Shown here: piece by piece, positions 1-64,000 of the stretch | Numbering within the stretch: the stretch's first letter is position 1 | How the letters are laid out: each line of letters opens with the position of its first letter | NCBI RefSeq assembly: GCF_019444005.1 | Contig: NZ_CP049304.1 | Location: 2,356,001 to 2,420,000, forward strand | Direction: 5' to 3' | Length of the DNA: 64,000 nucleotides | Source: Liquorilactobacillus nagelii DSM 13675 | GTDB taxonomy: Bacteria > Bacillota > Bacilli > Lactobacillales > Lactobacillaceae | Program-made: the position numbers and the translations under genes | Notes under the pieces: model-generated | What the model saw: the letters and a program-made list of their open reading frames with translations, nothing else | Database searches by the model: none | What the model was told of the DNA's origin: nothing

Positions 1-46
1 AATCTTTGTCGGTGCCGGAAAGTACGGCAGCTTTAATTTTTTTCAT
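1..46 (-). CDS. N-terminus of a cut-off gene, possibly a dehydrogenase
   Basis: Only the first 15 codons are in the window; the start ATG is at 46-44 and AGGAGTTGTT lies just upstream as ribosome site. The peptide begins MKKIKAAVLSGTDKD. Starts of the type MKAAVL are common in zinc-type alcohol dehydrogenases, but 15 residues cannot decide the family. The gene reads leftward, away from a LacI-type palindrome at 82-95, which probably controls it. Confidence 0.5.
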   Translation of the reverse strand, partial: MKKIKAAVLSGTDKD

Positions 47-81
47 TAGTAACAACTCCTGATTTTTAAATTAGTTATTAC

Positions 82-95
82 TGATAACGTTATCA
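82..95. promoter_or_regulatory. Perfect 14-bp palindrome, LacI/GalR-type operator
   Basis: TGATAACGTTATCA is a perfect inverted repeat with a central CG, the usual form of LacI/GalR-family operators. It lies about 36 bp upstream of the leftward gene that starts at 46. It differs from the cre sites elsewhere in this window, which have AAGCG cores, so a dedicated sugar or nucleoside repressor is likelier than CcpA. The regulator is not in the window. Confidence 0.55.
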
Positions 96-397
96 ATTAA
101 TTATTATCTTAAAACAAAATAAAAAGATTGCAAGCTTTATTTTTAAAAGGCTTTCATTAAAAATGTGAAGTATAATGCGAATTTAGTTAAGTAAAAAATT
201 ACAGCTGAAAATTAGCGAAAAACTGCACAAATCAGTTCTGTAATAAATAATTGAAAATTTCAATAATTTATTATAATTTCAAAAAATTGTTTTAATTATC
301 ACAAGGGTTTTAAAAAATAATAATGTGAAATTTTGAACTAAAAACCAGATATTTAATTAAAATTTAATTTTTGATTGAAATTTAAAAACGATGATTT
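96..397. other. AT-rich intergenic stretch, nothing recognised
   Basis: About 300 bases of very AT-rich DNA lie between two divergent genes. It contains several runs such as TTGAAATTT and AATTTTCAATAATT but no convincing ORF, hairpin with T-run or conserved RNA. It probably holds only the leftward promoter. Confidence 0.5.
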
Positions 398-426
398 TTG
401 AAGAAAAAGTGATTTTACTCTAGAAT
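398..426 (+). promoter_or_regulatory. Sigma-A promoter of the PgpA-family gene
   Basis: The -35 box TTGAAG (398-403) and the -10 box TAGAAT (421-426) are separated by exactly 17 bp and lie 36 bp upstream of the start codon at 462. The gene itself has GAAAGGAG as its ribosome site. Confidence 0.6.
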
Positions 427-461
427 AAGAAATGTAATTATAATCGAAAGGAGTCTTTATA

Positions 462-965
462 ATGAACGATCCAAAATTTAAATATCCTGATAAAGCTTCA
501 TATAAATTTGTTACTGATTATTTTAAATCTAAAGGGGTGGAAGCAGAGGACATTGCTTCAATTACTTATAATATCCAACGACAATATGTGCCCGGTCTTG
601 AGATGCAGGAAGTAAGTGATGCAGTTATCGATGTTTTACACAAACGTGAGGTTTTAAATAACGCAATGGTGGGGATTGTTTTAGATCAATTTGCAAGTCA
701 GCACCAATTACCAGAACCACTGCAAAGTATTGTTGAAAATGATAGTGGGGTTTTCGGCGTTGATGAATTGTTGGCAGAAGGCGGGATTTCTGGAATTTAT
801 GGCAAAATTGCAACGACAAATTTTGGATATCTAGATAAGGAAAAACATGGGATATTGAAGCAACTTGATCATCCTAGTGAGGGAAATGTGAATACTTTCT
901 TGGATGATATCATTGCCGCGGTTGCTGCAGCTGCAGGAGCAAAAATAGCTCATGCGCATGCTTAG
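462..965 (+). CDS. PgpA/YutG-family phosphatidylglycerophosphatase-like protein
   Basis: A 167-residue protein of the PgpA-like family that includes Bacillus YutG. Family marks are the central stretch GVDELLAEGGISGIYG, then TTNFGYLDK, then a C-terminal NTFLDDIIAAVAAAAGAKIAH. The family is linked to phosphatidylglycerophosphate dephosphorylation in phosphatidylglycerol synthesis, but the short Firmicutes members are poorly tested, so the activity is inferred. There is no signal peptide, and the protein is mostly soluble with a helical Ala-rich end. It has its own promoter (398-426) and a terminator at 991-1030, so it is a single-gene unit. The start follows GAAAGGAG by 9 bases. Confidence 0.75.
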   Translation: MNDPKFKYPDKASYKFVTDYFKSKGVEAEDIASITYNIQRQYVPGLEMQEVSDAVIDVLHKREVLNNAMVGIVLDQFASQHQLPEPLQSIVENDSGVFGVDELLAEGGISGIYGKIATTNFGYLDKEKHGILKQLDHPSEGNVNTFLDDIIAAVAAAAGAKIAHAHA

Positions 966-990
966 AATTAATTTTTAAATTAAAATTATT

Positions 991-1030
991 CCGTTGAATT
1001 TGATTGGCCTAATTAAATTCAGCGGATTTT
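991..1030 (+). terminator. Rho-independent terminator after the PgpA-family gene
   Basis: CCGTTGAATTTG pairs with AAATTCAGCGG around a short AT-rich loop and is followed by a T-rich tract. It sits 25 bp after the stop codon. Confidence 0.7.
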
Positions 1031-1115
1031 TATTGACATCTTGGCTAATCATGGTAAGTTAGAAACTATAATTAAATTATGGTTAAATAAGCATGAAAAT
1101 ATTAGGAGAGAAAAG

Positions 1116-2615
1116 ATGCCGATTAGTAAGAAAAAACAGTTGACGCTGCTAAGTGTCCTGTTGATGATTTTTACCTCAACATTCGCTTTTGATAATACCT
1201 CAATTGCATATTATACGATGGGATATGCTGGAATTATTTGGTATATCTTAGCAGCATTATTGTTTTTTGTACCCTCAACACTTATGTTTGCTGAGTTTGG
1301 AGCAGCCTTGCATGAACAGCCGGGAGGAGTTTTTGCTTGGCTGGAAAATTCATTAGGCCTGAAGTGGGCTTTTATTGGCGGTTTTATTTGGATAGCATCG
1401 TGGGTCATATTAATTGTCTCGACCGTTTCTAAAATTTGGATTATGTTATCAACTACTATTAGTGGTTCTGACCAAACAGGCAGTTGGCGGCTGGGTAATC
1501 TAACGTCCACACAATTTATTGGTATTATTAGTATTTTATTTTTTGTGTTAGTGACAGCCATTGCCACCCGAGGACTAAAAAAAGTGGCTCATTTAGCAGC
1601 AATTGGAGGAATTGCCGCGGCCGTTTTAACTGTCTTCTTTTGTTTAGCCAGTCTAGTATTGCTTGCCAAAAATGGATTTCATTTAGCCGAACCAGTTAAA
1701 TTACCACAAACATTCATTAAATCACCGCGAGTCGGTTATCAGTCGACCAGTCAGATGATTTCTTTTTTAATCTTTGCGGTTTATGCATATGCTGGGATTG
1801 AAGCAATTGGTGGTGTATCTGATCAAATGAAAAATGCCAAAAAGAATTTTCCACTTGCTTTAGGTTTAGGTGCTTTGTTAATTAGTTCTGCATATGCAGT
1901 GATAATATTTCTTTGGGGAGCTTCTGCTAATTGGCAAGAAGTCTTTCATCGTTCTGGGGTAAATCTTGGAAATACTACTTACGTTTTAATGAGTAATTTA
2001 GGCTATCAATTGGGTCATCAGTTTAATTTAACACCTAAAGCTACTCAAAGTCTTAGCTTTTTCTTTGCACGTTTTGGTTCGTTAGCCATGCTTTTGAGTT
2101 ATCTAGGCTCTTTTTTTGTAATAGTTTATATGCCAATCAAATCATTCATTTTGGGCACGCCCAAAAAATTATGGCCGAAAGCTTTGCCAAAACTAAATCG
2201 CTATAATATGCCGGCTAATGCTATGTGGTGGCAAGCATTGATCGTAGCTTGTTTGATTGGATTAACTTCTTTTGGCAATAAATCAGCAACAGCTTTTTAT
2301 AATATTTTGACTTTGATGGACAACCTTTCTTCAACTTTGCCCTATCTTTTTTTGGTGACAGCTTTTCCTTTCTTTAAAGCTAACCAGCAGTTGTCTAAGC
2401 CATTCGAGTTATTTCATCGAAAAAGTAGTAGTTGGGCAGTAGTTATTTTAGTTGATTGTTTATTACTGTTAGGTGTTGGTTCAACTATGTATTCAGCTGT
2501 GGTTGCGCAAAATTATATGGACTTATTTTTAGAGCTAGTTGGACCGGTTCTCTTTGGAATTATTGGATATGCACTTTACTTGCTCTACTGTCGTCGCCGG
2601 CAAAATTCAATTTAA
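1116..2615 (+). CDS. yjeM: YjeM-type APC-superfamily amino acid permease
   Basis: A 499-residue integral membrane protein with about 12 to 13 hydrophobic segments, beginning MPISKKKQLTLLSVLLMIFT. It matches the YjeM branch of the glutamate/GABA antiporter (APC) family: helix 1 ends in FAFDNTSIAYYTMGY and is followed by LMFAEFGAALHEQPGGVFAW. Substrate is not known for most YjeM proteins; amino acid transport is inferred from the family. An ATG 25 codons upstream (1041) is in frame, but only the ATG at 1116 follows an AGGAGAG ribosome site, so that start was chosen. It is monocistronic, with a T-box unit starting right after it. Confidence 0.8.
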   Translation: MPISKKKQLTLLSVLLMIFTSTFAFDNTSIAYYTMGYAGIIWYILAALLFFVPSTLMFAEFGAALHEQPGGVFAWLENSLGLKWAFIGGFIWIASWVILIVSTVSKIWIMLSTTISGSDQTGSWRLGNLTSTQFIGIISILFFVLVTAIATRGLKKVAHLAAIGGIAAAVLTVFFCLASLVLLAKNGFHLAEPVKLPQTFIKSPRVGYQSTSQMISFLIFAVYAYAGIEAIGGVSDQMKNAKKNFPLALGLGALLISSAYAVIIFLWGASANWQEVFHRSGVNLGNTTYVLMSNLGYQLGHQFNLTPKATQSLSFFFARFGSLAMLLSYLGSFFVIVYMPIKSFILGTPKKLWPKALPKLNRYNMPANAMWWQALIVACLIGLTSFGNKSATAFYNILTLMDNLSSTLPYLFLVTAFPFFKANQQLSKPFELFHRKSSSWAVVILVDCLLLLGVGSTMYSAVVAQNYMDLFLELVGPVLFGIIGYALYLLYCRRRQNSI

Positions 2616-2624
2616 TTTTTAGGC

Positions 2625-2653
2625 TTGACAATTAAATAGCATAAGATTAGAAT
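2625..2653 (+). promoter_or_regulatory. Promoter of the first methionine T-box unit
   Basis: TTGACA (2625-2630) and TAGAAT (2648-2653) are spaced by 17 bp, placing the transcript start near 2660, directly upstream of the T-box leader. Confidence 0.75.
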
Positions 2654-2659
2654 ACAAAC

Positions 2660-2952
2660 AACGTTGTTATCTAATTTTAATTAATTGGATCTTTTGAGAA
2701 GAAGAGTAGCTGGTGCGTTGTTTTACAGAGAACCTGTGGAAGCTGAGAGCAGGAACTAACAAACTGGTGAAGATGAGCTTTGAAATAGAAATACTTGGTG
2801 CAAGCCAAGTATTCGGTAGGAACCGTTAACTTCCCAGATATAATTAAAGTATCGTTGAGGTGTCATTAGACACGAAAAAGGGTGGTACCGCGTTTCGTTC
2901 GCCCCTTGTTGATTCGGTTTATACTGGATTGATGAGGGGCTTTTTCTTTTGG
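2660..2952 (+). ncRNA. T-box leader, methionine specifier
   Basis: A tRNA-sensing T-box riboswitch. The antiterminator bulge has the canonical GGGTGGTACCGCG near 2879-2893. It is followed by a terminator in which GCCCCTT pairs with GAGGGGC before a T-run (about 2901-2952). In the specifier loop, GGTGAAG is followed by ATG (2773-2775) and a purine, i.e. a methionine codon. This fits the downstream methionine synthase gene: uncharged tRNA-Met should permit read-through. The structure was read by eye, not folded. Confidence 0.88.
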
Positions 2953-3029
2953 TAAAATTTGAAGCTTGGAAATTAGATAGGGCAACGGAAATACATTTAA
3001 CGGTAAAATTTTGAAAGGTGGAAATTTAG

Positions 3030-4160
3030 ATGACTAATACAACAGCAACCAAATTACATTATGATATTGTTGGTAGTTTTTTACGACCAGCAGAATTAAA
3101 AGCGGCACGTGAAAAATTTAAAGCAGGAGAAATTTCTGTGGCTGATTTGCATCAAGCAGAAGATCAAGCGATTGAAGATTTAGTTGCAAAAGAAAAGGCT
3201 CACGGATTGAAAGTGGTAACCGATGGAGAATTTCGTCGCAGCTGGTGGCATTTGGATACTTTTTGGGGATTTTCAGGTGTGAAGAAGATTGAAAGACAAC
3301 AGGGCTATACTTTCCATGATGAAGAAACACGAGCAGAGTCTGCTCAAGTCAGTGGGAAAGTGGCATTTAGTTCAGATCATCCAGATTTAGCAGCCTACAA
3401 ATTCTTGCATACATTGACTGTAAATGACCCAGAAATTTCAGATCGCCAAAGCATTCCGGCACCAGCACAGTTGTATGCTGAATTAATTCGAGGCGAGAAA
3501 AATCGGCAAGCAATTGCAAAATATTATTCGAATGAAGCAGATTTAGTTGCTGATATTGGTCAAGCATATCATGATCTGTTGCTGGCATTATATGATGCTG
3601 GTTGTCGGGATGTGAAATTTGATGACTGTACTTGGGGAATGATTGTTGATGACAATTATTGGAAAAATCGTATTCAGGAAGGTTTTAGCCGAGATGAATT
3701 AGCTGAAGCCTATCTTAAGGTAAACAATGCTGCATTGGTTGACTTGCCAGAAGACTTACAAGTTACAACTCATGTCTGTCGCGGTAATTATCATTCTACT
3801 TGGGCAGCAGCTGGTGGATATGCTCCAATTGCTGATTATCTATTTGCTCGCGAGAATGTCAAATCATTTTATTTGGAATATGATGACAGCCGCTCAGGTG
3901 ATTTTGCTCCACTAGCAAAAGTTGCAGCTGGCAAAGATGTGGTTTTGGGTCTGGTCACTAGCAAACACCCTGAGCTTGAAGATTCCCAGACATTAATTAA
4001 ACGGGTTGAAGAAGCCAGTCAATTTGTACCACTGGAACATTTAGCTCTTAGTACCCAGTGTGGTTTTGCTTCAACTGAAGAAGGTAATAAACTGACAGAA
4101 AAACAACAGTGGGACAAGATTGAATTAGTAATTGATGTTGCCAACCAAATTTGGAAATAG
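3030..4160 (+). CDS. Cobalamin-independent methionine synthase family protein (MetE C-terminal domain)
   Basis: A 376-residue cytosolic protein equal to the C-terminal catalytic half of MetE, like Bacillus YxjG/YxjH. Visible marks: an N-terminal DIVGSFLRP, then VVTDGEFRR, then THVCRGNYHSTW near residue 250, and LSTQCGFAS near 345. The His and Cys of the THVC motif and the late Cys of STQCGF match the zinc ligands that activate the thiol. It probably transfers a methyl group to homocysteine from a donor not set by this domain; the N-terminal folate half of full MetE is missing. Control by a methionine T-box immediately upstream supports a role in methionine formation. Confidence 0.85.
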   Translation: MTNTTATKLHYDIVGSFLRPAELKAAREKFKAGEISVADLHQAEDQAIEDLVAKEKAHGLKVVTDGEFRRSWWHLDTFWGFSGVKKIERQQGYTFHDEETRAESAQVSGKVAFSSDHPDLAAYKFLHTLTVNDPEISDRQSIPAPAQLYAELIRGEKNRQAIAKYYSNEADLVADIGQAYHDLLLALYDAGCRDVKFDDCTWGMIVDDNYWKNRIQEGFSRDELAEAYLKVNNAALVDLPEDLQVTTHVCRGNYHSTWAAAGGYAPIADYLFARENVKSFYLEYDDSRSGDFAPLAKVAAGKDVVLGLVTSKHPELEDSQTLIKRVEEASQFVPLEHLALSTQCGFASTEEGNKLTEKQQWDKIELVIDVANQIWK

Positions 4161-4166
4161 TTTGTG

Positions 4167-4195
4167 TTGACATTTGTAAACTAGATTGCTATAAT
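4167..4195 (+). promoter_or_regulatory. Consensus promoter of the second methionine T-box unit
   Basis: A full consensus pair, TTGACA (4167-4172) and TATAAT (4190-4195), with a 17-bp spacer, starts only 7 bp after the stop codon of the methyltransferase gene. The OppA-like gene is therefore transcribed independently. Confidence 0.85.
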
Positions 4196-4202
4196 AAAGC
4201 TA

Positions 4203-4475
4203 AATTTGTCAAAGATGAGTAACTGGTTAATGTTTCTTTCAGAGAATCCCAGTAAGCTGAGATGGGATAGTAACGAACCAGTGAAGATGGTCTTACCATA
4301 ATTTTCTGTAGTGAGTTCGATGAATAAGCGACAGACAGGTGTGCCTGTTATAGCATACAGGTTTTGAATGACCTTTTGAGGATAATCAGGGAGACTTGAT
4401 TATTAAAAAACGAGTGGTAACGCGAAAACATCGCCTCGTGACTAGTTAAGATTAGTCAGGGGCTTTTTATTTTGG
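4203..4475 (+). ncRNA. T-box leader, methionine specifier, variant T-box sequence
   Basis: A second T-box leader. The specifier region reads CAGTGAAG followed by ATG (4287-4289) and G, so it is a methionine codon in the same setting as the first leader. The T-box element is GAGTGGTAACGCG (about 4412-4424), which has A where the consensus TGGNACCGCG has C. The TGG part that pairs with the tRNA acceptor end is intact. The terminator uses GACTA pairing with TAGTC plus an outer GC-rich part, followed by a T-run near 4466-4475. Confidence 0.82.
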
Positions 4476-4483
4476 GGAAAGAA

Positions 4484-4576
4484 GTGACTAGCTATGTGTT
4501 GTTTGAGACAACAAAAAATTCGCCGCTGGCTGGCGTTATGGCATGGATCAGGTTGGTGGAAAATAGTGATAAATAA
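4484..4576 (+). CDS. Possible 30-codon small ORF between T-box and OppA-like gene
   Basis: A GTG start at 4484 lies 6 bases after GGGG and opens 30 codons ending in TAA at 4574-4576. The peptide starts VTSYVLFETTKNSPLAG and ends MAWIRLVENSDK. Its central part is more GC-rich than its neighbours. It lies after the T-box terminator and 46 bp before the OppA-like start. It is not recognised; it could be a leader peptide, a remnant, or chance. Confidence 0.25.
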   Translation: MTSYVLFETTKNSPLAGVMAWIRLVENSDK

Positions 4577-4622
4577 TTTTGAAACTTAAAAATAAAATTA
4601 TTTATGAAGGAGATTTGCAACA

Positions 4623-6284
4623 ATGAATCAAAAAAGGCGCAAAATATTTTGGGGTGGACTGATTGCAGCCATTATCGTGATCATTGGAGTTGTTGGTTGG
4701 CAAAGCAGTACTAAAAATAAACAGAAAAGTACAACCAAAGCAACCAAACAGACAATTAATTTAGCAGCCAGTTATACAATTACTTCACTGGATGTTGCTA
4801 AAATTACTGATCGTACATCATTTAATCAAATTGATAACGTGGGCGAGGGTTTATATCAATATGATAAAAATGGTAATGCCTTGAAGGCTTTAGCCATCAA
4901 GACAAAAGTTTCGAAAAATAAAAGAATTTATACAATTAACATTCGCAAAAATACTAAATGGAGTAATGGTGATCTAGTAACAGCCAAAGATTTTGTATAC
5001 TCATGGCAACATGCCGTTAATCCCAAAACAGCTAGTCAATATACCTACCTTTTTACTAACATTAAAAACGCTGATCAAATTATTGCGGGAAAAAAGGCCC
5101 CGACAACTTTAGGAGTTAAGGCAACCGGTAAGTATCAGTTGAAAATTTGGTTAAATCGACCACAATCTTATTTTACTAAGATTTTAGCTCGAGAAACGTT
5201 ATATCCAATCGACCAACGAGTCGCTAAAAAATACGGCAGTAAATACGGCACAAGCTCTGCTAAGACGGTTTATAACGGACCATTTGTATTAACTGGTTGG
5301 AATGGAACCAATGATACCTGGCAGTTAAAGAAAAATTCAAAGTATTGGGATCGCAAGAAAGTCAAATTAAGTTCGATCAAATATCAAGTAGTTAAAGATC
5401 CAGCAACAGCGTACAATCTGTACAAAACAAACAAATTAGATTTAATGACTCTAACTGGTGATCAGATTAAGCAACTTGCAAATAATAAAGATGTGGTTAA
5501 ACGAAATTTAGCTGGAACAGAATATTTAGAATACAATGTTCGTAAAAATAGTCCAGTAGCCAATAAAGATGTGCGTTTGGCAATTTCACTTGCATTAAAC
5601 CGGAAAGAATTAATTAACAATGTTTTGCAAAATGATGCAAAATCAGCTAATAGCATTGTACCAAGCAACTTTGTCAAGAATCCACAGACCGGAACAGATT
5701 ATATTAAAGAAGTAAAAGTCAAAAATACCACTAGTTATAATTTAGAGTTAGCTAAAAAGCTGTTTAAAAAAGGCTTACAGCAGCTGAACAAAAAGGAACT
5801 GACGGTCACCTTGATGATTGGACCCGATGATAGCACTAAAAAGACTGCTGAATTTATTCAGAGTCAGTTGGAAACACATCTTAAAGGTTTGACGGTTCAG
5901 GTCAAGACGATGCCAGTCAACGTCAAGCTTGCACGGCGGGCTAGCGGGGATTTTGATTTAGATTTAATTGGTTGGACGGCTGACTTTGCTGATCCGATTA
6001 CTTTCTTACAGATGTTCACTTCTGATAGCACACAAAATCATCTTGGTTGGTCAAATGCTAAGTATGATAGTTTGATTAATAATGCTAATCAAAAAGATGC
6101 GGGCAATGTTAATCAGCGCTGGTCGGATTTAGTTAAAGCCGGTAAAGTGCTGAATCAAGAACAGCCAATTACCCCATTATACGAGATGAATACGGTTGAC
6201 TTAGTAAATTCGCACTTGAAAAATATTGTATATGATAGTGTTAATGGACATTATAGTTATAAAGAAGCTTATTTAAGCAAGTAA
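4623..6284 (+). CDS. OppA-like peptide-binding protein with an uncleaved membrane anchor
   Basis: A 553-residue extracellular solute-binding protein of the family-5 (OppA/DppA) type. Supporting stretches are RKNTKWSNGDLVTAKDFVYSW near residue 110, KTVYNGPFVLTGW near 215 and DFDLDLIGWTADFADP near 440. The N-terminus has a hydrophobic helix (about residues 9-26) but no lipobox cysteine, unlike its paralogue at 35406-37019, so it is probably anchored by this helix. No permease or ATPase genes are next to it; it may serve a transporter encoded elsewhere. The methionine T-box upstream suggests uptake of methionine or Met-rich peptides. This is inferred from regulation, not from the binding site. 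Confidence 0.82.
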   Translation: MNQKRRKIFWGGLIAAIIVIIGVVGWQSSTKNKQKSTTKATKQTINLAASYTITSLDVAKITDRTSFNQIDNVGEGLYQYDKNGNALKALAIKTKVSKNKRIYTINIRKNTKWSNGDLVTAKDFVYSWQHAVNPKTASQYTYLFTNIKNADQIIAGKKAPTTLGVKATGKYQLKIWLNRPQSYFTKILARETLYPIDQRVAKKYGSKYGTSSAKTVYNGPFVLTGWNGTNDTWQLKKNSKYWDRKKVKLSSIKYQVVKDPATAYNLYKTNKLDLMTLTGDQIKQLANNKDVVKRNLAGTEYLEYNVRKNSPVANKDVRLAISLALNRKELINNVLQNDAKSANSIVPSNFVKNPQTGTDYIKEVKVKNTTSYNLELAKKLFKKGLQQLNKKELTVTLMIGPDDSTKKTAEFIQSQLETHLKGLTVQVKTMPVNVKLARRASGDFDLDLIGWTADFADPITFLQMFTSDSTQNHLGWSNAKYDSLINNANQKDAGNVNQRWSDLVKAGKVLNQEQPITPLYEMNTVDLVNSHLKNIVYDSVNGHYSYKEAYLSK

Positions 6285-6330
6285 TGGTATAAATTTAGAC
6301 GACAAACTTGTAATTTATGCTTAAATGGGG

Positions 6331-6690
6331 TTTAATAAAAATTAAAATAGAGTCTCCTAATTTTAATTAGGTGGATGAATGTCAAAATTATCAGAAACAA
6401 CATGGAATCGTCGCTAAAAAGTAAGAGTCTGCCGTGAAATCACGTACTAGCTATGAGTAATTATGACGTTGATTGGTGGATGCTAAAGCTTTTGGTAATT
6501 AGCATGTAAGATCTCTATTTGAAAATCTAAGTAAATTGTGGTCGATGCACTGTTAGATGCAGTTCTCACCAGCTTTTGACTTTAGTCGTTGACCTAGCTT
6601 GATATTGCGATGACGTTCGCAAACTAAATTTGAATGCTTTAATTAGCTGATGACGTCTAGTTCTGTTACAGAACTAGACGTCATTTTTTT
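6331..6690 (+). ncRNA. Structured leader RNA of unknown class, copy A
   Basis: About 360 bases that share several islands with copy B (14583-14941). These are a hairpin CCTAAT-TTTA-ATTAGG (6356-6371), an 18-base identical block GGTAATTAGCATGTAAGA (6494-6511), the motif CTGTTAG followed by CAG (near 6550), and a 3' module. The module is a hairpin TTGCGA-TGACGT-TCGCAA (6605-6622) followed by TGATGACGTC (6648-6657), which opens a strong terminator (6651-6690). It has the layout of a termination-controlled leader ahead of the MutS-like remnant. No known riboswitch class was recognised. A weak TTGTAA/TTTAAT promoter lies near 6308-6336. Confidence 0.65.
6651..6690 (+). terminator. Terminator of leader RNA A
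   Basis: TGACGTCTAGTTCTG pairs perfectly with CAGAACTAGACGTCA around a 3-base loop and is followed by 8 T. The 5' arm begins with the conserved TGACGTC of the A/B/C module. Confidence 0.85.
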
Positions 6691-6697
6691 TAGGAAG

Positions 6698-7726
6698 GTG
6701 GATAACATTAAAGTTAAATTATTGAATAAAACGCAAGAATACGCCAATTTAATGGAATTAAGATTAACTCCTGAGCAAACCAGATTGGCAAATCGTTTAA
6801 ATTTGCCAGAAATTTGTGATGTTATGGGTTCAGGAGATGACTTTATTTCAAGAATCAGCCAAAAAATGTTTTTTTGGCTGATTTGTTCTCGAGAAGATCT
6901 GCTATATTTGCAAGAAACGATTCAAGATGCTTTTGTGGATGAAAAGTTGGTTAAACGAATCTATCAATTGGTACCTAAAAATCGTTTAACTGTTGAAAAA
7001 GCTCTAAAAGATAAGCACTCAGTATCTTTAGCAGCAAAAATTAAGGTAATTAAGAATTTAGTCAAAGAGATTTATCTGATAAAATCTTGGGAATACTTTG
7101 GTTCAGACTTTGAAACAAGAAGTTATGGTGCGTCTTTTTTGAATTTCTTTTCACAATTTAACAATCTTCTATCGGAAGATAATTATTTTTATTGTAGAAG
7201 AATTTTACAACATCTTTATCATTTAGCTGTAACTGAAAAAGTTGTTGACAATCAAGCTACTGTAGAGAAGTTATGGGTAATTGTTTCTCCTTTGCTGGCT
7301 GAAGGCTCAACCAGCAAGAACTTAACCGTAACAACCATGATTGATCAACTATTTAGAGACCTAGTAGTTTTTTTTAAGGAACTTGAAGTTCAAATTGGTT
7401 GGTTAGTTGGAGTTATAAATTAAAAAAAAGCTTTGGGTAAAGGAGTCAAAATTTGTTATCCCCAATATGGGCAGGAATTTGAAATGATTGCTGGACAAGA
7501 TTTAGTAGCTTGTTTAAAGCAAGGTTCAAAAAAAGTTGTGTGGCTAGAGGATCAACAAGGCAAAGATATATTTGATGTTTATCTGAAATTGGGAATATCA
7601 GCAACTAAAAATACGCAATCAACAGTTTTATTGTTCCAGTTGATGGCCCAGTCAGGATTATTTGTTTTGGCTAAAAAATTTACTACACAACCACAATTAA
7701 ATATTTGGCAAGCAAAACTGGAATAA
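6698..7726 (+). pseudogene. Decayed MutS-like DNA mismatch repair ATPase
   Basis: One reading frame, interrupted by TAA at 7421-7423 and resuming in the same frame, resembles the MutS-like ATPases of Firmicutes. The N-terminal part reads RLTPEQTRLANRLNLPEICD, DDFISRISQKMFFW and later the helical core. After the stop, QGKDIFDVYLKL and LLFQLMAQSGLFVLAKKF correspond to the start and end of the ATPase lobe. The Walker A segment that should lie between them is missing, and the frame ends where about 150-200 residues should follow. So there is a nonsense codon, an internal deletion and a 3' truncation. The start is GTG 6698 or ATT 6707 after AGGAAGGTGG. The family call is from memory of family sequences and should be checked by search. 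Confidence 0.6.
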
Positions 7727-7769
7727 TTATTTCAGTTTCTTCTATTTGATAGAAAGGAGCTCCTCCAGA

Positions 7770-8039
7770 ATGAAAGAATTAGATTGCAAACTAAAAATCG
7801 AATATCTACTTGATGATTTAGACTTAGCTGAACAACGTAATGAAACTTATCATGGTGCATACCAGAAGCTTTTGGAAGTTAAGCGTAATTATTATGATGA
7901 GCTGGAAGTTATTTCTTTTGAAGCAGCTGTAGCTAATTTGATTACCGGATTAGCAAGGTGGGGGAAAAAACTACCGGCGCATCGACAACCCTTTAGATAT
8001 CTTAATCTGCAGGAATATGCTCAAACTTGTCTTAGTTAA
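7770..8039 (+). CDS. Hypothetical 89-residue protein
   Basis: Not recognised. The protein is soluble, charged and helical, starting MKELDCKLKIEYLLDDLDLA and ending LNLQEYAQTCLS, with no signal or membrane segment. The ATG at 7770 was chosen because AAAGGAG lies about 10 bases upstream; an in-frame TTG at 7746 has no ribosome site. It lies between the MutS-like remnant and a gatA paralogue, in the place where gatC would stand in a gatCAB operon, but it lacks GatC features and no similarity is claimed. Confidence 0.6.
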   Translation: MKELDCKLKIEYLLDDLDLAEQRNETYHGAYQKLLEVKRNYYDELEVISFEAAVANLITGLARWGKKLPAHRQPFRYLNLQEYAQTCLS

Positions 8040-8077
8040 CTGTAAAAAGCAAAATTATTTTTGAAATGAGGCATTTT

Positions 8078-9538
8078 ATGAATTACTTTAATCAAGACTT
8101 AACTCAGATTCACGCTGATTTAGTGGACAGAAAATATAGTGTTCAAGAATTAATTAAGGCAACTTATCAAAATATTGAACTTACTGACAAAAAAATTCAT
8201 GCCTTTTTAACGCTAAATAAACAAAAGGCAATGTTTCAAGCTCAAAAGGTTGATCAATCAGGAGCAGTTTTACAAAACTTATTGGCAGGAATTCCAATTG
8301 CGATTAAAGATAATATTGTGACTAAGTCATTAAAGACAACAGCGGCTTCGAAAATGCTAGCCAATTTTGTGCCAATTTATGATGCAACCGTGGTTGAAAG
8401 ATTGGCTGCTGAACAAATGATTAATATTGGCAAAACAAATTTGGATGAGTTTGCGATGGGCGGTTCTACTGAAAATTCGGCTTTTCAAACAACTAGAAAT
8501 CCTTGGAATCTAGCTTATGTTCCTGGCGGTTCATCGGGTGGCTCAGCAGCAGCAATTGCTTCAGGCCAGATTCCCGTTGCTTTAGGTTCTGATACTGGCG
8601 GATCTATTCGCCAGCCAGCTGCTTTCAATGGTATTGTCGGTATGAAGCCGACTTATGGTCGAGTTTCACGTTGGGGCTTAATTGCATTCAGTTCAAGCTT
8701 AGATGAGATTGGGGTTTTGTCAAAAACGGTCAAAGATAACGCAGTGATTTTATCAGTAATTGCGGGAAAAGATCAACGTGATGCGACATCTGTCAACCGA
8801 AATGTTCCAGATTTTACTAAGGAGTTAACATCTTTGGCTGACATTCATGGTTTAAAAATTGGAATTCCAAAAGAGTTTATTGGACCGGGGATCGATGACT
8901 GTATTAAGCAGACGGTTAACGAGACAGCAAAGAGGTTTGAAGAATTAGGTGCTAAAGTGCGGGAAATTTCTTTACCACACAATAAATACTGCGTGGCTGC
9001 CTATTATATTATTTCTTCATCGGAAGCATCTTCTAATCTGCAACGCTTTGATGGAGTGCGTTATGGCTACCATGCCGAAAATACTAAAAATTTGGATGAA
9101 CTGTATGTTAAATCAAGGGCAGAAGGCTTTGGTGATGAAGTAAAGCGGCGGATTATGTTGGGGACGTTTTCTTTATCAGCTGGATATTATGATGCTTATT
9201 ACAAGAAAGCAGCCCAAGTTAGGACATTAATTATTAGAGATTTTCGAAAGGCTTTTGAACAAGTTGATTTGATTTTAGGACCAGTAGCGCCAACGACGGC
9301 CTATAAAATTGGTCAAAATGTTACCGATCCTTTAAAAATGTATCTAAGTGATATTTTAACGATTCCGGTTAATATGGCAGGGCTTCCTGGGATGACGTTT
9401 CCTGCTGGTTTTAGCCAGGGGTTACCAATTGGTTTACAATTAATTGGCAAGTGGTTTGATGAACAGACAATTTATCGAGCTGGATATGTTTTTGAACGAA
9501 ATACAGACTTTCATCGACGGCATCCAATGTTGAAATAA
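8078..9538 (+). CDS. gatA: GatA-type amidase (glutamyl-tRNA(Gln) amidotransferase subunit A paralogue)
   Basis: A 486-residue amidase-signature protein. The Ser-cisSer-Lys triad is intact: Lys in AIKDN (about residue 77), cis-Ser in PGGSSGGSAAA (about 152) and the nucleophilic Ser in GSDTGGSIRQPA (about 175). Length and end regions match GatA, which frees ammonia from glutamine for transamidation of Glu-tRNA(Gln). However, gatC and gatB are not adjacent, so this is probably an extra copy or a stand-alone amidase, with gatCAB elsewhere. GAGG six bases before ATG 8078 decides the start; an ATG at 8066 overlaps that ribosome site. The unit ends in the shared terminator at 9565-9615. Confidence 0.85.
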   Translation: MNYFNQDLTQIHADLVDRKYSVQELIKATYQNIELTDKKIHAFLTLNKQKAMFQAQKVDQSGAVLQNLLAGIPIAIKDNIVTKSLKTTAASKMLANFVPIYDATVVERLAAEQMINIGKTNLDEFAMGGSTENSAFQTTRNPWNLAYVPGGSSGGSAAAIASGQIPVALGSDTGGSIRQPAAFNGIVGMKPTYGRVSRWGLIAFSSSLDEIGVLSKTVKDNAVILSVIAGKDQRDATSVNRNVPDFTKELTSLADIHGLKIGIPKEFIGPGIDDCIKQTVNETAKRFEELGAKVREISLPHNKYCVAAYYIISSSEASSNLQRFDGVRYGYHAENTKNLDELYVKSRAEGFGDEVKRRIMLGTFSLSAGYYDAYYKKAAQVRTLIIRDFRKAFEQVDLILGPVAPTTAYKIGQNVTDPLKMYLSDILTIPVNMAGLPGMTFPAGFSQGLPIGLQLIGKWFDEQTIYRAGYVFERNTDFHRRHPMLK

Positions 9539-9564
9539 GTCCGACTAAAATTTTGATATCAAAA

Positions 9565-9615
9565 AGACTGTCACTAAAATTAACTTGAGCAGCTAACTTT
9601 AGTGAACAGCCTTTA
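9565..9615. terminator. Bidirectional terminator between gatA and the CoA-elongation operon
   Basis: CTGTCACTAAA pairs with TTTAGTGAACAG (one bulge). A T-rich run follows on the plus strand and an AAAAA run on the other side, so it can stop both convergent units. Confidence 0.7.
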
Positions 9616-10458
9616 TTTATTTATTATTCGCTGAATGATCTTTTCGGCGGGTTCGATGTGGGTAATTCGATCAGCTACTTGACCAGCCATAAAAGCACCA
9701 TTTTTTAAATCACCATCCTGAACGGCTGCTTTTAATGAGGCATTGGTCGAGGATTGACCGGGATGTTTGAGAACGCGTGCCCAATAACCACTGGAGGTTT
9801 TCGCCAACATCGTGCCAGGGTTACTACTTTGACACAACAAATTCCGATATTCGGAAGCTATTTGGCATTCCTCTGCGGCTAAAAAAGCTGTTCCAGCCTG
9901 GACACCAGCTGCACCGAGAATTTTCACGGCTTGGAAGTCAGGGTAATCATATATTCCTCCGGCAGCCAAAACAGGTAGATCGCTAATAGCAGTAACTTGA
10001 GGGATTAAAGTAAAGGTTGTTTCAGTTCCAACATGACCGCCAGCTTCAATTCCCTCAGCAATTAATCCATTGATTGGAAGCTGTAGCATCTTTTGTGCAA
10101 TTTTTATATTAGGAATTACTGGAAAAACCTTAATTCCAGCCAGATTTAATTGTGAGAGATATTTAGCTGGGTTACCAGCACCGGTTGTAACAATAGCAAT
10201 CTTTTCTTGACAAACGATTTTGACTAACTCTTGAATATTCGGTTCCAATAACATCAAATTAACGCCAAATGGTTGCTGCGTTAGTTGACGAGTTTTTTGA
10301 ATCATGTCTTGAAGTTGTTGAGCTGATCGACCACCACTACCAATAATTCCTAAAGCACCAGCATTTGATACCGCGGCGACTAGTTCCGGATTACTTGCCC
10401 AAGCCATACCACCTTGAAATAACGGATATTTTAAGCCAAGCGCTTGATACCATTCCAT
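9613..10458 (-). CDS. FabK-like enoyl reductase / nitronate monooxygenase family flavoprotein
   Basis: A 281-residue FMN-dependent TIM-barrel protein of the FabK / 2-nitropropane dioxygenase family. Visible marks: FQGGMAWASNPELVAAVSNA at the start, GVNLML, VTTGAGNP, GLIAEGIEAGGHVG near residue 140 and AAGGIYD. The His in AGGHVG is at the position of the catalytic His of the family. It is about 35 residues shorter than typical FabK. As the last gene of a leftward operon with ligase, thiolase, dehydratase and reductase genes, it is best read as the enoyl-thioester reductase of that pathway. Nitronate oxidation is the main alternative. AAGGGGATG lies upstream of the start. Confidence 0.72.
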   Translation of the reverse strand: MEWYQALGLKYPLFQGGMAWASNPELVAAVSNAGALGIIGSGGRSAQQLQDMIQKTRQLTQQPFGVNLMLLEPNIQELVKIVCQEKIAIVTTGAGNPAKYLSQLNLAGIKVFPVIPNIKIAQKMLQLPINGLIAEGIEAGGHVGTETTFTLIPQVTAISDLPVLAAGGIYDYPDFQAVKILGAAGVQAGTAFLAAEECQIASEYRNLLCQSSNPGTMLAKTSSGYWARVLKHPGQSSTNASLKAAVQDGDLKNGAFMAGQVADRITHIEPAEKIIQRIINK

Positions 10459-10472
10459 TAGTTACATCCCCT

Positions 10473-11222
10473 TTAAATTAATTCATGAAAAATTGGTTCT
10501 TCCCAATACCCTAGTTTATCCCCATTAACAGAATAAATCATGCCAGTTTTTTTTGTTTTTAATAAACGATTAATTATAAATTCGGCGACTTGTTTACTTG
10601 AACCGAGTTCCCATTCAGCAGGCAACTTTCCAGTAAAATGCTTTTTTATTTTTTCAATAGCCGGTAAAGTCATATTCGTTTTAGCTGCTGGGGCCACACA
10701 GTTGACCCTTAAATCAAAACGCTTTAACTCTAAAGCAAGTGTTTTGGTCAAACCGATAATTCCAGCTTTTGCAGCCGAATAATTGGCCTGACCCGGATTA
10801 CCAAATAAAGCCGATTTTGAAGTTAACATCACAATTTGACCACTAGGATTTATTTGATTAGTAAAATAATGGGTAACGTTAAACGTCCCAGTGAGGTTAG
10901 TAGTTATGACTTGATCCCAATTTTGGGTTGACAATTTAATCCACCAATTATCGGCAATGTTTCCTGCATTATTAATTAAAAAATCAATTTTCCCGCTAGT
11001 TAGCGCAGCCTGTCTAACAGCCAAACGATCGCAAACATCAAAAACGGCAATTTGAACAGTAGCCGTAGGAAAGTAATTCAAAAGTTCGTTTCTTCTAGTC
11101 TGTAGTTTAGTTGAATCACGGCCGGCTAAAATTAGCTTATAATTTTGTTTTGCAGCTTGTTGTGCTAATGCTCAACCAATACCTCGGGTTGCTCCGGTAA
11201 TTAAAATTGTTTGCTTGTTCAT
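10473..11222 (-). pseudogene. SDR-family 3-oxoacyl reductase broken by a nonsense codon
   Basis: A FabG-like short-chain dehydrogenase of 249 codons in which codon 17 is TGA (plus strand TCA at 11172-11174). The frame reads MNKQTILITGATRGIG, stop, ALAQQAAKQ, so the NAD(P)-binding TGxxxGIG motif is directly followed by the stop. The likely ancestral codon is CGA (Arg), one transition away. The rest is intact: LINNAGN, YSAAKAG (catalytic Tyr and Lys) and VNCVAP. Its start ATG overlaps the stop of the MaoC-like gene by 4 bases. The natural role would be reduction of 3-oxoacyl-CoA. A sequencing error or read-through cannot be excluded. Confidence 0.78.
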
Positions 11223-11512
11223 TTTGCCCAACTTCCTTTAGCAATTACTGATTGCTGAATATTTTTGATTTGGAAAAAGTTGATTGAGGTTTCAAATAAT
11301 AGATAGTCATTAAGATAGGCCGGATGACAAAATTTGATGGTGGCGTTGGTGGGGATTTTTTTGAAATATTGTTGATATTTGCTTTCGAGAGTGAGCAATA
11401 ATAAATTTCCAGGAATCACGATCAATTTTTGCTGATGAAGTGGATTTTCATCTTGGGTTAGTCGTAAAAAAGAAGTTACTTCTTGGTGGCTAAACTTTTT
11501 AAAAAAATTCAT
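11219..11512 (-). CDS. MaoC-like hot-dog dehydratase, short form
   Basis: A 97-residue protein with the MaoC/FabZ-type pattern: SFLRLTQDENPLHQQ near residues 14-28, with the Asp and His that act in R-specific enoyl-CoA hydratases, then VIPGNLLLLTLESKY. Single-domain MaoC hydratases usually have about 130-150 residues, so this one is short, mainly between the DENPLH motif and the VPG segment. It overlaps the thiolase stop and the SDR start by 4 bases each (ATGA), showing translational coupling. The inferred role is dehydration of 3-hydroxyacyl-CoA in the same operon. Confidence 0.6.
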   Translation of the reverse strand: MNFFKKFSHQEVTSFLRLTQDENPLHQQKLIVIPGNLLLLTLESKYQQYFKKIPTNATIKFCHPAYLNDYLLFETSINFFQIKNIQQSVIAKGSWAK

Positions 11513-12690
11513 TCCATGATTCCTCCGCTAATAAAATTAATTGCATTTTTCCACCACTTATTTCCAATTAAAAGACTAATTCCCATTCCACCGGCGACAC
11601 ATAAAGTAGCAATTCCTAAGCAGGGGCGATTAATTAAGTTCAGGCGATTTAATAATCTGGCAATTAAGATTTCCCCAGTTGCACCGTAAGGGTGACCAAA
11701 GGCTAATGCACCTCCAAAAGCGTTTAGTTTGGCGTCAGTTAAATTAAAATGGTTTTTAAAAAGAAGCGCTTGAACCGCAAAAGCTTCGTTCAATTCAATT
11801 GCAGTTATTTCTGATACTTGAAGTGAGAATTTTTTTAAAAGCTTTTCAGTTGCCTTAATCGGGCCGAATAAAAATGCTTCTGGATCAAGGGCTACAGTAA
11901 TTTGGCCGAGATAAAGCCCTTGAAATTCAAGCGGTAAAGTTGGCTGAGCAAGAATCACTGATGCAGCTCCATCGTTAATTGGACAGCTATTACCAGCTGT
12001 GGCCGTTCCATTGGCTGAAAACGCTGGTTTTAATTTTGCTAGTTTTTCAAGTGAAGTATCAAAACGGACAGTTTGATCTAAACAAATATTTTTAGTTGTT
12101 GATTGATAAGGAATGATTTCTGGTTGTAATTTACCAGAAATAATTGCTTGCATAGCCTTCCGATGACTGCTTAGCGCGTATTGATTCTGAGCTAAGCGAG
12201 AGATTTTCTTTTTCTTGGCAGTTAAATCGGCAATTATTCCCATATCTAAATCACTAAAGCCGTCAGGTGTCATTCTAAATCTTTTAATGGGTCGCTTTGA
12301 ATTAGCATCAAGTACAATGTTGGCTGTTGAAGTACTCTCAACACCGCCAGTACAGATCAAGCTGGCATCTTTTACTTTAATTAGATTAGCGGCAGTAATG
12401 ATAGCTGCTAGACTGGAACCGCATTGACAATCAATCGTTTGTGCGGGTATAGTACTTACAAATCCAGCTTGTAAGGCACAGCGACGTGCTAAATTGCCCC
12501 CTTGATTAGTGACATTTCCCAAAATAACTTGATTTATTTCAGCTTGTTTAATTTGAGGAATCGCTGCAAATTGTTGGATGATCAAGTTTTGATAGAGCTG
12601 TTCTGGCATAATTTCTTGATAAACGCCATTAATTTTACCAATTGGTAAACGTGTTGCGGCAACAATGCCAACTGGAGAGTTAAATTTCAT
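11509..12690 (-). CDS. Thiolase (acetyl-CoA acetyltransferase family)
   Basis: A 393-residue, apparently complete thiolase. The nucleophilic Cys is in DCQCGSSLAA (Cys90), the catalytic His in FGGALAFGHPYGATG and the second Cys in CVAGGMG near the end; NEAFAVQ is also present. The enzyme joins or splits acyl-CoA units. The start at 12690 (MKFNSP) follows GGTG by 6 bases; an in-frame ATG at 12702 is possible. It overlaps the 3' end of the acyl-CoA ligase gene and couples to the MaoC-like gene. With downstream reductases for both the keto and the enoyl step, a biosynthetic direction is plausible. Confidence 0.86.
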   Translation of the reverse strand: MKFNSPVGIVAATRLPIGKINGVYQEIMPEQLYQNLIIQQFAAIPQIKQAEINQVILGNVTNQGGNLARRCALQAGFVSTIPAQTIDCQCGSSLAAIITAANLIKVKDASLICTGGVESTSTANIVLDANSKRPIKRFRMTPDGFSDLDMGIIADLTAKKKKISRLAQNQYALSSHRKAMQAIISGKLQPEIIPYQSTTKNICLDQTVRFDTSLEKLAKLKPAFSANGTATAGNSCPINDGAASVILAQPTLPLEFQGLYLGQITVALDPEAFLFGPIKATEKLLKKFSLQVSEITAIELNEAFAVQALLFKNHFNLTDAKLNAFGGALAFGHPYGATGEILIARLLNRLNLINRPCLGIATLCVAGGMGISLLIGNKWWKNAINFISGGIME

Positions 12691-13937
12691 CGTATTCACC
12701 ATTCCTATAAGCCTGAGCTAATTGAGATCTTGAAATTTTTAGATTGCTCGTTAGTGGAATTTCATTAGTTACTAAATAAATATTGGGACATTTGAATTTT
12801 TCCAATCGCTGGGCTAATTTTTTTTGGAGCTGCTTTTTAGTAATTGGCTTGATCATTAAAAGAGCAATTTTTTGCCCATAAACTTGGTACTCTACTCCAA
12901 AAGCAAAGCACTTCTGGCAAAGATCACTGGCGGCAGTTTCAATTTCCAGTGGGTCAACTTTATTTCCGCCATGATCAATCAAATCAGCTTTTCTTCCTAG
13001 TAAAAACAAGTGATTTTTTTTCAAAAAGCCTAAATCATCTGTAACCCAATTTTTTGGAGGAGTTTGAGCTAAATAACCGCTAAATTAGGTAAGGGCTGGT
13101 AACGATAATTTCTTGCTGTAAGCCAATTGAAACTTGAGTATTTGGAAATAATTGACCTGCGGAAGATTTAAATTTTCCATTAGTTATATCTTGCCAACTA
13201 ATAAAGCTTGTCTCAGAACTACCATAAAATTCAAATAACTTCACTTGGGGAAATTGCTGTTTAATTTTTTTAATGCCTTGAGATGTCAAAGTTCCACCAC
13301 CTAAGAAGATAGTTCTTAAATTGTTAGGCGGAATGTTATGGTTGTTTGAGCTCTGTAATAAAAAAGTTGGTACTGAAAATAAACAGGCATCTCCGCTTAA
13401 GCTGTTTAACTGGTGAATGTTATCAATTAAATAGAACTTTTTTCCTAAGTAAATAGCTAACATTAATGTATGTAAACCGAGAGAAGTTGTTAGTGGACTG
13501 CTGGTGGCGATACTTTGAACAGCGTCTAGGTTAAACAATTTGCGACAGCAATCAAAGCCCTTCTTCCATGAGAGCCAATTGCGCCGATAAACTTTAGGTT
13601 GACCGGTCGTGCCAGAAGTCAGTCCGAAGAAGAAAGGTTCCGTTGCTAAATCCTTAATTTTTAAATCGAATTGGTCAGTTACAAAAGATCCTATCAGAGG
13701 ATAATTTCCTGTCTGGACAATGGCTAAAAAATCCGTAATAAACTTAAGCGGATCATTTTCGGTTAATTTGATGATTTTCTCTGAGTTGTTGTCAAAACGT
13801 TTAGTTGCCTTTTGAACTAGTTTGAATAATTGCCAGTAAGTATAATCTTTTCCGGCTGAGCTAATCACTGGTTGTGAACCGAATTTGGTTAGTAAATCTT
13901 TTAGTGGAAATTGATTTTTAGATTCCGTTTTTATCAA
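12680..13937 (-). pseudogene. AMP-forming acyl-CoA ligase with a one-base frameshift
   Basis: Two reading frames make one adenylate-forming enzyme of about 418 residues. The upstream part has the phosphate loop TSGTTGQPK (residues 107-115) and EFYGSSETSF, then ends in SPYLI and a stop near 13080. The other frame continues at once with FSGYLAQTPPKNW, DDLGF, LGRKADLIDHGG and the catalytic-Lys region NLKISRSQL. Removing one A from CTAATTTAGC near 13083 restores one frame, so this is a +1 indel. The enzyme would activate a carboxylic acid to the CoA thioester that feeds the thiolase. The start is a TTG at 13937 with weak AAGGA upstream, and is uncertain. Confidence 0.78.
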
Positions 13938-14069
13938 GTCCTTATAGCATAAATTAGAATCATTTTACGAAAATTCGCTAGTTTTGTAAACCTATTTATA
14001 AAATTAAGTTTACCGTAAATGGATGTGATTAAAAAGTTTTCCTGACGATTTTTTGAGAAAGACAAATTT

Positions 14070-14117
14070 TTAACAGCTTCTTAACAGTAGCAGCCGAATC
14101 TTAACACTGTTTTAACA
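14070..14117 (+). promoter_or_regulatory. Two pairs of TTAACA direct repeats, PhoP-box-like
   Basis: TTAACA occurs at 14070-14075, 14081-14086, 14101-14106 and 14112-14117. Each pair has an 11-bp period (5-bp spacer), and the pairs start 31 bp apart. This is the arrangement bound by OmpR/PhoB-class response regulators such as Bacillus PhoP. The repeats read toward the small protein gene at 14169; the last one lies where a -35 box would be (poor -10 candidate TACGAA near 14133). The divergent acyl-CoA ligase operon could also be affected. Confidence 0.6.
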
Positions 14118-14168
14118 ACTAAGAGAGTAGGATACGAATAGTAGTAAATAAAGCTGGAGGTGAAAGTT

Positions 14169-14450
14169 ATGCTAGAAGAATATGTATTTAATGATATCTT
14201 AGAGAGGTTGAATCGCCAAAGAACAGTTGAAGAGTTAAAAACAAAAATTAAACAAAAAGAAGCTGGAGTGATCCAAAGTGTCTCAGGCGATTTAATTTTG
14301 CCAGATATTGAACTTGTATATTATTTTGATCAACAACACCTTTTGCAGATTGATTATTCTTTTTCAGATAACGTTTCGAGTGAAACCCGAAAGTTTTGGG
14401 AGTCAATAATAGTAGCTTTGATCAAAAGTAATAAAAATTTAAATGAATGA
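14169..14450 (+). CDS. Hypothetical 93-residue protein behind PhoP-like boxes
   Basis: Not recognised. A small acidic soluble protein starting MLEEYVFNDILERLNRQRTV, with no signal, cysteine or membrane segment. An optimal GGAGG lies 8 bases before ATG 14169; a GTG at 14160 is in frame but overlaps that ribosome site. A strong Shine-Dalgarno site with four TTAACA boxes upstream suggests a condition-dependent, well translated protein, perhaps under phosphate or another two-component control. No clear terminator was found behind it. Confidence 0.65.
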   Translation: MLEEYVFNDILERLNRQRTVEELKTKIKQKEAGVIQSVSGDLILPDIELVYYFDQQHLLQIDYSFSDNVSSETRKFWESIIVALIKSNKNLNE

Positions 14451-14498
14451 GTTTGTAAGTAAAAAATAGCAGAGTTAATTTAAATTAAGCTGATTTGG

Positions 14499-14526
14499 TT
14501 GACATTTTTTCTTGAAGTGAGATAAT
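14499..14526 (+). promoter_or_regulatory. Promoter of leader RNA B
   Basis: TTGACA (14499-14504) and GATAAT (14521-14526) are spaced by 16 bp. The transcript would start near 14533 and first form a hairpin, CTCATG plus GGCA pairing with TGCC plus CATGAG (about 14534-14562). Confidence 0.7.
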
Positions 14527-14582
14527 TAATTTCCTCATGAGGCAATGAAACTGCCCATGAGCAGAATCAACAAAGTAGATTA

Positions 14583-14941
14583 TTTAATAAAAGTTAAGGC
14601 AAAATTTCCTAATTTTAGTTAGGTAGTGAATGCCCCAAATTTTTTACACGCTACTTTGACAAGCTTTACCAAAAACTAAGATCTGGTTGTGGAGCAGTAT
14701 AGCTTCGCTGTAAAGATTTAATTCGTGGGCAACATTACGACTTTAAAGGCTTTGGTAATTAGCATGTAAGACCTGCTTGCAGGCAATCGCGTTGTGGTTG
14801 CGCTGTTAGGTACAGTTTTCACAAACTTCTGGCTTTAGTTGGAAGTGGTTAACAAGCGATGACGTTCGCCAAATATTAATGACGTCTGAAAAACTCTTTT
14901 TTCTGAAAAGTTAAAAGATTGTTTTTCAGACGTCTTTTTTT
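14583..14941 (+). ncRNA. Structured leader RNA of unknown class, copy B
   Basis: The counterpart of copy A. It shares CCTAAT-TTTA-GTTAGG (near 14608; A to G keeps pairing as a wobble), the 18-base block GGTAATTAGCATGTAAGA (14755-14772), CTGTTAGGTACAG near 14812 and the hairpin GCGA-TGACGT-TCGC (14856-14869). ATGACGTC (14879-14886) then leads into the terminator. The middle part differs in sequence. In B, TTACCAAA (near 14675) can pair with TTTGGTAA of the shared block. It precedes an MFS gene and mntH, so a metal or nutrient signal is conceivable, but copies A and C precede unrelated genes. It does not match the M-box or yybP-ykoY consensus known to me. Confidence 0.68.
14881..14941 (+). terminator. 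Terminator of leader RNA B
   Basis: GACGTCTGAAAAAC pairs perfectly with GTTTTTCAGACGTC across an imperfect loop arm and is followed by a T-run. As in copy A, the 5' arm starts with the conserved GACGTC. Confidence 0.82.
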
Positions 14942-14980
14942 GTGTCAACGATGGCGATGTGGTAAAAGGGGGATGATTAA

Positions 14981-16177
14981 ATGGAACATCAGCGAAAAAA
15001 GCGCGAAATAATTATTGGTTTTGTATTATTTATGGGTTTAGTTAATTTTTTTGCGGACATGACTCATGAAGGAGCAAGGAGTATTTACGGATCTTATTTG
15101 GGATTATTAGGCATGAATGCTGCCAAAATTGGCTTTATTACTGGCTTTGGCGAATTTGTTGGCTATGCTTTACGTTTTTGGTCAGGAAGATATACTGATC
15201 GGTCAAAAAAGTATTGGTTGATAGCATTGGTTGGTTTTTCAATTAATATGGCAGCGATTCCAGCACTGGTATTGGTCAATAAAAATGGTTGGTTATTAGC
15301 TAGTTTTTTCATCGTAGCTGAGCGAATGGGACGAGCTTTACGTTTGCCGGCCAACAATACAATGCTGTCTTTTGCCGGGATGGAGGTTGGTGAAGGAAAG
15401 GCCTTTGCGATTGAGGAGTTTCTCGATTCAGTTGGCGCGTTTATCGGACCGGTTTATCTATATTTAATTATGTTATTCAAGCCGGTAGTGTCAGTCAATG
15501 ATTATCGGTTATTGTTTGGAGCATTGGCTTTGCCAGCAATAATTACTTTGATTGTTTTAGGCAAAGCTTATAAAAAGTTTCCGCAACCAGAGAAGTTTGC
15601 AAGTAAACCACAATTTAAATCTTTGAATCAGCCAAACAAAGCACTTTTGGTCTATGCATTTGGAATTTCGATGTTTGCCCTGGGCTTTATTGATTTTCCA
15701 ATAATCACAATGCATATTGCTCAACTAGGATTAGTTAGTACTGCTGATTTGCCGTTACTCTATGCCTATTCAATGCTGATTGGCGCCTTTTCAACCTTAA
15801 TTTTTGGCTATCTGTATGATTGGTTAGGATTAAAGACACTTGTTATCCCGGCACTATTGTCTGCGGGTTTTAGCTATTTCGTATTCGGTAACCGAAGTTT
15901 GGGGTTGATTATGCTTGGAATTACACTTTGGGGAATTGGGATGGGAGCTCAGGAGTCATTGATGGAATCGGTTATTGGGACAATAGTTCCTTCAGAAAAT
16001 CGAGCTTTTGGTTTCGGAATATTTGACATGATTTTTGGAATTTCTTGGTTCTTAGGTAGCTGGATTTCAGGAATTTTGTATGATCATTCGACTACTTTAA
16101 TGATTGTTTTTTCTATTGGAACACAGTTGTTAGCAATACCATGCTATTTATTTGTCGCTTGGAAAAATAAAATTTAA
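14981..16177 (+). CDS. MFS transporter, substrate unknown
   Basis: A 398-residue, 12-helix major facilitator protein. The loop after helix 2 reads [15 protein letters not shown], a variant of the MFS GxLaDrxGrr motif, and the central loop is short. An early acidic motif [15 protein letters not shown] in helix 1 is typical of one MFS branch often annotated only as permease. The substrate cannot be told. It follows leader RNA B, has AAAGGGGG as ribosome site, and lies 38 bp before mntH, so both probably respond to the same leader. Confidence 0.75.
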
Positions 16178-16215
16178 TAAACAAAACTATTTTTAGGCAA
16201 TTGGAGATGAGAATT

Positions 16216-17574
16216 TTGAAACAAGAAAAAGTATTAACAAAAGGGATGAAATTTAAAAAGATTTCAACTGCTAAAAGTTTGAGTGAAGTAAATGGAACAA
16301 TTCGGGTTCCACGAAATGCTAGTTTTTTCAAGACACTATTAGCGTATACAGGACCTGGGATCTTGATTGCGGTCGGATATATGGATCCAGGAAACTGGAT
16401 TACTTCTATTTCTAGTGGTTCACAGTACAAATATCGTCTGCTATCGGTGATCTTAATTTCAAGTTTGATTGCGATGTTGCTGCAAGAAATGTGTGCTCGC
16501 TTGGGAATTGTAACCGGAAAAGATTTAGCTCAACTGACACGAGAACATACTTCTAAATGGGGGGGATTTTTTCTTTGGATTATCGCTGAACTGGCAATTA
16601 TGGCAACCGATATTGCTGAAGTAATCGGCTCCGGAATTGCGCTTAAGCTACTATTTAAAATACCATTAATTGCAGGTATTTTAATTACAACAGCGGATGT
16701 TTTACTGTTGCTATTCTTATTGAAACTTGGTTTTCGTAAAATTGAAGCAATTATTGCTGCTTTGGTCATTACGATTTTAGGTGTTTTTTCCTATGAAGTG
16801 TTGTTGGCTGGACCAAATGTGGCTGAAATTTTTAAGGGCTATGTTCCAAGCAAACAAATTGTTCTTAATAACTCAATGCTTTATTTAACTTTAGGAATTG
16901 TGGGGGCCACTGTCATGCCACATGATTTGTACTTAGGCTCATCGATTTCACAAACACGATCAGTTGATCGGCATGATCCACAAATGGTAGCGAAAGCTTT
17001 ACGTTTTAGTAAGTTGGATTCAAATATTCAATTAATAGTCGCTTTTGTTGTTAATAGTTTATTGTTGATTCTTGGCGCTGCTTTATTTTATGGGACAACT
17101 AGTAAAACGGGACAATTTGCTGATTTGTTTTATTCACTTGATAATTCAAAAATTATCGGGGGGATTGCTAGTCCTTTATTAAGCATTTTGTTTGCCGTTG
17201 CTTTACTAGCCTCGGGTCAAAGTTCAACTATTACAGGGACTTTGGCTGGACAAGTTGTAATGGAAGGCTTTATCCACTTGAAGGTTTCGCCTTGGATTCA
17301 GCGCTTGGTGACACGTTTGTTTTCGGTGACTCCGGTATTAATCTTTGCAATTTACTATCAAGGAAATGAAGTGGAGTTAGAAAAACTACTAACCTTTTCA
17401 CAGGTCTTTTTAAGTATTGCTTTGCCATTTGCAGCAATCCCACTAGTTATTTTTACGAGCAGTACAAAAATTATGGGAAGGTTTGCTAATCGAAAATTGA
17501 CGAATATTCTAGCTTGGCTGGCAACACTGGTTTTGGTTATTTTAAATGTCTATTTGATTTTTAACACGCTTTGA
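16216..17574 (+). CDS. mntH: Nramp-family divalent metal transporter (MntH)
   Basis: A proton-coupled Mn2+/Fe2+ importer of the plasma membrane with 11 helices. Helix 1 carries GYMDPGNW, with the metal-binding Asp and Asn, and helix 6 carries [14 protein letters not shown]. The Met of MPH is the residue that favours Mn/Fe over Mg and Ca, so this is a classic MntH rather than an Nramp-related Mg transporter. Start is uncertain: TTG 16216 follows GGAGATGAG by about 9 bases and is preferred (452 residues); ATG 16207 and TTG 16201 are in frame but overlap the ribosome site. It is second in the unit behind leader RNA B. Confidence 0.88.
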
Positions 17575-17581
17575 TTGAAGC

Positions 17582-17610
17582 TTGTGCCGCTTGACTTGAT
17601 TTGGTATACT
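17582..17610 (+). promoter_or_regulatory. Promoter of the short leader RNA C
   Basis: TTGTGC (17582-17587) and TATACT (17605-17610) are spaced by exactly 17 bp. This places the transcript start near 17617, only about 8 bases before the conserved hairpin of copy C. Confidence 0.55.
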
Positions 17611-17616
17611 GAAAAA

Positions 17617-17706
17617 AATTAATAAGCGATGACGTTCGCTAATGGAGTTCCTGATGACGTCTACAATGACTTTCTGGTAAAAGAAGGTTTTTGTAGACTT
17701 TTTTTA
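17617..17706 (+). ncRNA. Minimal leader RNA C with the shared 3' module
   Basis: It contains only the 3' module of copies A and B: hairpin AGCGA-TGACGT-TCGCT (17625-17640), a 12-base linker, then TGATGACGTC (17652-17661). A terminator follows in which GTCTACAA (17659-17666) pairs with TTGTAGAC (17691-17698) before seven T. The stem bases vary among A, B and C while pairing and the TGACGT loop stay constant, which supports a real RNA hairpin. The GACGT of the loop can pair with ACGTC at the terminator foot. Confidence 0.62.
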
Positions 17707-17736
17707 TGAGAAAAAATTTTATACGAGGTGATTAAT

Positions 17737-18423
17737 ATGAAACCAGCAAGAAAAATAGTTCCAGCGTTGAATTCTGAATTAAGGACAGAAATTGTTAAAG
17801 CTCCAGAAATTATTAAAAATGCAACGGGAATTAATTTATATGGTAAGCGAATCAAAAGCATTATTTATACAATGGATGTGGCCGTAATCGCTAATTGTAA
17901 TGCCGATGCTGTTCTAGCGGTTTATCCGTGGACACCAAATACTAAGATTATTGATGCAATTGCTACAATTTCACATGTACCTATTCTTGCTGGGATCGGC
18001 GGCGGCTTAACTAAAGGGTTACGATCGGCAACAATTGGCCTTTTTGCTGAAGAACATGGTGTTCAAGCAGTTGTGCTAAATGCCCCAACAACCATTGAAA
18101 CAATAAAATCTGTTCATAAAGTTGTTGATGTCCCGCTGATCTATACAGTTGTTAATCAAAATGTTGATCTACGTGAGCGGATTCAGGCTGGAGTTAAGGC
18201 TTTTAATATCGCCGGTGGTAAAAAAACAGCTGAATTAGTTGCTTGGGTGCGCCATCAAATTGCAGTGGAAGCACCAAATTTTCCATTAATAGCATCAGGC
18301 GGCAGGACTACAGCTGAAATTCAAGCAACGATCGATGCTGGAGCAAATGCAATTAGCTTTACTGCCTATGGAATGACAGAAGCAATTTTTCAACACAAAA
18401 TGGAACAGTATCGAGAAAGGTAA
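17737..18423 (+). CDS. TIM-barrel protein of unknown function
   Basis: A 228-residue soluble protein with a beta/alpha-barrel pattern: TMDVAVIANCNADAVLAVYP, then LAGIGGGLTKG, VQAVVLNAPTT, FNIAGGKKTAEL and the phosphate-site-like ending LIASGGRTTAEIQATIDAGA. The last motif resembles those of NanE, ThiE and HisF-type barrels, so a phosphorylated substrate is likely, but the reaction is not known to me. ATG 17737 was chosen because CGAGGTGA lies about 7 bases upstream; GTG 17728 is in frame. It is 9 bp upstream of a phosphatase gene and follows leader RNA C. Confidence 0.6.
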   Translation: MKPARKIVPALNSELRTEIVKAPEIIKNATGINLYGKRIKSIIYTMDVAVIANCNADAVLAVYPWTPNTKIIDAIATISHVPILAGIGGGLTKGLRSATIGLFAEEHGVQAVVLNAPTTIETIKSVHKVVDVPLIYTVVNQNVDLRERIQAGVKAFNIAGGKKTAELVAWVRHQIAVEAPNFPLIASGGRTTAEIQATIDAGANAISFTAYGMTEAIFQHKMEQYRER

Positions 18424-18432
18424 GGTTGTAAT

Positions 18433-19080
18433 ATGAAAAAAATTTATTTTGTGAGACATGGAGAAACTTACTTTAACAGGTTAAATCGCATGCAGGGGTG
18501 GTCGGATACACCGTTGACAGCTTTAGGAAAAACAACTGCTGTGAATTTTGGCAAAAAATTAATTGAAACAGCACCAAATATTTCTAAAAACATTTATTGC
18601 AGTGATACAGGACGGGCTAGTAAAACAGCTGCTAAAATCATTGAAGGTTTAAAAAATCAAAACAATCATAAATTTCAAATTGTATCTTTGAGTAATTTAA
18701 GAGAACAGTTTTATGGTAGCTATGAGGGTGTCTTGAAAACAAAAGTTTATCAAGATCTGGGATATCAAAATCTAGCTAAGCTTCTGGATGCACTGACACC
18801 CGATCAATTTCAAGATCAGTTAGCTCAAAAAGATCCATTAGGGTTAGCTGAAACCAGTGCGCAGTTTTGGCAAAGATTTTTATTAGGAATTGAACAAATT
18901 ATCGAGTGGGAAAATCAACCAGTAGTAGTTATTTGTCATAGCGCTATTTTATTAACCTTGATGGCGCGATTTGGAACAGCAACAGAATCCATAGTAGAAC
19001 CAGCTAATCTTTCACTAACAACTGTCGATTTTGAAAATGTTTATCATCCTCAAATTTTGACATATAACAAAATACTATAA
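18433..19080 (+). CDS. Histidine phosphatase (phosphoglycerate mutase-like) family protein
   Basis: A 215-residue cytosolic protein with the phosphohistidine motif FVRHGETYFN at residues 6-15, QGWSDTPLTALG, SDTGRASKTA, the acidic LREQFYGSYEG and the second His in VVICHSAI near residue 177. All four core residues (RHG, Arg, Glu, His) are present. Substrates in this family vary (sugar phosphates, cofactor precursors), and true glycolytic mutase is unlikely because of the sequence spacing. It is translated with the TIM-barrel gene, which suggests both act on the same phosphorylated metabolite. Confidence 0.8.
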   Translation: MKKIYFVRHGETYFNRLNRMQGWSDTPLTALGKTTAVNFGKKLIETAPNISKNIYCSDTGRASKTAAKIIEGLKNQNNHKFQIVSLSNLREQFYGSYEGVLKTKVYQDLGYQNLAKLLDALTPDQFQDQLAQKDPLGLAETSAQFWQRFLLGIEQIIEWENQPVVVICHSAILLTLMARFGTATESIVEPANLSLTTVDFENVYHPQILTYNKIL

Positions 19081-19105
19081 ACGATGAATTTAAAAATGAA
19101 AAGCG

Positions 19106-19137
19106 TGGGCTTAAGCAAAGCTGAAGCTCATTTTTTT
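19106..19137 (+). terminator. Terminator after the phosphatase gene
   Basis: TGGGCTTaagc pairs with gcTGAAGCTCA (one wobble) and is followed by seven T, 25 bp after the stop. Confidence 0.6.
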
Positions 19138-19369
19138 ATGGTTTGAAGAATAGCTAAATCAAACATTTTTAATTTTATCTGAGTTAGTGCTTGCCATTAA
19201 GTTGAATTAGTTTGAGTCTATTCTCGATTAATTTGCTAATTTCAGGAAGCTTTACATGATAGAAGTTTTCTTGTGATGAAAGCCTTAAATAAATGATTTG
19301 AACTCGCAAATTTTGAAAGCGTATTATTTAAAAGCGACAATTACAAAATATAGTTTGTTTTTACAAGAA
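19138..19369. other. Intergenic stretch upstream of the glycoside operon
   Basis: AT-rich DNA without ORF or clear RNA. It includes TTGAAAGCGTATTA near 19313-19326, a weak cre-like sequence. The clear operators lie just downstream (19370-19384, 19401-19415). Confidence 0.4.
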
Positions 19370-19384
19370 TGTTAACCGCTTACA
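19370..19384. promoter_or_regulatory. cre site upstream of the GPH/GH3/GH78/GH51 operon
   Basis: TGTTAACCGCTTACA, i.e. TGTAAGCGGTTAACA on the other strand, fits the CcpA operator consensus TGWAANCGNTNNCA. It lies 113 bp before the symporter start. Confidence 0.7.
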
Positions 19385-19400
19385 GGATATCCTTAACTTG

Positions 19401-19415
19401 TGAGAACGTTTTCTA
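19401..19415. promoter_or_regulatory. Second cre-like or LacI-type operator
   Basis: TGAGAACGTTTTCTA contains the near-palindrome GAGAACGTTTTC. It is 17 bp from the first site and could bind CcpA or a LacI-family repressor. Confidence 0.55.
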
Positions 19416-19496
19416 AAGTTTAAGAGGATTGGCCAGTTCGCTTAAATAATAATTTTGTTTTTTGCAAAAGCTTTTATTGAGCAGGAGGGAAACACT

Positions 19497-20924
19497 ATGA
19501 AAGAAACAGCTAAAGCAGGATTTTTTCATAAAAAAGATCTTGGTGTTGATAGTCAAGGAATTCAAAAAACAATGCGATTTAGTGACTATTTTGCTGATGG
19601 TAGTGGACAATTAGTTTTAAATATTATTTCAGGTTTAGTTGGACAAATAACTTATTTTTATACGGATAAAATTGGTGTGGCTGCTGGAGCAGTTGCAACC
19701 GTGTTATTTATTGCCAAGATTGTCGATGCTTTTGCCCAGTTAGTCATGGGTCATATTATGGACAAAGGTAAGTCTAAAAAAGGAATTTGTCGTCCTTGGT
19801 TTTTAAGAATGGCCATTCCAGCTATGTTTGTGACAATACTTTTATTCTATGTACCGCAATCTTTTAATGAAACGGGAAAATTAGGTTATATGTTGCTTAC
19901 CAATATTTTGTTAACAGCAGTAATTTATACAGCGATTGCAATTCCATATACTTCAATTATGTTTTTACGGACAAAAAGCCAAGAAGAACGTTCTATCATG
20001 GGAACTTGGCGGGCAGCTTTAGGATATATTGCTGGATCTTTTATATCAATGTTAGTTATTCCAATTACTAACTTACTGGGCGGTACTGCAGCTGCTTGGT
20101 TGAAATTAGCAATTATTCTTGGTGTTATTGAATTTCTATGTTTAATCTTTTTATATCGTCATTCTCGTGAAAATAGTGATGTTAATTCAACTGTTGTAGC
20201 TGCGAAAAATGTTGATGAGCATGTTTCGTTAGGTGAAGGTGCAAAAATCTTATTTAAAAATAAATATTGGATTATCATGTTAATTGTTCAGTTTTGTTTC
20301 CAGACAACTTATGGAATCAGCGGTGCTAGTGGAGCCTATTATGCAAAATGGGTGCTAGGCAGTGATAACTATGTTGCATTGATGGGATTAGCAGGCTTAA
20401 TCCCCACTATATTAGGCTTTTTTATCATTTCGCCGATGGTAAAAAAATTCGGTGTCACCAAAACAATGAAAATTTCAGCCTGGGTTGTTTTAATTAGTAA
20501 TGCAATTCGTGTGTTTATGCCATCAAGTTTAATTGCTACTTTGGTTTTTGGTGCAACAGCAACTTTAGGAACGGTTCCCCCAATGGCTTTAATCTCAGTT
20601 ATGACTAACAATTGTGTTGATTATAATGAGTGGAAAACGGGCAAACGTTTATTAGGGATGACAAATAGTGCAACTGGTTTTGGTGGTCAGGTTGGTTCTG
20701 GTTTAGGAGCATCAGTTATTGGATGGTTGTTAGCTTTAGGAGCATATAATGATGCTGCCGCAACTCAACCGACAAGTGCGATTTATGCAATTTACAGTTT
20801 TTCAATCTATATTCCAATCATTATTCAGGTAATTATTTTACTTTGCCTCAGCCGTTATGATTTGGAAAGTAAAATGGGTGTGATTGTTAAAGACTTAAAA
20901 GAAAGAAAGAATAAAGCAAAATAG
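19497..20924 (+). CDS. GPH-family glycoside:cation symporter
   Basis: A 475-residue, 12-helix carrier of the glycoside-pentoside-hexuronide family (MelB/XynP type). Marks are MRFSDYFADGSGQLVLNII near residue 27, FIAKIVDAFAQLVMGHIMDK near 77 (the acidic cation-site helix) and RSIMGTWRAA. No PTS IIA tail is fused at the C-terminus. It is the first gene of an operon with GH3, GH78 and GH51 enzymes, so an intact plant glycoside or rhamnosyl/arabinosyl oligosaccharide is the likely cargo. The ATG at 19497 after GCAGGAGGG was preferred to an in-frame ATG 14 codons upstream. Cre sites precede the operon. Confidence 0.85.
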   Translation: MKETAKAGFFHKKDLGVDSQGIQKTMRFSDYFADGSGQLVLNIISGLVGQITYFYTDKIGVAAGAVATVLFIAKIVDAFAQLVMGHIMDKGKSKKGICRPWFLRMAIPAMFVTILLFYVPQSFNETGKLGYMLLTNILLTAVIYTAIAIPYTSIMFLRTKSQEERSIMGTWRAALGYIAGSFISMLVIPITNLLGGTAAAWLKLAIILGVIEFLCLIFLYRHSRENSDVNSTVVAAKNVDEHVSLGEGAKILFKNKYWIIMLIVQFCFQTTYGISGASGAYYAKWVLGSDNYVALMGLAGLIPTILGFFIISPMVKKFGVTKTMKISAWVVLISNAIRVFMPSSLIATLVFGATATLGTVPPMALISVMTNNCVDYNEWKTGKRLLGMTNSATGFGGQVGSGLGASVIGWLLALGAYNDAAATQPTSAIYAIYSFSIYIPIIIQVIILLCLSRYDLESKMGVIVKDLKERKNKAK

Positions 20925-20956
20925 GCAATTATGAGATTAAGTCAGGAGAGAGAGAA

Positions 20957-23224
20957 ATGGATTCAAAAAAAATAACTGAAATTATTGATAAAATGTCAGT
21001 GGAAGAAAAAGCGAGTTTTTGTTCAGGGGAAAATTTCTGGTTTTTAAAGAAAAATGAAAAATTTGGCATTCCACAAGTTATGGTTTCTGATGGACCACAT
21101 GGACTACGTAAACAAGAGTCTAAAGCAGATCATTTAGGAATTGAAAAAAGTGTAGCAGCAGTTTGTTTTCCGGCAGGCTGTTTGAGCGCAGCTAGTTTCG
21201 ATCCCGAAATAACTGAAATGTTAGGTGATAGTCTTGGACAAGAATGCCAACATTTTGATGTTGCAACCATCTTAGGCCCCTCGGTTAACATCAAACGTTC
21301 TCCATTAGGTGGAAGAAATTTTGAATATTATTCAGAAGATCCGCTAGTTGCTAGCAAAATGGCTACTGGTTTTATTAAGGGTGTACAAAGACATCATGTT
21401 GGAACCAGTATTAAACATTTTTTAGCTAACAACCAAGAAACTCGCCGAATGACCAGTTCTTCTAATATTGATGAACGGACTTTACGAGAACTTTATCTAT
21501 CAGCTTTTGAGGGTGCAATTAAGAAAGCTAAACCTTGGACTGTCATGAGTTCTTATAATAGGGTAAATGGCGAGTATGTTGGTGATAGCAAGCACTTTTT
21601 AACAGATATTTTACGTAAAGAGTGGGGCTTTGACGGTATGGTCATGAGCGATTGGGGCGGAGTTAATGACCGTGTCAAGTCATTAAAAGCTGGTCTTGAC
21701 TTAGAGATGCCAGGAACCGGTGAGGAAACAACCCAACAAATTATTGCTGCGGTTGAGAATGGTAGCTTAAGCAATAAAGAGTTAGATCAAGCTGTTAAAC
21801 GGATTTTGACTTTTATTTTTAAATATGTCGATCAGCATAATTCAAAAGATCCACTTGACCTAGAACATGATCATCGCGTCGCTCAAACAGTAGCTGAGGA
21901 ATCAATTATTTTATTAAAGAATGCAGATCAGGTGCTACCATTGAATTCAACTCAAAAAGTTGCGTTAATTGGTGAATATGCGGTAACCCCCCGTTATCAA
22001 GGTGGTGGTAGTTCCCACATTAACAGCTTTAAGGTTGTTTCAGCAGTTGCAGCAGCCGAGAAAATGGGACTTGATTTTGATTATGCGGCTGGTTTTAATG
22101 ATCAAGATCAATCAGAAGGCGAAAAACTATTACAACAAGCGGTCGCAGTGGCTAAAAAAAGTCAAGTTGCAGTTGTTTTTGCCGGGTTACCTGATAGTTT
22201 TGAATCTGAGGGATACGATCGGACTAAAATGCAGTTACCAGAATATCAAAATAAATTGATTACTGCAGTAGCTGAAGTACAACCAAATACAATTGTTATT
22301 TTGCATAACGGTTCACCAGTAGAAATGCCATGGATTAATGAAGTTAAAGGTGTGATTGAAACATATTTGGGCGGTCAAGCTGTAGGCCAAGCTGTGGTTA
22401 ATATTTTAACAGGAAAAGTTAATCCATCGGGAAAACTAGCTGAGACATTTCCAGTTCATTTAGAAGATAATCCATCATATTTATTCTATGGTGGTCAAGG
22501 TGATCAGGTTGATTATCGGGAAGGGGTGTTTGTTGGATATCGCTATTACACCTCTAAAAAACAACCGGTTCTTTTCCCATTTGGTCATGGTTTGTCTTAT
22601 ACAAGTTTTGCCTATAGCAATTTAATTTTAGATCAAGAACAAATTGATGATACTGACCGCTTAACTGTAAATGTGGACATCACTAATACCGGTAAAGTTG
22701 CTGGAAAAGAAGTTGTTGAATTATATGTTGCCTCAGAAAAAGGAAAGATAATTCGTCCAGTTATTGAATTAAAAGCTTTCCAAAAAATATTGTTGCAACC
22801 TGGCGAAACACAGACAGTATCATTTGAACTAGATAAGAAGGCATTTGCCTATTGGGAAACTAAATTACATGATTGGCATGTTGAAACTGGAAAATATACA
22901 ATAAAAATTGGTAGTTCAGTGAATGATATTCGTTTAGAAAAACAAGTTAAGGTTTTAACAACAACGAGAATTCCAGTTGAGTATAATTTGAACTCGACAA
23001 TGGGAGATATTCTTGCAGATCCAGTAGCAGGGCCTAAGTTACAAGCGATGATGCAACAGTCTGCACCAACTGATGTTAAACAAGATGATCCTGATGCTGC
23101 AGTTTCACAGGAAATGATGGTAGCAATGGTGCAATCAATGCCGTTAAGACAGTTATTGAGTTTTGTTCCTGGAGTAACACTAACTCAACTAAATCAAATG
23201 CTAACCGTTTTGAATCAAAAATAG
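20957..23224 (+). CDS. GH3 beta-glucosidase
   Basis: A 755-residue glycoside hydrolase family 3 enzyme without signal peptide, so intracellular. Domain order: N-terminal barrel with SDGPHGLRKQ, KHFLANNQE and the nucleophile Asp in VMSDWGGVNDR (about residue 231); alpha/beta domain with ILLKNADQVLPL; fibronectin-III-like domain near 560-670; then a helical tail (about 675-755) with TMGDILADP and SMPLRQLLSF. The catalytic acid of such enzymes is in the second domain. It probably removes beta-D-glucose (possibly beta-xylose) from imported glycosides after rhamnose or arabinose is trimmed by its operon partners. Confidence 0.9.
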   Translation: MDSKKITEIIDKMSVEEKASFCSGENFWFLKKNEKFGIPQVMVSDGPHGLRKQESKADHLGIEKSVAAVCFPAGCLSAASFDPEITEMLGDSLGQECQHFDVATILGPSVNIKRSPLGGRNFEYYSEDPLVASKMATGFIKGVQRHHVGTSIKHFLANNQETRRMTSSSNIDERTLRELYLSAFEGAIKKAKPWTVMSSYNRVNGEYVGDSKHFLTDILRKEWGFDGMVMSDWGGVNDRVKSLKAGLDLEMPGTGEETTQQIIAAVENGSLSNKELDQAVKRILTFIFKYVDQHNSKDPLDLEHDHRVAQTVAEESIILLKNADQVLPLNSTQKVALIGEYAVTPRYQGGGSSHINSFKVVSAVAAAEKMGLDFDYAAGFNDQDQSEGEKLLQQAVAVAKKSQVAVVFAGLPDSFESEGYDRTKMQLPEYQNKLITAVAEVQPNTIVILHNGSPVEMPWINEVKGVIETYLGGQAVGQAVVNILTGKVNPSGKLAETFPVHLEDNPSYLFYGGQGDQVDYREGVFVGYRYYTSKKQPVLFPFGHGLSYTSFAYSNLILDQEQIDDTDRLTVNVDITNTGKVAGKEVVELYVASEKGKIIRPVIELKAFQKILLQPGETQTVSFELDKKAFAYWETKLHDWHVETGKYTIKIGSSVNDIRLEKQVKVLTTTRIPVEYNLNSTMGDILADPVAGPKLQAMMQQSAPTDVKQDDPDAAVSQEMMVAMVQSMPLRQLLSFVPGVTLTQLNQMLTVLNQK

Positions 23225-23248
23225 CATTATATTAGGAGGAAATATACG

Positions 23249-26005
23249 ATGGAGATTATTGAAATTTTAGTTGATTCTTTAATAAAACCAATCGGAATTG
23301 ATACACAACAACCAACTTTTTCATGGAAGTTAGCTTCAGAGCAACAAAACACTGTGCAGACGGCTTTTGAGCTAAAGGTTTTTTCAGATAAGACTTTAAT
23401 TTGGGACAGTAAAAAAGAAGTAAGTAGTCAATCAACATTTAATGTATATCAAGGGCCAAAATTGCAAGCACAGACTAAATATTTAGTTGAAGTGACTGTT
23501 TGGGATAATCATCATCAACAAGCACAGGCAGAAACAGAATTTGAAACGGGGTTATTTGGTGGCGATCATTTCAAAGCTGATTGGATAAGTACAAGTAAAG
23601 AAAGTCGAATAACAGGGTGCCCCGTGTTTTTTACCAATTTCTCAATTAAAGAAGAATTAGTAAGAGCTAGACTTTATGTTTCATCATTAGGAATTTATCA
23701 AGCTGAAATAAATCAGCAAAAAGTAGGAGATGCCTATTTTACTCCTGGTTGGACAAATTATAATCAGCGAATTCAGTATCAAACTTATGACGTAACAGAA
23801 CAATTGAAAACAAACAACATATTGGCAATTACAGTGGCAAATGGTTGGTATAAGGGAACATTAGGCTTTATGCCTCAAGCAGAACGTTATGGAAAAAAAG
23901 TGGCAGTTATAGCGCAAGTCAAATTAGATTATGAAGATGGCACATCACAAATAATTGCAACAGATGAAACTGATTGGCAAGTTACTGAAGGTGCACTTAG
24001 AATGGCTGAATTTTATAACGGTGAAAACTATGATAGCACTTATAGCAAAGCCGTTGTTGAACCAGTTAAAGTTATTGATAAAGATAAGTCTTTGTTGGTT
24101 GCACAGGAAGATGAATTTGTTAAGGTTATAAAGCATTTTTCAGCTAAAAAGCTAATTCAAACACCTGCGGGAGAAACAGTAATTGATTTTGGACAAAATA
24201 TTGCTGGCTTCGTGAATTTCAAAATTCAAGGAAAAACAGGTCAAAAAATAACATTGCGACATGCGGAAGCGTTAGATCAAGATGGTAATTTTTATACTGG
24301 AAATCTGAGTTTTGCTAAAGCAGAGGATACTTATATTTGTGATGGGAGTAAACAAGAATTTCATCCAAACTTTACGTATCATGGATTCAGATATATATCT
24401 TTAATAGGTTTTGAAGCTGATCAAATCGAGTTAGTGAATTTTACTGCATGGGCATTGTCTAGTGAATTAGCTAAGACTGGTTTATTTACAACTTCAAATA
24501 AATTAATTAATCAACTACAAAACAATATTGTATGGGGCCAATTGGATAATTTTGTGGATATTCCTACAGATTGTCCGCAACGGTCTGAGAGATTAGGTTG
24601 GACAGGAGATGTGAGTGCCTTTTGTCATACAGCTGTTTTTAATCGTAAAGCAGATAGTTTTTTCAAAAAATGGTTACGTGATTTGGCTAGCGAGCAAAGT
24701 GTAAAGCATGGAGTACCTCAAGTTGTTCCCGATATTGTTAATCAAGAAGGAACGGCTTTTTGGGGGGATGTTGCAACAATTCTTCCTTGGCGCCTTTATC
24801 AGACATATGGTAATCTAACCCAATTACGGGAAAATTATCCAATTATGCAACAATGGATTGAGTATATACAGAAACATACCAATGAAAAAGGACTTTGGCA
24901 AAGTGGCTATCAGTATGGTGATTGGTTGGCACTGGATGCTGAGCTACAAGGCCTGACTGATGAACGTGTTGGTGCAACTGATCGTTATTTAATTGCTAAT
25001 ATATTCTATGCTAATTCACTTAATTTAACTGCCAAGGCAGCTAATGAACTAGGGGAAGCTGAAGCAGCCGCCGCTTATCATGCGCGCTATCAAGACTTAA
25101 TGACGGCCATACGTCAAGAGTACGTTACAGCGAATGGACGTTTGGTTAGCGAGACGCAAACAGCATGTGTTTTAGCGCTACATTTTAATTTAGTTCCAGA
25201 AAAAAATCGATCGCAGGTACTAGAAAGATTGATTAACAATTTAGCAGAACATAAAAATCATTTGACGACAGGTTTTGTTGGGACACCATTTGTTTGTCAC
25301 GTGCTATCTGAAAATGGTGCACACGATTTAGCGCGTAAAATTTTACTAGCTGAGGATTGTCCGTCATGGTTATATGAAATCAGTATGGGAGCAACCACAA
25401 TTTGGGAACGTTGGGATTCGATTTTACCTGATGGCAGTTTTAATCCTAAGAATATGAATAGTTTAAATCATTATGCGTACGGGTCAATTGGAGATTGGAT
25501 GTATCGTGAAATTGGTGGTTTGAAGGAATTAGCTCCGGGTTATCGGAAATTTATGTTAAGACCACGGTTAACTAAGGGATTTACAGATGTTAATTTGAAA
25601 TTCGAATCTGTTTACGGTGCAATTATTTGCAACTGGGAATGTAAAAATCAGCAAATTAAAGTAGTAATTGAAATTCCAGCAAATACCACAGCAGAAGTTT
25701 GGTTGCCAGAAAAAGATGAAAAAATAGAATTAGGATCGGGAAAATATAGTTATCAATATGCAACACAAACAAAGCTGGAAATTCCTAAATATTCAATGGA
25801 AACGCCCCTCCACGTGGTGCTGGAAAATGATGCAGCACGTGAGTTTTTAAATCAAGCAGTTCCTGGAATGCTGGATAACCAAATGTTGCAATACGTTCAA
25901 AATGAACCGGTAAATACAGTTGCTTCGTATTCTGCAGAAGCAAGACCACTTTTTGAAAAAGTTATTGAGGTTATGAACCAAGATTTTCAAGCTCACAATA
26001 ATTAA
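23249..26005 (+). CDS. GH78 alpha-L-rhamnosidase
   Basis: A 918-residue intracellular alpha-L-rhamnosidase. The N-terminal beta domains contain YFTPGWTNYNQRIQYQTYDV (about residues 165-184). The (alpha/alpha)6 barrel has DIPTDCPQRSERLGWTGD (about 436-453), the acid/base signature of the family, and IWERWDS (about 720), where the general base Glu lies. The C-terminal beta domain follows, then a helical extension (about 850-918) with PLHVVLEND and AVPGMLDNQ. It releases L-rhamnose, which the rha operon at 45905-51105 degrades. It is 25 bp after the GH3 gene, with AGGAGG as ribosome site. Confidence 0.92.
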   Translation: MEIIEILVDSLIKPIGIDTQQPTFSWKLASEQQNTVQTAFELKVFSDKTLIWDSKKEVSSQSTFNVYQGPKLQAQTKYLVEVTVWDNHHQQAQAETEFETGLFGGDHFKADWISTSKESRITGCPVFFTNFSIKEELVRARLYVSSLGIYQAEINQQKVGDAYFTPGWTNYNQRIQYQTYDVTEQLKTNNILAITVANGWYKGTLGFMPQAERYGKKVAVIAQVKLDYEDGTSQIIATDETDWQVTEGALRMAEFYNGENYDSTYSKAVVEPVKVIDKDKSLLVAQEDEFVKVIKHFSAKKLIQTPAGETVIDFGQNIAGFVNFKIQGKTGQKITLRHAEALDQDGNFYTGNLSFAKAEDTYICDGSKQEFHPNFTYHGFRYISLIGFEADQIELVNFTAWALSSELAKTGLFTTSNKLINQLQNNIVWGQLDNFVDIPTDCPQRSERLGWTGDVSAFCHTAVFNRKADSFFKKWLRDLASEQSVKHGVPQVVPDIVNQEGTAFWGDVATILPWRLYQTYGNLTQLRENYPIMQQWIEYIQKHTNEKGLWQSGYQYGDWLALDAELQGLTDERVGATDRYLIANIFYANSLNLTAKAANELGEAEAAAAYHARYQDLMTAIRQEYVTANGRLVSETQTACVLALHFNLVPEKNRSQVLERLINNLAEHKNHLTTGFVGTPFVCHVLSENGAHDLARKILLAEDCPSWLYEISMGATTIWERWDSILPDGSFNPKNMNSLNHYAYGSIGDWMYREIGGLKELAPGYRKFMLRPRLTKGFTDVNLKFESVYGAIICNWECKNQQIKVVIEIPANTTAEVWLPEKDEKIELGSGKYSYQYATQTKLEIPKYSMETPLHVVLENDAAREFLNQAVPGMLDNQMLQYVQNEPVNTVASYSAEARPLFEKVIEVMNQDFQAHNN

Positions 26006-26063
26006 ACTTAAAAACTTCAGCAATAAAGCTATGATAAAGTTTAAGAGAAAGGGGGGAGCAAAA

Positions 26064-28016
26064 TTGAAGGAGCTACTGATTGATACTGCCAAAGAAGCTC
26101 ATGATGTTAGTCAAAAATTATATGGAATTTTTATTGAAGATATAAATTTTGCATGTGATGGCGGATTAAATGCTAATAAAATAAATAATTATAGCTTTGA
26201 TGGCTATTATTTTGATCGACAGACAAAAAAAGGAATTACAGATTACTTAAGATACTGGAATTTAAGTACCGGTAAAATAACTAGCGAAAGCAGTTCACCA
26301 TTGAATAAGAATAGCAGGTATGCGCGAATTAATGTTTCAAACAGTGCTACTTTGGAGAACCTAGGCTATAACGGTGGTAAAAAATGGTCAGCTTATGGTG
26401 CTTATGCAATTGACGTCAATAAAACTTATCAATTTTCTGGTTATTTTCGCAGTAAGAATTTTCAAGGAGATGTATTTGTTGAAATAGTTGATCAAAAGGG
26501 GAAGGCATTAACAACTAGGCAAAAATTGCTGCCATTTAAAGAAAACTGGCAGTTTCAAAAAATTGAATTAAATGGAATTGGTAGACAATACGGAAAATTG
26601 AAAATTTATTTTATTGGTAATGGTGTACTAGATTTAGATTGTTTGTCTTTTTTTGATTTGGATTATTGGAATAATCAAGATCCTAAATGGCGTTACGGTC
26701 GATTACGCAAAGACTTAGTTATGGCTTTGCAGGCATTAAAGCCGAAATTTGTACGTTTCCCCGGTGGATGCATTGTTGAAGGTAATGCACAGGGAAATGA
26801 ATATAATTGGAAAAACACAGTAGGCCCACTTTATTCACGCAAAGCAGATTATAGTCTGTGGGGCGAAAAGATACCAGATGGTGGTTATAATCAATCCTTC
26901 CAAATTGGTTTTTATGAATATTTTTGTCTTTGTGAGGATTTAAAGGCTCAGCCGTTACCTACATTATATGCAGGTCTTAATTGTCAATTGCGTAGCAAAA
27001 ATAGCTTAGCAATCGACAGCAATGAATTCAAAGAAAATGTAATTCAAAATTATTTGGATTTAATTGAATTTGCTAATGGAAATCCTGAGCTTAATAAATG
27101 GGCGGCTTTAAGGGCCAGAATGGGGCATCCAGCTGCATTTGGACTAAAAATGATTGGGATTGGGAACGAAAACTATGGCAAGGACTATCTAGAGAAGTTT
27201 GAGAGGATAAAGCAGGCAATTCAATTACATTACCCACAAATGGTTTGTATACTATCGGCTGGCTTTTTGCCTTTTAAGCATACAATGCGACCAGCTTGGA
27301 AATTAGCACGTAACAAATATCCAGATTTGATTGTTGATGAACATAGTTATCATTCACCGGGTTGGTTTCAAAGACAAGCACACCGTTTTGATAAATATCA
27401 ACGAAATAGTGCTAAGGCTTATTTTGGAGAATATGCAGCAAATGGATTAATGGCTGGAAGAAAGCAGACACCACAGCGAGCTAATACATTTTGGTCTGCT
27501 TTATCGGAAGCTGCTTTTTTGACAGGAATTGAACGTAACAGCGATGTAGTTGAAATGGCATCCTATGCTCCATTGTTCAATCTCGTAAGTAGTGAACAAT
27601 GGAATCATAATTTGATTGATTTTAATCCGCAATGTTATTGCCCTACAGCCAATTATTTAGTTCAAAAACTATTTTCAAATAATTTAGGAACTAAAACTGT
27701 TATTACAAAGGGGAAAGTTCCACTTAAGATTTACTATTCAGTAACGAGAGATGACAAAAAACTATTTATTAAATTGGTAAATTGTTCTTGTATTTCAAAA
27801 AAAATTAAATTAGTTATCAAAAATATAGGTGATACAAAAATTAAACAAGAATTTTTAGGTGACACTGTCAGACAAGCAAAAAATGGATTGAATTTCTTTG
27901 GTCAAGCAAATGAAAATTTGCGGATTAGGCGAAAAGAGATCCCAATAACTGATGGCAATTTGGTAATTATCTTGCCAGCCAGCTCGTTACAGGTTCTAAC
28001 AGTGAAACTTAATTAG
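26064..28016 (+). CDS. GH51 alpha-L-arabinofuranosidase
   Basis: A 650-residue family 51 enzyme. The barrel contains FVRFPGGCIVEGN (about 232-244), the acid/base Glu in GIGNENYGKDY (about 373) and the nucleophile Glu in YFGEYAANGLM (about 456). An N-terminal beta-sandwich insertion (about residues 60-200) resembles a carbohydrate-binding domain, as in the larger GH51 proteins. The start is a TTG at 26064 after GGGGGGAG; the in-frame ATG at 26031 would place the ribosome site inside the gene. It removes arabinofuranose from imported glycosides. No arabinose pathway genes (araBAD) are in the window. Confidence 0.88.
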   Translation: MKELLIDTAKEAHDVSQKLYGIFIEDINFACDGGLNANKINNYSFDGYYFDRQTKKGITDYLRYWNLSTGKITSESSSPLNKNSRYARINVSNSATLENLGYNGGKKWSAYGAYAIDVNKTYQFSGYFRSKNFQGDVFVEIVDQKGKALTTRQKLLPFKENWQFQKIELNGIGRQYGKLKIYFIGNGVLDLDCLSFFDLDYWNNQDPKWRYGRLRKDLVMALQALKPKFVRFPGGCIVEGNAQGNEYNWKNTVGPLYSRKADYSLWGEKIPDGGYNQSFQIGFYEYFCLCEDLKAQPLPTLYAGLNCQLRSKNSLAIDSNEFKENVIQNYLDLIEFANGNPELNKWAALRARMGHPAAFGLKMIGIGNENYGKDYLEKFERIKQAIQLHYPQMVCILSAGFLPFKHTMRPAWKLARNKYPDLIVDEHSYHSPGWFQRQAHRFDKYQRNSAKAYFGEYAANGLMAGRKQTPQRANTFWSALSEAAFLTGIERNSDVVEMASYAPLFNLVSSEQWNHNLIDFNPQCYCPTANYLVQKLFSNNLGTKTVITKGKVPLKIYYSVTRDDKKLFIKLVNCSCISKKIKLVIKNIGDTKIKQEFLGDTVRQAKNGLNFFGQANENLRIRRKEIPITDGNLVIILPASSLQVLTVKLN

Positions 28017-28057
28017 AAAATGTTAGCATATTAAGACGTAACTTAAGGAGAATTTTT

Positions 28058-28318
28058 ATGGATGAAAAAGTAAAAATTAATGAGGATGTTTTCGCAGCAG
28101 CAGTCGTTGAAAAGCACCAATTGACTCAGTCAGATGATTTAAAAAAATTTTCTAAGGAGTGTTTGCGTGTTTACTTGGAAGCTTTTATTTTAGCGCAGGA
28201 TTTTAATGAATATGAAGATTTTAACTATAAGAAGAGTGATAAAAGTCTATTTGAATCATTTATGGAATCAATGACTTCAGCCCAAAAAAGTTTAAACAAT
28301 AATTTTGATAAACATTGA
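28058..28318 (+). CDS. Hypothetical 86-residue acidic protein
   Basis: Not recognised. A helical, acidic soluble protein starting MDEKVKINEDVFAAAVVEKH and ending NNNFDKH, rich in Phe, Lys and Asp. AAGGAG lies about 7 bases before the ATG. It closes the GPH-GH3-GH78-GH51 operon just before the terminator, so it may be a small accessory or regulatory protein of glycoside use. That placement is the only clue. Confidence 0.6.
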   Translation: MDEKVKINEDVFAAAVVEKHQLTQSDDLKKFSKECLRVYLEAFILAQDFNEYEDFNYKKSDKSLFESFMESMTSAQKSLNNNFDKH

Positions 28319-28344
28319 ATAAGCGTTTCCTAGAATGGTCAAGT

Positions 28345-28397
28345 GCAGTACTTCATAATTGTTAGACCAAAAGTCTAACGGTTGTGAAGTGCTTTTT
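28345..28397. terminator. Bidirectional terminator with a GTTAGACCAA core
   Basis: An inner stem GTTAGAC/GTCTAAC with loop CAAAA is extended by ACTTCATAA pairing with TTGTGAAGT, with a T-run on one side and A-rich DNA on the other. It separates the glycoside operon from the convergent AraC gene. Its core nearly equals that of the terminator at 53351-53408. Confidence 0.75.
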
Positions 28398-28408
28398 GTT
28401 TAAAAGAA

Positions 28409-29614
28409 TTACGCGTGAGGCTCGGTTTTGCCTTGTTGTCGGAAGTGATATGGTGTAATCTCAAATTCCTTTTTAAAAACATTTTGAAAGTAGCTTTGAG
28501 TTGAGAAATTCAGGAAAGTACTGATTTCGTTAATTGATTTGTCGGTAAATAGCAACAAGTCTTGTGCTTCTTGCAGTCGTTGCTTTTGAATATATTGATG
28601 CAACGGAATTCCAACCTCTTTTTTAAAAGTTAATGATAAGTAAGAATGACTGTAACCAAGTTTTTGAGCTAAATAATCAATCGTCAAAGGTTCGTCGGTA
28701 TGAGTGGTAATATAGTTTAGTGCTTGTTTAACCATTCTTGAAACGACATGAGGAATCTTTTGAGCTCTAACACGCTCAGCAAATTGTAAGATAGTATTTA
28801 GCTCTAATCTTGAGATGGATTCACGCGAAGAAAGCCGCTCCATTTCCATAATAGCTGTATCACTTAATTGATAGGCAGTTTCTGTGTTTAAGCCACCTTC
28901 AATCGCTGCTCGAGTTGCTAAGGTAATTGATGAAATAAAAAGATTTTTTTCTTGACGAATATTATTTTCAGCTACGTAACCAATTCGCAAATCGGCCGCG
29001 GCAAAAATGAAGTTACGCAGTTTTTCAACCGCACCAGCTTTAACATAGTTTAAATAACGTTTTTCAAATTCATAAGTATTATGTAAATCCTGATTTTCCT
29101 TAGAATTATAGGCGGCTTCGGTTTGCAACTGTTTTAACGCCAAATCTTTTTCATGATCATCAACAACTGTAATCAGTGAACTAGGTTTAATGTTCGTTTG
29201 ATTAAGGCTGTAATTAATTAGACACAAAATATCGACAAATTGGTTGAAAGAATAAATTTTTAAGCGTTTAAAGTAATCATTAAAGGCGGCTAAATAGTTT
29301 CTGGGGATTGACAGGTCGTGAGCAATGCGCCGAATGCTTTCATCTGAACAAGGGGTATTTGAAATCGGGCCAATAATTATTTTTTGAGCGTTATTTTTGA
29401 GTGAAATGATACCAAAGTCTAAAAATTCCTTAGTGACAACAAAATCAACGGCTCTTTTCTGAGTTAATAATTCACTTTTGTAACGTCCAAAAGGGTCAAA
29501 AGTAGTATTTTTCGGCAAACTTAAGGCAGTTTGTAATCCGTCAGTCGATATTAAGTGTAGGGGGATATTCAATGTACGGTAAAGATAGGTTAAATAAGCA
29601 ACTGGATCAATCAT
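28409..29614 (-). CDS. AraC-family regulator, long form (local glycoside operons)
   Basis: A 401-residue regulator with the two helix-turn-helix units of AraC/XylS proteins at the C-terminus: LTIDYLAQKLGYSHSYLSLTFKKE and NEISTFLNFSTQSYFQNVFKKEF. The N-terminal 170 residues look like a sensory domain; a helical middle region contains TRAAIEGGLNTETAYQLSD. The same middle motif occurs in the AraC protein at 53433-54560, so the two are paralogues of one subfamily. It lies between the 19497-28318 operon and the divergent 29752-34761 operon, and probably activates one or both on sensing a sugar or glycoside. Confidence 0.85.
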   Translation of the reverse strand: MIDPVAYLTYLYRTLNIPLHLISTDGLQTALSLPKNTTFDPFGRYKSELLTQKRAVDFVVTKEFLDFGIISLKNNAQKIIIGPISNTPCSDESIRRIAHDLSIPRNYLAAFNDYFKRLKIYSFNQFVDILCLINYSLNQTNIKPSSLITVVDDHEKDLALKQLQTEAAYNSKENQDLHNTYEFEKRYLNYVKAGAVEKLRNFIFAAADLRIGYVAENNIRQEKNLFISSITLATRAAIEGGLNTETAYQLSDTAIMEMERLSSRESISRLELNTILQFAERVRAQKIPHVVSRMVKQALNYITTHTDEPLTIDYLAQKLGYSHSYLSLTFKKEVGIPLHQYIQKQRLQEAQDLLLFTDKSINEISTFLNFSTQSYFQNVFKKEFEITPYHFRQQGKTEPHA

Positions 29615-29728
29615 TTCTGTATTCCTTTCATCAAAACGTTTTAGATGATTCTACAATATAGTAATAAAAATTACAAGACACAATCAGACGTTAAGGATAA
29701 AATGAAATTAGTTTAAAATACATTTTAA

Positions 29729-29742
29729 TGTAAGCGCTAACT
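29729..29742. promoter_or_regulatory. cre site overlapping the esterase-GH3-epimerase leader
   Basis: TGTAAGCGCTAACT fits the CcpA operator pattern and lies 9 bp before the start codon at 29752, next to the GGAGG ribosome site, where bound CcpA would block transcription as a roadblock. Confidence 0.65.
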
Positions 29743-29751
29743 GGAGGAAAA

Positions 29752-30729
29752 ATGCAAATACTAAGGTACAAATTGACTAAAAAATCAGTGGCTGAATTAA
29801 CGGTGTATTTATTGGATCAGAGTGTAGAAATGCAAAGTGCTACTGAGCGGCCTGGAGTCTTAATTTTTCCAGGTGGGGCATATCAAACTTGTAGTGATCG
29901 AGAAGCTGAACCAATTGCGACAGCTTTTCTAGCTGAGGGCTATCAAGCATTTGTATTACGATACACGGTAGGCACCGGGACTGATTTTTCTCAAGCATTA
30001 AATGATGCACAAGAGGCATTGAAGTTAATCAAGGATCACTCAAAACAATGGCATTTGTTAGCTGACAAAATAGTTGCTTGTGGTTTTTCTGCTGGAGGAC
30101 ATTTAGCTGCGATGTTGGCAACGACTGGAGAGCTTCGACCTAATGCACTGGTCTTAGGATATCCGTGTGTTTTAGCAGAGATGGGGGAAACTTTAAATTA
30201 TCCAATTCCAAGTGTTGAGCAAGCGGTTGATCAGAAGACACCGCCAACTTTTATTTTTGCTTCACGCGATGATGAAATTGTGCCAATCAAAAATAGCTTA
30301 GCGTTAGTTCATGCTTTAGAAAGAGCTCAAGTTGCTTTTGAGTTGCATATTTATGCTCATGGACGGCACGGTTTGTCATTGGCTAAACCAATGACGGCTA
30401 ATGGCTTACGATACTATGTTAATCCGCGAGTTGCAACTTGGTTTCAACAGACTATTTCATGGTTGAATCAATTATGGCAGCCGTTCCCAGCCGAAAATGA
30501 CTACCAACTAATTCCTAACGGTACGGTTTTAGATCAACCGTTAGGATATTTGTGGCAAATTAGCTCTAATCAGTCAGAATTATTGCATTTTTTGCCGTTT
30601 ATGGCAGACAAAAACCAACGAACTAAAGTTGCTAATGTATCATTAAACATCATGGCTGCTTATGCTAAAGAATTATTGCCAGCAGAGACACTAAGCAAAT
30701 TAAAAGAAAAATTAATCCAAGATAACTAG
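29752..30729 (+). CDS. Alpha/beta-hydrolase esterase with helical tail
   Basis: A 325-residue intracellular esterase of the BD-FAE/acetyl-xylan-esterase-like group. GVLIFPGGAYQ (about residue 37) is the oxyanion loop, ACGFSAGGHLAAM (about 106-118) carries the nucleophilic Ser, SRDDEIVP the acid and YAHGRHGLSL the catalytic His. The hydrolase ends near residue 245; the remaining 80 residues are a helical extension (NVSLNIMAAYAKELLP) not needed for esterase activity. It may remove acyl groups (acetyl, malonyl, cinnamoyl) from glycosides before the next gene, a GH3 glucosidase, acts. Confidence 0.8.
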   Translation: MQILRYKLTKKSVAELTVYLLDQSVEMQSATERPGVLIFPGGAYQTCSDREAEPIATAFLAEGYQAFVLRYTVGTGTDFSQALNDAQEALKLIKDHSKQWHLLADKIVACGFSAGGHLAAMLATTGELRPNALVLGYPCVLAEMGETLNYPIPSVEQAVDQKTPPTFIFASRDDEIVPIKNSLALVHALERAQVAFELHIYAHGRHGLSLAKPMTANGLRYYVNPRVATWFQQTISWLNQLWQPFPAENDYQLIPNGTVLDQPLGYLWQISSNQSELLHFLPFMADKNQRTKVANVSLNIMAAYAKELLPAETLSKLKEKLIQDN

Positions 30730-30751
30730 AGATTGAATGGCGGTGAAATAA

Positions 30752-33241
30752 TTGAGTAATAGTTTAAATCAGACCATTGAACATATTATGCAACAGTTAA
30801 CTTTAACAGAAAAAGTCGCTTTGATTAGTGGCACTGAGTTTTGGAAAACAAATCCGATACCGCGTTTAAATTTAAAATCACTCTACCTAACTGATGGACC
30901 GAATGGTTTACGCAAGCAGGGGGAAGAAACTGACCATTTAGGATTGAACGAAAGCATTCCAGCAACTTGTTTTCCCACTGGAAGTGCACTAGGCTCCAGC
31001 TGGGATCCTGAATTGCTCAAGAAAATCGGCGTTGCACTGGCACAAGAAGCTCGAATGGCTGGGGTTGATTTACTTTTAGGACCGGCGATTAATATCAAAA
31101 GAAATCCGAAATGTGGACGTAATTTTGAATATTTTACAGAAGACCCATTCCTCGCTGGAGTTTTAGGAACGGAATATGTTAAAGGAGTACAATCTCAGGG
31201 TGTTGGTGCTGTTGTAAAGCATTTTGCAGCTAATAACAATGAGAATTACCGATTTATGGGTAATTCAGTAATTGATTTGCGTGCTTTAAATGAAATCTAT
31301 CTGCGAGCATTTAAAATGGTGGTTAAGAATGCGCATCCTCGTGGAATAATGAGTGCTTATAATCGTCTTAATGGAGAATTTTGTTCTGAAAATCAATACT
31401 TATTGAAGCAGTTGTTACGAAATAAATGGAGCTTTAAGGGAATTGTTGTTAGCGATTGGGGCGGGATTGATGATCGAGTTCGCAGTTTAGCTGCTGGATG
31501 TGACTTAGAAATGCCTGGTGATTGTGATTACTTTCGAGCACAAGTGACCAAATCAATCAAAAATGGTCAATTATCAAAAAAAGTATTAGACAAATCAGTT
31601 AAACGAATTCTAGAAACAATCTTTTGGTCAGAAAATCAGCTAACTTTAACAGACAATCAAAAAAATTTAGTAGATAAACATCTAAAATTGGCAATTGAAG
31701 CTGCAGTAGATGGGGCTGTTTTATTAAAAAACGCAGATAAAGTTTTACCACTACAAAAAAATGCTCATTTAATAGTTGTTGGAGACTTGTTTCAGCAGAT
31801 GCGGTATCAAGGAGCTGGCAGTTCTCTGGTCAATCCAACTGAATTAGTCACACCAGCTCATGCTTTTGCCGAACGACAAATAGATTTTGATTATCTACAG
31901 GGATATCGCCAGTTTGACCAGACACCAGATGATTACCTTGAGCAGCAAACACTCGAAAAATGTCAGTCTGGAGCGACGGTACTCTTTTTTGGAGGCCAAA
32001 CGGATTTAACTGAATCTGAAGGCTATGACCGTGATACTTTGAAATTACCATCAAATCAGCAATCATTATTGCGGAAACTAATCAAAAATGGTTGCCAAGT
32101 GATTTTAGTCTTATTCGGTGGCTCAGCGGTAGTTATTCCTGAACTAGATAAAATAAAAGCTGTTTTGAACATGAATCTTCCCGGACAAGGCGGTGGCGAA
32201 GCGACGGCCCAATTGCTTTTTGGTGAAGTCAACCCCAGCGGGAAATTAGCTGAAACTTGGTTGAACTCATACGATACAGTTCCTTTTGGTGCAGAGTATA
32301 CGACTGGTGAAAATGAACTGTATACTGAATCTGTGTTTGTCGGTTATCGGTATTATGATAATTTGTCTGCAAATAAGATTGAGTTTCCGTTTGGATTTGG
32401 TCTGAGTTATACCAGTTTTGATTATCATAATTTTCATTTTACGCAAGATTCAAAAAAAATTACGGCAACTTTTGAATTATCTAATGAGGGTGAGATGGCT
32501 GGTGCAGAAATTGCGCAATTGTATGTGGGGGGACCAAATTCACAGGTCTTTAAACCTGTCAAAGAGTTACGGGCTTTTAAGAAGATCTTTTTAAAAAAAG
32601 GTCAATCCCAATTAGTTGAAATGTCCGTTAAACTGCAAGATTTAGCATACTTTAATCCCCAAACGTCTACCTGGATAGTTGAAAACGGTAAATACCATTT
32701 TTATTTAGCTTCCTCAAGCCGCACAATTGAAGCAACAAAAACATTGAAAATTGAGAACCAAACAAACTTTCCATCTCCTTATCAGAAAGAAAGATTGCCA
32801 CATTATTTTGATGCTGTTAATTTAATGGATGTTAATTCAACTGAATTCGGTCAGCTATTTACGGGACCAATACCATTGATGAAAAATGAAACAAAGATTA
32901 CACTGAATACTCGACTTGATCAGATTCAACATTCATTTTTAGGGAAGATGTTCTACAAAGCAGTTATCAACGTTGGAAAAAAAGAATATCAGCAGGCTCT
33001 AAAAAAGCCACAGGGAAAAGATCGCGAAACATCATTGAAAAACGGAATGTTCTTAGTCAAAATGTTGCCAAATAATAGTTTGCGTTCAATGTCAGTTAGC
33101 AGTGCTGGACAGTTTAAGTTACATTTGGCCCAAGGACTAGTCTTAATGATGAATCATCACTATTTGGCTGGATTAAGAAAAATTGTTTTTGCTCCGCGAG
33201 TAGCATCTTTACCAAAAAAGCAAAATCCAGGAGGAATTTAA
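30752..33241 (+). CDS. GH3 beta-glycosidase, second copy with long C-terminal extension
   Basis: An 829-residue GH3 enzyme without signal peptide. Marks: TDGPNGLRKQ (about residue 46), VKHFAANNNEN (about 155), nucleophile Asp in VVSDWGGIDDR (about 233), VLLKNADKVLPL and a fibronectin-III-like domain ending near 675. The last 150 residues form a helical extension with LPNNSLRSMSVSSAGQF, longer than in the first GH3 protein. Start is TTG 30752 after GGTGAAA. It is similar to, but clearly diverged from, the GH3 at 20957-23224, so the two probably serve different glycosides. Confidence 0.88.
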   Translation: MSNSLNQTIEHIMQQLTLTEKVALISGTEFWKTNPIPRLNLKSLYLTDGPNGLRKQGEETDHLGLNESIPATCFPTGSALGSSWDPELLKKIGVALAQEARMAGVDLLLGPAINIKRNPKCGRNFEYFTEDPFLAGVLGTEYVKGVQSQGVGAVVKHFAANNNENYRFMGNSVIDLRALNEIYLRAFKMVVKNAHPRGIMSAYNRLNGEFCSENQYLLKQLLRNKWSFKGIVVSDWGGIDDRVRSLAAGCDLEMPGDCDYFRAQVTKSIKNGQLSKKVLDKSVKRILETIFWSENQLTLTDNQKNLVDKHLKLAIEAAVDGAVLLKNADKVLPLQKNAHLIVVGDLFQQMRYQGAGSSLVNPTELVTPAHAFAERQIDFDYLQGYRQFDQTPDDYLEQQTLEKCQSGATVLFFGGQTDLTESEGYDRDTLKLPSNQQSLLRKLIKNGCQVILVLFGGSAVVIPELDKIKAVLNMNLPGQGGGEATAQLLFGEVNPSGKLAETWLNSYDTVPFGAEYTTGENELYTESVFVGYRYYDNLSANKIEFPFGFGLSYTSFDYHNFHFTQDSKKITATFELSNEGEMAGAEIAQLYVGGPNSQVFKPVKELRAFKKIFLKKGQSQLVEMSVKLQDLAYFNPQTSTWIVENGKYHFYLASSSRTIEATKTLKIENQTNFPSPYQKERLPHYFDAVNLMDVNSTEFGQLFTGPIPLMKNETKITLNTRLDQIQHSFLGKMFYKAVINVGKKEYQQALKKPQGKDRETSLKNGMFLVKMLPNNSLRSMSVSSAGQFKLHLAQGLVLMMNHHYLAGLRKIVFAPRVASLPKKQNPGGI

Positions 33242-33246
33242 AAGCC

Positions 33247-34761
33247 ATGAAAAAAGTCTTAATTACCGGGGCCTCAGGAGCAATGGGGCAAGAGTGTTTA
33301 AAGCAAATGGTTGTTGATCTGGCTTCATATGAGTTAACTATTTTTTGTTTAGATAATCAAAAAGATCGAGCTGCTGTTGCACCATATGAAAAAAATACTC
33401 AAATTAATATCATCTATGGTGATTTGCTAGATTATCAGTTAGTTAAAAGAATACTTAAAGGAATTGACTTGGTTATCCATATTGCTGCTTTTGTATCTCC
33501 AGCTGCCGATTATTATCCTAAAAAGGCAATGCAAGTTAATTATGGTTCAATGCGGAATATTATTTGGGCTCTAAGGGAGTTAAAACAGGATCAGGCTACA
33601 AAGGTTGTATCAATTGGAACTGTCGCTGAAACTGGCGATCGGATGCCTCCACTTCATTGGGGGCGGATTGGTGATCCAATTAAGCCTAGCATGTTTGATT
33701 ATTATGCAGTTTCTAAAGTGGCAGCAGAAAGATTGTTAATAGAGTCAGGTTTGAAGTATTGGGTTAGTTTGCGTCAAACAGGTATTATGGGACCGAATAT
33801 GGCTAAAATTCACGATGCAATCATGTTTCATAATTGTTTGAATAATGTTTTGGAATATGTGTCAGATCGTGACTCTGGTCGCTTGATTAGTCATCTCTGT
33901 CGTTTTGAAACACAAGACTCATTGCCAAAAATGTTTTGGAATCATGTTTACAATATCGGTGGTGGACCTGGTTGTCGGGTTAGTACGCTTGAAATGTATC
34001 GTGTACTTTATAGTCGCTTAGGAATCAAGAATTTAAGTACAATGATTGATCCACGGATGTATGCCACCCGCAATTTTCATGGTCAATACTATTTGGATTC
34101 TGATAAATTAGAAAATTATTTACATTTTCAACATGACACAATGGAATATTTTTACCAAGCATTTATCGTTGAGATGGGCAGCAAAGCAACAGCTGCGAAG
34201 ATTCTTACTAAAATTCCTGGTGGTGAAAAATTATTGGGAATTATCAGTAAAAAACAATTTCAAAAATTGGCTCGCAGCCAGCACGGAACGGTGCATTTTA
34301 TCGAGGACCATGTTGATGATCATATTGCTGCTTTTTGGGGCAGTCAATCAGCTTGGAAAAAAATTCCCAAAAGAATTCAGAATTTCAAAGAATTCAAAGA
34401 TTGGAATCAAGTAATTAAGATTGATCATGGTTATGATGAAAGCAAACCTGTCGAAAATTTGAATCTGACAGATTTACAGCAAGCTGCTATGTTCCGTGGT
34501 GGGGAATGTCTTTCAAATCAGTCAAAACAAGGAGACTGGACAGAAAAATTGATTTTCCGCTGTGCATTTGGACATGAATTTAAGGCGAGCCCTAAATTAG
34601 TTCTTGAAGGTGGGCATTGGTGCCCAGTCTGTGAACGTACAAGTTGGAATTATAGCAAACGTGCTCAAGTTGATCCATTTTTTGCACAAGTTTGGCAGCC
34701 ACTACATGCTGATTCAGAAGTACGAGAATATCCTAAAGTTGTTAGTGAATTGGACGTTTAA
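33247..34761 (+). CDS. NAD-dependent epimerase/dehydratase fused to a treble-clef zinc domain
   Basis: A 504-residue two-part protein. Residues 1-320 are an extended short-chain dehydrogenase with ITGASGAMGQ for NAD(P) and the active-site pair YYAVSKVAA (Tyr, Lys). After a linker there is a C-terminal zinc module: RGGECLSNQ (about 420), then FRCAFGHEFKASP (about 437) and HWCPVCE (about 458). Cys, His, Cys, Cys are spaced as in the treble-clef repeats common in phage and giant-virus proteins. The substrate is unknown; operon partners (esterase, GH3) suggest a released aglycone or sugar. The gene starts 5 bp after the GH3 stop, with AGGAGG inside that gene. Confidence 0.75.
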   Translation: MKKVLITGASGAMGQECLKQMVVDLASYELTIFCLDNQKDRAAVAPYEKNTQINIIYGDLLDYQLVKRILKGIDLVIHIAAFVSPAADYYPKKAMQVNYGSMRNIIWALRELKQDQATKVVSIGTVAETGDRMPPLHWGRIGDPIKPSMFDYYAVSKVAAERLLIESGLKYWVSLRQTGIMGPNMAKIHDAIMFHNCLNNVLEYVSDRDSGRLISHLCRFETQDSLPKMFWNHVYNIGGGPGCRVSTLEMYRVLYSRLGIKNLSTMIDPRMYATRNFHGQYYLDSDKLENYLHFQHDTMEYFYQAFIVEMGSKATAAKILTKIPGGEKLLGIISKKQFQKLARSQHGTVHFIEDHVDDHIAAFWGSQSAWKKIPKRIQNFKEFKDWNQVIKIDHGYDESKPVENLNLTDLQQAAMFRGGECLSNQSKQGDWTEKLIFRCAFGHEFKASPKLVLEGGHWCPVCERTSWNYSKRAQVDPFFAQVWQPLHADSEVREYPKVVSELDV

Positions 34762-34803
34762 CAAAATTTGTTGATTAAATTGTTTTTTGAGTCACGTCTT
34801 AAA

Positions 34804-35268
34804 TTATTCTTTCACAACATCGATCCAAGCAGTCGGGTGAGTGTATTTTTCCAATTCATTAACTGTTAATTTGACAGCAGTATTAGCGGTTCCAGCTGCT
34901 GGATAAATAATTTCGTGATTTTTTAATGATTCATCTAAATAAACGGCAACATTTGGTTTCAAGGCAAAAGGGCAGATGCCACCTAATGGATGACCGATTA
35001 ATTCTTCTAACTCAGTTGGTTTGACCATTCGAGCACGTTGGTTAAAAAGGGCCTTGAATTTAGGATTGGAGACTTTAGCCGTTCCCTCAATAACGATGAT
35101 AATAGGTTGCTCTTTTAATGAGAAGGCCAAGGATTTAGCAATTTGTGCTGGCTTAACGCCCAGAACAGCAGCTGCTTCAGCGACAGTGGCAGTTGATTTG
35201 TCAAAGGTATGAATTCGATTTTCTAAATGAAATTTAGCCAAATAGTTTTGAACATTTGCAAGTGACAT
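34804..35268 (-). CDS. YbaK/EbsC-family aminoacyl-tRNA deacylase
   Basis: A 154-residue protein of the YbaK/ProX editing family, which hydrolyses mischarged Cys-tRNA(Pro) or related tRNAs in trans. Marks are VKPAQIAKSLAFSL with the conserved Lys of the active site, GTAKVSNPKFKALF and the glycine loop GHPLGGICPFAL. The length matches stand-alone family members. It is monocistronic and convergent with the epimerase operon. Exact tRNA specificity cannot be read from the sequence. Confidence 0.85.
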   Translation of the reverse strand: MSLANVQNYLAKFHLENRIHTFDKSTATVAEAAAVLGVKPAQIAKSLAFSLKEQPIIIVIEGTAKVSNPKFKALFNQRARMVKPTELEELIGHPLGGICPFALKPNVAVYLDESLKNHEIIYPAAGTANTAVKLTVNELEKYTHPTAWIDVVKE

Positions 35269-35340
35269 GATGATTCCCCCTATGAATGAAAATTAAATTA
35301 ATTATCAGCTATTTTTAATCAGAAGTAAATAGTAAATCAA

Positions 35341-35380
35341 AAAGAACAGTTAGTGACAAAATTGTCGTTAACTGTTCTTT
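35341..35380. terminator. Strong terminator after the second OppA-like gene
   Basis: AAAGAACAGTTA pairs perfectly with TAACTGTTCTTT, with an inner GACAA/TTGTC stem. The symmetric A/T ends allow it to act on both strands. Confidence 0.8.
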
Positions 35381-35405
35381 AATTAATTTGGAAGCAAAAA
35401 TTCAA

Positions 35406-37019
35406 TTATTTAATGCTGGCATTTCGATAGAATAAAACAGTTCCATAAGGTGAGATTTGTAATCCCTTAACCTTACTCTTCAATAGATAAGACATGCCGC
35501 CTTGATAAACAGGTGCAGTAAAGGCATCTTTTTGAATTAATTGTTTTTCAGCTTGAATCAAAACATTCCAACGTTTGATGGGGTTAGTTGCATAGGTTGT
35601 GGCAGCTTCATTCAGCAGATTACGGAAATTACTGTTATTATAGTCATCATCTAAATGATACTGACCACCATCACTGATAAAGTTAACCGGGTCAGCAAAG
35701 TCAGGTTGCCACGTGCCATAAACAATATCAAAATTATATGCACTAGTAGCAGCTAAACGTGATTTCAGAGGAATTGAACTCAAATTAACCGTCAATCCAG
35801 GTAGGTTAGTTTCTAACTGGCTTTGGAGGTATTCGCCGATTTGTTTGGAGTCGGTAGTATCTGAAGTCAGCAACTGGATAGTAATTTTATCTTTACCTAG
35901 TTCTTTCTTAGCTTCAGCCCATTCTTGACGAGCTTTCTTTAGATTATAAGTTAACATGTTGCCAGCATCTTGACGATAATCATCACCAGTCTTAGAGTTG
36001 TAAGCAAAATTCTTTGGTACAATTCCATTCAAGGGTGAGCCGACATGTAAGATATTGTTAACCAATGATTTCTTATTGAAAGCCATCGCAATTGCTTTGC
36101 GAAAATGCACATTTCCAGTTGCCTTTCGATGAACATTGAAAGCCATATAACCAATCAATGGGATGGCTTTTGAATGATAGCCAGCGGTATTCTCATATTG
36201 CTTAATATAATCAGTTGTTAGCATTGCATAGTCAAGTTTGTTCGTCTTATAAAGATTACCAGCAGTTGCGGCATCCTTAACTACTTGAACATTAACTTTT
36301 TGCAGTTTAACAGTTTTTTTATCCCAGTAATGACTATTCTTGACGTAATTCCATTTTAAATTAGTCCCTGTCCAATTTTTGACGACAAATGGGCCATTGT
36401 AAACAGTTTTTGCCGAAGATGTTCCATAACTGTTACCATATTTTTCGACGGCTTTTTGATCTTGCGGATAAAATGGTGCGCCAGTCATCAATTCAGAGAA
36501 ATAACTAATTGGTGATTCTAAAGTAACTTGCAATTTGTATTTTCCGAGCGCTTTAATTCCGAGATCTTTAACAGGCAGCTTACCAGCTGCAATTTGGGTA
36601 CCATTTTTAATTGGTTGAAATTGCTGGGAATTTGGGGATGCTTGTTTTGGATCAACCATTTTTTGCCAGGCGTAAACATAGTTTTCAGCTGTGACAGCAT
36701 CACCGTTTGACCATTTAGCGTTTTTTCGCAGATTAAAAGTATAGGTTTTTTGATCTTTGCTGATTGTCACACTTGAAGCTCCAGCTAAAACTGGTTTGTT
36801 TTTGGCATTAATCCGATACAAACCTTCAAACGTATTTTCTAAGGCTTCCAAACTAGTTGTATCGCTGTACTTGGTACTATTAAGTGTTGCCATTTCAGCA
36901 TTAGTTGCGACTGTTAAAATTTGTTTGGAATTACTTGATGAATTGCTTTTGCCACAAGCTGCCAAGATTAATACGCTGGCTAGAGCTACCCCCGCTAATG
37001 TTAACAACTTTTTTCTCAT
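35406..37019 (-). CDS. OppA-like peptide-binding lipoprotein
   Basis: A 537-residue extracellular binding protein of the family-5 type. The signal peptide ends in the lipobox LILAACGKS (Cys about residue 22), so it is a lipoprotein on the outer face of the membrane. Family stretches include TFNLRKNAKWSNGDAVTAE (about 92), KTVYNGPFVVKNW and DIVYGTWQPDFADP. It is a clear paralogue of the protein at 4623-6284. No ABC permease genes are adjacent. It is preceded by a cysteine-rich leader peptide and a strong terminator (37073-37103), which suggests control by cysteine supply and a role in importing cysteine, cystine or glutathione-type peptides (inference). Confidence 0.86.
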   Translation of the reverse strand: MRKKLLTLAGVALASVLILAACGKSNSSSNSKQILTVATNAEMATLNSTKYSDTTSLEALENTFEGLYRINAKNKPVLAGASSVTISKDQKTYTFNLRKNAKWSNGDAVTAENYVYAWQKMVDPKQASPNSQQFQPIKNGTQIAAGKLPVKDLGIKALGKYKLQVTLESPISYFSELMTGAPFYPQDQKAVEKYGNSYGTSSAKTVYNGPFVVKNWTGTNLKWNYVKNSHYWDKKTVKLQKVNVQVVKDAATAGNLYKTNKLDYAMLTTDYIKQYENTAGYHSKAIPLIGYMAFNVHRKATGNVHFRKAIAMAFNKKSLVNNILHVGSPLNGIVPKNFAYNSKTGDDYRQDAGNMLTYNLKKARQEWAEAKKELGKDKITIQLLTSDTTDSKQIGEYLQSQLETNLPGLTVNLSSIPLKSRLAATSAYNFDIVYGTWQPDFADPVNFISDGGQYHLDDDYNNSNFRNLLNEAATTYATNPIKRWNVLIQAEKQLIQKDAFTAPVYQGGMSYLLKSKVKGLQISPYGTVLFYRNASIK

Positions 37020-37072
37020 ACAAATGCCCCCTCTAAAAATTAGCTTTTTCTCATCAAAAGAAATGAAAAAAA

Positions 37073-37103
37073 GAGCCTCCAGTCCGTTCGTGACTGGAGG
37101 CTC
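37073..37103 (-). terminator. Attenuator-type terminator in the OppA leader
   Basis: A perfect 12-bp stem (GAGCCTCCAGTC / GACTGGAGGCTC) with a 7-base loop is followed, in the minus direction, by a T-run. It lies 8 bases after the leader-peptide stop codon and 53 bases before the gene start at 37019, so transcription must read through it. Confidence 0.85.
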
Positions 37104-37111
37104 TTCATTCG

Positions 37112-37231
37112 CTAAAAAATTCGTAGCGAATCGAGTTGCGGCTGCTTCACGATCGGCATCTCAAAAAGCATGCTGTAGTTGATACAACATGGACAGGTTG
37201 AGCACATTAATGATTGTGAATTGCCGAACAT
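37112..37231 (-). CDS. Cysteine-rich leader peptide (39 codons)
   Basis: A short ORF in the transcribed leader of the OppA-like gene. ATG 37231-37229 follows GAGAGGAG by about 8 bases. Codons 10-16 encode C-S-T-C-P-C-C, i.e. four Cys codons in seven, and the frame ends in TAG at 37114-37112, next to the terminator. A hairpin ATTCGCTA/TAGCGAAT (about 37107-37131) overlaps the peptide end. Promoter, ribosome site, Cys run and terminator together have the form of amino-acid attenuation: ribosome stalling on Cys codons would change the downstream fold. The peptide has no other visible role. Confidence 0.68.
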   Translation of the reverse strand: MFGNSQSLMCSTCPCCINYSMLFEMPIVKQPQLDSLRIF

Positions 37232-37267
37232 AAGCGAACTCCTCTCGCACACTTTGATGATACTTAA

Positions 37268-37296
37268 AGAATAAGGGTTTGAAAGACAACTGTCAA
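37268..37296 (-). promoter_or_regulatory. Promoter of the Cys-leader/OppA transcript
   Basis: In the minus direction, TTGACA (37296-37291) and TATTCT (37273-37268) have a 17-bp spacer. The transcript would start near 37261, 30 bases before the leader peptide ATG. Confidence 0.75.
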
Positions 37297-37474
37297 CTAA
37301 TAATATTTTTCTTTGTAAACAAAACTAACATCCTGATAAAAAGTTGATTAATTTAACAAAACAGTTGAAAAACTTTTGAAAACTTTTACTTAGTGACTTG
37401 TTTAAGGAGCAAAAGCTTGTTATTATCAACTTTAATTGAAATTAAATTTTGTAAAGAACGGATGATGACTTTTA

Positions 37475-38200
37475 ATGAGTAAAAAAATGATTGTAGGGAT
37501 ACCCGGAGGCATAACGACGGCCAATGGGGCTCGTCGCTATTATGTCAATGAAGCAGATGTGCGTGGAATTGTTAAGGCTGGGGCAACACCCATCATGATT
37601 CCAAGCGAATCAGTTATTGATTTGGATTATTATGTTACTATTTGCGACGGTTTCTTTTTTACAGGCGGTCCGGATGTTTTACCAATTTTTTATGGTGAAG
37701 AGCCACACGTTAAAATGGGCTACAGTGAGATTCAGCGGGATCAGTTGGAGATTGCTTTGGTAAAAAAAGCTTTGGCGGCGGGAAAGAAAATTTTTGGTAT
37801 TTGTCGGGGAATGCAAGTGATCAATGTTGCGTTAGGTGGGGATCTCTACCAAGATCTTGAAAGTGAATATCCAGTGGCAGAAAAGCAATCATTGATTAGA
37901 CACTTTCAAGCAGCACCTCGGACTGAAGCAACGCACTATGTGAAGATTGCTGCCGATAATCGTTTACATGATTTATATGGTGACCAATGGTTGGTTAACA
38001 GCCATCATCATCAGGCAGTGCGTAAAATTGCACCATCACTAAAAGTTACGGCAGTGGCTAGTGATGGTGTGATCGAAGGTTTAGAGAGTAAAAATAATCA
38101 TCAGGTATTTGCTGTTCAATGGCATCCGGAAGTTCTGGTGGCAACGGATGAAAAAATGCAACTGATCTTTAATGATTTTGTCAATAGACTGGCAGAGTAA
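37475..38200 (+). CDS. Peptidase C26 family gamma-glutamyl hydrolase (PuuD-like)
   Basis: A 241-residue class I glutamine-amidotransferase-like hydrolase. The nucleophile Cys is in FGICRGMQVINVALGG (about residue 110), and the His-Glu pair in FAVQWHPEV near residue 222. The family splits gamma-glutamyl bonds, for example gamma-glutamyl-GABA or gamma-glutamyl peptides. Its ribosome site is weak (GGATGATGAC before ATG 37475). It is divergent from the Cys-leader/OppA unit. If that transporter brings in glutathione-type peptides, this hydrolase could open their gamma-glutamyl bond; this is speculative. Confidence 0.82.
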   Translation: MSKKMIVGIPGGITTANGARRYYVNEADVRGIVKAGATPIMIPSESVIDLDYYVTICDGFFFTGGPDVLPIFYGEEPHVKMGYSEIQRDQLEIALVKKALAAGKKIFGICRGMQVINVALGGDLYQDLESEYPVAEKQSLIRHFQAAPRTEATHYVKIAADNRLHDLYGDQWLVNSHHHQAVRKIAPSLKVTAVASDGVIEGLESKNNHQVFAVQWHPEVLVATDEKMQLIFNDFVNRLAE

Positions 38201-38432
38201 TTCAATATGATAAAAATGAAAAGAGCTCTTTAAATGCTAAGCTAAATTTGCTTATGTTTGAAGAACTTTTTTGTTTGCCTAAATTTTAAAGAAAATGAAA
38301 ACGCTACTAAAAAATAAAGTACGTTTTTAATGAAAAAGTTATGGAAATTATAAAGCTAATAGACTATTATTGTTATTATTAATGAACGTTAACTAATTAT
38401 AATAATAAATAATTCGTTTTTTTGGAGGACTT

Positions 38433-39509
38433 ATGCATTGGTTGGCAGACTTTTTAGCAGCAGTTGGAGTAGTTTTAAATGGCATTCCACAAGGAATTAT
38501 GGCAATGACTTTGGGCTTTGCAGTTTTTCCGACAATGTTTTCATTTATTTTTGCAGCAGGCGTTAATGGTTTGTTTGGTTCCGTAGCGCCGATTTCTTTT
38601 CAGGCAGAGTCATTGGCTTTAACTGGAAATTTGGGGAAGAATCCTCGAGAACGAACTTCAATTATCTTTGGTGGTTCCTTAATTATGGCTTTCATTGGGG
38701 TCAGCGGAATGCTGACGAAAATTGTTGCCATTTTAGGGAATAGTATCATGGCGGCAATGATGGCTGGAGTTGGGATCATGCTTGCTAAAATTGCGCTTGG
38801 TATGTATCAGGATGAAAAGACTGTTGGAGCTTCATCAATAGCCATAGCAATTCTAGTTTATTTATTTACTAAAGATTTAGTTTGGACGATTACTTTGTCG
38901 GTGATTGGTTCAAGTTTGGTTGCGGCTTTTGGAATTCATTATCGGGCTGAATTACCAGCAAATGTTGTTGAACGAAAGTTTCATTTTTTAAAACCAGTTT
39001 TCAGTTGGCGTGTAGTTCGGGGTGCTTTAAGTCTGGCTTGTTTGAATGTGGGAGCTAACATTTCTTATGGTTTAATTACCGGACAAATGACTGGCATTAA
39101 ACCCAACCCGGTCAATTTGAATCTTTTGACCAGTACGCAAGCGTTTGCCGATATGGGGACGAGTTTATTAGGTGGCGCCCCAGTCGAAACAATTATTTCC
39201 GCTACGGCAAGCGCCCCAGAACCAGTAGTTGCTGGCATAATAATGATGTTATTAATGGCTGTGATTTTGCTAGTTGGTTGGTTACCTAAGATTGGCAAAT
39301 ACGTTCCGACTGCCTCAATTGCTGGTTTCTTACTGATTTTAGGAGCAGTTGTAATTTTCCCAGAAAATGCGGCAGCAGCGATGGCTGGCAAAAATAGTGT
39401 GATTCCAGCGCTAACTTTAGTTGTTACAGCAATAATTGATCCATTCGCTGGTTTGCTGACAGGAGCTGTTTTGAAATTTATTTTGCCATTAATTGGTTTG
39501 GGGGTCTGA
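38433..39509 (+). CDS. NCS2-type purine permease, short form
   Basis: A 358-residue membrane protein with about 10-12 hydrophobic segments. Its composition and motifs (GFAVFPTMFSFIFAAGVNGLF near the start, SLLGGAPVETIISATASAPEP near residue 250) fit the NCS2/AzgA group of nucleobase permeases, although these usually have 430 or more residues. The phosphoribosyltransferase gene starts 2 bp after its stop, which supports purine uptake and salvage. GGAGGA precedes ATG 38433. No purine riboswitch consensus was found in the 232 bp upstream. Confidence 0.7.
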   Translation: MHWLADFLAAVGVVLNGIPQGIMAMTLGFAVFPTMFSFIFAAGVNGLFGSVAPISFQAESLALTGNLGKNPRERTSIIFGGSLIMAFIGVSGMLTKIVAILGNSIMAAMMAGVGIMLAKIALGMYQDEKTVGASSIAIAILVYLFTKDLVWTITLSVIGSSLVAAFGIHYRAELPANVVERKFHFLKPVFSWRVVRGALSLACLNVGANISYGLITGQMTGIKPNPVNLNLLTSTQAFADMGTSLLGGAPVETIISATASAPEPVVAGIIMMLLMAVILLVGWLPKIGKYVPTASIAGFLLILGAVVIFPENAAAAMAGKNSVIPALTLVVTAIIDPFAGLLTGAVLKFILPLIGLGV

Positions 39510-39511
39510 AA

Positions 39512-40063
39512 ATGCAACAAAATTATGAATTGCAAATTGGAAAGCTTAAACGCAATCTGCCAATTATGCCAATTAGTGAAACAACAGCAATTGCTTCGTT
39601 TGTACTATTAGGTGACTCTGAGTTGGCACATTATGCTGCGAGTGAATTGGCTGCCAAGCTGCTTGAACCATTTGATTATTTTGTAACGTTGGAAAGTAAA
39701 GGAATTCCATTAGCTGAAGAGTTAAGCCAGATCAGCCAGCATCCAGAGTTTATTGTTTTACGCAAAAGCGTTAAAGCTTATATGGATGAGCCAATCAAAG
39801 TCCCGGTTAACTCAATTACGACAACTAAGCAACAACAATTAGTTTTGGATGGAAAAGATGCTGCCAAATTGTCTGGTAAACGAGTTGTTTTAGTTGATGA
39901 TGTTATTTCAACTGGCGGATCACTAGCAGCAGCTGAAAAATTATTAGAACAAGCAGGAGCAACTGTGATTAATAAGTGTGCTATCTTAGCTGAAGGAGCA
40001 GCAGCTAAACGTAAAGATATTTTGTATCTGGCAGAATTACCATTATTTCCAATCCAGCATTAA
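39512..40063 (+). CDS. Purine phosphoribosyltransferase (adenine/xanthine type)
   Basis: A 183-residue type I phosphoribosyltransferase. The PRPP motif is RVVLVDDVISTGGSL (about residues 128-142), and YFVTLESKGIPLAEEL precedes it as in adenine and xanthine enzymes. It makes a nucleotide from a free purine base and PRPP. It is translationally coupled to the permease at 38433-39509. Base specificity (adenine, xanthine or guanine) is not clear from the sequence. Confidence 0.82.
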   Translation: MQQNYELQIGKLKRNLPIMPISETTAIASFVLLGDSELAHYAASELAAKLLEPFDYFVTLESKGIPLAEELSQISQHPEFIVLRKSVKAYMDEPIKVPVNSITTTKQQQLVLDGKDAAKLSGKRVVLVDDVISTGGSLAAAEKLLEQAGATVINKCAILAEGAAAKRKDILYLAELPLFPIQH

Positions 40064-40083
40064 TTTTTTAAAAGCGATTTTTT

Positions 40084-40120
40084 AAGCTGAGTTAAAATTG
40101 ATATTTTACTCAGCTTTTTT
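40084..40120 (+). terminator. Terminator after the purine salvage pair
   Basis: AAGCTGAGTTAAAAT pairs with ATTTTACTCAGCTT around TTGAT and is followed by six T. Confidence 0.8.
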
Positions 40121-40237
40121 GTGGTCAATTATCAAAATATTATAGTGAATATATGTTATATTATTTGATATAAGTTGTTAAAATCTGCAAGATGAATGTT
40201 AATTTCAAACAAGAGACTGATTGGAGGGCTTAAGAAA

Positions 40238-41107
40238 ATGGCTGAGGATCAATATTTACATGAGATTGTTACACCAACGGAACCGTTATCTGCTTGGATT
40301 TATTTACATCATGAAAAGGGGGTAACTTATATTGCTCCTCACTGGCACCAAGGAATTGAACTTTCCTTTACCATAGCCGGTTCAATTGATGACTTTGTCA
40401 TTAATGAACATCATTATCGAACTCAATCAGGGACAATTCTAGTGGTTAATTCACAAGTTGTTCATAGTGTACGATCAGTATTAAAGGTAGCCGATGAGGC
40501 AATTTCTATTATTTATCCTTACGACTATGTTAATCGCTTATACCCAGAGATTCAAAATGAAGTAATTGACTTAAATCAACCAGCAAAGTTTAATCGATTT
40601 CAAAAAGAAATTTATATAGAGGTTCAAACAACGTTATTTAAAATTTATAAAAGCTTACAAAACCAAAATAAATTTAGCAATCTTAAATTAGAAACGCTAG
40701 CAGATCAAACATTACAACTGCTATTAGAGTATTTTACTAAACCTAAAACTGAATATGATATTATTTATGGTACCAAAGAATTTGAAGTAGCCAGAATTCA
40801 AGCAATTACAAAGTATATAAGTGAGCACTATGCTAACAAAATAAAATTAGTAGATATTGCCACGCAAGTTAACTTGTCTAAAGAATACTTAGCAAAATTT
40901 TTCAAAAATCATATGGAATTGACTATTGGTAGCTATATCAACAATGTTCGTGCTCAAAAAGCGTACTATGATCTTTTAGGTGGTAAATATAATTTAACAG
41001 AAATTGCAGTTAAAAATGGGTTTTCTAGTATTCGGGCAATGAATAAGGTTTTTCAATCAATTTATGGCAAAACAGCATCAAACATTTATCGAAATCAAAA
41101 AAGTTAA
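40238..41107 (+). CDS. AraC-family regulator with cupin sensor (esterase/MFS unit)
   Basis: A 289-residue regulator. Residues 1-100 form a cupin sugar-sensing domain with APHWHQGIELSFTIAGS and GTILVVNSQVVHSV. The C-terminal 100 residues hold two HTH units (KLVDIATQVNLSKEYLAKFFK and LTEIAVKNGFSSIRAMNKVF). ATG 40238 follows TGGAGGG and was preferred to an in-frame upstream ATG at 40196 without ribosome site. It stands directly before the esterase and MFS genes at 41194-43306 and is probably their activator. Confidence 0.85.
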   Translation: MAEDQYLHEIVTPTEPLSAWIYLHHEKGVTYIAPHWHQGIELSFTIAGSIDDFVINEHHYRTQSGTILVVNSQVVHSVRSVLKVADEAISIIYPYDYVNRLYPEIQNEVIDLNQPAKFNRFQKEIYIEVQTTLFKIYKSLQNQNKFSNLKLETLADQTLQLLLEYFTKPKTEYDIIYGTKEFEVARIQAITKYISEHYANKIKLVDIATQVNLSKEYLAKFFKNHMELTIGSYINNVRAQKAYYDLLGGKYNLTEIAVKNGFSSIRAMNKVFQSIYGKTASNIYRNQKS

Positions 41108-41111
41108 TATT

Positions 41112-41160
41112 TGACAATAAATAAGCTGATTAAATTATATTAATCAGTTTATTTTTTAGT
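41112..41160 (+). terminator. Terminator after the AraC gene
   Basis: AATAAGCTGATTAA pairs with TTAATCAGTTTATT around ATTATA (about 41118-41155), with a T-run after it. Confidence 0.65.
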
Positions 41161-41165
41161 TAAAG

Positions 41166-41179
41166 TGTAAGCGTAACCA
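41166..41179. promoter_or_regulatory. cre-like site before the esterase gene
   Basis: TGTAAGCGTAACCA resembles the cre sites at 29729 and 19370 but departs from the consensus in its second half. It touches the AGGAGG ribosome site of the gene at 41194. Confidence 0.45.
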
Positions 41180-41193
41180 AAGGAGGACTTCAA

Positions 41194-42084
41194 ATGATTG
41201 ATGAAAAAACAAAACAAGCAATTCAACAAATTCGTACTGAATGGAAAAAAGGTGATGATCAACGTGATGCAGGATTGCCATTAGAAGTTCCTGAAGTAAC
41301 TCGGATAAATGATATTGCATATGGACCGGATCCTAAATGGAACTTATTGGATATTTATTTGCCACAAAAGTTAGAAGGAAAAATACCAATTATTATTAAC
41401 ATTCATGGTGGTGGTTGGTGTTATGGAACTAAAGAAACTTATCAATTTTACGGATTAGGGTTGGCTAGACGCGGTTTTGCATTTATCAATGCTAATTATC
41501 GTTTGGCGCCGGAAGTTGTTTTTCCAGCGGAGTTAGATGATGTTAATCGCTATATTCACTGGGTTGCTGAACATGCAGCTGAATATCATTTAGACACTAA
41601 CAACGTATTTTTAGTTGGAGATAGCGCCGGTGGACAAATGGCAGAACAGTATACTGCAATTTTGAAAAACTCAAGTTATCGCAAGAAGTTTGGTTATAAA
41701 ATGCCACAACTTGAGTTTCGGGCGGTAGCTTTAAATAGTGCTGCTGTTTTCTTATTAGATCCGGGAATGATTGGTGATGCGGTAAAAGGTTATTTTACAG
41801 ATGAAATTTTAGCTAATAAACGTGAACTGTTGGATACAGAAAAATATATTACCACAGATTATTTGCCAACTTTTATTTCTACAGCGACAGAAGATTTTAT
41901 TCGTGATAGCTCAATCAAGTTTGATGGATTTTTGACCGGTAAAGGAATTCAGCATATTTTCAAGGAGTATGGTGATCAGGAACATCCACGACCACACGTT
42001 TTTTTAATAAATCAAAAAGATACGATTGCTGATCAGGCAAATGATGATGAGATCGCCTTTTTCAAGCAATTTATTGTTAAATGA
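41194..42084 (+). CDS. HSL-type alpha/beta-hydrolase esterase
   Basis: A 296-residue intracellular esterase/lipase of the hormone-sensitive-lipase-like group. NIHGGGWCYGT (about residues 69-79) is the HGGG oxyanion hole, VGDSAGGQMAEQ (about 145-156) holds the catalytic Ser, and late Asp (TEDFIRD) and His (EHPRPHVF) complete the triad. It probably deacylates an imported ester. It is paired with the MFS gene 25 bp downstream, which may bring in the substrate. It differs from the esterase at 29752 in length and fold group. Confidence 0.83.
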   Translation: MIDEKTKQAIQQIRTEWKKGDDQRDAGLPLEVPEVTRINDIAYGPDPKWNLLDIYLPQKLEGKIPIIINIHGGGWCYGTKETYQFYGLGLARRGFAFINANYRLAPEVVFPAELDDVNRYIHWVAEHAAEYHLDTNNVFLVGDSAGGQMAEQYTAILKNSSYRKKFGYKMPQLEFRAVALNSAAVFLLDPGMIGDAVKGYFTDEILANKRELLDTEKYITTDYLPTFISTATEDFIRDSSIKFDGFLTGKGIQHIFKEYGDQEHPRPHVFLINQKDTIADQANDDEIAFFKQFIVK

Positions 42085-42109
42085 TAAAAAATTGAACGGA
42101 GGAAGTATT

Positions 42110-43306
42110 ATGAAGGAAACTAAGGATAAGCTGATTTTCAAAGTTTCATTATTGTCAATTTCGTTATTTTTAATGATGGCTCCCCAAATTTCTTCAGCTT
42201 TACCGTTAATGTATCGTGCTTTTCCAGGGGTTGATAAAGCAGGGGTGGAAACTTTATCTACTGTTCCAAATTTTGGAATTGTAATTGGACTTTTAGTTAG
42301 TCCATTTTTAGTTAGATGGTTTGGTCAAAAACCGACAATTATTTTAGGATTATTAGTGACGTTGGTAACAGGGACTTTTCCAATGTATTCAAGTGCCTAT
42401 GTGCCAATTCTAATTTCGCGTTTCTTGATTGGTTTAGGGATTGGCCTATTCAATTCTTTAGCTGTAAGCTTAATTCCGCAATTCTATAAGAGTGATGAGC
42501 AAAAATTAGCATCAATGATCGGTTATCAAAATGTTATGGGCAGCGTCGGGGCTGCTTTAGCATCATTTCTATTGAGTTATTTAGTTACCATTAGTTGGCA
42601 TGCAGCTTTTGCAATCTATTTTTTGGTTATTCCAGCTTTGCTCTTATTTGCAATCTTTGTGCCGTTATCGAAGGAAAAAGTTAATGAACAAGCCAATTCA
42701 GCGCCGGTAAAAAAAGAGACAATAAATGGCAAGGTAGTTTTGATTTCAATTTTAATGTTTTTTATTTTTATGTTTTATATGCCGGTTGCATTTTCTTTAC
42801 CTAGTTTGATTGTTAATGAAGGAATTGGGACTACCAGTACAGCAGCTTTAGTTGCCGGTTTGTCGACCTTAGTTGGAATTCCAATTGGTGCTAGTTTTGG
42901 CTTTTTCTTTAAACATTTGCATGATAAGGTGTTTCCATTAGGATTTGCCTTTGTAGCATTGGGCTTTATACTACTGGCAATAGCTAATAATATTATCTTT
43001 TTGTTTATTTCGGTAGTGGTATTAGGTTTTGGTTTTGGAATTGGTGTGCCATATATGTACAATTGGTTAGATTGGGCAGCACCACAGGACTCAATTAACT
43101 TAGGAACAACAATTGTTTTAGTATTAGTTAATATTGGCTGTTTTATATCGCCAACCGTCATTAATTTAATTGGTAGTTTGGTTGGGAATACTTCACCGCG
43201 AGGAATTATGATTTTGAGCGCAGCAGCTTTTGCGATAATCTTTGTTTTTGCACTGGTCCACTATTTAAAGGTGCATAAAGATCAAGTGAACATTAACAAA
43301 GTTTAG
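42110..43306 (+). CDS. MFS transporter paired with esterase
   Basis: A 398-residue, 12-helix MFS carrier. Helix 2-3 loop reads VRWFGQKPTII and helix 4 has SRFLIGLGIGLFNSLAVSL. The protein resembles the MFS carrier at 54689-55906 (same GxGIGL pattern and PMYRAFPGV-type start), so both may take glycoside-like cargo. ATG 42110 follows GGAGGAAG; the in-frame ATG at 42026 lies inside the esterase gene and was rejected. A terminator (43386-43411) follows. Confidence 0.78.
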   Translation: MKETKDKLIFKVSLLSISLFLMMAPQISSALPLMYRAFPGVDKAGVETLSTVPNFGIVIGLLVSPFLVRWFGQKPTIILGLLVTLVTGTFPMYSSAYVPILISRFLIGLGIGLFNSLAVSLIPQFYKSDEQKLASMIGYQNVMGSVGAALASFLLSYLVTISWHAAFAIYFLVIPALLLFAIFVPLSKEKVNEQANSAPVKKETINGKVVLISILMFFIFMFYMPVAFSLPSLIVNEGIGTTSTAALVAGLSTLVGIPIGASFGFFFKHLHDKVFPLGFAFVALGFILLAIANNIIFLFISVVVLGFGFGIGVPYMYNWLDWAAPQDSINLGTTIVLVLVNIGCFISPTVINLIGSLVGNTSPRGIMILSAAAFAIIFVFALVHYLKVHKDQVNINKV

Positions 43307-43385
43307 ATCAAGAGGTGATGCAATTTATCTTTTACTACAGCGATTGATACTTTGGCATAGTTGTAGTTTTTACTATATTTAAACA

Positions 43386-43411
43386 ATGGGATATCAATGA
43401 GGTTGATATCT
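43386..43411 (+). terminator. Hairpin after the MFS gene
   Basis: GGGATATCAA pairs with TTGATATCTC around TGAGG. The T-run is weak (CATCTTTG), so it may be an imperfect terminator. Confidence 0.5.
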
Positions 43412-43526
43412 CATCTTTGTTTATTTTTTAGATTATTTGATTAATTTTTTCTAAAATAATGATATTTTTTGCTAAATTTTCATGGACCTTATGTTATTTT
43501 AGAAAAATTGAGGGGATGATTTGTCA

Positions 43527-44522
43527 GTGCTGAATAAAAGAGTTTTAAATATGCTGGATACTTTGAATTCACTTGAACTACAGCAAAAGGAAAGTGATCA
43601 ATATTTGGAGGAAATGCCAGCCAAAGCAATTAATCATGAATTGTCAAAGAAAACAAGAGTCAAGGTACTTAATAATTATTTTTTTAAAAATAAAGATATT
43701 TATATCAGCAAACATAATCGTTTTGCTCCTTATCCAACGCATTCACATACTTTTTTAGAAATTAATTATATGTTGAAAGGACGAGCTGAACAGGTCGTAA
43801 ATGGGAAAGCACTCACTTTGAATAAAGGCGATTTATTGTTGTTGGATGTTGGTGCAGAGCATTCAATCAAATCTCTGGGCAAAAATGATCTCTTAGTCAA
43901 TATTTTATTTCGCAATAGTAATATTAATATAGATTTGTTGAAAGATTTGCGTCGTAGTCGGAGTGTCTTATATGATTTCTTGTTGCGCAGTTCAGTAAAA
44001 TCAAGTCAGCAACAAAATTTTTTGATTTTTCGAACAGCAAAAAATAAAAAAATCGCTCAAATTATGAATGAAATTATTGATGAATATTTTTTGAAGCGAG
44101 AATTTTCAGATACAGTGATTAAAGCCTATCTGCAAGTCTTAATTACTAATTTAGTCCGAGATTATCGTGTTTTAGATAATCAACCACAAAGTAAATCACG
44201 CAAATTAATTATCGAAATTTTGGATGAGATTGATAAGCAGTATATGGACATTAATTTAGACAAATTGGCCGCAAAGCATAATTATAATAAAAACTACCTC
44301 AGCAATTTATTTAAAAAAGAAGTTGGAGAACCGTTTTCAGCTGTTGTTTTAAAGAAAAGATTGACGCAAGCCAATATTTTGATTACTTCAACAGAGTTGC
44401 CAATTAGCCAAATTATTCAGGCAGTAGGGATTTCTAATTACAGCTATTTCTATAAAAAATATTATAATTTTTATCACAAATTACCATTAGAACAGCGCAA
44501 GGCAAATAATCAATTATATTAA
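43527..44522 (+). CDS. AraC-family regulator, first of a tandem pair
   Basis: A 331-residue cupin plus AraC-HTH regulator: YPTHSHTFLEINYMLKG and GDLLLLDVGAEHSI form the sensor, and LDKLAAKHNYNKNYLSNLFKKE and ISQIIQAVGISNYSYFYKKYY the two HTH units. It is closely related over its whole length to the gene at 44746-45738, so the pair arose by tandem duplication. Start: GTG 43527 by comparison with the second copy (MLNKRVLNML against MNQRVLNML); TTG 43521, five bases after GAGGGG, is equally possible. It lies upstream of the rhamnose operon and is a candidate rhamnose regulator. Confidence 0.83.
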   Translation: MLNKRVLNMLDTLNSLELQQKESDQYLEEMPAKAINHELSKKTRVKVLNNYFFKNKDIYISKHNRFAPYPTHSHTFLEINYMLKGRAEQVVNGKALTLNKGDLLLLDVGAEHSIKSLGKNDLLVNILFRNSNINIDLLKDLRRSRSVLYDFLLRSSVKSSQQQNFLIFRTAKNKKIAQIMNEIIDEYFLKREFSDTVIKAYLQVLITNLVRDYRVLDNQPQSKSRKLIIEILDEIDKQYMDINLDKLAAKHNYNKNYLSNLFKKEVGEPFSAVVLKKRLTQANILITSTELPISQIIQAVGISNYSYFYKKYYNFYHKLPLEQRKANNQLY

Positions 44523-44539
44523 TCGTAGTAATACAAAGT

Positions 44540-44577
44540 AACCGTTAACTCTAATTTTATTTGGGTCACGGTTTTTT
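44540..44577 (+). terminator. Terminator between the tandem AraC genes
   Basis: AACCGT pairs with ACGGTT (outer 6 bp) and is followed by six T. The stem is short, so strength is uncertain. Confidence 0.5.
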
Positions 44578-44718
44578 ATTTTTAAATTGAGTAGTATGTA
44601 ATCTTTTCGATAATGTCAGTAATTGGAAACAGTTACTGCTGGCCACCTATGATATTTAGTAAAGTGATCATTAGCTGAAGTGGAAAAAAATAAGCTAATT
44701 TATGTTATATTACATTTG

Positions 44719-44732
44719 AAAGCACTTACTTT
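44719..44732. promoter_or_regulatory. Possible degenerate cre site
   Basis: TGAAAGCACTTACT just upstream of the GGAGG of the second AraC gene resembles a cre site, but the central CG is CA. Confidence 0.3.
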
Positions 44733-44745
44733 TGGAGGCGAGCTT

Positions 44746-45738
44746 ATGAATCAAAGAGTTTTGAATATGCTGTATACTTTAAATTCGCTCGAAAAGAAGC
44801 AGCAAAAAGATGCATGCTATTTAGAGGAGTTACCATTAAAAGCTATTAATAAAAACATTTCTAAAAAAAACAAAATAAAAGTAGTTAATAATTATTTTTT
44901 CCGAAACAAAGATATTTATGTTAGTAAGCATAACCGTTTTGCACCATATCCGTTGCATTCACATACTTTTCTAGAAATTAACTATATGCTTGAAGGAAGT
45001 GCTAAACAAATCGTAAATGGGAAGTCAATTACTTTACATCGTGGCGATTTGTTGCTGTTAGATGTGGGGGCAGAGCATTCAATTAGCACATTAGGGGAAA
45101 AAGACTTATTAATTAATATCTTATTTCGGAATAGCAATATAAATATTGACTTTTTAAAAGATTTACGACGCAGCAGAAGTGTTCTATATGACTTTTTGTT
45201 AAAGAGCCCAATTAAAGCTAATGAAAAACAAAATTTTTTAATTTTTCGAACGGGAAAAAGTAAAAAAATAGCTCGAATTATGGATGAGATTATTGAAGAA
45301 TATTTCTTAAAGAAAGAGTTTTCTGACACAATTATAAAATCCTATCTGCATATTTTGGTTACAAATCTTGTACGTGACTATCAATTTGTAGAGCAGGAAC
45401 CACAGAGTAAAACAAGAAAAATAGTTATTGAGATATTGGATGAAATTGACAAGGAATTCAATACAATAACCTTACAAAAAATTGCTAGTAAGTATGGCTA
45501 TAACAAAAATTATTTGAGTAATTTGTTTAAAAAAGAGGTTGGAAAGCCGTTTTCAGAAGTAGTTATTCAAAAGAAAATGACGCAAGCTCATACCTTGATA
45601 ATGTCAACCTCACTTCCAATTAGTAAGATAATCGAGGCAGTCGGAATTTCTAACAAGAGTTTCTTTTATAAGAAATATTATGATTTTTATAAAGAAAAGC
45701 CATTGGCTGATCGTCACCGAAATTTAATTAATATTTGA
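44746..45738 (+). CDS. AraC-family regulator, second of a tandem pair
   Basis: A 330-residue regulator with the same layout as its neighbour: YPLHSHTFLEINYMLEG, GDLLLLDVGAEHSI, and HTH units LQKIASKYGYNKNYLSNLFKKE and ISKIIEAVGISNKSFFYKKYY. The sensor pocket region RFAPYP to SRSVLYDFLL is nearly identical in the two copies, while the linker and C-terminus differ more. ATG 44746 follows GGAGG; an upstream in-frame ATG at 44680 lies in the leader. It is the nearest regulator to the rhamnose operon, which starts 167 bp downstream, and is the best candidate for its activator. Confidence 0.85.
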   Translation: MNQRVLNMLYTLNSLEKKQQKDACYLEELPLKAINKNISKKNKIKVVNNYFFRNKDIYVSKHNRFAPYPLHSHTFLEINYMLEGSAKQIVNGKSITLHRGDLLLLDVGAEHSISTLGEKDLLINILFRNSNINIDFLKDLRRSRSVLYDFLLKSPIKANEKQNFLIFRTGKSKKIARIMDEIIEEYFLKKEFSDTIIKSYLHILVTNLVRDYQFVEQEPQSKTRKIVIEILDEIDKEFNTITLQKIASKYGYNKNYLSNLFKKEVGKPFSEVVIQKKMTQAHTLIMSTSLPISKIIEAVGISNKSFFYKKYYDFYKEKPLADRHRNLINI

Positions 45739-45743
45739 CAAAG

Positions 45744-45781
45744 AAGCTTACTGTAATTAGTTGATTACAGTAAGCTTTTTT
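45744..45781 (+). terminator. Strong terminator before the rhamnose operon
   Basis: AAGCTTACTGTAAT pairs perfectly with ATTACAGTAAGCTT around TAGTTG and is followed by T's. It isolates the AraC gene from the rhamnose operon. Confidence 0.85.
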
Positions 45782-45826
45782 GAGATCTATATGTAGATAT
45801 GTTAATAAAATTCTGTTTTTTTGCCA

Positions 45827-45882
45827 TTGAAAGCGGATACATAAAATGGTGTAATCTTAATGTATACAAAAAGGATATCCGC
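45827..45882 (+). promoter_or_regulatory. Rhamnose operon promoter with cre site and inverted repeat
   Basis: TTGAAA (45827-45832) and TGTAAT (45850-45855) have a 17-bp spacer. The -35 box is part of TGAAAGCGGATACA (45828-45841), a cre-like sequence. GCGGATA (45833-45839) recurs inverted as TATCCGC (45876-45882), so an operator or leader hairpin spans the start site. CcpA and a local activator could both act here. Confidence 0.62.
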
Positions 45883-45904
45883 AAAATTATTAAGGAGTGG
45901 CGAA

Positions 45905-47167
45905 ATGACAGAAAAGAGTTCAAATGGCTCGACTTGGGCAGTATCATTAACCAACTTTTTAGATTCTGGTTCTATTGTTGCTGGAGCATCAGGATTAACG
46001 TTATGGCAGAAATCTTTTGGATTATCGACTTTTGAAGTGGGGTTATTAGGAGCTTTAAGTGCAAATGCTTTTGGATCAGCGTTAGGAGCAATTATTGGTG
46101 GACGTCTTTCAGATAAATTTGGCCGCAAAATGATTTATACGTACGATATGTTAATTTATATGCTTGGAACTTTAATAGTCGTTTTTTCAGTGAATTTTGC
46201 AATGCTACTTTTAGGCTTTTTAGTTACCGGAATTGCAGTTGGGGCTGGGGTGCCTGCATCTTGGACGTATATTGGAGAAACTTCTGGTGATACTAATCGA
46301 GCACATAATATTGGAATTTCGCAATTTGCTTGGTCGATGGGACCAGTTATCATTTTTGTCGCTGGGACACTTTTGGCACCAATTGGTTTATTAGGTAGTC
46401 GAATCTTGTTTGCCTTTTTGACCGTGGTAGCTTTCATTGCCTGGAACTTACAAAGAAAGTTGCCGGAGTCAAAAGATTGGCTTGAACAAAAACAAAAGGA
46501 AAAAGACTCAACAGTTGAAACACATCCATATCGTGAGTTGTTCTCTAATCTTATTTCGATAAAAAGTATTTTATTTCTCTGTGGAGTTTATGTATTTTGG
46601 AATTTAGTTGCTGGAGCAATGGGCTTTTTCATGCCATTTGTTTATGAAACAGTTGGTGGACTTAATAACACTCAAGCTAATATGTTACAAGCAGTTTTGT
46701 GGGTATTTACAGCATTGGCCGGTTATTTTGGCTTTGCATTATTGGGCGACAAATTAAATCATCGAACCTTTTTCTTTGTTGGAGCTGCCATGGCAGTTAT
46801 TTCATGGTTGATTCTAACTTACATCGGTTTTGGTTGGGCAGCCTTATGGGCATTTGTAATTATTTGGGGCATTTCAGCTGGAATTGGTGCGCAAGCATGG
46901 TATGCACTATGGGCAGTTGAATTGTTTCCAACTAAGTATCGTGCGGGTTCACAAGGATTTATGTTTTTCATTGTCCGTGGAACAGCTGGAATTTGGTCGA
47001 TTATTTTCCCGATGATTTTATCAAGCTTAGGATTTAAGATTGCTGGAACAGCAATGATAATCTTACTAATTGTATCACTATTAGTTGGAACAATCTGGAC
47101 ACCTAAGACTCGTGGCAAGACACTATCGCAGATTACTAAGGAACGCTACGGCGATCAACAAGATTGA
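45905..47167 (+). CDS. MFS transporter of the rhamnose operon
   Basis: A 420-residue sugar-porter-like MFS carrier. Helix 2-3 loop GGRLSDKFGRKMIY is a classic MFS motif; WTYIGETSGDTNRAHNIG in the middle of the N-half and LWAVELFPTKYRAGSQGF in the C-half (compare the sugar-porter PxELFPxxxRxxxxG) support a proton-coupled sugar transporter. As first gene of the rhamnose operon it most likely imports L-rhamnose. ATG 45905 after AAGGAG was preferred to an upstream in-frame ATG at 45860. It is 23 bp before rhaB. Confidence 0.85.
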   Translation: MTEKSSNGSTWAVSLTNFLDSGSIVAGASGLTLWQKSFGLSTFEVGLLGALSANAFGSALGAIIGGRLSDKFGRKMIYTYDMLIYMLGTLIVVFSVNFAMLLLGFLVTGIAVGAGVPASWTYIGETSGDTNRAHNIGISQFAWSMGPVIIFVAGTLLAPIGLLGSRILFAFLTVVAFIAWNLQRKLPESKDWLEQKQKEKDSTVETHPYRELFSNLISIKSILFLCGVYVFWNLVAGAMGFFMPFVYETVGGLNNTQANMLQAVLWVFTALAGYFGFALLGDKLNHRTFFFVGAAMAVISWLILTYIGFGWAALWAFVIIWGISAGIGAQAWYALWAVELFPTKYRAGSQGFMFFIVRGTAGIWSIIFPMILSSLGFKIAGTAMIILLIVSLLVGTIWTPKTRGKTLSQITKERYGDQQD

Positions 47168-47190
47168 AAATGAAGGGATTTGAGTGATTT

Positions 47191-48642
47191 ATGGCTAAGA
47201 CATATGTTGCAGTTGATATTGGAGCTTCTAGTGGACGACTGATGTTGGCTAAATTAGTTGATTCTAAATTAGTAATGAAAGAAGTTCATCGCTTTAAAAA
47301 TGGATTTGTTCATGAGAAAGGGCATGATCGCTGGAATATTGACGCTTTAATCAAAGAAATCTTGCTTGGTTTGAGCAAAATTAAAAAAGCTGGTTATCAA
47401 AATGTTGTTCTTGGGATTGATACTTGGGCAGTTGATTATGTCTTAGTCGATAATCACGGTGAAAAATTACAGGATCCAATATCATATCGTGATACAAGAA
47501 CTCAAGGCAGTATTGAACGGTTAACTACTGATCTTTCTAAGGAATACATTTATCAGAAAACTGGTATTCAATTCTTGGATTTTAACACTTTATATCAGCT
47601 CTTTGAAGAAGATAAAGAACTATTAGCAAAAACAGCTAAAATTATGATGATTCCAGATTATATTGGTTATGCGCTGACTGGTAAGGCAGTCACCGAAGTA
47701 ACCAATGCATCTACGACACAAATGCTTAGTTTACGTGAGGGATTGTTTGATGATCACTTGTTGGAAAAAGTTAATGTTAAGCAAACCCAATTTCCTAAAT
47801 TAGTAGAGGCTGGAACAATTTTGGGTGAGATTAAGGCTGATTTGGCAGAAAAGTATGATTTACCCCAAACTGAAGTAATAACCGTGGCAACTCATGACAC
47901 GGCTTCTGCAGTTATCGGAGCGCCAGGAATTGGTCAAAAATGGGCCTACTTAAGTTCCGGTACTTGGTCATTAATTGGAGCAGAACTCAATACACCGGAA
48001 AATGGTGAAGAGGCGTTTGAACAAAACTATACCAATGAATGGGGAGCATATGGAACTTATCGCTTTTTGAAAAACATCATGGGTCTTTGGATTATTCAAA
48101 ACATTAAACATGAACTTGGAGATCGTTACAGTTTTGTGGAACTGGCAAAATTAGCCGAAAAAGAACCACCATTTCAACAGTTGATTGATGTCAATGCAGA
48201 AAGATTTCAAAATCCCGCAAATATGATTGCGGAAATTCAAAAATATTGTCAGGAGACAAAACAAAAGGTTCCTCAAACTCCAGGCGAATTAGCAATGGCG
48301 GTTTATTCAAATCTTTCGCTATATTATGCTAATGAGTTATCAATTTTAGACCATATTTTAGGATATCACATTGACAGTTTGAATATTGTTGGTGGTGGAT
48401 CGAATGTTGGTTTGATGAATCAGCTGACAGCTACGATTAGCGGTATTAATGTTTACGCTGGTCCAAGTGAGGCAACAGCAATTGGTAATATTATGGTTCA
48501 AATGATTACGAAAGGCGACATTTTAAATGTTTATCTTGCTAGAAGAATAATAGCTAACTCATTTAAAATCAAAGAGTTTAAGCCAGAGAATGATAAATAT
48601 CCAGAAATTTTACAAGCGTATCAAAGATTTTTAAAAAGATAG
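47191..48642 (+). CDS. rhaB: L-rhamnulokinase
   Basis: A 483-residue FGGY-family sugar kinase that phosphorylates L-rhamnulose at O1 with ATP. Marks: N-terminal phosphate loop VAVDIGASSGRLM, GIDTWAVDYVLVD (about residues 91-103), ATHDTASAVIGAPG (about 230-243), SSGTWSLIGAEL and NIVGGGSNVGLMNQLTA near residue 400. The length is usual for RhaB. It is the second step of rhamnose breakdown in this operon. Confidence 0.95.
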   Translation: MAKTYVAVDIGASSGRLMLAKLVDSKLVMKEVHRFKNGFVHEKGHDRWNIDALIKEILLGLSKIKKAGYQNVVLGIDTWAVDYVLVDNHGEKLQDPISYRDTRTQGSIERLTTDLSKEYIYQKTGIQFLDFNTLYQLFEEDKELLAKTAKIMMIPDYIGYALTGKAVTEVTNASTTQMLSLREGLFDDHLLEKVNVKQTQFPKLVEAGTILGEIKADLAEKYDLPQTEVITVATHDTASAVIGAPGIGQKWAYLSSGTWSLIGAELNTPENGEEAFEQNYTNEWGAYGTYRFLKNIMGLWIIQNIKHELGDRYSFVELAKLAEKEPPFQQLIDVNAERFQNPANMIAEIQKYCQETKQKVPQTPGELAMAVYSNLSLYYANELSILDHILGYHIDSLNIVGGGSNVGLMNQLTATISGINVYAGPSEATAIGNIMVQMITKGDILNVYLARRIIANSFKIKEFKPENDKYPEILQAYQRFLKR

Positions 48643-48660
48643 TTTTGAAAGGAGAAAAAA

Positions 48661-48978
48661 ATGACAGTTCGAATGGGACAATTAATGCATGTTTATCCGG
48701 ATCAGTATGATGAATATGAGCGGCGTCATAATAATCTTTTTCCCGAAATGAGGAAAGCTTTGAAAGAAGCCGGGGCACACAATTATTCGATTTTTCTTGA
48801 TAAAAAGACTGGTAACTTATTTGCCTATCTAGAAGTTGATAATATTGAAAAATATAATGCCATCGCAGGTTCAGCGGCCTGTAAAAAATGGTGGGCTTAT
48901 ATGGAACCAATTATGGATACGAATGCTGATCAAAGCCCAGTAACATTAGACTTACACGAAGTATTTCATTTAGATTAA
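48661..48978 (+). CDS. rhaM: L-rhamnose mutarotase
   Basis: A 105-residue RhaM protein that interconverts alpha and beta anomers of L-rhamnose. Visible family marks are YPDQYDEYERRHNNLFPEMR near the start with the catalytic His, YSIFLDKKTGNLFAYLEVD in the middle and AACKKWWAYMEPIM near the end. The length equals the family norm. GAAAGGAG precedes the ATG, and rhaA follows after 14 bp. Confidence 0.94.
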   Translation: MTVRMGQLMHVYPDQYDEYERRHNNLFPEMRKALKEAGAHNYSIFLDKKTGNLFAYLEVDNIEKYNAIAGSAACKKWWAYMEPIMDTNADQSPVTLDLHEVFHLD

Positions 48979-48992
48979 AGGAGGAATTTAAA

Positions 48993-50258
48993 ATGGTTAA
49001 ATCAGAAAATGTTGAAAAAGCCTATGCAGTAGCTAAAGAAAGATATGCGGAGTTAGGTGTCGATACTGATGCTGTTATGGAGCAGTTAAAGAAAGTTAAA
49101 CTTTCAATGCATTGCTGGCAAGGCGATGACATTCATGGCTTTTTGAATCCAGAGCAGGAATTAACTGGTGGAATTGGGGTTAGTGGCAACTATCCTGGAA
49201 TTGCTAGAACACCGGATGAATTAACCGCCGACTTGCATGAAGCCTTAACCTTGATTCCGGGTCAACACAAAGTCCAATTGCATACATTATATGCTGTGAC
49301 TGATCAGAAAAAAGATTTTAATGAGGTTGGACCAGAAGACTTTAAATATTGGGTTGATTGGGCCAAAAAAGAAGGCGTTGGTCTCGATATGAACCCAACT
49401 TTCTTCTCACATCCTAAAGTAAAACATAATTTCACTTTAGCTAGCCCAGAAAAGGAAATCCGTGATTACTGGATTGAAGTTGGCAAGAAATCACGTGAAA
49501 TTTCTAATTACTTTGGTAAAGAGCTTGGTCAAAAATCAGTTAATAATTTCTGGATTCCTGATGGTTTTAAAGATAACCCAATTGACAAGCAAAGCCCGCG
49601 GGAACGTTTAATTGCCTCCCTAGATGAAATCTTTGCTAAGAAATATGATGAAAAGAACACAATTGAAGCAGTTGAAGGGAAATTGTTTGGAACAGGGATC
49701 GAATCATATACGGTTGGTTCACATTTATTCTATAACAATTATGCAATCAGTCGTGGCAAGCTTTGGACAATTGATGCTGGTCATTGGCATCCAACTGAAG
49801 ATGTATCAGATAAGTTTTCTGCATTCATGCCATTTGGTAAAGGTTTGATGTTGCATGTATCACGTCCGGTACGTTGGGATAGTGATCATGTTGTAATTAT
49901 GGATGATGCTTTGTTACGAATTACTCGTTCCTTAGTTCGTGATAACCAATTAGATCGCACTAATATTGGTTTGGACTTCTTTGACGCAACCATTGATCGA
50001 GTAGCAGCATGGGTAGTTGGTGCGCGGGCAACACAAAAGGCTTTATTACAGGCAATGTTAGCCCCAATTGATCAACTGAAAAAAGCTGAGTTGAACTATG
50101 ACTTTACAACCCGTTTGGCAGTTACTGAGGAATTGAAATCCTATCCATTTGGTGCTGTTTGGGATGAATTTTGTTTGCAAAATAATACACCAGTTGGAGC
50201 GGATTGGTTAAACAGTATTCACCAGTATGAAAAAGACGTTTTGTTCAAACGCAATTAA
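48993..50258 (+). CDS. rhaA: L-rhamnose isomerase
   Basis: A 421-residue metal-dependent isomerase converting L-rhamnose to L-rhamnulose. Marks are LSMHCWQGDDIHGFLN near residue 32, GLDMNPTFFSHPKVKH near 130, FWIPDGFKD near 188, AVEGKLFGTGIESYTVGSH near 223 and TIDAGHWHPTEDVSDKF near 259, which hold the metal ligands. The length matches RhaA. AAGGAGG precedes the ATG. Confidence 0.96.
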   Translation: MVKSENVEKAYAVAKERYAELGVDTDAVMEQLKKVKLSMHCWQGDDIHGFLNPEQELTGGIGVSGNYPGIARTPDELTADLHEALTLIPGQHKVQLHTLYAVTDQKKDFNEVGPEDFKYWVDWAKKEGVGLDMNPTFFSHPKVKHNFTLASPEKEIRDYWIEVGKKSREISNYFGKELGQKSVNNFWIPDGFKDNPIDKQSPRERLIASLDEIFAKKYDEKNTIEAVEGKLFGTGIESYTVGSHLFYNNYAISRGKLWTIDAGHWHPTEDVSDKFSAFMPFGKGLMLHVSRPVRWDSDHVVIMDDALLRITRSLVRDNQLDRTNIGLDFFDATIDRVAAWVVGARATQKALLQAMLAPIDQLKKAELNYDFTTRLAVTEELKSYPFGAVWDEFCLQNNTPVGADWLNSIHQYEKDVLFKRN

Positions 50259-50289
50259 TTAATGAAATAGGTACTCGGGAGGAAATATA

Positions 50290-51105
50290 ATGACAGAATT
50301 TGTCGATTCAAAATTTGTAAAAAAGATTAGTGAAATCACGCATGAATCCTATGCGCACGGATGGGATGAACGTAACGGTGGCAATGTTTCATTAAGAATT
50401 GATGCTGCAGATTTAAAAGATTTTGAAGATGTTAAGGAAGTTAAAAAGACACTGGAACTTGGTTTTGATGCTGCCTCATTAGCTGGTGAATACTTTTTAG
50501 TAACTGGGACAGGTCGTTATTTTCGCAATGTAATTAATCAACCAAAATTGGACTTAGGTTTGGTTCAGATTACTCCAGACGGCCAAAAGGCAGACTTACT
50601 GTGGGGGTTTGAAGATGGCGGTTTACCAACATCTGAATTTCCTAGTCATTTAATGACACATATTGAACGTTTGAAGATCGATTCAACACAGCGAGTAGTC
50701 ATGCATTGTCATCCGACTAATACGATTGCTTTGTCATTTACCCAAGATTTGGATGAAGCGCATATTTCTCGTTTACTTTGGAAAATGCAGGCTGAATCAT
50801 TGGTTGTTTTCCCTGAAGGAATTGGTGTTATTCCGTATATGACACCCGGCACTAATGAAATTGGTCGCGCAACTGCGGCTAAAATGCAGAATTTCCGTGT
50901 AGTTATGTGGCCACACCATGGTATTTTTGGAGTAGGTGCAGATTTAGATGAAACTTTTGGTTTAATTGAGACGGTTGAAAAAGCAGCTACTATTTATTCA
51001 CAAATTGGAGCACAAGGCGGCAAGATGAAACAATCGATTACCGATGATCAATTACGTGAACTAGCTGCAGCTTTTAAAGTAACTGCTAATCCAAAGTTCC
51101 TTTAA
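50290..51105 (+). CDS. rhaD: Rhamnulose-1-phosphate aldolase
   Basis: A 271-residue class II zinc aldolase that splits L-rhamnulose 1-phosphate to dihydroxyacetone phosphate and L-lactaldehyde. AHGWDERNGGNVSLR (about residues 20-34), LVTGTGRYFRN, VMHCHPTNTIALS (about 137-149, zinc His pair) and MWPHHGIFGVG (third His) are all present. It is the last gene of the rhamnose operon. No dedicated lactaldehyde reductase gene follows, but an alcohol dehydrogenase is at 52196. Confidence 0.95.
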   Translation: MTEFVDSKFVKKISEITHESYAHGWDERNGGNVSLRIDAADLKDFEDVKEVKKTLELGFDAASLAGEYFLVTGTGRYFRNVINQPKLDLGLVQITPDGQKADLLWGFEDGGLPTSEFPSHLMTHIERLKIDSTQRVVMHCHPTNTIALSFTQDLDEAHISRLLWKMQAESLVVFPEGIGVIPYMTPGTNEIGRATAAKMQNFRVVMWPHHGIFGVGADLDETFGLIETVEKAATIYSQIGAQGGKMKQSITDDQLRELAAAFKVTANPKFL

Positions 51106-51127
51106 CTAAATGTATAAATAGTATAAA

Positions 51128-51166
51128 AAATAAAGTCAATTGTCAAAGTTGGCTTTATTTTTTTTA
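51128..51166 (+). terminator. Terminator of the rhamnose operon
   Basis: AATAAAGTCAA pairs with TTGGCTTTATT (one wobble) and is followed by seven T. Confidence 0.75.
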
Positions 51167-51174
51167 ATAGTGAG

Positions 51175-52080
51175 ATGATAAAAGTGAGTATTTTTGAGCA
51201 TGTTATGCTACCAGTTCTTTTAATCTTTTTCTGCGGGTTTATTTTCCAAAAAATTTTCAAATTAGATATAAAGCCACTTTCGACGGTTGCAATTTATCTT
51301 CTGTTGCCATTTCTGGTGTTTCAAACTTTTTATAAGGAAGCGATTGATAGTAACTTTTTTTATGTAATTTTGACATCAAGTTTACTTTTGTTAATGTTGA
51401 TCTTACTGGGAATAATCATTAGTAAAGTCGGCAAATTTGGACGCAATCAATTAGATGCGCTATTATTGTCAATTGTTTTTCCTAACAGTGGGAATTATGG
51501 TATTCCAATTGTAATGTTTGCTTTCGGCAACAAGGGACTTTTGTATGGAATGCCGATTATGGTTTTTCACAATATTTTGATGGGAACTATTGGTGTATAT
51601 ATTGCTGCAGATAATCAAGGAGGAATAAAAACAGCGGGTAAAATGATTTTCAAGCAACCAATGAATTATGTTATTCTTCCAGCTATATTATTAGCTAAAT
51701 ATCATATTAAAATTCCGAGTAATTTTATGAAAAGCATCAACTTAGTAGGAAATACAACAATTCCAGTTATTATGCTGATTTTAGGAATGCAACTGGCAGA
51801 AGTTCATTTAAGCCAAGTCAATTGGTATCAGGTGAATTTAGCTTGGTTGTTAAGATTGGTAGTGTCTCCGTTATTAGCTTATTTATTATGCTTATTATTG
51901 CCAATTGATCCAATTATGAAAATGGTAATAATAACCATGGCAGCTATGCCAAGTGCCACGAATACTACTTTATATGCCATTCAATTTAATGCTGAGCCAC
52001 AATTTGTTTCAACCTGTACTTTAGTTAGTACGATAACTAGTGTTATAACTTTAACAGTTATTCTTAACTTGCTTATTTAA
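51175..52080 (+). CDS. AEC-family transporter
   Basis: A 301-residue protein with about 10 membrane segments of the auxin-efflux-carrier family. The conserved helix-break motif SIVFPNSGNYGIPIVMFAFG (about residues 99-118) and the C-terminal MAAMPSATNTTLYA are present. Lactobacillales members include malate and other organic acid carriers; the substrate here is unknown. The start is unclear: ATG 51175 has no ribosome site, and GTG 51184 follows only a weak GAG. It is between the rhamnose operon and an alcohol dehydrogenase gene, so export of a fermentation acid is conceivable. Confidence 0.78.
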   Translation: MIKVSIFEHVMLPVLLIFFCGFIFQKIFKLDIKPLSTVAIYLLLPFLVFQTFYKEAIDSNFFYVILTSSLLLLMLILLGIIISKVGKFGRNQLDALLLSIVFPNSGNYGIPIVMFAFGNKGLLYGMPIMVFHNILMGTIGVYIAADNQGGIKTAGKMIFKQPMNYVILPAILLAKYHIKIPSNFMKSINLVGNTTIPVIMLILGMQLAEVHLSQVNWYQVNLAWLLRLVVSPLLAYLLCLLLPIDPIMKMVIITMAAMPSATNTTLYAIQFNAEPQFVSTCTLVSTITSVITLTVILNLLI

Positions 52081-52121
52081 TAAGGTGTACATTTGTTACT
52101 TTCTAAATGTAATTATGATAT

Positions 52122-52135
52122 TGAAAACGGTTGCT
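52122..52135. promoter_or_regulatory. cre site upstream of the alcohol dehydrogenase gene
   Basis: TGAAAACGGTTGCT fits the CcpA operator pattern TGWAANCGNTNNC and lies 61 bp before the start codon at 52196. Confidence 0.65.
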
Positions 52136-52195
52136 TAATTACAGATAATATAAACGGATAGTTAATTAATTCACAATTACTAGGAGGAAATTGAT

Positions 52196-53314
52196 ATGAA
52201 AATTAGTGCAGCGGTAGTTGAAAAAATGGGTGATCCATTTGTTATTGAAAATGATATTGAATTAGCAGATATGGGACCAACAGATTTGCAAATTAAGATG
52301 GTTGCCAGTGGTATTTGTCATTCCGATGAAGCAATCCGTAAAGGTGATGCGTCACTTGGCTACCCAGTAATTCTAGGCCATGAAGGTTCAGGAATTGTAG
52401 AAAAAATCGGACCACAAGTTACAGATTTCACAGTTGGTGATCATGTTGTTTTATCATTCTATGCTGACGGAACTTGTGACAATTGTTTAAAGGGTGTTCC
52501 GACCCAGTGCCGCAGCTATGCAAAATATAATTTGAGTGGTGTTCGGGCAAATGGAACTGACCATTTTACCGAGGACGGCAAGCATATTAGCGATATGTTT
52601 AATCAATCATCGTTTACAACCCATACAGTTGTTAATCAACGCAATGCAGTAAAAGTTGATAAGTCACTGGACTTACGGAAATTAGGGCCTTTAGGTTGTG
52701 GCTATGTTACTGGTAGTGGAACCGTTTTTAATACTTTACAGCCAAAACCAGGTCAAACAATTGCTGTCTTTGGTACCGGAGCAGTTGGTTTGGCAGCAAT
52801 GATGGCTGGTAAGATTTCAGGCTGTACAAAAGTTATTGCTATTGATGTTGTTCCTGAAAGATTGGCTTTAGCCAAAGAACTTGGGGCAACGCAAACAATT
52901 AATAGTAAGGAAGAAGATCCGGTCGCAGCTATTCAAAAATTAACGAATGGTTATGGAGTTGATTTCACAGTTGATACAACCGGAATTGAACCAGTAATGC
53001 TGCAAGCGATCAATGCCTTAGCTCAGGGTGGAACGGCAGCTTTAATTGCTGTTACTGCTCAAAATATTACTATGAGTTCTTGGAATGACCTTTGCACCTC
53101 TGACCGGAAAGTTGTCGGAGTTAATATGGGCGATGCTATTCCACAGATTGATGTGCCTCGATTGATTGAATTTTATAAATTAGGTATGTTTGATTTTGAT
53201 AAAACTGAAAAGTTCTACAAGTTTGCTGATATTAATCAAGCTAACCAAGACTCAGTCAGTGGTAAAACGATTAAACCGGTTTTGGTAATCGACGAAGATT
53301 ATCAACCAGAATAA
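52196..53314 (+). CDS. Zinc-type alcohol dehydrogenase (aryl-alcohol dehydrogenase-like)
   Basis: A 372-residue medium-chain dehydrogenase. Catalytic zinc ligands are in GICHSDEAIRKG (Cys about residue 41) and LGHEGSGIVE (His/Glu about 62), with the late Cys in PLGCGYVTG. The NAD(P) fold has VFGTGAVGLAA (about 193). The structural zinc loop reads DGTCDNCLKGVPTQC: three of the usual four Cys are there, and the first is replaced by Asp. The sequence resembles benzyl/aryl-alcohol dehydrogenases. The substrate could be an aglycone alcohol or lactaldehyde from the rhamnose pathway. It is monocistronic with a cre site upstream. Confidence 0.85.
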   Translation: MKISAAVVEKMGDPFVIENDIELADMGPTDLQIKMVASGICHSDEAIRKGDASLGYPVILGHEGSGIVEKIGPQVTDFTVGDHVVLSFYADGTCDNCLKGVPTQCRSYAKYNLSGVRANGTDHFTEDGKHISDMFNQSSFTTHTVVNQRNAVKVDKSLDLRKLGPLGCGYVTGSGTVFNTLQPKPGQTIAVFGTGAVGLAAMMAGKISGCTKVIAIDVVPERLALAKELGATQTINSKEEDPVAAIQKLTNGYGVDFTVDTTGIEPVMLQAINALAQGGTAALIAVTAQNITMSSWNDLCTSDRKVVGVNMGDAIPQIDVPRLIEFYKLGMFDFDKTEKFYKFADINQANQDSVSGKTIKPVLVIDEDYQPE

Positions 53315-53350
53315 GTTAATTGATTTTAATATGTTGAAAAGGATAGTTCT

Positions 53351-53408
53351 GAATCGCCTTTCAAAAGTTAGACCAAGAATCTAACTTTTGAGAGGCGATT
53401 CGTTTTTT
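53351..53408. terminator. Bidirectional terminator with a GTTAGACCAA core
   Basis: GAATCGCCTTTCAAAAGTTAGA pairs almost fully with TCTAACTTTTGAGAGGCGATTC and is followed by six T. Its apical part GTTAGACCAAGAATCTAAC nearly equals that at 28361-28379. Confidence 0.85.
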
Positions 53409-53432
53409 CGCAAAAAATGCGACTGCCCGTTT

Positions 53433-54560
53433 TTAGAGATGATATTTTTTTCGAAATTGGGTAGGGGTTGTGTTTAAGTATTTTTTAAAAAGTTTAGTTA
53501 GATAACTTTGATCGTAAAAACCTAACATGTTAGCTATTTCGGTAACTGTTTTATTTGAAAAAACTAATTGGCTCTGAATTTCACGAATTTTTTGTTCGTT
53601 GGCATATTCAACGATTGTTTGTTTAGTTGCTTGTTTAAATGATCGACAAAGATAATTTTTGGAATAACCAAGCTGGTTTGCCATTAAGGTTAAATTAACT
53701 GGTTCAGTTAGATGCTTAAAAATGTAATCTTGAATTAAAAAAATCAAACTTGAATTAGAAAAGTTTTGCGTAGCACGAACCCGTTTCACAAATATTTCAC
53801 CAATTTCTTGAGTTAAGTCAACGATACTGTCAATTTTTCGTAATCGTTCAATCCGTTGAACACAGCGATCACTTAGTTGATATGCAGATTCTGGGTGCAT
53901 TCCACCCTTGATTGCTGCCCGCGTAAAAAGCGTTGTTGCTGCAATTAGTAAATTTTTACTGTTTCTTAATTCATTGCCAATAGCCATTTTGCCAAAGTTT
54001 CCACTGTTAATAAAATCAGCTAATCGGGGACGAAACTCCACTAGAATGCCCTTTTCTAAAGCTTGGAGCATTAATTTTTCTTTATAATAACTATTATGAT
54101 AAAGGTTAATGTCATCATCGTTTAGTTTTTCTGCTTTTTCTTCGGCTGTAAAAGATAAATCACTAATAAAATCAGGTTGTTTAATTACTGGTAATTTTTG
54201 AAAAAGACTAAAATACAAAATTTTTGTGTACGAAACCAGTCTTTCAAGACTGATACTTGGAAAACTATCACGAAAATAACCTAAGGCAGCGATGGTTTGA
54301 ATATTACACCAAAGAATAATGGTTTTAGGGGAATTCTTAGTAATAGTGATAACACTAAAACATTCATTATGGCTGGTATTAAATATTTTTACAACGCCCT
54401 CGGGTAAGGAAAAATCAATCTTAGCGAGAAACTTTTCTGGGAAATTCGGTGAAACGGTTTGCTTGAATTGATTAACTAATTTTTTGTGTTGATCATAAAT
54501 AAAAACGGAGATATTCGAAGCTAAGTGAAATTCCTTTAGTAATATAGCTAGTTTGCCCAT
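53433..54560 (-). CDS. AraC-family regulator, long form (MFS-GH78-ROK-GH1 operon)
   Basis: A 375-residue regulator with C-terminal HTH units NLTLMANQLGYSKNYLCRSFKQ and VTEIANMLGFYDQSYLTKLFKKY. The middle region TRAAIKGGMHPESAYQLSDRC matches that of the AraC protein at 28409-29614, so they are paralogues with a shared helical domain; the N-terminal sensory parts differ. It is divergent from the MFS-rhamnosidase-kinase-glucosidase operon at 54689 and probably activates it. Confidence 0.84.
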   Translation of the reverse strand: MGKLAILLKEFHLASNISVFIYDQHKKLVNQFKQTVSPNFPEKFLAKIDFSLPEGVVKIFNTSHNECFSVITITKNSPKTIILWCNIQTIAALGYFRDSFPSISLERLVSYTKILYFSLFQKLPVIKQPDFISDLSFTAEEKAEKLNDDDINLYHNSYYKEKLMLQALEKGILVEFRPRLADFINSGNFGKMAIGNELRNSKNLLIAATTLFTRAAIKGGMHPESAYQLSDRCVQRIERLRKIDSIVDLTQEIGEIFVKRVRATQNFSNSSLIFLIQDYIFKHLTEPVNLTLMANQLGYSKNYLCRSFKQATKQTIVEYANEQKIREIQSQLVFSNKTVTEIANMLGFYDQSYLTKLFKKYLNTTPTQFRKKYHL

Positions 54561-54617
54561 CCCAGTAAGCCCTTTCGAAATAGATAATATAGAACTAATT
54601 TAAATAATATTATACAA

Positions 54618-54633
54618 TTAAAAGCGCTTTATT
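54618..54633. promoter_or_regulatory. cre-like site in the divergent promoter region
   Basis: TTAAAAGCGCTTTATT contains the perfect palindrome AAAGCGCTTT, the core of CcpA operators. It lies between the AraC gene and the MFS operon. Confidence 0.6.
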
Positions 54634-54688
54634 CAAGTAAAATGGGATTATAGATGATCATCTTAAAAAATAAAAGGAGAATGAAATT

Positions 54689-55906
54689 ATGACAACTTCT
54701 AATCATTCATTCAAAAATGCGTTAATTATTATTGCTTTGCTATCATTAAACATTGTTGAACAAGCTGCAAGTGTAATTACAGGAACAATTCCCGGGATGG
54801 CCAAAACATTCTCAAGTGAATCGTTAGTTAATATTGAATTAATTACCACCGTTGTTTCAGTTTTTGTAACCGTTTTTGTTTTAGTCAGTGGCTTTGTAGT
54901 TCGAAAAATTGGTCAGAAACAAACGGCAGTTTTAGGATTAGCAATTGCAACTGTCAGTTCAATTGTTCCAGCTTTTTCCACTAATTTTACAGTGATTTTA
55001 GTATCACGAGCAATTTTAGGGGTAGGGATTGGCTTGGCAAATCCGTTAGCAATTAGTTTAATCGGTGTATTCTTTTTTGGAGATGAAAGAGCAAAATTAA
55101 TGGGATGGCGTTCAGCAATTGCTGGTGTCGGAACATCTTTAATGACATATTTTGCTGGCCAACTTCTCAATATTAGTTGGCACGCAGCTTATTGGGTATA
55201 TTTACTATTTGTTCCGACATTGTTATTATTCATCTTTTTTGTTCCAGATCCAGAAAAAACTGGGGCTGTTGAACGCCAAGAAGCGGAACAACAAAAGGAA
55301 TTGGCTCAAGCCCAAGATAAGGGTGAAAGTGTTCAAAAAGACTCTAAGACGCTGATTGCAACGTTAGCAATTTTAACATTCTTGATTTTAATTGCAATTA
55401 TGGTTTTGGCAATCAAGTTGCCGACATTCTTCGTGGAAGATAAAATTGGAACCGCTACCCAAGCAAGTAATGCTTGGAGCATTTACAATTTTGCTAGTGT
55501 TGCTGGAGGAATTTTGTTTGGTTATTGCTATAAACTATTGCGTAAATATTTATTACCATCAGGTTTGATTTTATCAGGAATTGGTATGGCATTAATCAGT
55601 ATGGCCCACAGCGTTGAAATGATATATGTTTTATGTGTAGTAATGGGAATTGTTAGTGCAATGATTATTCCTTATATCTTCAACCGCATTAGTGAAACTT
55701 CTTCACCAAAAAAAGCACCATTATATACCTCGATTGCCTTAGTTGGTTCCAACTTAGGAGCATTTCTTTCGCCATATGCTGGTAAGATATTAGGAACTTC
55801 GAGTAAAATTGCGATTTTGAATGCGGGATTCTTAATGATGGTATTAGCCGTTGTATCACTAATTGTAATTATTAAAATTAATTCAAATAAGAGAAATGCT
55901 GCATAA
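54689..55906 (+). CDS. MFS transporter of the rhamnosidase/6-P-beta-glucosidase operon
   Basis: A 405-residue, 12-helix MFS carrier. VRKIGQKQTAVLGLAIATV is the helix 2-3 loop, SRAILGVGIGLANPLAISLIG helix 4, and a charged central loop (about residues 190-215) separates the halves. It resembles the carrier at 42110-43306. As the first gene before a rhamnosidase, a ROK kinase and a GH1 enzyme, it probably imports a rhamnosyl-glucose disaccharide (such as rutinose) or a glycoside. AAAGGAGAA precedes the ATG. Confidence 0.8.
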   Translation: MTTSNHSFKNALIIIALLSLNIVEQAASVITGTIPGMAKTFSSESLVNIELITTVVSVFVTVFVLVSGFVVRKIGQKQTAVLGLAIATVSSIVPAFSTNFTVILVSRAILGVGIGLANPLAISLIGVFFFGDERAKLMGWRSAIAGVGTSLMTYFAGQLLNISWHAAYWVYLLFVPTLLLFIFFVPDPEKTGAVERQEAEQQKELAQAQDKGESVQKDSKTLIATLAILTFLILIAIMVLAIKLPTFFVEDKIGTATQASNAWSIYNFASVAGGILFGYCYKLLRKYLLPSGLILSGIGMALISMAHSVEMIYVLCVVMGIVSAMIIPYIFNRISETSSPKKAPLYTSIALVGSNLGAFLSPYAGKILGTSSKIAILNAGFLMMVLAVVSLIVIIKINSNKRNAA

Positions 55907-55931
55907 TTAAAGAAAGGATTGGTGGCAAATC

Positions 55932-57518
55932 ATGGAATTCCAAATGAATTCGACGGTAAAATTCAAGCACGATACTAAGTTGCTTAAAAAAGCTCAACAA
56001 GCTAAACCACAATTGTTATCCCAACAAATTGCTCCAAAAAGGTTAGTTAAGATAATTTCTGATCAGCATGAATTATTCGGTTATCGAGCAGTTCCCCAAT
56101 CGCAAGAAGTTGCAGAACTGGATCAATTGTCATTTGGCAAAGGCGACCAGATTGTGTTGGATTTGGGGGATCATCAAGTAGGACATTTCCAAGTGAAAAT
56201 TAATTCACAAGGTTCCCCAATGGATGCACCACTTTGGTTGCATATTGTGTTTGCTGAATCACCAGCGGAATTAGGCACAATTCATGAAGAATATCATGGT
56301 TTGCTAAGTAGCTCTTGGTTAGCCGAAGAATATTTGCATTTGGATGTCTTGCCTTCAGTATTAAAACTGCCACGTCGTTATGCTTGCCGGTACATTATGC
56401 TTGAAGTAATGGATACCTCACCAAAATGGAAAGCCGTTTTCAGTGAGCCTTTGTTTATAGCGGAAAGTGCGGTTGCTTTAAAACAAGTCACTAGTTTGAA
56501 CTCCGGCGACGTGTTATTGGATAGAATTGATCAGGTTAGCTGTAAGACTTTGCATGATTGCATGCAAGATGTATTTGAGGATGGTCCAAAACGTGATCGT
56601 CGCTTGTGGTTGGGTGATTTGAGATTACAAGCTTTGGCAAATTACGCTACTTTCGATAACCAACAATTAGTTAAACGCTGCTTATATTTATTTGGGGGTT
56701 TAACTACAGAAGATGGTCGAATTTCTGCGAATATATTTACTCAAACTGATCCAATTCCTGATGATACTTTTTTATATGATTATAGTTTGTTTTTCATTTC
56801 GACCTTAGCTGACTATTTTGCTCATTATCATGATAATGAAACGTTACAAGATTTATTTCCAATTGCGCAGCAACAGATTGATCAGGCTTTAAGATTGGTA
56901 AATCAACAAGGGCAGGTAGTTTTAGATTCTAAATGGCCGATCTTTATTGATTGGTCACAAGAGTTTGACAAAACAACATGTGCGCAGGCAGTTACTATCT
57001 ATGCCTTAAAGCAGTTCATTGAATTAGCCAAGAAAATGGGGCTTACTACAGCATCTTATCAAACAATTCTGGTTAAACTAACTAAATTTGCAATTGAAAA
57101 ATTATATAATCAACAGCGAGGGTTATTTGTCAGCGGAGATAAGCAAGAAATTAATATTGCCAGCCAGGTTTGGATGGCACTTGCCCATGTATTGCCAACA
57201 ACAGAAAATCATGCATTAATGGAAACAACAATAAATGATTTATTTCCGGTAACGGGAATTGCCACTCCATACATGTATCATCATATATGTGCAGCATTAT
57301 TTGAAACTCAGCATGAAACAGCAGCAATTAAGCTAATTAAAAGTTATTGGGGCAAGATGCTTGAGTATGGTGCAGATACATTTTGGGAAGCATTTCAACC
57401 AGAAAAACCAGCTTTTTCACCATACAATAGTATGGCGATTAACAGTTATTGTCATGCTTGGAGCTGTACACCCGCCTATCTGCTTAGAAAATATTTGTCA
57501 ATTGAAAAAGATAACTAA
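55932..57518 (+). CDS. GH78 alpha-L-rhamnosidase, short form
   Basis: A 528-residue rhamnosidase lacking the large N-terminal beta domains of the 918-residue enzyme. The core signature is FEDGPKRDRRLWLGDLRLQ (about residues 214-232), where the acidic residues of the GH78 active site lie; the (alpha/alpha)6 barrel runs to about 520 with WEAFQPEKPAF near the general-base position. Short GH78 enzymes of this type are known from lactobacilli and act on rutinosides and rhamnosyl-glucose. No signal peptide. The ribosome site is GGTGG six bases before ATG 55932. It is translated with the ROK kinase and GH1 genes. Confidence 0.85.
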   Translation: MEFQMNSTVKFKHDTKLLKKAQQAKPQLLSQQIAPKRLVKIISDQHELFGYRAVPQSQEVAELDQLSFGKGDQIVLDLGDHQVGHFQVKINSQGSPMDAPLWLHIVFAESPAELGTIHEEYHGLLSSSWLAEEYLHLDVLPSVLKLPRRYACRYIMLEVMDTSPKWKAVFSEPLFIAESAVALKQVTSLNSGDVLLDRIDQVSCKTLHDCMQDVFEDGPKRDRRLWLGDLRLQALANYATFDNQQLVKRCLYLFGGLTTEDGRISANIFTQTDPIPDDTFLYDYSLFFISTLADYFAHYHDNETLQDLFPIAQQQIDQALRLVNQQGQVVLDSKWPIFIDWSQEFDKTTCAQAVTIYALKQFIELAKKMGLTTASYQTILVKLTKFAIEKLYNQQRGLFVSGDKQEINIASQVWMALAHVLPTTENHALMETTINDLFPVTGIATPYMYHHICAALFETQHETAAIKLIKSYWGKMLEYGADTFWEAFQPEKPAFSPYNSMAINSYCHAWSCTPAYLLRKYLSIEKDN

Positions 57519-57548
57519 AGGTTGTAAGAGGCTCAGAGGAGAGATTTT

Positions 57549-58466
57549 ATGCGTAATTACTTGAGTATTGATATTGGTGGAACCAATTTGAAATACGGTT
57601 TGATTGACCATTCTGGTAATTTATTATTTAAACGACAAGTTACCACCCCTAATGAAAAGACAGCGTTTCTGGCTGAATTAAGAAAAATAATTCTAGCCTA
57701 TCGTTCGAAAATATTTGGAGTAGCAATCAGTGTTCCTGGTCAAGTGGACTCACAAACAGGAATTGTCTATCACGGTGGGTCATTGCCTTTTCTTGATCGA
57801 TTGAATTTTCAGCAGTTGATTCAGTCAGAGTTTGGTGAGCTGCCGGTTGGAGTTGAAAATGATGGCAAAGCTGGGGCCTTAGCCGAATTGTGGCTCGGAG
57901 TCTTACAAGATCATCCGAATTCGGCTGCAATTATCCTTGGTACGGGAGTTGGCGGGGGAATTATCCTGAATAATCAGTTACTGCCAGGAAGTCATTTTCA
58001 GGCTGGAGAGTTAAGCTTTATGGTCAATAACTATCAAGCAGCTGGTTATGATAAATTAGTTGGGATGAGCTGTTCAGCGGTTGAAATGATTGAAAAGATT
58101 GCGACAGAACTGAATTTACCTGACAAAAAGGATGGATTAGCAGTTTTTGAAAAGTTAAGTCAACAGAATTCAATTGCTTGGAAAACTTTTCGTGCTTATT
58201 GTCAACGACTGGCTTATTTGATTTTAAATGTTCAAAGTGTTGTTGATTTAACAACTTATGCAATTGGTGGTGGCATCAGTAGTCAACCGCTGTTGGTCAA
58301 AACAATCAATGAAGAATATGATAAAATGTTACTAGAATTACCATTAGTTAAAGAAACTTTAACACGACCACAGATTAAAAAAGCTAAATTTGAAAATAGT
58401 GCCAATCTTTACGGCGCACTTTATGGCTTATTGCAAAAGTTAGATCAGAATACACTTGTTGATTAA
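57549..58466 (+). CDS. ROK-family sugar kinase, beta-glucoside-kinase-like
   Basis: A 305-residue kinase of the ROK family: phosphate loop SIDIGGTNLKYGLID (about residues 5-19), SVPGQVDSQTG, VENDGKAGALAELW (about 99-112) with the catalytic Asp, and LGTGVGGGII. The region AGELSFMVNN to GMSCSAVEMIEK lacks the CxCGxxGC zinc motif of ROK glucokinases and resembles the zinc-less beta-glucoside kinases (BglK type). Two roles are possible: glucokinase for released glucose, or phosphorylation of a beta-glucoside at O6. The GH1 enzyme downstream has phospho-substrate features, which favours the second. Confidence 0.8.
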   Translation: MRNYLSIDIGGTNLKYGLIDHSGNLLFKRQVTTPNEKTAFLAELRKIILAYRSKIFGVAISVPGQVDSQTGIVYHGGSLPFLDRLNFQQLIQSEFGELPVGVENDGKAGALAELWLGVLQDHPNSAAIILGTGVGGGIILNNQLLPGSHFQAGELSFMVNNYQAAGYDKLVGMSCSAVEMIEKIATELNLPDKKDGLAVFEKLSQQNSIAWKTFRAYCQRLAYLILNVQSVVDLTTYAIGGGISSQPLLVKTINEEYDKMLLELPLVKETLTRPQIKKAKFENSANLYGALYGLLQKLDQNTLVD

Positions 58467-59945
<1,479 letters not shown>

Positions 59946-59952
59946 ATAAATT

Positions 59953-59991
59953 CCACTAGTGCTGATTTTAACCAAGTACTGGTGGTTTTTT
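59953..59991 (+). terminator. Terminator of the MFS-GH78-ROK-GH1 operon
   Basis: CCACTAGTGC pairs with GTACTGGTGG (one mismatch, one wobble) and is followed by six T. Confidence 0.7.
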
Positions 59992-60118
59992 AATTGATTA
60001 GCTGGGTAGAATTGATTCTTTTGAAAAAGCCAAAAAAATTTTCTTTTTAACAGTTATCTCTTTGTGCTAAATTATAAATACCAGGCTTATTTGGGGGATA
60101 TTAATTCAAAGGTGGTCT

Positions 60119-61651
60119 ATGGCAGGTATGAAAAACATTGATTCACACAAGTTAAAAACAATTGGTTGGAGCGCATTAATCGGTTTAATTGTCGGTTTAA
60201 TCGTTAGTTGCTTTAGATGGTTGATTGAACATGCTCTAATTGGTTGGAAGCAGCTTTATCATCTAGCTGGCAGTTCATGGAGCTGGTTGTTACTGGTTTT
60301 AGTTATTTTTGGAATTATGACTTGGTTGATAGGTTGGATTATTGGTCCAGAACCACATGTTAAAGGATCAGGGATTCCAGAAGTTGAACTGCAACTAGCG
60401 GATGAATTGGAATTAAAACATCCTTTTTCAATTATTTGGCGTAAATTTACAGCGGGAGTTATGGCGATTGGTTCAGGGGGGTTACTTGGTCGAGAGGGTC
60501 CTTCTGTTCAATTAGGTGCAGCGGTTGGTCAGTCTTTGGCCGAAAAACTAAAATTAGATCTGCCAGACTGGCGCATGTTTGTTGCAGCAGGAGCTGCTTC
60601 CGGATTATCGGCTGCTTTTAGTGCACCTTTGGCAGGGACAATGTTTATTCTAGAAGAGGTTTCACACAGCTTTTCGCCCCTTTTATGGCTAGGATCATTA
60701 AGTGGAGCATTAATGGCAGATATAGTTACAGAACGAGTTTTTGGCTTGAATCCAGTTTTACATATTACTTACACTCAAAGCATGCCATTAAAGTACTATT
60801 GGATTTTATTGTTTTTAGGCTTAATTTTGGGCCTACTTGGCTTTCTTTATCAAGAAGCAACTTTAAAAAGTGGCTTGCTTTACATTCCTTTTAGCAAAAT
60901 ACCAACGAAATATCATGCTTTAGTCATGTTTGTGTGTGTGTTACCATTTGGCATTTGGTTTCCAGAAATAATTGGTGGGGGAAATTCATTAATTATTTTA
61001 TTGACACATGTTCAGTGGGGAGTGGGCATGTTGTTATTGGTGTTAATTATTCGCTTTGTTTTATCAGCACTTTCCTTTGGTTCAGGTGTTCCAGGAGGAA
61101 TCTTCTTGCCGATTTTGACTTTAGGTGCAGTAATTGGGGCTTTATATGGCATGGTCTTGCATGTTTGCGGTTTATTACCGTTAGTTTATATTCCAAATTT
61201 AATTATTTTTGCCATGGCAGGTTATTTTGCTGGAATTAGTAAAGCACCTTTTACCGCAATCATTTTAATCACTGAAATGGTTGGTTCACTGTCGCATTTA
61301 ATGCCCTTAGCAGTTGTATCATTACTAGCCTATTTGGTAATTGACTTATTAGGTGGTGCTCCAATTTACGAATCATTAGCAGCTCGAATTCGTTTGGGAC
61401 AACAGCTTTCAAATTTAACTGGTCACTTGGATCAATTTACATTTATGGTTTCACCAATCAGTGATTTAACTGGAAAAGAGGTTCGGGCAGTTAATTGGCC
61501 AGCTGAAGCTATTTTGACACGGGTAACCCGTGATCGACGGCAAACGATTGCTAAAGGGGACTTCATTATTCAGCCGGGAGATCAATTGACAATTTTGGTT
61601 GACAGCTGTCGGATGGGTGAAGTTAAGGAGTTTTTGTTGAAGCAAAATTAG
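60119..61651 (+). CDS. clcA: CLC chloride channel/antiporter with TrkA-C domain
   Basis: A 510-residue membrane protein of the CLC family. The selectivity motifs GSGIPEVE (residues 83-90), GREGPSVQLG (about 125, gating Glu) and GSGVPGGIFLPIL (about 322) are complete. The last 90 residues are a cytosolic TrkA-C-like domain (FMVSPISDLTGKEVRAV to PGDQLTILVDS) rather than CBS domains. It probably exchanges chloride or fluoride for protons; without the CLC-F signature, chloride is likelier. AAAGGTGG precedes ATG 60119. It is monocistronic with a terminator shared with the convergent ECF operon. Confidence 0.88.
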   Translation: MAGMKNIDSHKLKTIGWSALIGLIVGLIVSCFRWLIEHALIGWKQLYHLAGSSWSWLLLVLVIFGIMTWLIGWIIGPEPHVKGSGIPEVELQLADELELKHPFSIIWRKFTAGVMAIGSGGLLGREGPSVQLGAAVGQSLAEKLKLDLPDWRMFVAAGAASGLSAAFSAPLAGTMFILEEVSHSFSPLLWLGSLSGALMADIVTERVFGLNPVLHITYTQSMPLKYYWILLFLGLILGLLGFLYQEATLKSGLLYIPFSKIPTKYHALVMFVCVLPFGIWFPEIIGGGNSLIILLTHVQWGVGMLLLVLIIRFVLSALSFGSGVPGGIFLPILTLGAVIGALYGMVLHVCGLLPLVYIPNLIIFAMAGYFAGISKAPFTAIILITEMVGSLSHLMPLAVVSLLAYLVIDLLGGAPIYESLAARIRLGQQLSNLTGHLDQFTFMVSPISDLTGKEVRAVNWPAEAILTRVTRDRRQTIAKGDFIIQPGDQLTILVDSCRMGEVKEFLLKQN

Positions 61652-61687
61652 TTTTATAATTAAAAAAATGAACTGGATATAAAAACT

Positions 61688-61724
61688 GGCTGCAGACAAT
61701 TTTTTTCCTGCAGCCATTTTTTTT
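61688..61724. terminator. Bidirectional terminator between clcA and the ECF operon
   Basis: GGCTGCAG pairs perfectly with CTGCAGCC around a T-rich loop, followed by eight T on the plus strand; the last bases overlap the stop codon of the convergent EcfT gene. Confidence 0.75.
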
Positions 61725-62403
61725 ACCAAGGTCGAATAAAAAAAGCAGTCCAAAAATAACTTAAAATTAAAATTCCAGCAATAATCCACTGCCAAGATGG
61801 TAATGGCTCATGGTGCATTCTTGTTCGTTGCTCGCCTTCTGAAAAGCCTTGTGAGGTCATTGCTTCTGCTAAGTCGCCTGACCAGTTGAGTGCTGTTAAA
61901 ATGATTCGCAAGTATATTCCCGGCTGCCATAAATGGTAAACTTGTCCACGAATTAAGGCTGAATATTGAATTTGCCGATATGCTTGTTTAATTCGACTAA
62001 GTAAGTTGAAGGCCGCTAACAAGCCGTAAACAAAAGTCGTTGATAGATGCAAGTGTTCTTCTAAGCTAAGCAAGAGCTCTTTTACACTAGTTGTCATAGT
62101 GACAGTCATTCCTAATAGCAGGTAGGCGTAAACACGTGTGCCATAGATCCAAGCGGTGTGCCAGCGGTCACCCGTACCAAAAACTAAGAATGACCACCAA
62201 CTACCCAAAGCTAATGGAAAGGCTGCTAATAAGACGATGATGGCCGTTTTCAAAGAGACTCGGCAGCCAGCCAAATATAGGATAGCGATCAAGCAGATTA
62301 AAAGATTGAGTTTAACGCTAAGCGAAAAAGATAATGGCAGGCCAATTCCAAGCATGGTGACAGTCATTACCGCAGGATTTAATAACGAGTGCTTTTTAAT
62401 CAC
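61723..62403 (-). CDS. ECF transporter transmembrane subunit (EcfT)
   Basis: A 226-residue membrane protein of the CbiQ/EcfT family, with four to six helices and the cytosolic coupling helices. LSRIKQAYRQIQYSALIRGQ (about residues 135-154) and LAEAMTSQGFSEGEQRTR (about 178-195) correspond to the Ala-Arg-Gly-type coupling motifs that contact the ATPases. It works with the double ATPase upstream (8-base overlap) and the S component at the window edge. This three-gene order is that of the YkoEDC thiamine-precursor transporters. Confidence 0.85.
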   Translation of the reverse strand: MIKKHSLLNPAVMTVTMLGIGLPLSFSLSVKLNLLICLIAILYLAGCRVSLKTAIIVLLAAFPLALGSWWSFLVFGTGDRWHTAWIYGTRVYAYLLLGMTVTMTTSVKELLLSLEEHLHLSTTFVYGLLAAFNLLSRIKQAYRQIQYSALIRGQVYHLWQPGIYLRIILTALNWSGDLAEAMTSQGFSEGEQRTRMHHEPLPSWQWIIAGILILSYFWTAFFIRPW

Positions 62404-63820
62404 TAGCTGTTACACCACCTTTGCCCAATAAAGTTAACCGCTGTTGTTCCAGACGCAATTCATAGTCAATTGAACCGATGACTCCCAATCGTTGATGTGA
62501 AATGAGCAAAACGCTTAGTTGCAATGACTGGACTGTTTCTTTGATTAAAGCTAAAGCAGCAGCTAATGAGTCAGCATCTAGGCCAGCAAAAGGTTCGTCC
62601 AAGAGTAAAACGGAAGGTGACATGATTAACATACTTAGTAACTGCAACTTTTTTTGTTGACCACCAGATAGTTGATAACAGACTTGGTCTAAAACGTTTG
62701 TTAAGTTCAAACTTGCGATGGCTTGTTTAACTTTTACCGCTGTCCAATATTCAGGATGTTGGGAGAATTTGGCTGATAACGCAATTTCATCAGCTGCTTT
62801 GAGCGTAATAAATTGATCACTGCTATTTTGAAATACAATTCCAACTATCTTAGCCCATTTTTTTAGTTTGAACTTTTCAGCATCTTTTTTTTGGAAAGTA
62901 AGTGTTCCTTGAGAGGGATGTTGGCGACATAAAGCGGCAAATAAGGTTGATTTGCCAGTTCCGTTTGCGCCTGAAAGTAATCCTAATTGACCGATTGGCA
63001 AATCAAAGTCGCTGTTAGCTAACAACTTTCGAGAATTGACAGCTACCTCAAGTTGGTGCCAAGTTAATTTTCCAAGATTTAATGACTTTGGTTTGACGGC
63101 AGTCATTGAAATGTTTTTTAGTGGTAACTTGGTTAAAGAAAGTTCCTCAACTTGATGAGCATGAGGCTCTAAGTGATAGAGTCGATCAGCAATTTTGGCA
63201 TAGCCTGACGGATCATGATCAGCAATTAAAATTGTTTTTTGATGATACTGCTGCAGTCGTTTTAAATCAAGCAGTAATTGCTGCCTGCCAGCTGGATCAA
63301 CGTTGGCAAAGGGTTCATCTAATAAAATAATGTCACTATCCATCGCTAAAACGGTGGCTAGAGCAATTCGCTGTTGTTCACCGCCAGATAATGTTGATAA
63401 ATTTCTTGAACGAAAATTTTCCAGTCCAAGTTCAACTAAGGTAGCAGTAATTCGTTGCTTTATTTCTAGTGGATTAAGTTGCAAGTTTTCGAGAGCAAAC
63501 TGCAATTGTTCTTGAACAGTGCGCATCGCAAATTGACGACTAGGATTTTGAAACAGCATAGCAACTTTACGAGCTCGAGCAAACGGAACAATTTCTGCAA
63601 TGTTTTGGTCATTAAGTGTAACTTGCCCGGATAACAGTTGCCCACCATACTGTGGATAGAGTCCAGCAAGCAGTTTGAATAAGGTTGATTTACCGCATCC
63701 TGAAGCACCAGTTAATAATCCAAAAGTTCCATTTTCAATTTTAAAATCAAGTTTTTCAAAAACAGCCGGCTTTTGGTCATCATAACTAAAAGTCAGCTGT
63801 TGTGCATTTAGTACAGTCAT
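62396..63820 (-). CDS. Double ABC ATPase of an ECF transporter (YkoD-like)
   Basis: A 474-residue protein with two ABC domains in one chain. First domain: Walker A GASGCGKST (38-46), signature LSGGEQQRIALA, Walker B IILLDEPFANVDP. Second domain: Walker A GANGTGKST (about 283), signature LSGGQQKKLQLL, Walker B LLLDEPFAGLD. Both sites look functional. It energises uptake together with EcfT (61723-62403) and the S component. Its start codon follows directly after the stop of the S-component gene, and it overlaps ecfT by 8 bases, so the three are translationally coupled. Confidence 0.9.
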   Translation of the reverse strand: MTVLNAQQLTFSYDDQKPAVFEKLDFKIENGTFGLLTGASGCGKSTLFKLLAGLYPQYGGQLLSGQVTLNDQNIAEIVPFARARKVAMLFQNPSRQFAMRTVQEQLQFALENLQLNPLEIKQRITATLVELGLENFRSRNLSTLSGGEQQRIALATVLAMDSDIILLDEPFANVDPAGRQQLLLDLKRLQQYHQKTILIADHDPSGYAKIADRLYHLEPHAHQVEELSLTKLPLKNISMTAVKPKSLNLGKLTWHQLEVAVNSRKLLANSDFDLPIGQLGLLSGANGTGKSTLFAALCRQHPSQGTLTFQKKDAEKFKLKKWAKIVGIVFQNSSDQFITLKAADEIALSAKFSQHPEYWTAVKVKQAIASLNLTNVLDQVCYQLSGGQQKKLQLLSMLIMSPSVLLLDEPFAGLDADSLAAALALIKETVQSLQLSVLLISHQRLGVIGSIDYELRLEQQRLTLLGKGGVTASD

Positions 63821-64000
63821 TTATTTGATCAATCCTGTCTTAGCTGTTAGTTGTTGAATCCAATAAACTAAAACGCCCGCAAAAAAGCCAATTGAAATTA
63901 AACGAATAATAAAGAGGGTTATCAGTAATCCTAAGCTATACTGGCTATAGCCGCTTTGAAAAAGGTCCCAAATGAAAGTAATTATGGTAGCACCAATGGT
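63821..64000 (-). CDS. C-terminal end of an ECF S component (YkoE-like), cut by the window
   Basis: The last 59 codons of a membrane protein in the minus direction, with hydrophobic helices and the ending RLISIGFFAGVLVYWIQQLT then AKTGLIK and TAA at 63823-63821. Such endings (RL-S---AG----W) are typical of YkoE, the S component for hydroxymethylpyrimidine/thiamine precursors. The order S component, double ATPase, EcfT supports this. A TPP riboswitch would be expected beyond the window. Confidence 0.68.
   Translation of the reverse strand, partial: TIGATIITFIWDLFQSGYSQYSLGLLITLFIIRLISIGFFAGVLVYWIQQLTAKTGLIK

Follow-up and report, generated by a model that had tools for sequence, protein, structure and literature searches.

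The 360-nt repeat that an initial annotation took for one large leader RNA of no nameable class consists of two known kinds of element placed one after the other, namely a degraded miniature transposon (TnpB type) and, behind it, a fluoride riboswitch and its terminator. It occurs twice in the stretch of Liquorilactobacillus nagelii DSM 13675 DNA that was analysed (the window; 64,000 nucleotides of contig NZ_CP049304.1), as copy A (6331–6690) and copy B (14583–14941), and each copy is a chimera of two separate units, a 5′ segment of ~260 nt and a 3′ segment of ~90 nt. A and B are very probably two IS200/IS605 TnpB derivatives with different internal deletions, each inserted 3′ of a TTTAAT and just upstream of a fluoride riboswitch (Table 1).

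Table 1. Features of copies A and B, of riboswitch C, and of the operons behind A and B, in window coordinates.
Feature	Coordinates	Strand	Basis and remarks
Possible promoter at A, TTGTAA, 17 nt, then TTTAAT as −10	6308..6313 and 6331..6336	+	Inferred; promoter scan silent
TTTAAT target/TAM, left edge of element A	6331..6336	+	TTTAAT/TTCAAT also at left ends of parents
Element A, degenerate non-autonomous IS200/IS605-type (TnpB)	6337..6593	+	Ends, tnpB pieces, alignment with parents
Left-end subterminal palindrome of A, CCTAATTTTAATTAGG	6356..6371	+	
Two tnpB remnants in A	6384..6476	+	blastn to 2364–2394 and 2498–2554 of intact parent L127
Remains of the omega-RNA scaffold in A, with the right end (last bases GTTGAC)	6478..6593	+	25 of the 45 pairs remain; 8 are broken and 12 fall in gaps
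Aptamer A	6597..6666	+	RF01734, 26.5 bits, E 3.3e-5; P1 6607–6610/6617–6620, pseudoknot 6612–6616/6653–6657
Intrinsic terminator of A	6650..6691	+	Terminator scan, inverted repeat; 5′ arm contains pseudoknot strand (mutually exclusive)
Operon behind A: three ORFs (257, 97, and 97 aa; first start uncertain) and a second gatA-like amidase gene	6700..9538	+	
Promoter-like TTGACA-16-GATAAT upstream of element B	14499..14526	+	11/12 matches, consensus only
TTTAAT target/TAM, left edge of element B	14583..14588	+	
Element B, degenerate non-autonomous IS200/IS605-type, with a tnpB piece unlike those of A	14589..14853	+	
Left-end subterminal palindrome of B, CCTAATTTTAGTTAGG	14608..14623	+	
tnpB remnant in B	14637..14692	+	blastn to 2428–2483 of parent L127, E 0.001
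Remains of the omega-RNA scaffold in B, with the right end (last bases GTTAAC)	14697..14853	+	26 of the 45 pairs remain; 3 are broken and 16 fall in gaps
Aptamer B, P3 not visible	14846..14895	+	RF01734, 19.9 bits, E 0.004; P1 14856–14859/14866–14869, pseudoknot 14861–14865/14882–14886
Terminator-like inverted repeat of B and T run	14878..14941	+	Absent from terminator scan; 5′ arm contains pseudoknot strand
Operon behind B: genes for an MFS transporter and a divalent metal transporter of the Nramp/MntH type	14981..17574	+	
Third riboswitch, C, without transposon	17616..17670	+	RF01734, 31.8 bits, E 1.8e-7; P1 17626–17629/17636–17639, pseudoknot 17631–17635/17657–17661

The 360-nt repeat comprises two units

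The ordered islands described in the initial annotation are present in both copies, including the left-end hairpin CCTAAT-TTTA-RTTAGG and a CTGTTAG..CAG island that falls inside the omega RNA. The identical block reported as 18 bases is real but is 21 bases long, at 6491–6511 in A and 14751–14771 in B (where the earlier position was off by one base), and with up to three mismatches allowed it has two matches, against an average of 0.02 over 100 shuffles. In folding, each copy surpasses every one of 100 shuffled versions (z of −3.69 and −5.12), in keeping with the proposal of a structured RNA, and the repeat probably does lie in a transcribed leader.

The two segments nonetheless have separate distributions. 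A search of the L. nagelii genome with A returns many partial matches, nearly all of them inside the first ~260 nt, and a search with B returns one extra place (1192483, minus strand). Relatives of the 5′ ~260 nt are present at at least 15 further genomic places, none of them beside a match to the fluoride riboswitch model RF01734, and the 3′ module is present without the 5′ part at 17616–17670 (riboswitch C) and elsewhere. The repeat is therefore two units rather than one. The shared islands, the favourable folding, and the finding that 14 of 16 copies are co-oriented with the next gene could all have been accommodated by a single large riboswitch or protein-responsive leader of lactobacilli, folding over the entire 360 nt, but with the parts found apart, and with the 5′ part matching intact TnpB transposons at its two ends as well as internally, that reading is almost certainly wrong. 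The idea of a termination-type riboswitch survives for the 3′ part, which looks like one; the 5′ three quarters are an IS200/IS605 (TnpB) relic.

Degenerate TnpB elements in the L. nagelii genome

The genome has at least 17 dispersed copies of the element, 16 of which were examined (14 read beside A and B, with the copy at 1192483 left out and the weak matches L025–L027 uncounted). Where the left edge is kept it has TTTAAT or a variant of it, an AT-rich stretch, and a palindrome like CCTAATTTTAATTAGG, and where the right edge is kept there is a GACTTTAGTC hairpin followed by GTGGTTGAC. When 14 of the left ends are aligned, TTTAAT is present in six and a one-base variant in six more, and neither is present in L013 or L022. 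Some copies reach lengths of up to ~1 kb and have recognisable TnpB zinc-finger codons, with PF07282 matched below its cut-off in three, and translations of eight parental TnpB ORFs match 11 of the 16 copies at E≤1e-3 (tblastn, small 16-sequence database); A is among these (E 3.7e-5 with intact TnpB), and there is no match in B, L013, L014, L017, or L023. In the genome as a whole there are three PF07282 fragments, all below the cut-off, no Y1_Tnp match at E≤0.01, and no intact TnpB that we could find, and the copies are thus probably immobile relics.

A and B keep different pieces of tnpB, suggesting separate insertions rather than duplication of one unit. In B the element lies between TTTAAT and AAGCGATGACG, and the corresponding sequence in C reads TTAATAAGCGATGACG, which is consistent with a precise insertion at the riboswitch edge. 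An empty site was not found in 13 sister species with the MFS gene of B and the amidase gene of A as queries, and B itself as a query gave one weak 33-base match in these species (G008, E 0.002).

Fifteen of the 16 copies are oriented with leading-strand replication away from dnaA, which is at 2.008 Mb on C1 (two-sided binomial 5e-4, assuming that C1 is circular and that the terminus is opposite dnaA); only the copy at 1.10 Mb runs the other way. Such a bias would be produced by elements that enter the lagging-strand template, as is described for IS608 and ISDra2 (PMC6006769), and replication-linked orientation may also explain the co-orientation of the copies with the next gene. Promoter targeting was considered as a rule and rejected, as the TTTAAT of A is a possible −10 box but the other copies, by eye, follow terminators or sit elsewhere. 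By chance, 0.06–0.13 copies would be expected near fluoride riboswitches and two or more would be seen with a probability of 0.002–0.007, although this estimate is post hoc, uses the TTTAAT density of one window, and is not strong.

As the riboswitch begins immediately 3′ of the element, the guide of an omega RNA made from B would be riboswitch sequence, and the first 16 bases of this guide (AAGCGATGACGTTCGC) match C exactly, directly after TTAAT, within the window. One can imagine that, in the time when TnpB was still there, such guides cut sister fluoride riboswitches and that repair pulled the elements in, such that they spread along the riboswitch regulon under omega-RNA guidance. We regard this as very improbable; if it were true, a repeated regulatory RNA would be a family of landing sites.

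Intact parents and the omega RNA

A right-end model based on 12 of the L. nagelii copies matches 72 of 397 Lactobacillaceae genomes, its own included, and 16 of 40 sampled genera (strict filters, with scoring limited to 11 candidates in each genome), with none in the 13 sister species. An ORF with a TnpB C-terminus is immediately upstream in 20 of the 30 right-end loci listed. Relatives of the parental TnpB are present at 43 loci, for example in Ligilactobacillus ubinensis, Bombilactobacillus mellis, and Levilactobacillus brevis, and a plasmid copy in Levilactobacillus suantsaii is annotated as 'RNA-guided endonuclease TnpB family protein'. TnpB genes in sister genomes (L084–L086 were read) were ruled out as the parent by their different right ends.

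The parents, which reside in other Lactobacillaceae, have tnpA and a ~420-residue TnpB together with the same ends. The parental protein has matches to Cas12f1-like_TNB and OrfB_IS605, and the element also carries, upstream and in divergent orientation, a gene that matches Y1_Tnp. Nine parental regions were taken and eight were used, L133 being too short; in six of the eight a left end is found beyond tnpA, with TTTAAT in five and TTCAAT in one, and two have no match. A is collinear with the parent at L127 through its left end, two bits of tnpB, and the omega RNA and right end; in B, the tnpB bit and the omega RNA and right end map to L127 and the left end matches those of the parents.

With the exception of the left-end hairpin and the 3′ module, the conserved islands of the initial annotation sit in the interval from the stop codon of tnpB to the right end, a region that in ISDra2 is described as giving rise to a ~150-nt reRNA (Karvelis et al. 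2021, PMC8612924). An alignment of 23 rows, comprising A, B, and 21 of the 30 loci L097–L126, yields a scaffold of five helices and 45 pairs, 16 of them with double changes (0 of 500 shuffles), and three of the helices are well supported. The nine loci omitted (L098–L101, L110, L113, L118, L120, and L121) were set aside for cut contigs, an own copy, the lack of a TnpB ORF, or masked bases. Scaffold cells are paired in 96.3% of cases, compared with 33–44% for slid structures, and as the structure was derived from the same alignment these statistics favour it. The 12 L. nagelii copies alone contain no scaffold pair with a double change, and a search of Rfam with three parental loci at E≤0.01 gave no family match to the omega RNA. 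Homologues outside the strain, and covariation, were anticipated in the initial annotation and both are found, in that the omega RNA covaries among the parents.

The 21 parental loci keep 40–45 of the 45 scaffold pairs, compared with 25 in A and 26 in B, where three and four of the missing pairs, respectively, are due only to slice boundaries. Neither scaffold in the window is intact, and this decay is a further point against one large folded leader.

Fluoride riboswitches

The 3′ quarter of each copy corresponds to the fluoride riboswitch (RF01734), a class absent from those with which the repeat had been compared when it was thought to be of an unnamed class. The RF01734 gathering score of 34 bits is not reached by A, B, or C, and the match to a known class, which the initial annotation would have taken as refuting its proposal, is thus at a sub-threshold level, although it is backed by three siblings in the genome that are over the cut-off. 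There are seven RF01734 matches in the genome at E≤0.01, the four besides A, B, and C being at C1 762272, 818927, 2275898, and 2276859; an eighth (13.7 bits, E 0.5) was dropped from the credible count. Other Rfam classes gave nothing over the gathering score in the window, and weak matches to microRNA-like and other families were taken as hairpin noise.

Apart from A and B, the five credible riboswitches of the genome precede eno, a tandem CRCB pair, a phosphodiesterase-like gene (L029), a MutS-like gene, and the gene at 17728–18423 behind C. The phosphodiesterase-like and MutS-like assignments are both below NCBIfam cut-offs, and the label PPase for the L029 gene was dropped. The aptamer before the MutS-like gene (L032:1501–1554) also has no visible P3. 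Four of the 13 sister species have RF01734 matches over threshold and one more species has a match of 27.7 bits, with none to two per species; the six sister loci that were read lie, by eye, before eno or crcB-like genes, and the matches at L044 and L046 were dropped as they are inside long ORFs.

In an alignment of 13 aptamers, 98.3% of the P1 and pseudoknot cells are paired, and the pseudoknot is intact in all 13, with G-C pairs replaced by A-U and U-A pairs by C-G. The double-change cells (14) and the covariation score exceed those of all 500 shuffles; the number of pairs with double changes (four) is equalled by 50 of the 500, for a structure drawn on this same alignment.

By our placing of the class numbering, the pair A40-U48 is kept in A and B, and on this numbering B departs at conserved positions G39 (to A) and A49 (to G). 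A40-U48 is described as the linchpin pair of the fluoride riboswitch (PMC8752731). The outer P1 pair of B is broken, as it is in one sister-species aptamer. Together with the score of 19.9 bits and the lack of a visible P3, the two changed positions and the broken pair raise the alternative that the 3′ modules, B above all, are decayed fluoride riboswitches that are constitutively terminated or open. This seems unlikely, as the P1 core, the pseudoknot, and the terminator overlap are intact, each of the two unusual bases of B occurs singly in a sibling riboswitch, and a similarly short aptamer precedes the MutS-like gene.

Terminators, promoters, and predicted regulation

That the 3′ module ends in a terminator is confirmed in A by the terminator scan, whereas in B there is an inverted repeat before a T run that the scan does not list. 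In C a terminator-like hairpin extending to ~17706 can be seen by eye and is likewise absent from the scan. In both A and B the sequence overlap between terminator and pseudoknot makes the two structures mutually exclusive. As far as can be read from the DNA itself, the copies contain transposon ends, tnpB fragments, an omega-RNA scaffold, an aptamer, and an overlapping terminator.

A promoter-like site is present upstream of element B, such that the relic would be transcribed as a 5′ UTR, and for A we infer a promoter at its left edge. Fluoride binding in Bacillus cereus is described as disrupting the terminator (PMC8752731). If A and B follow the mechanism of the class, then without fluoride the terminator would form and transcription would end near 6690 or 14941, and with Mg-fluoride bound the P1 loop would instead pair with the 5′ arm of the terminator to form the pseudoknot, such that RNA polymerase would continue, in A into the gatA-like operon and in B into the MFS-mntH operon. 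By this analogy, fluoride most likely antiterminates the predicted operons behind both copies, and the transposon part would be carried along in the 5′ UTR, no longer mobile and without contributing to sensing.

Modelling suggests that the relic does not block P1, which has a pairing probability of 0.78 in the A chimera and 0.44 in the excised aptamer, and of 0.93 and 0.38 in B, a weak comparison in that the excised controls differ in length. These values, and the insertion in A directly after a possible −10 box, by which that promoter would stay intact, invite the suggestion that the omega-RNA relic has been exapted to aid the riboswitch, whether through a new 5′ end, insulation of P1, or message stability. 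Such exaptation is distinctly improbable, given that C pairs at 0.99 without a relic and that the relics decay and keep different pieces of tnpB.

Downstream genes

The three ORFs at the start of the predicted fluoride-controlled operon behind A have no Pfam or NCBIfam match. The gatA-like amidase gene that follows is at 8066–9538, and another full-length copy is present at C1 1687358. Matches to the A amidase in the 13 sister species are at most 65% identical, and these are most likely ordinary gatA.

The MFS transporter gene behind B (14981–16177) is rare, being found at E≤1e-40 in two of 397 family genomes, namely its own and one in which the relative is 55% identical. It has no match at E≤1e-30 in the 13 sister species, a first contig search with the MFS protein as query returned no relative, and no RF01734 match lies beside the MFS relative in G299. 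The gene at 17728–18423 behind C has no Pfam or NCBIfam match and shows very weak PDB similarities only, the best being to an aldolase (E 0.03); a nanE assignment for this gene was rejected, as no family search supports it.

Comparison with known systems

No description of this transposon–riboswitch fusion was found in a literature search that covered titles and the openings of abstracts, with most subscription journals outside its reach. The parts are of known kinds, and it is the fusion, the two predicted fluoride-controlled operons, and the omega-RNA family without an Rfam match that look new, if modestly so. One candidate orphan riboswitch is removed, its appearance being explained by an omega RNA that covaries lying in series with a known aptamer. 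Two operons, a second gatA-like one and the MFS-mntH one, join those predicted to be under fluoride control, and a TnpB family found in 16 of the 40 sampled Lactobacillaceae genera gains an omega-RNA model supported by covariation. Because TnpB right ends are structured, repeated, and here often just upstream of genes, scans for leader RNAs should mask them.

Non-autonomous derivatives of bacterial insertion sequences include MITEs and, within the IS200/IS605 family, PATEs. The L. nagelii copies resemble these in being short and internally deleted with both ends kept, and in presumably having moved in trans, but they differ in that several keep pieces of tnpB and the omega scaffold, with internal deletions that vary between copies.

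As described for IS200/IS605 TnpB transposons such as ISDra2 (PMC8612924), the elements have subterminal palindromes at the left and right ends and a replication-linked orientation, their parents encode a Y1 transposase and TnpB, and, as in ISDra2, insertion is 3′ of a short target (which is the TAM in ISDra2) and a right-end RNA of ~150 nt extends between the 3′ end of tnpB and the right end. They depart from the ISDra2 described there in having TTTAAT rather than TTGAT as target, and in that the L. nagelii copies are deleted and decayed and have neither TnpA nor an intact TnpB.

The riboswitch halves share with RF01734, as described in PMC8752731, the P1 helix, the loop-to-3′ pseudoknot, the linchpin, the overlap with a terminator, and siblings at eno and crcB. 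Unlike curated members of RF01734, A and B score below the cut-off, B has no P3, and ~260 nt of transposon lie between the aptamer and the upstream sequence.
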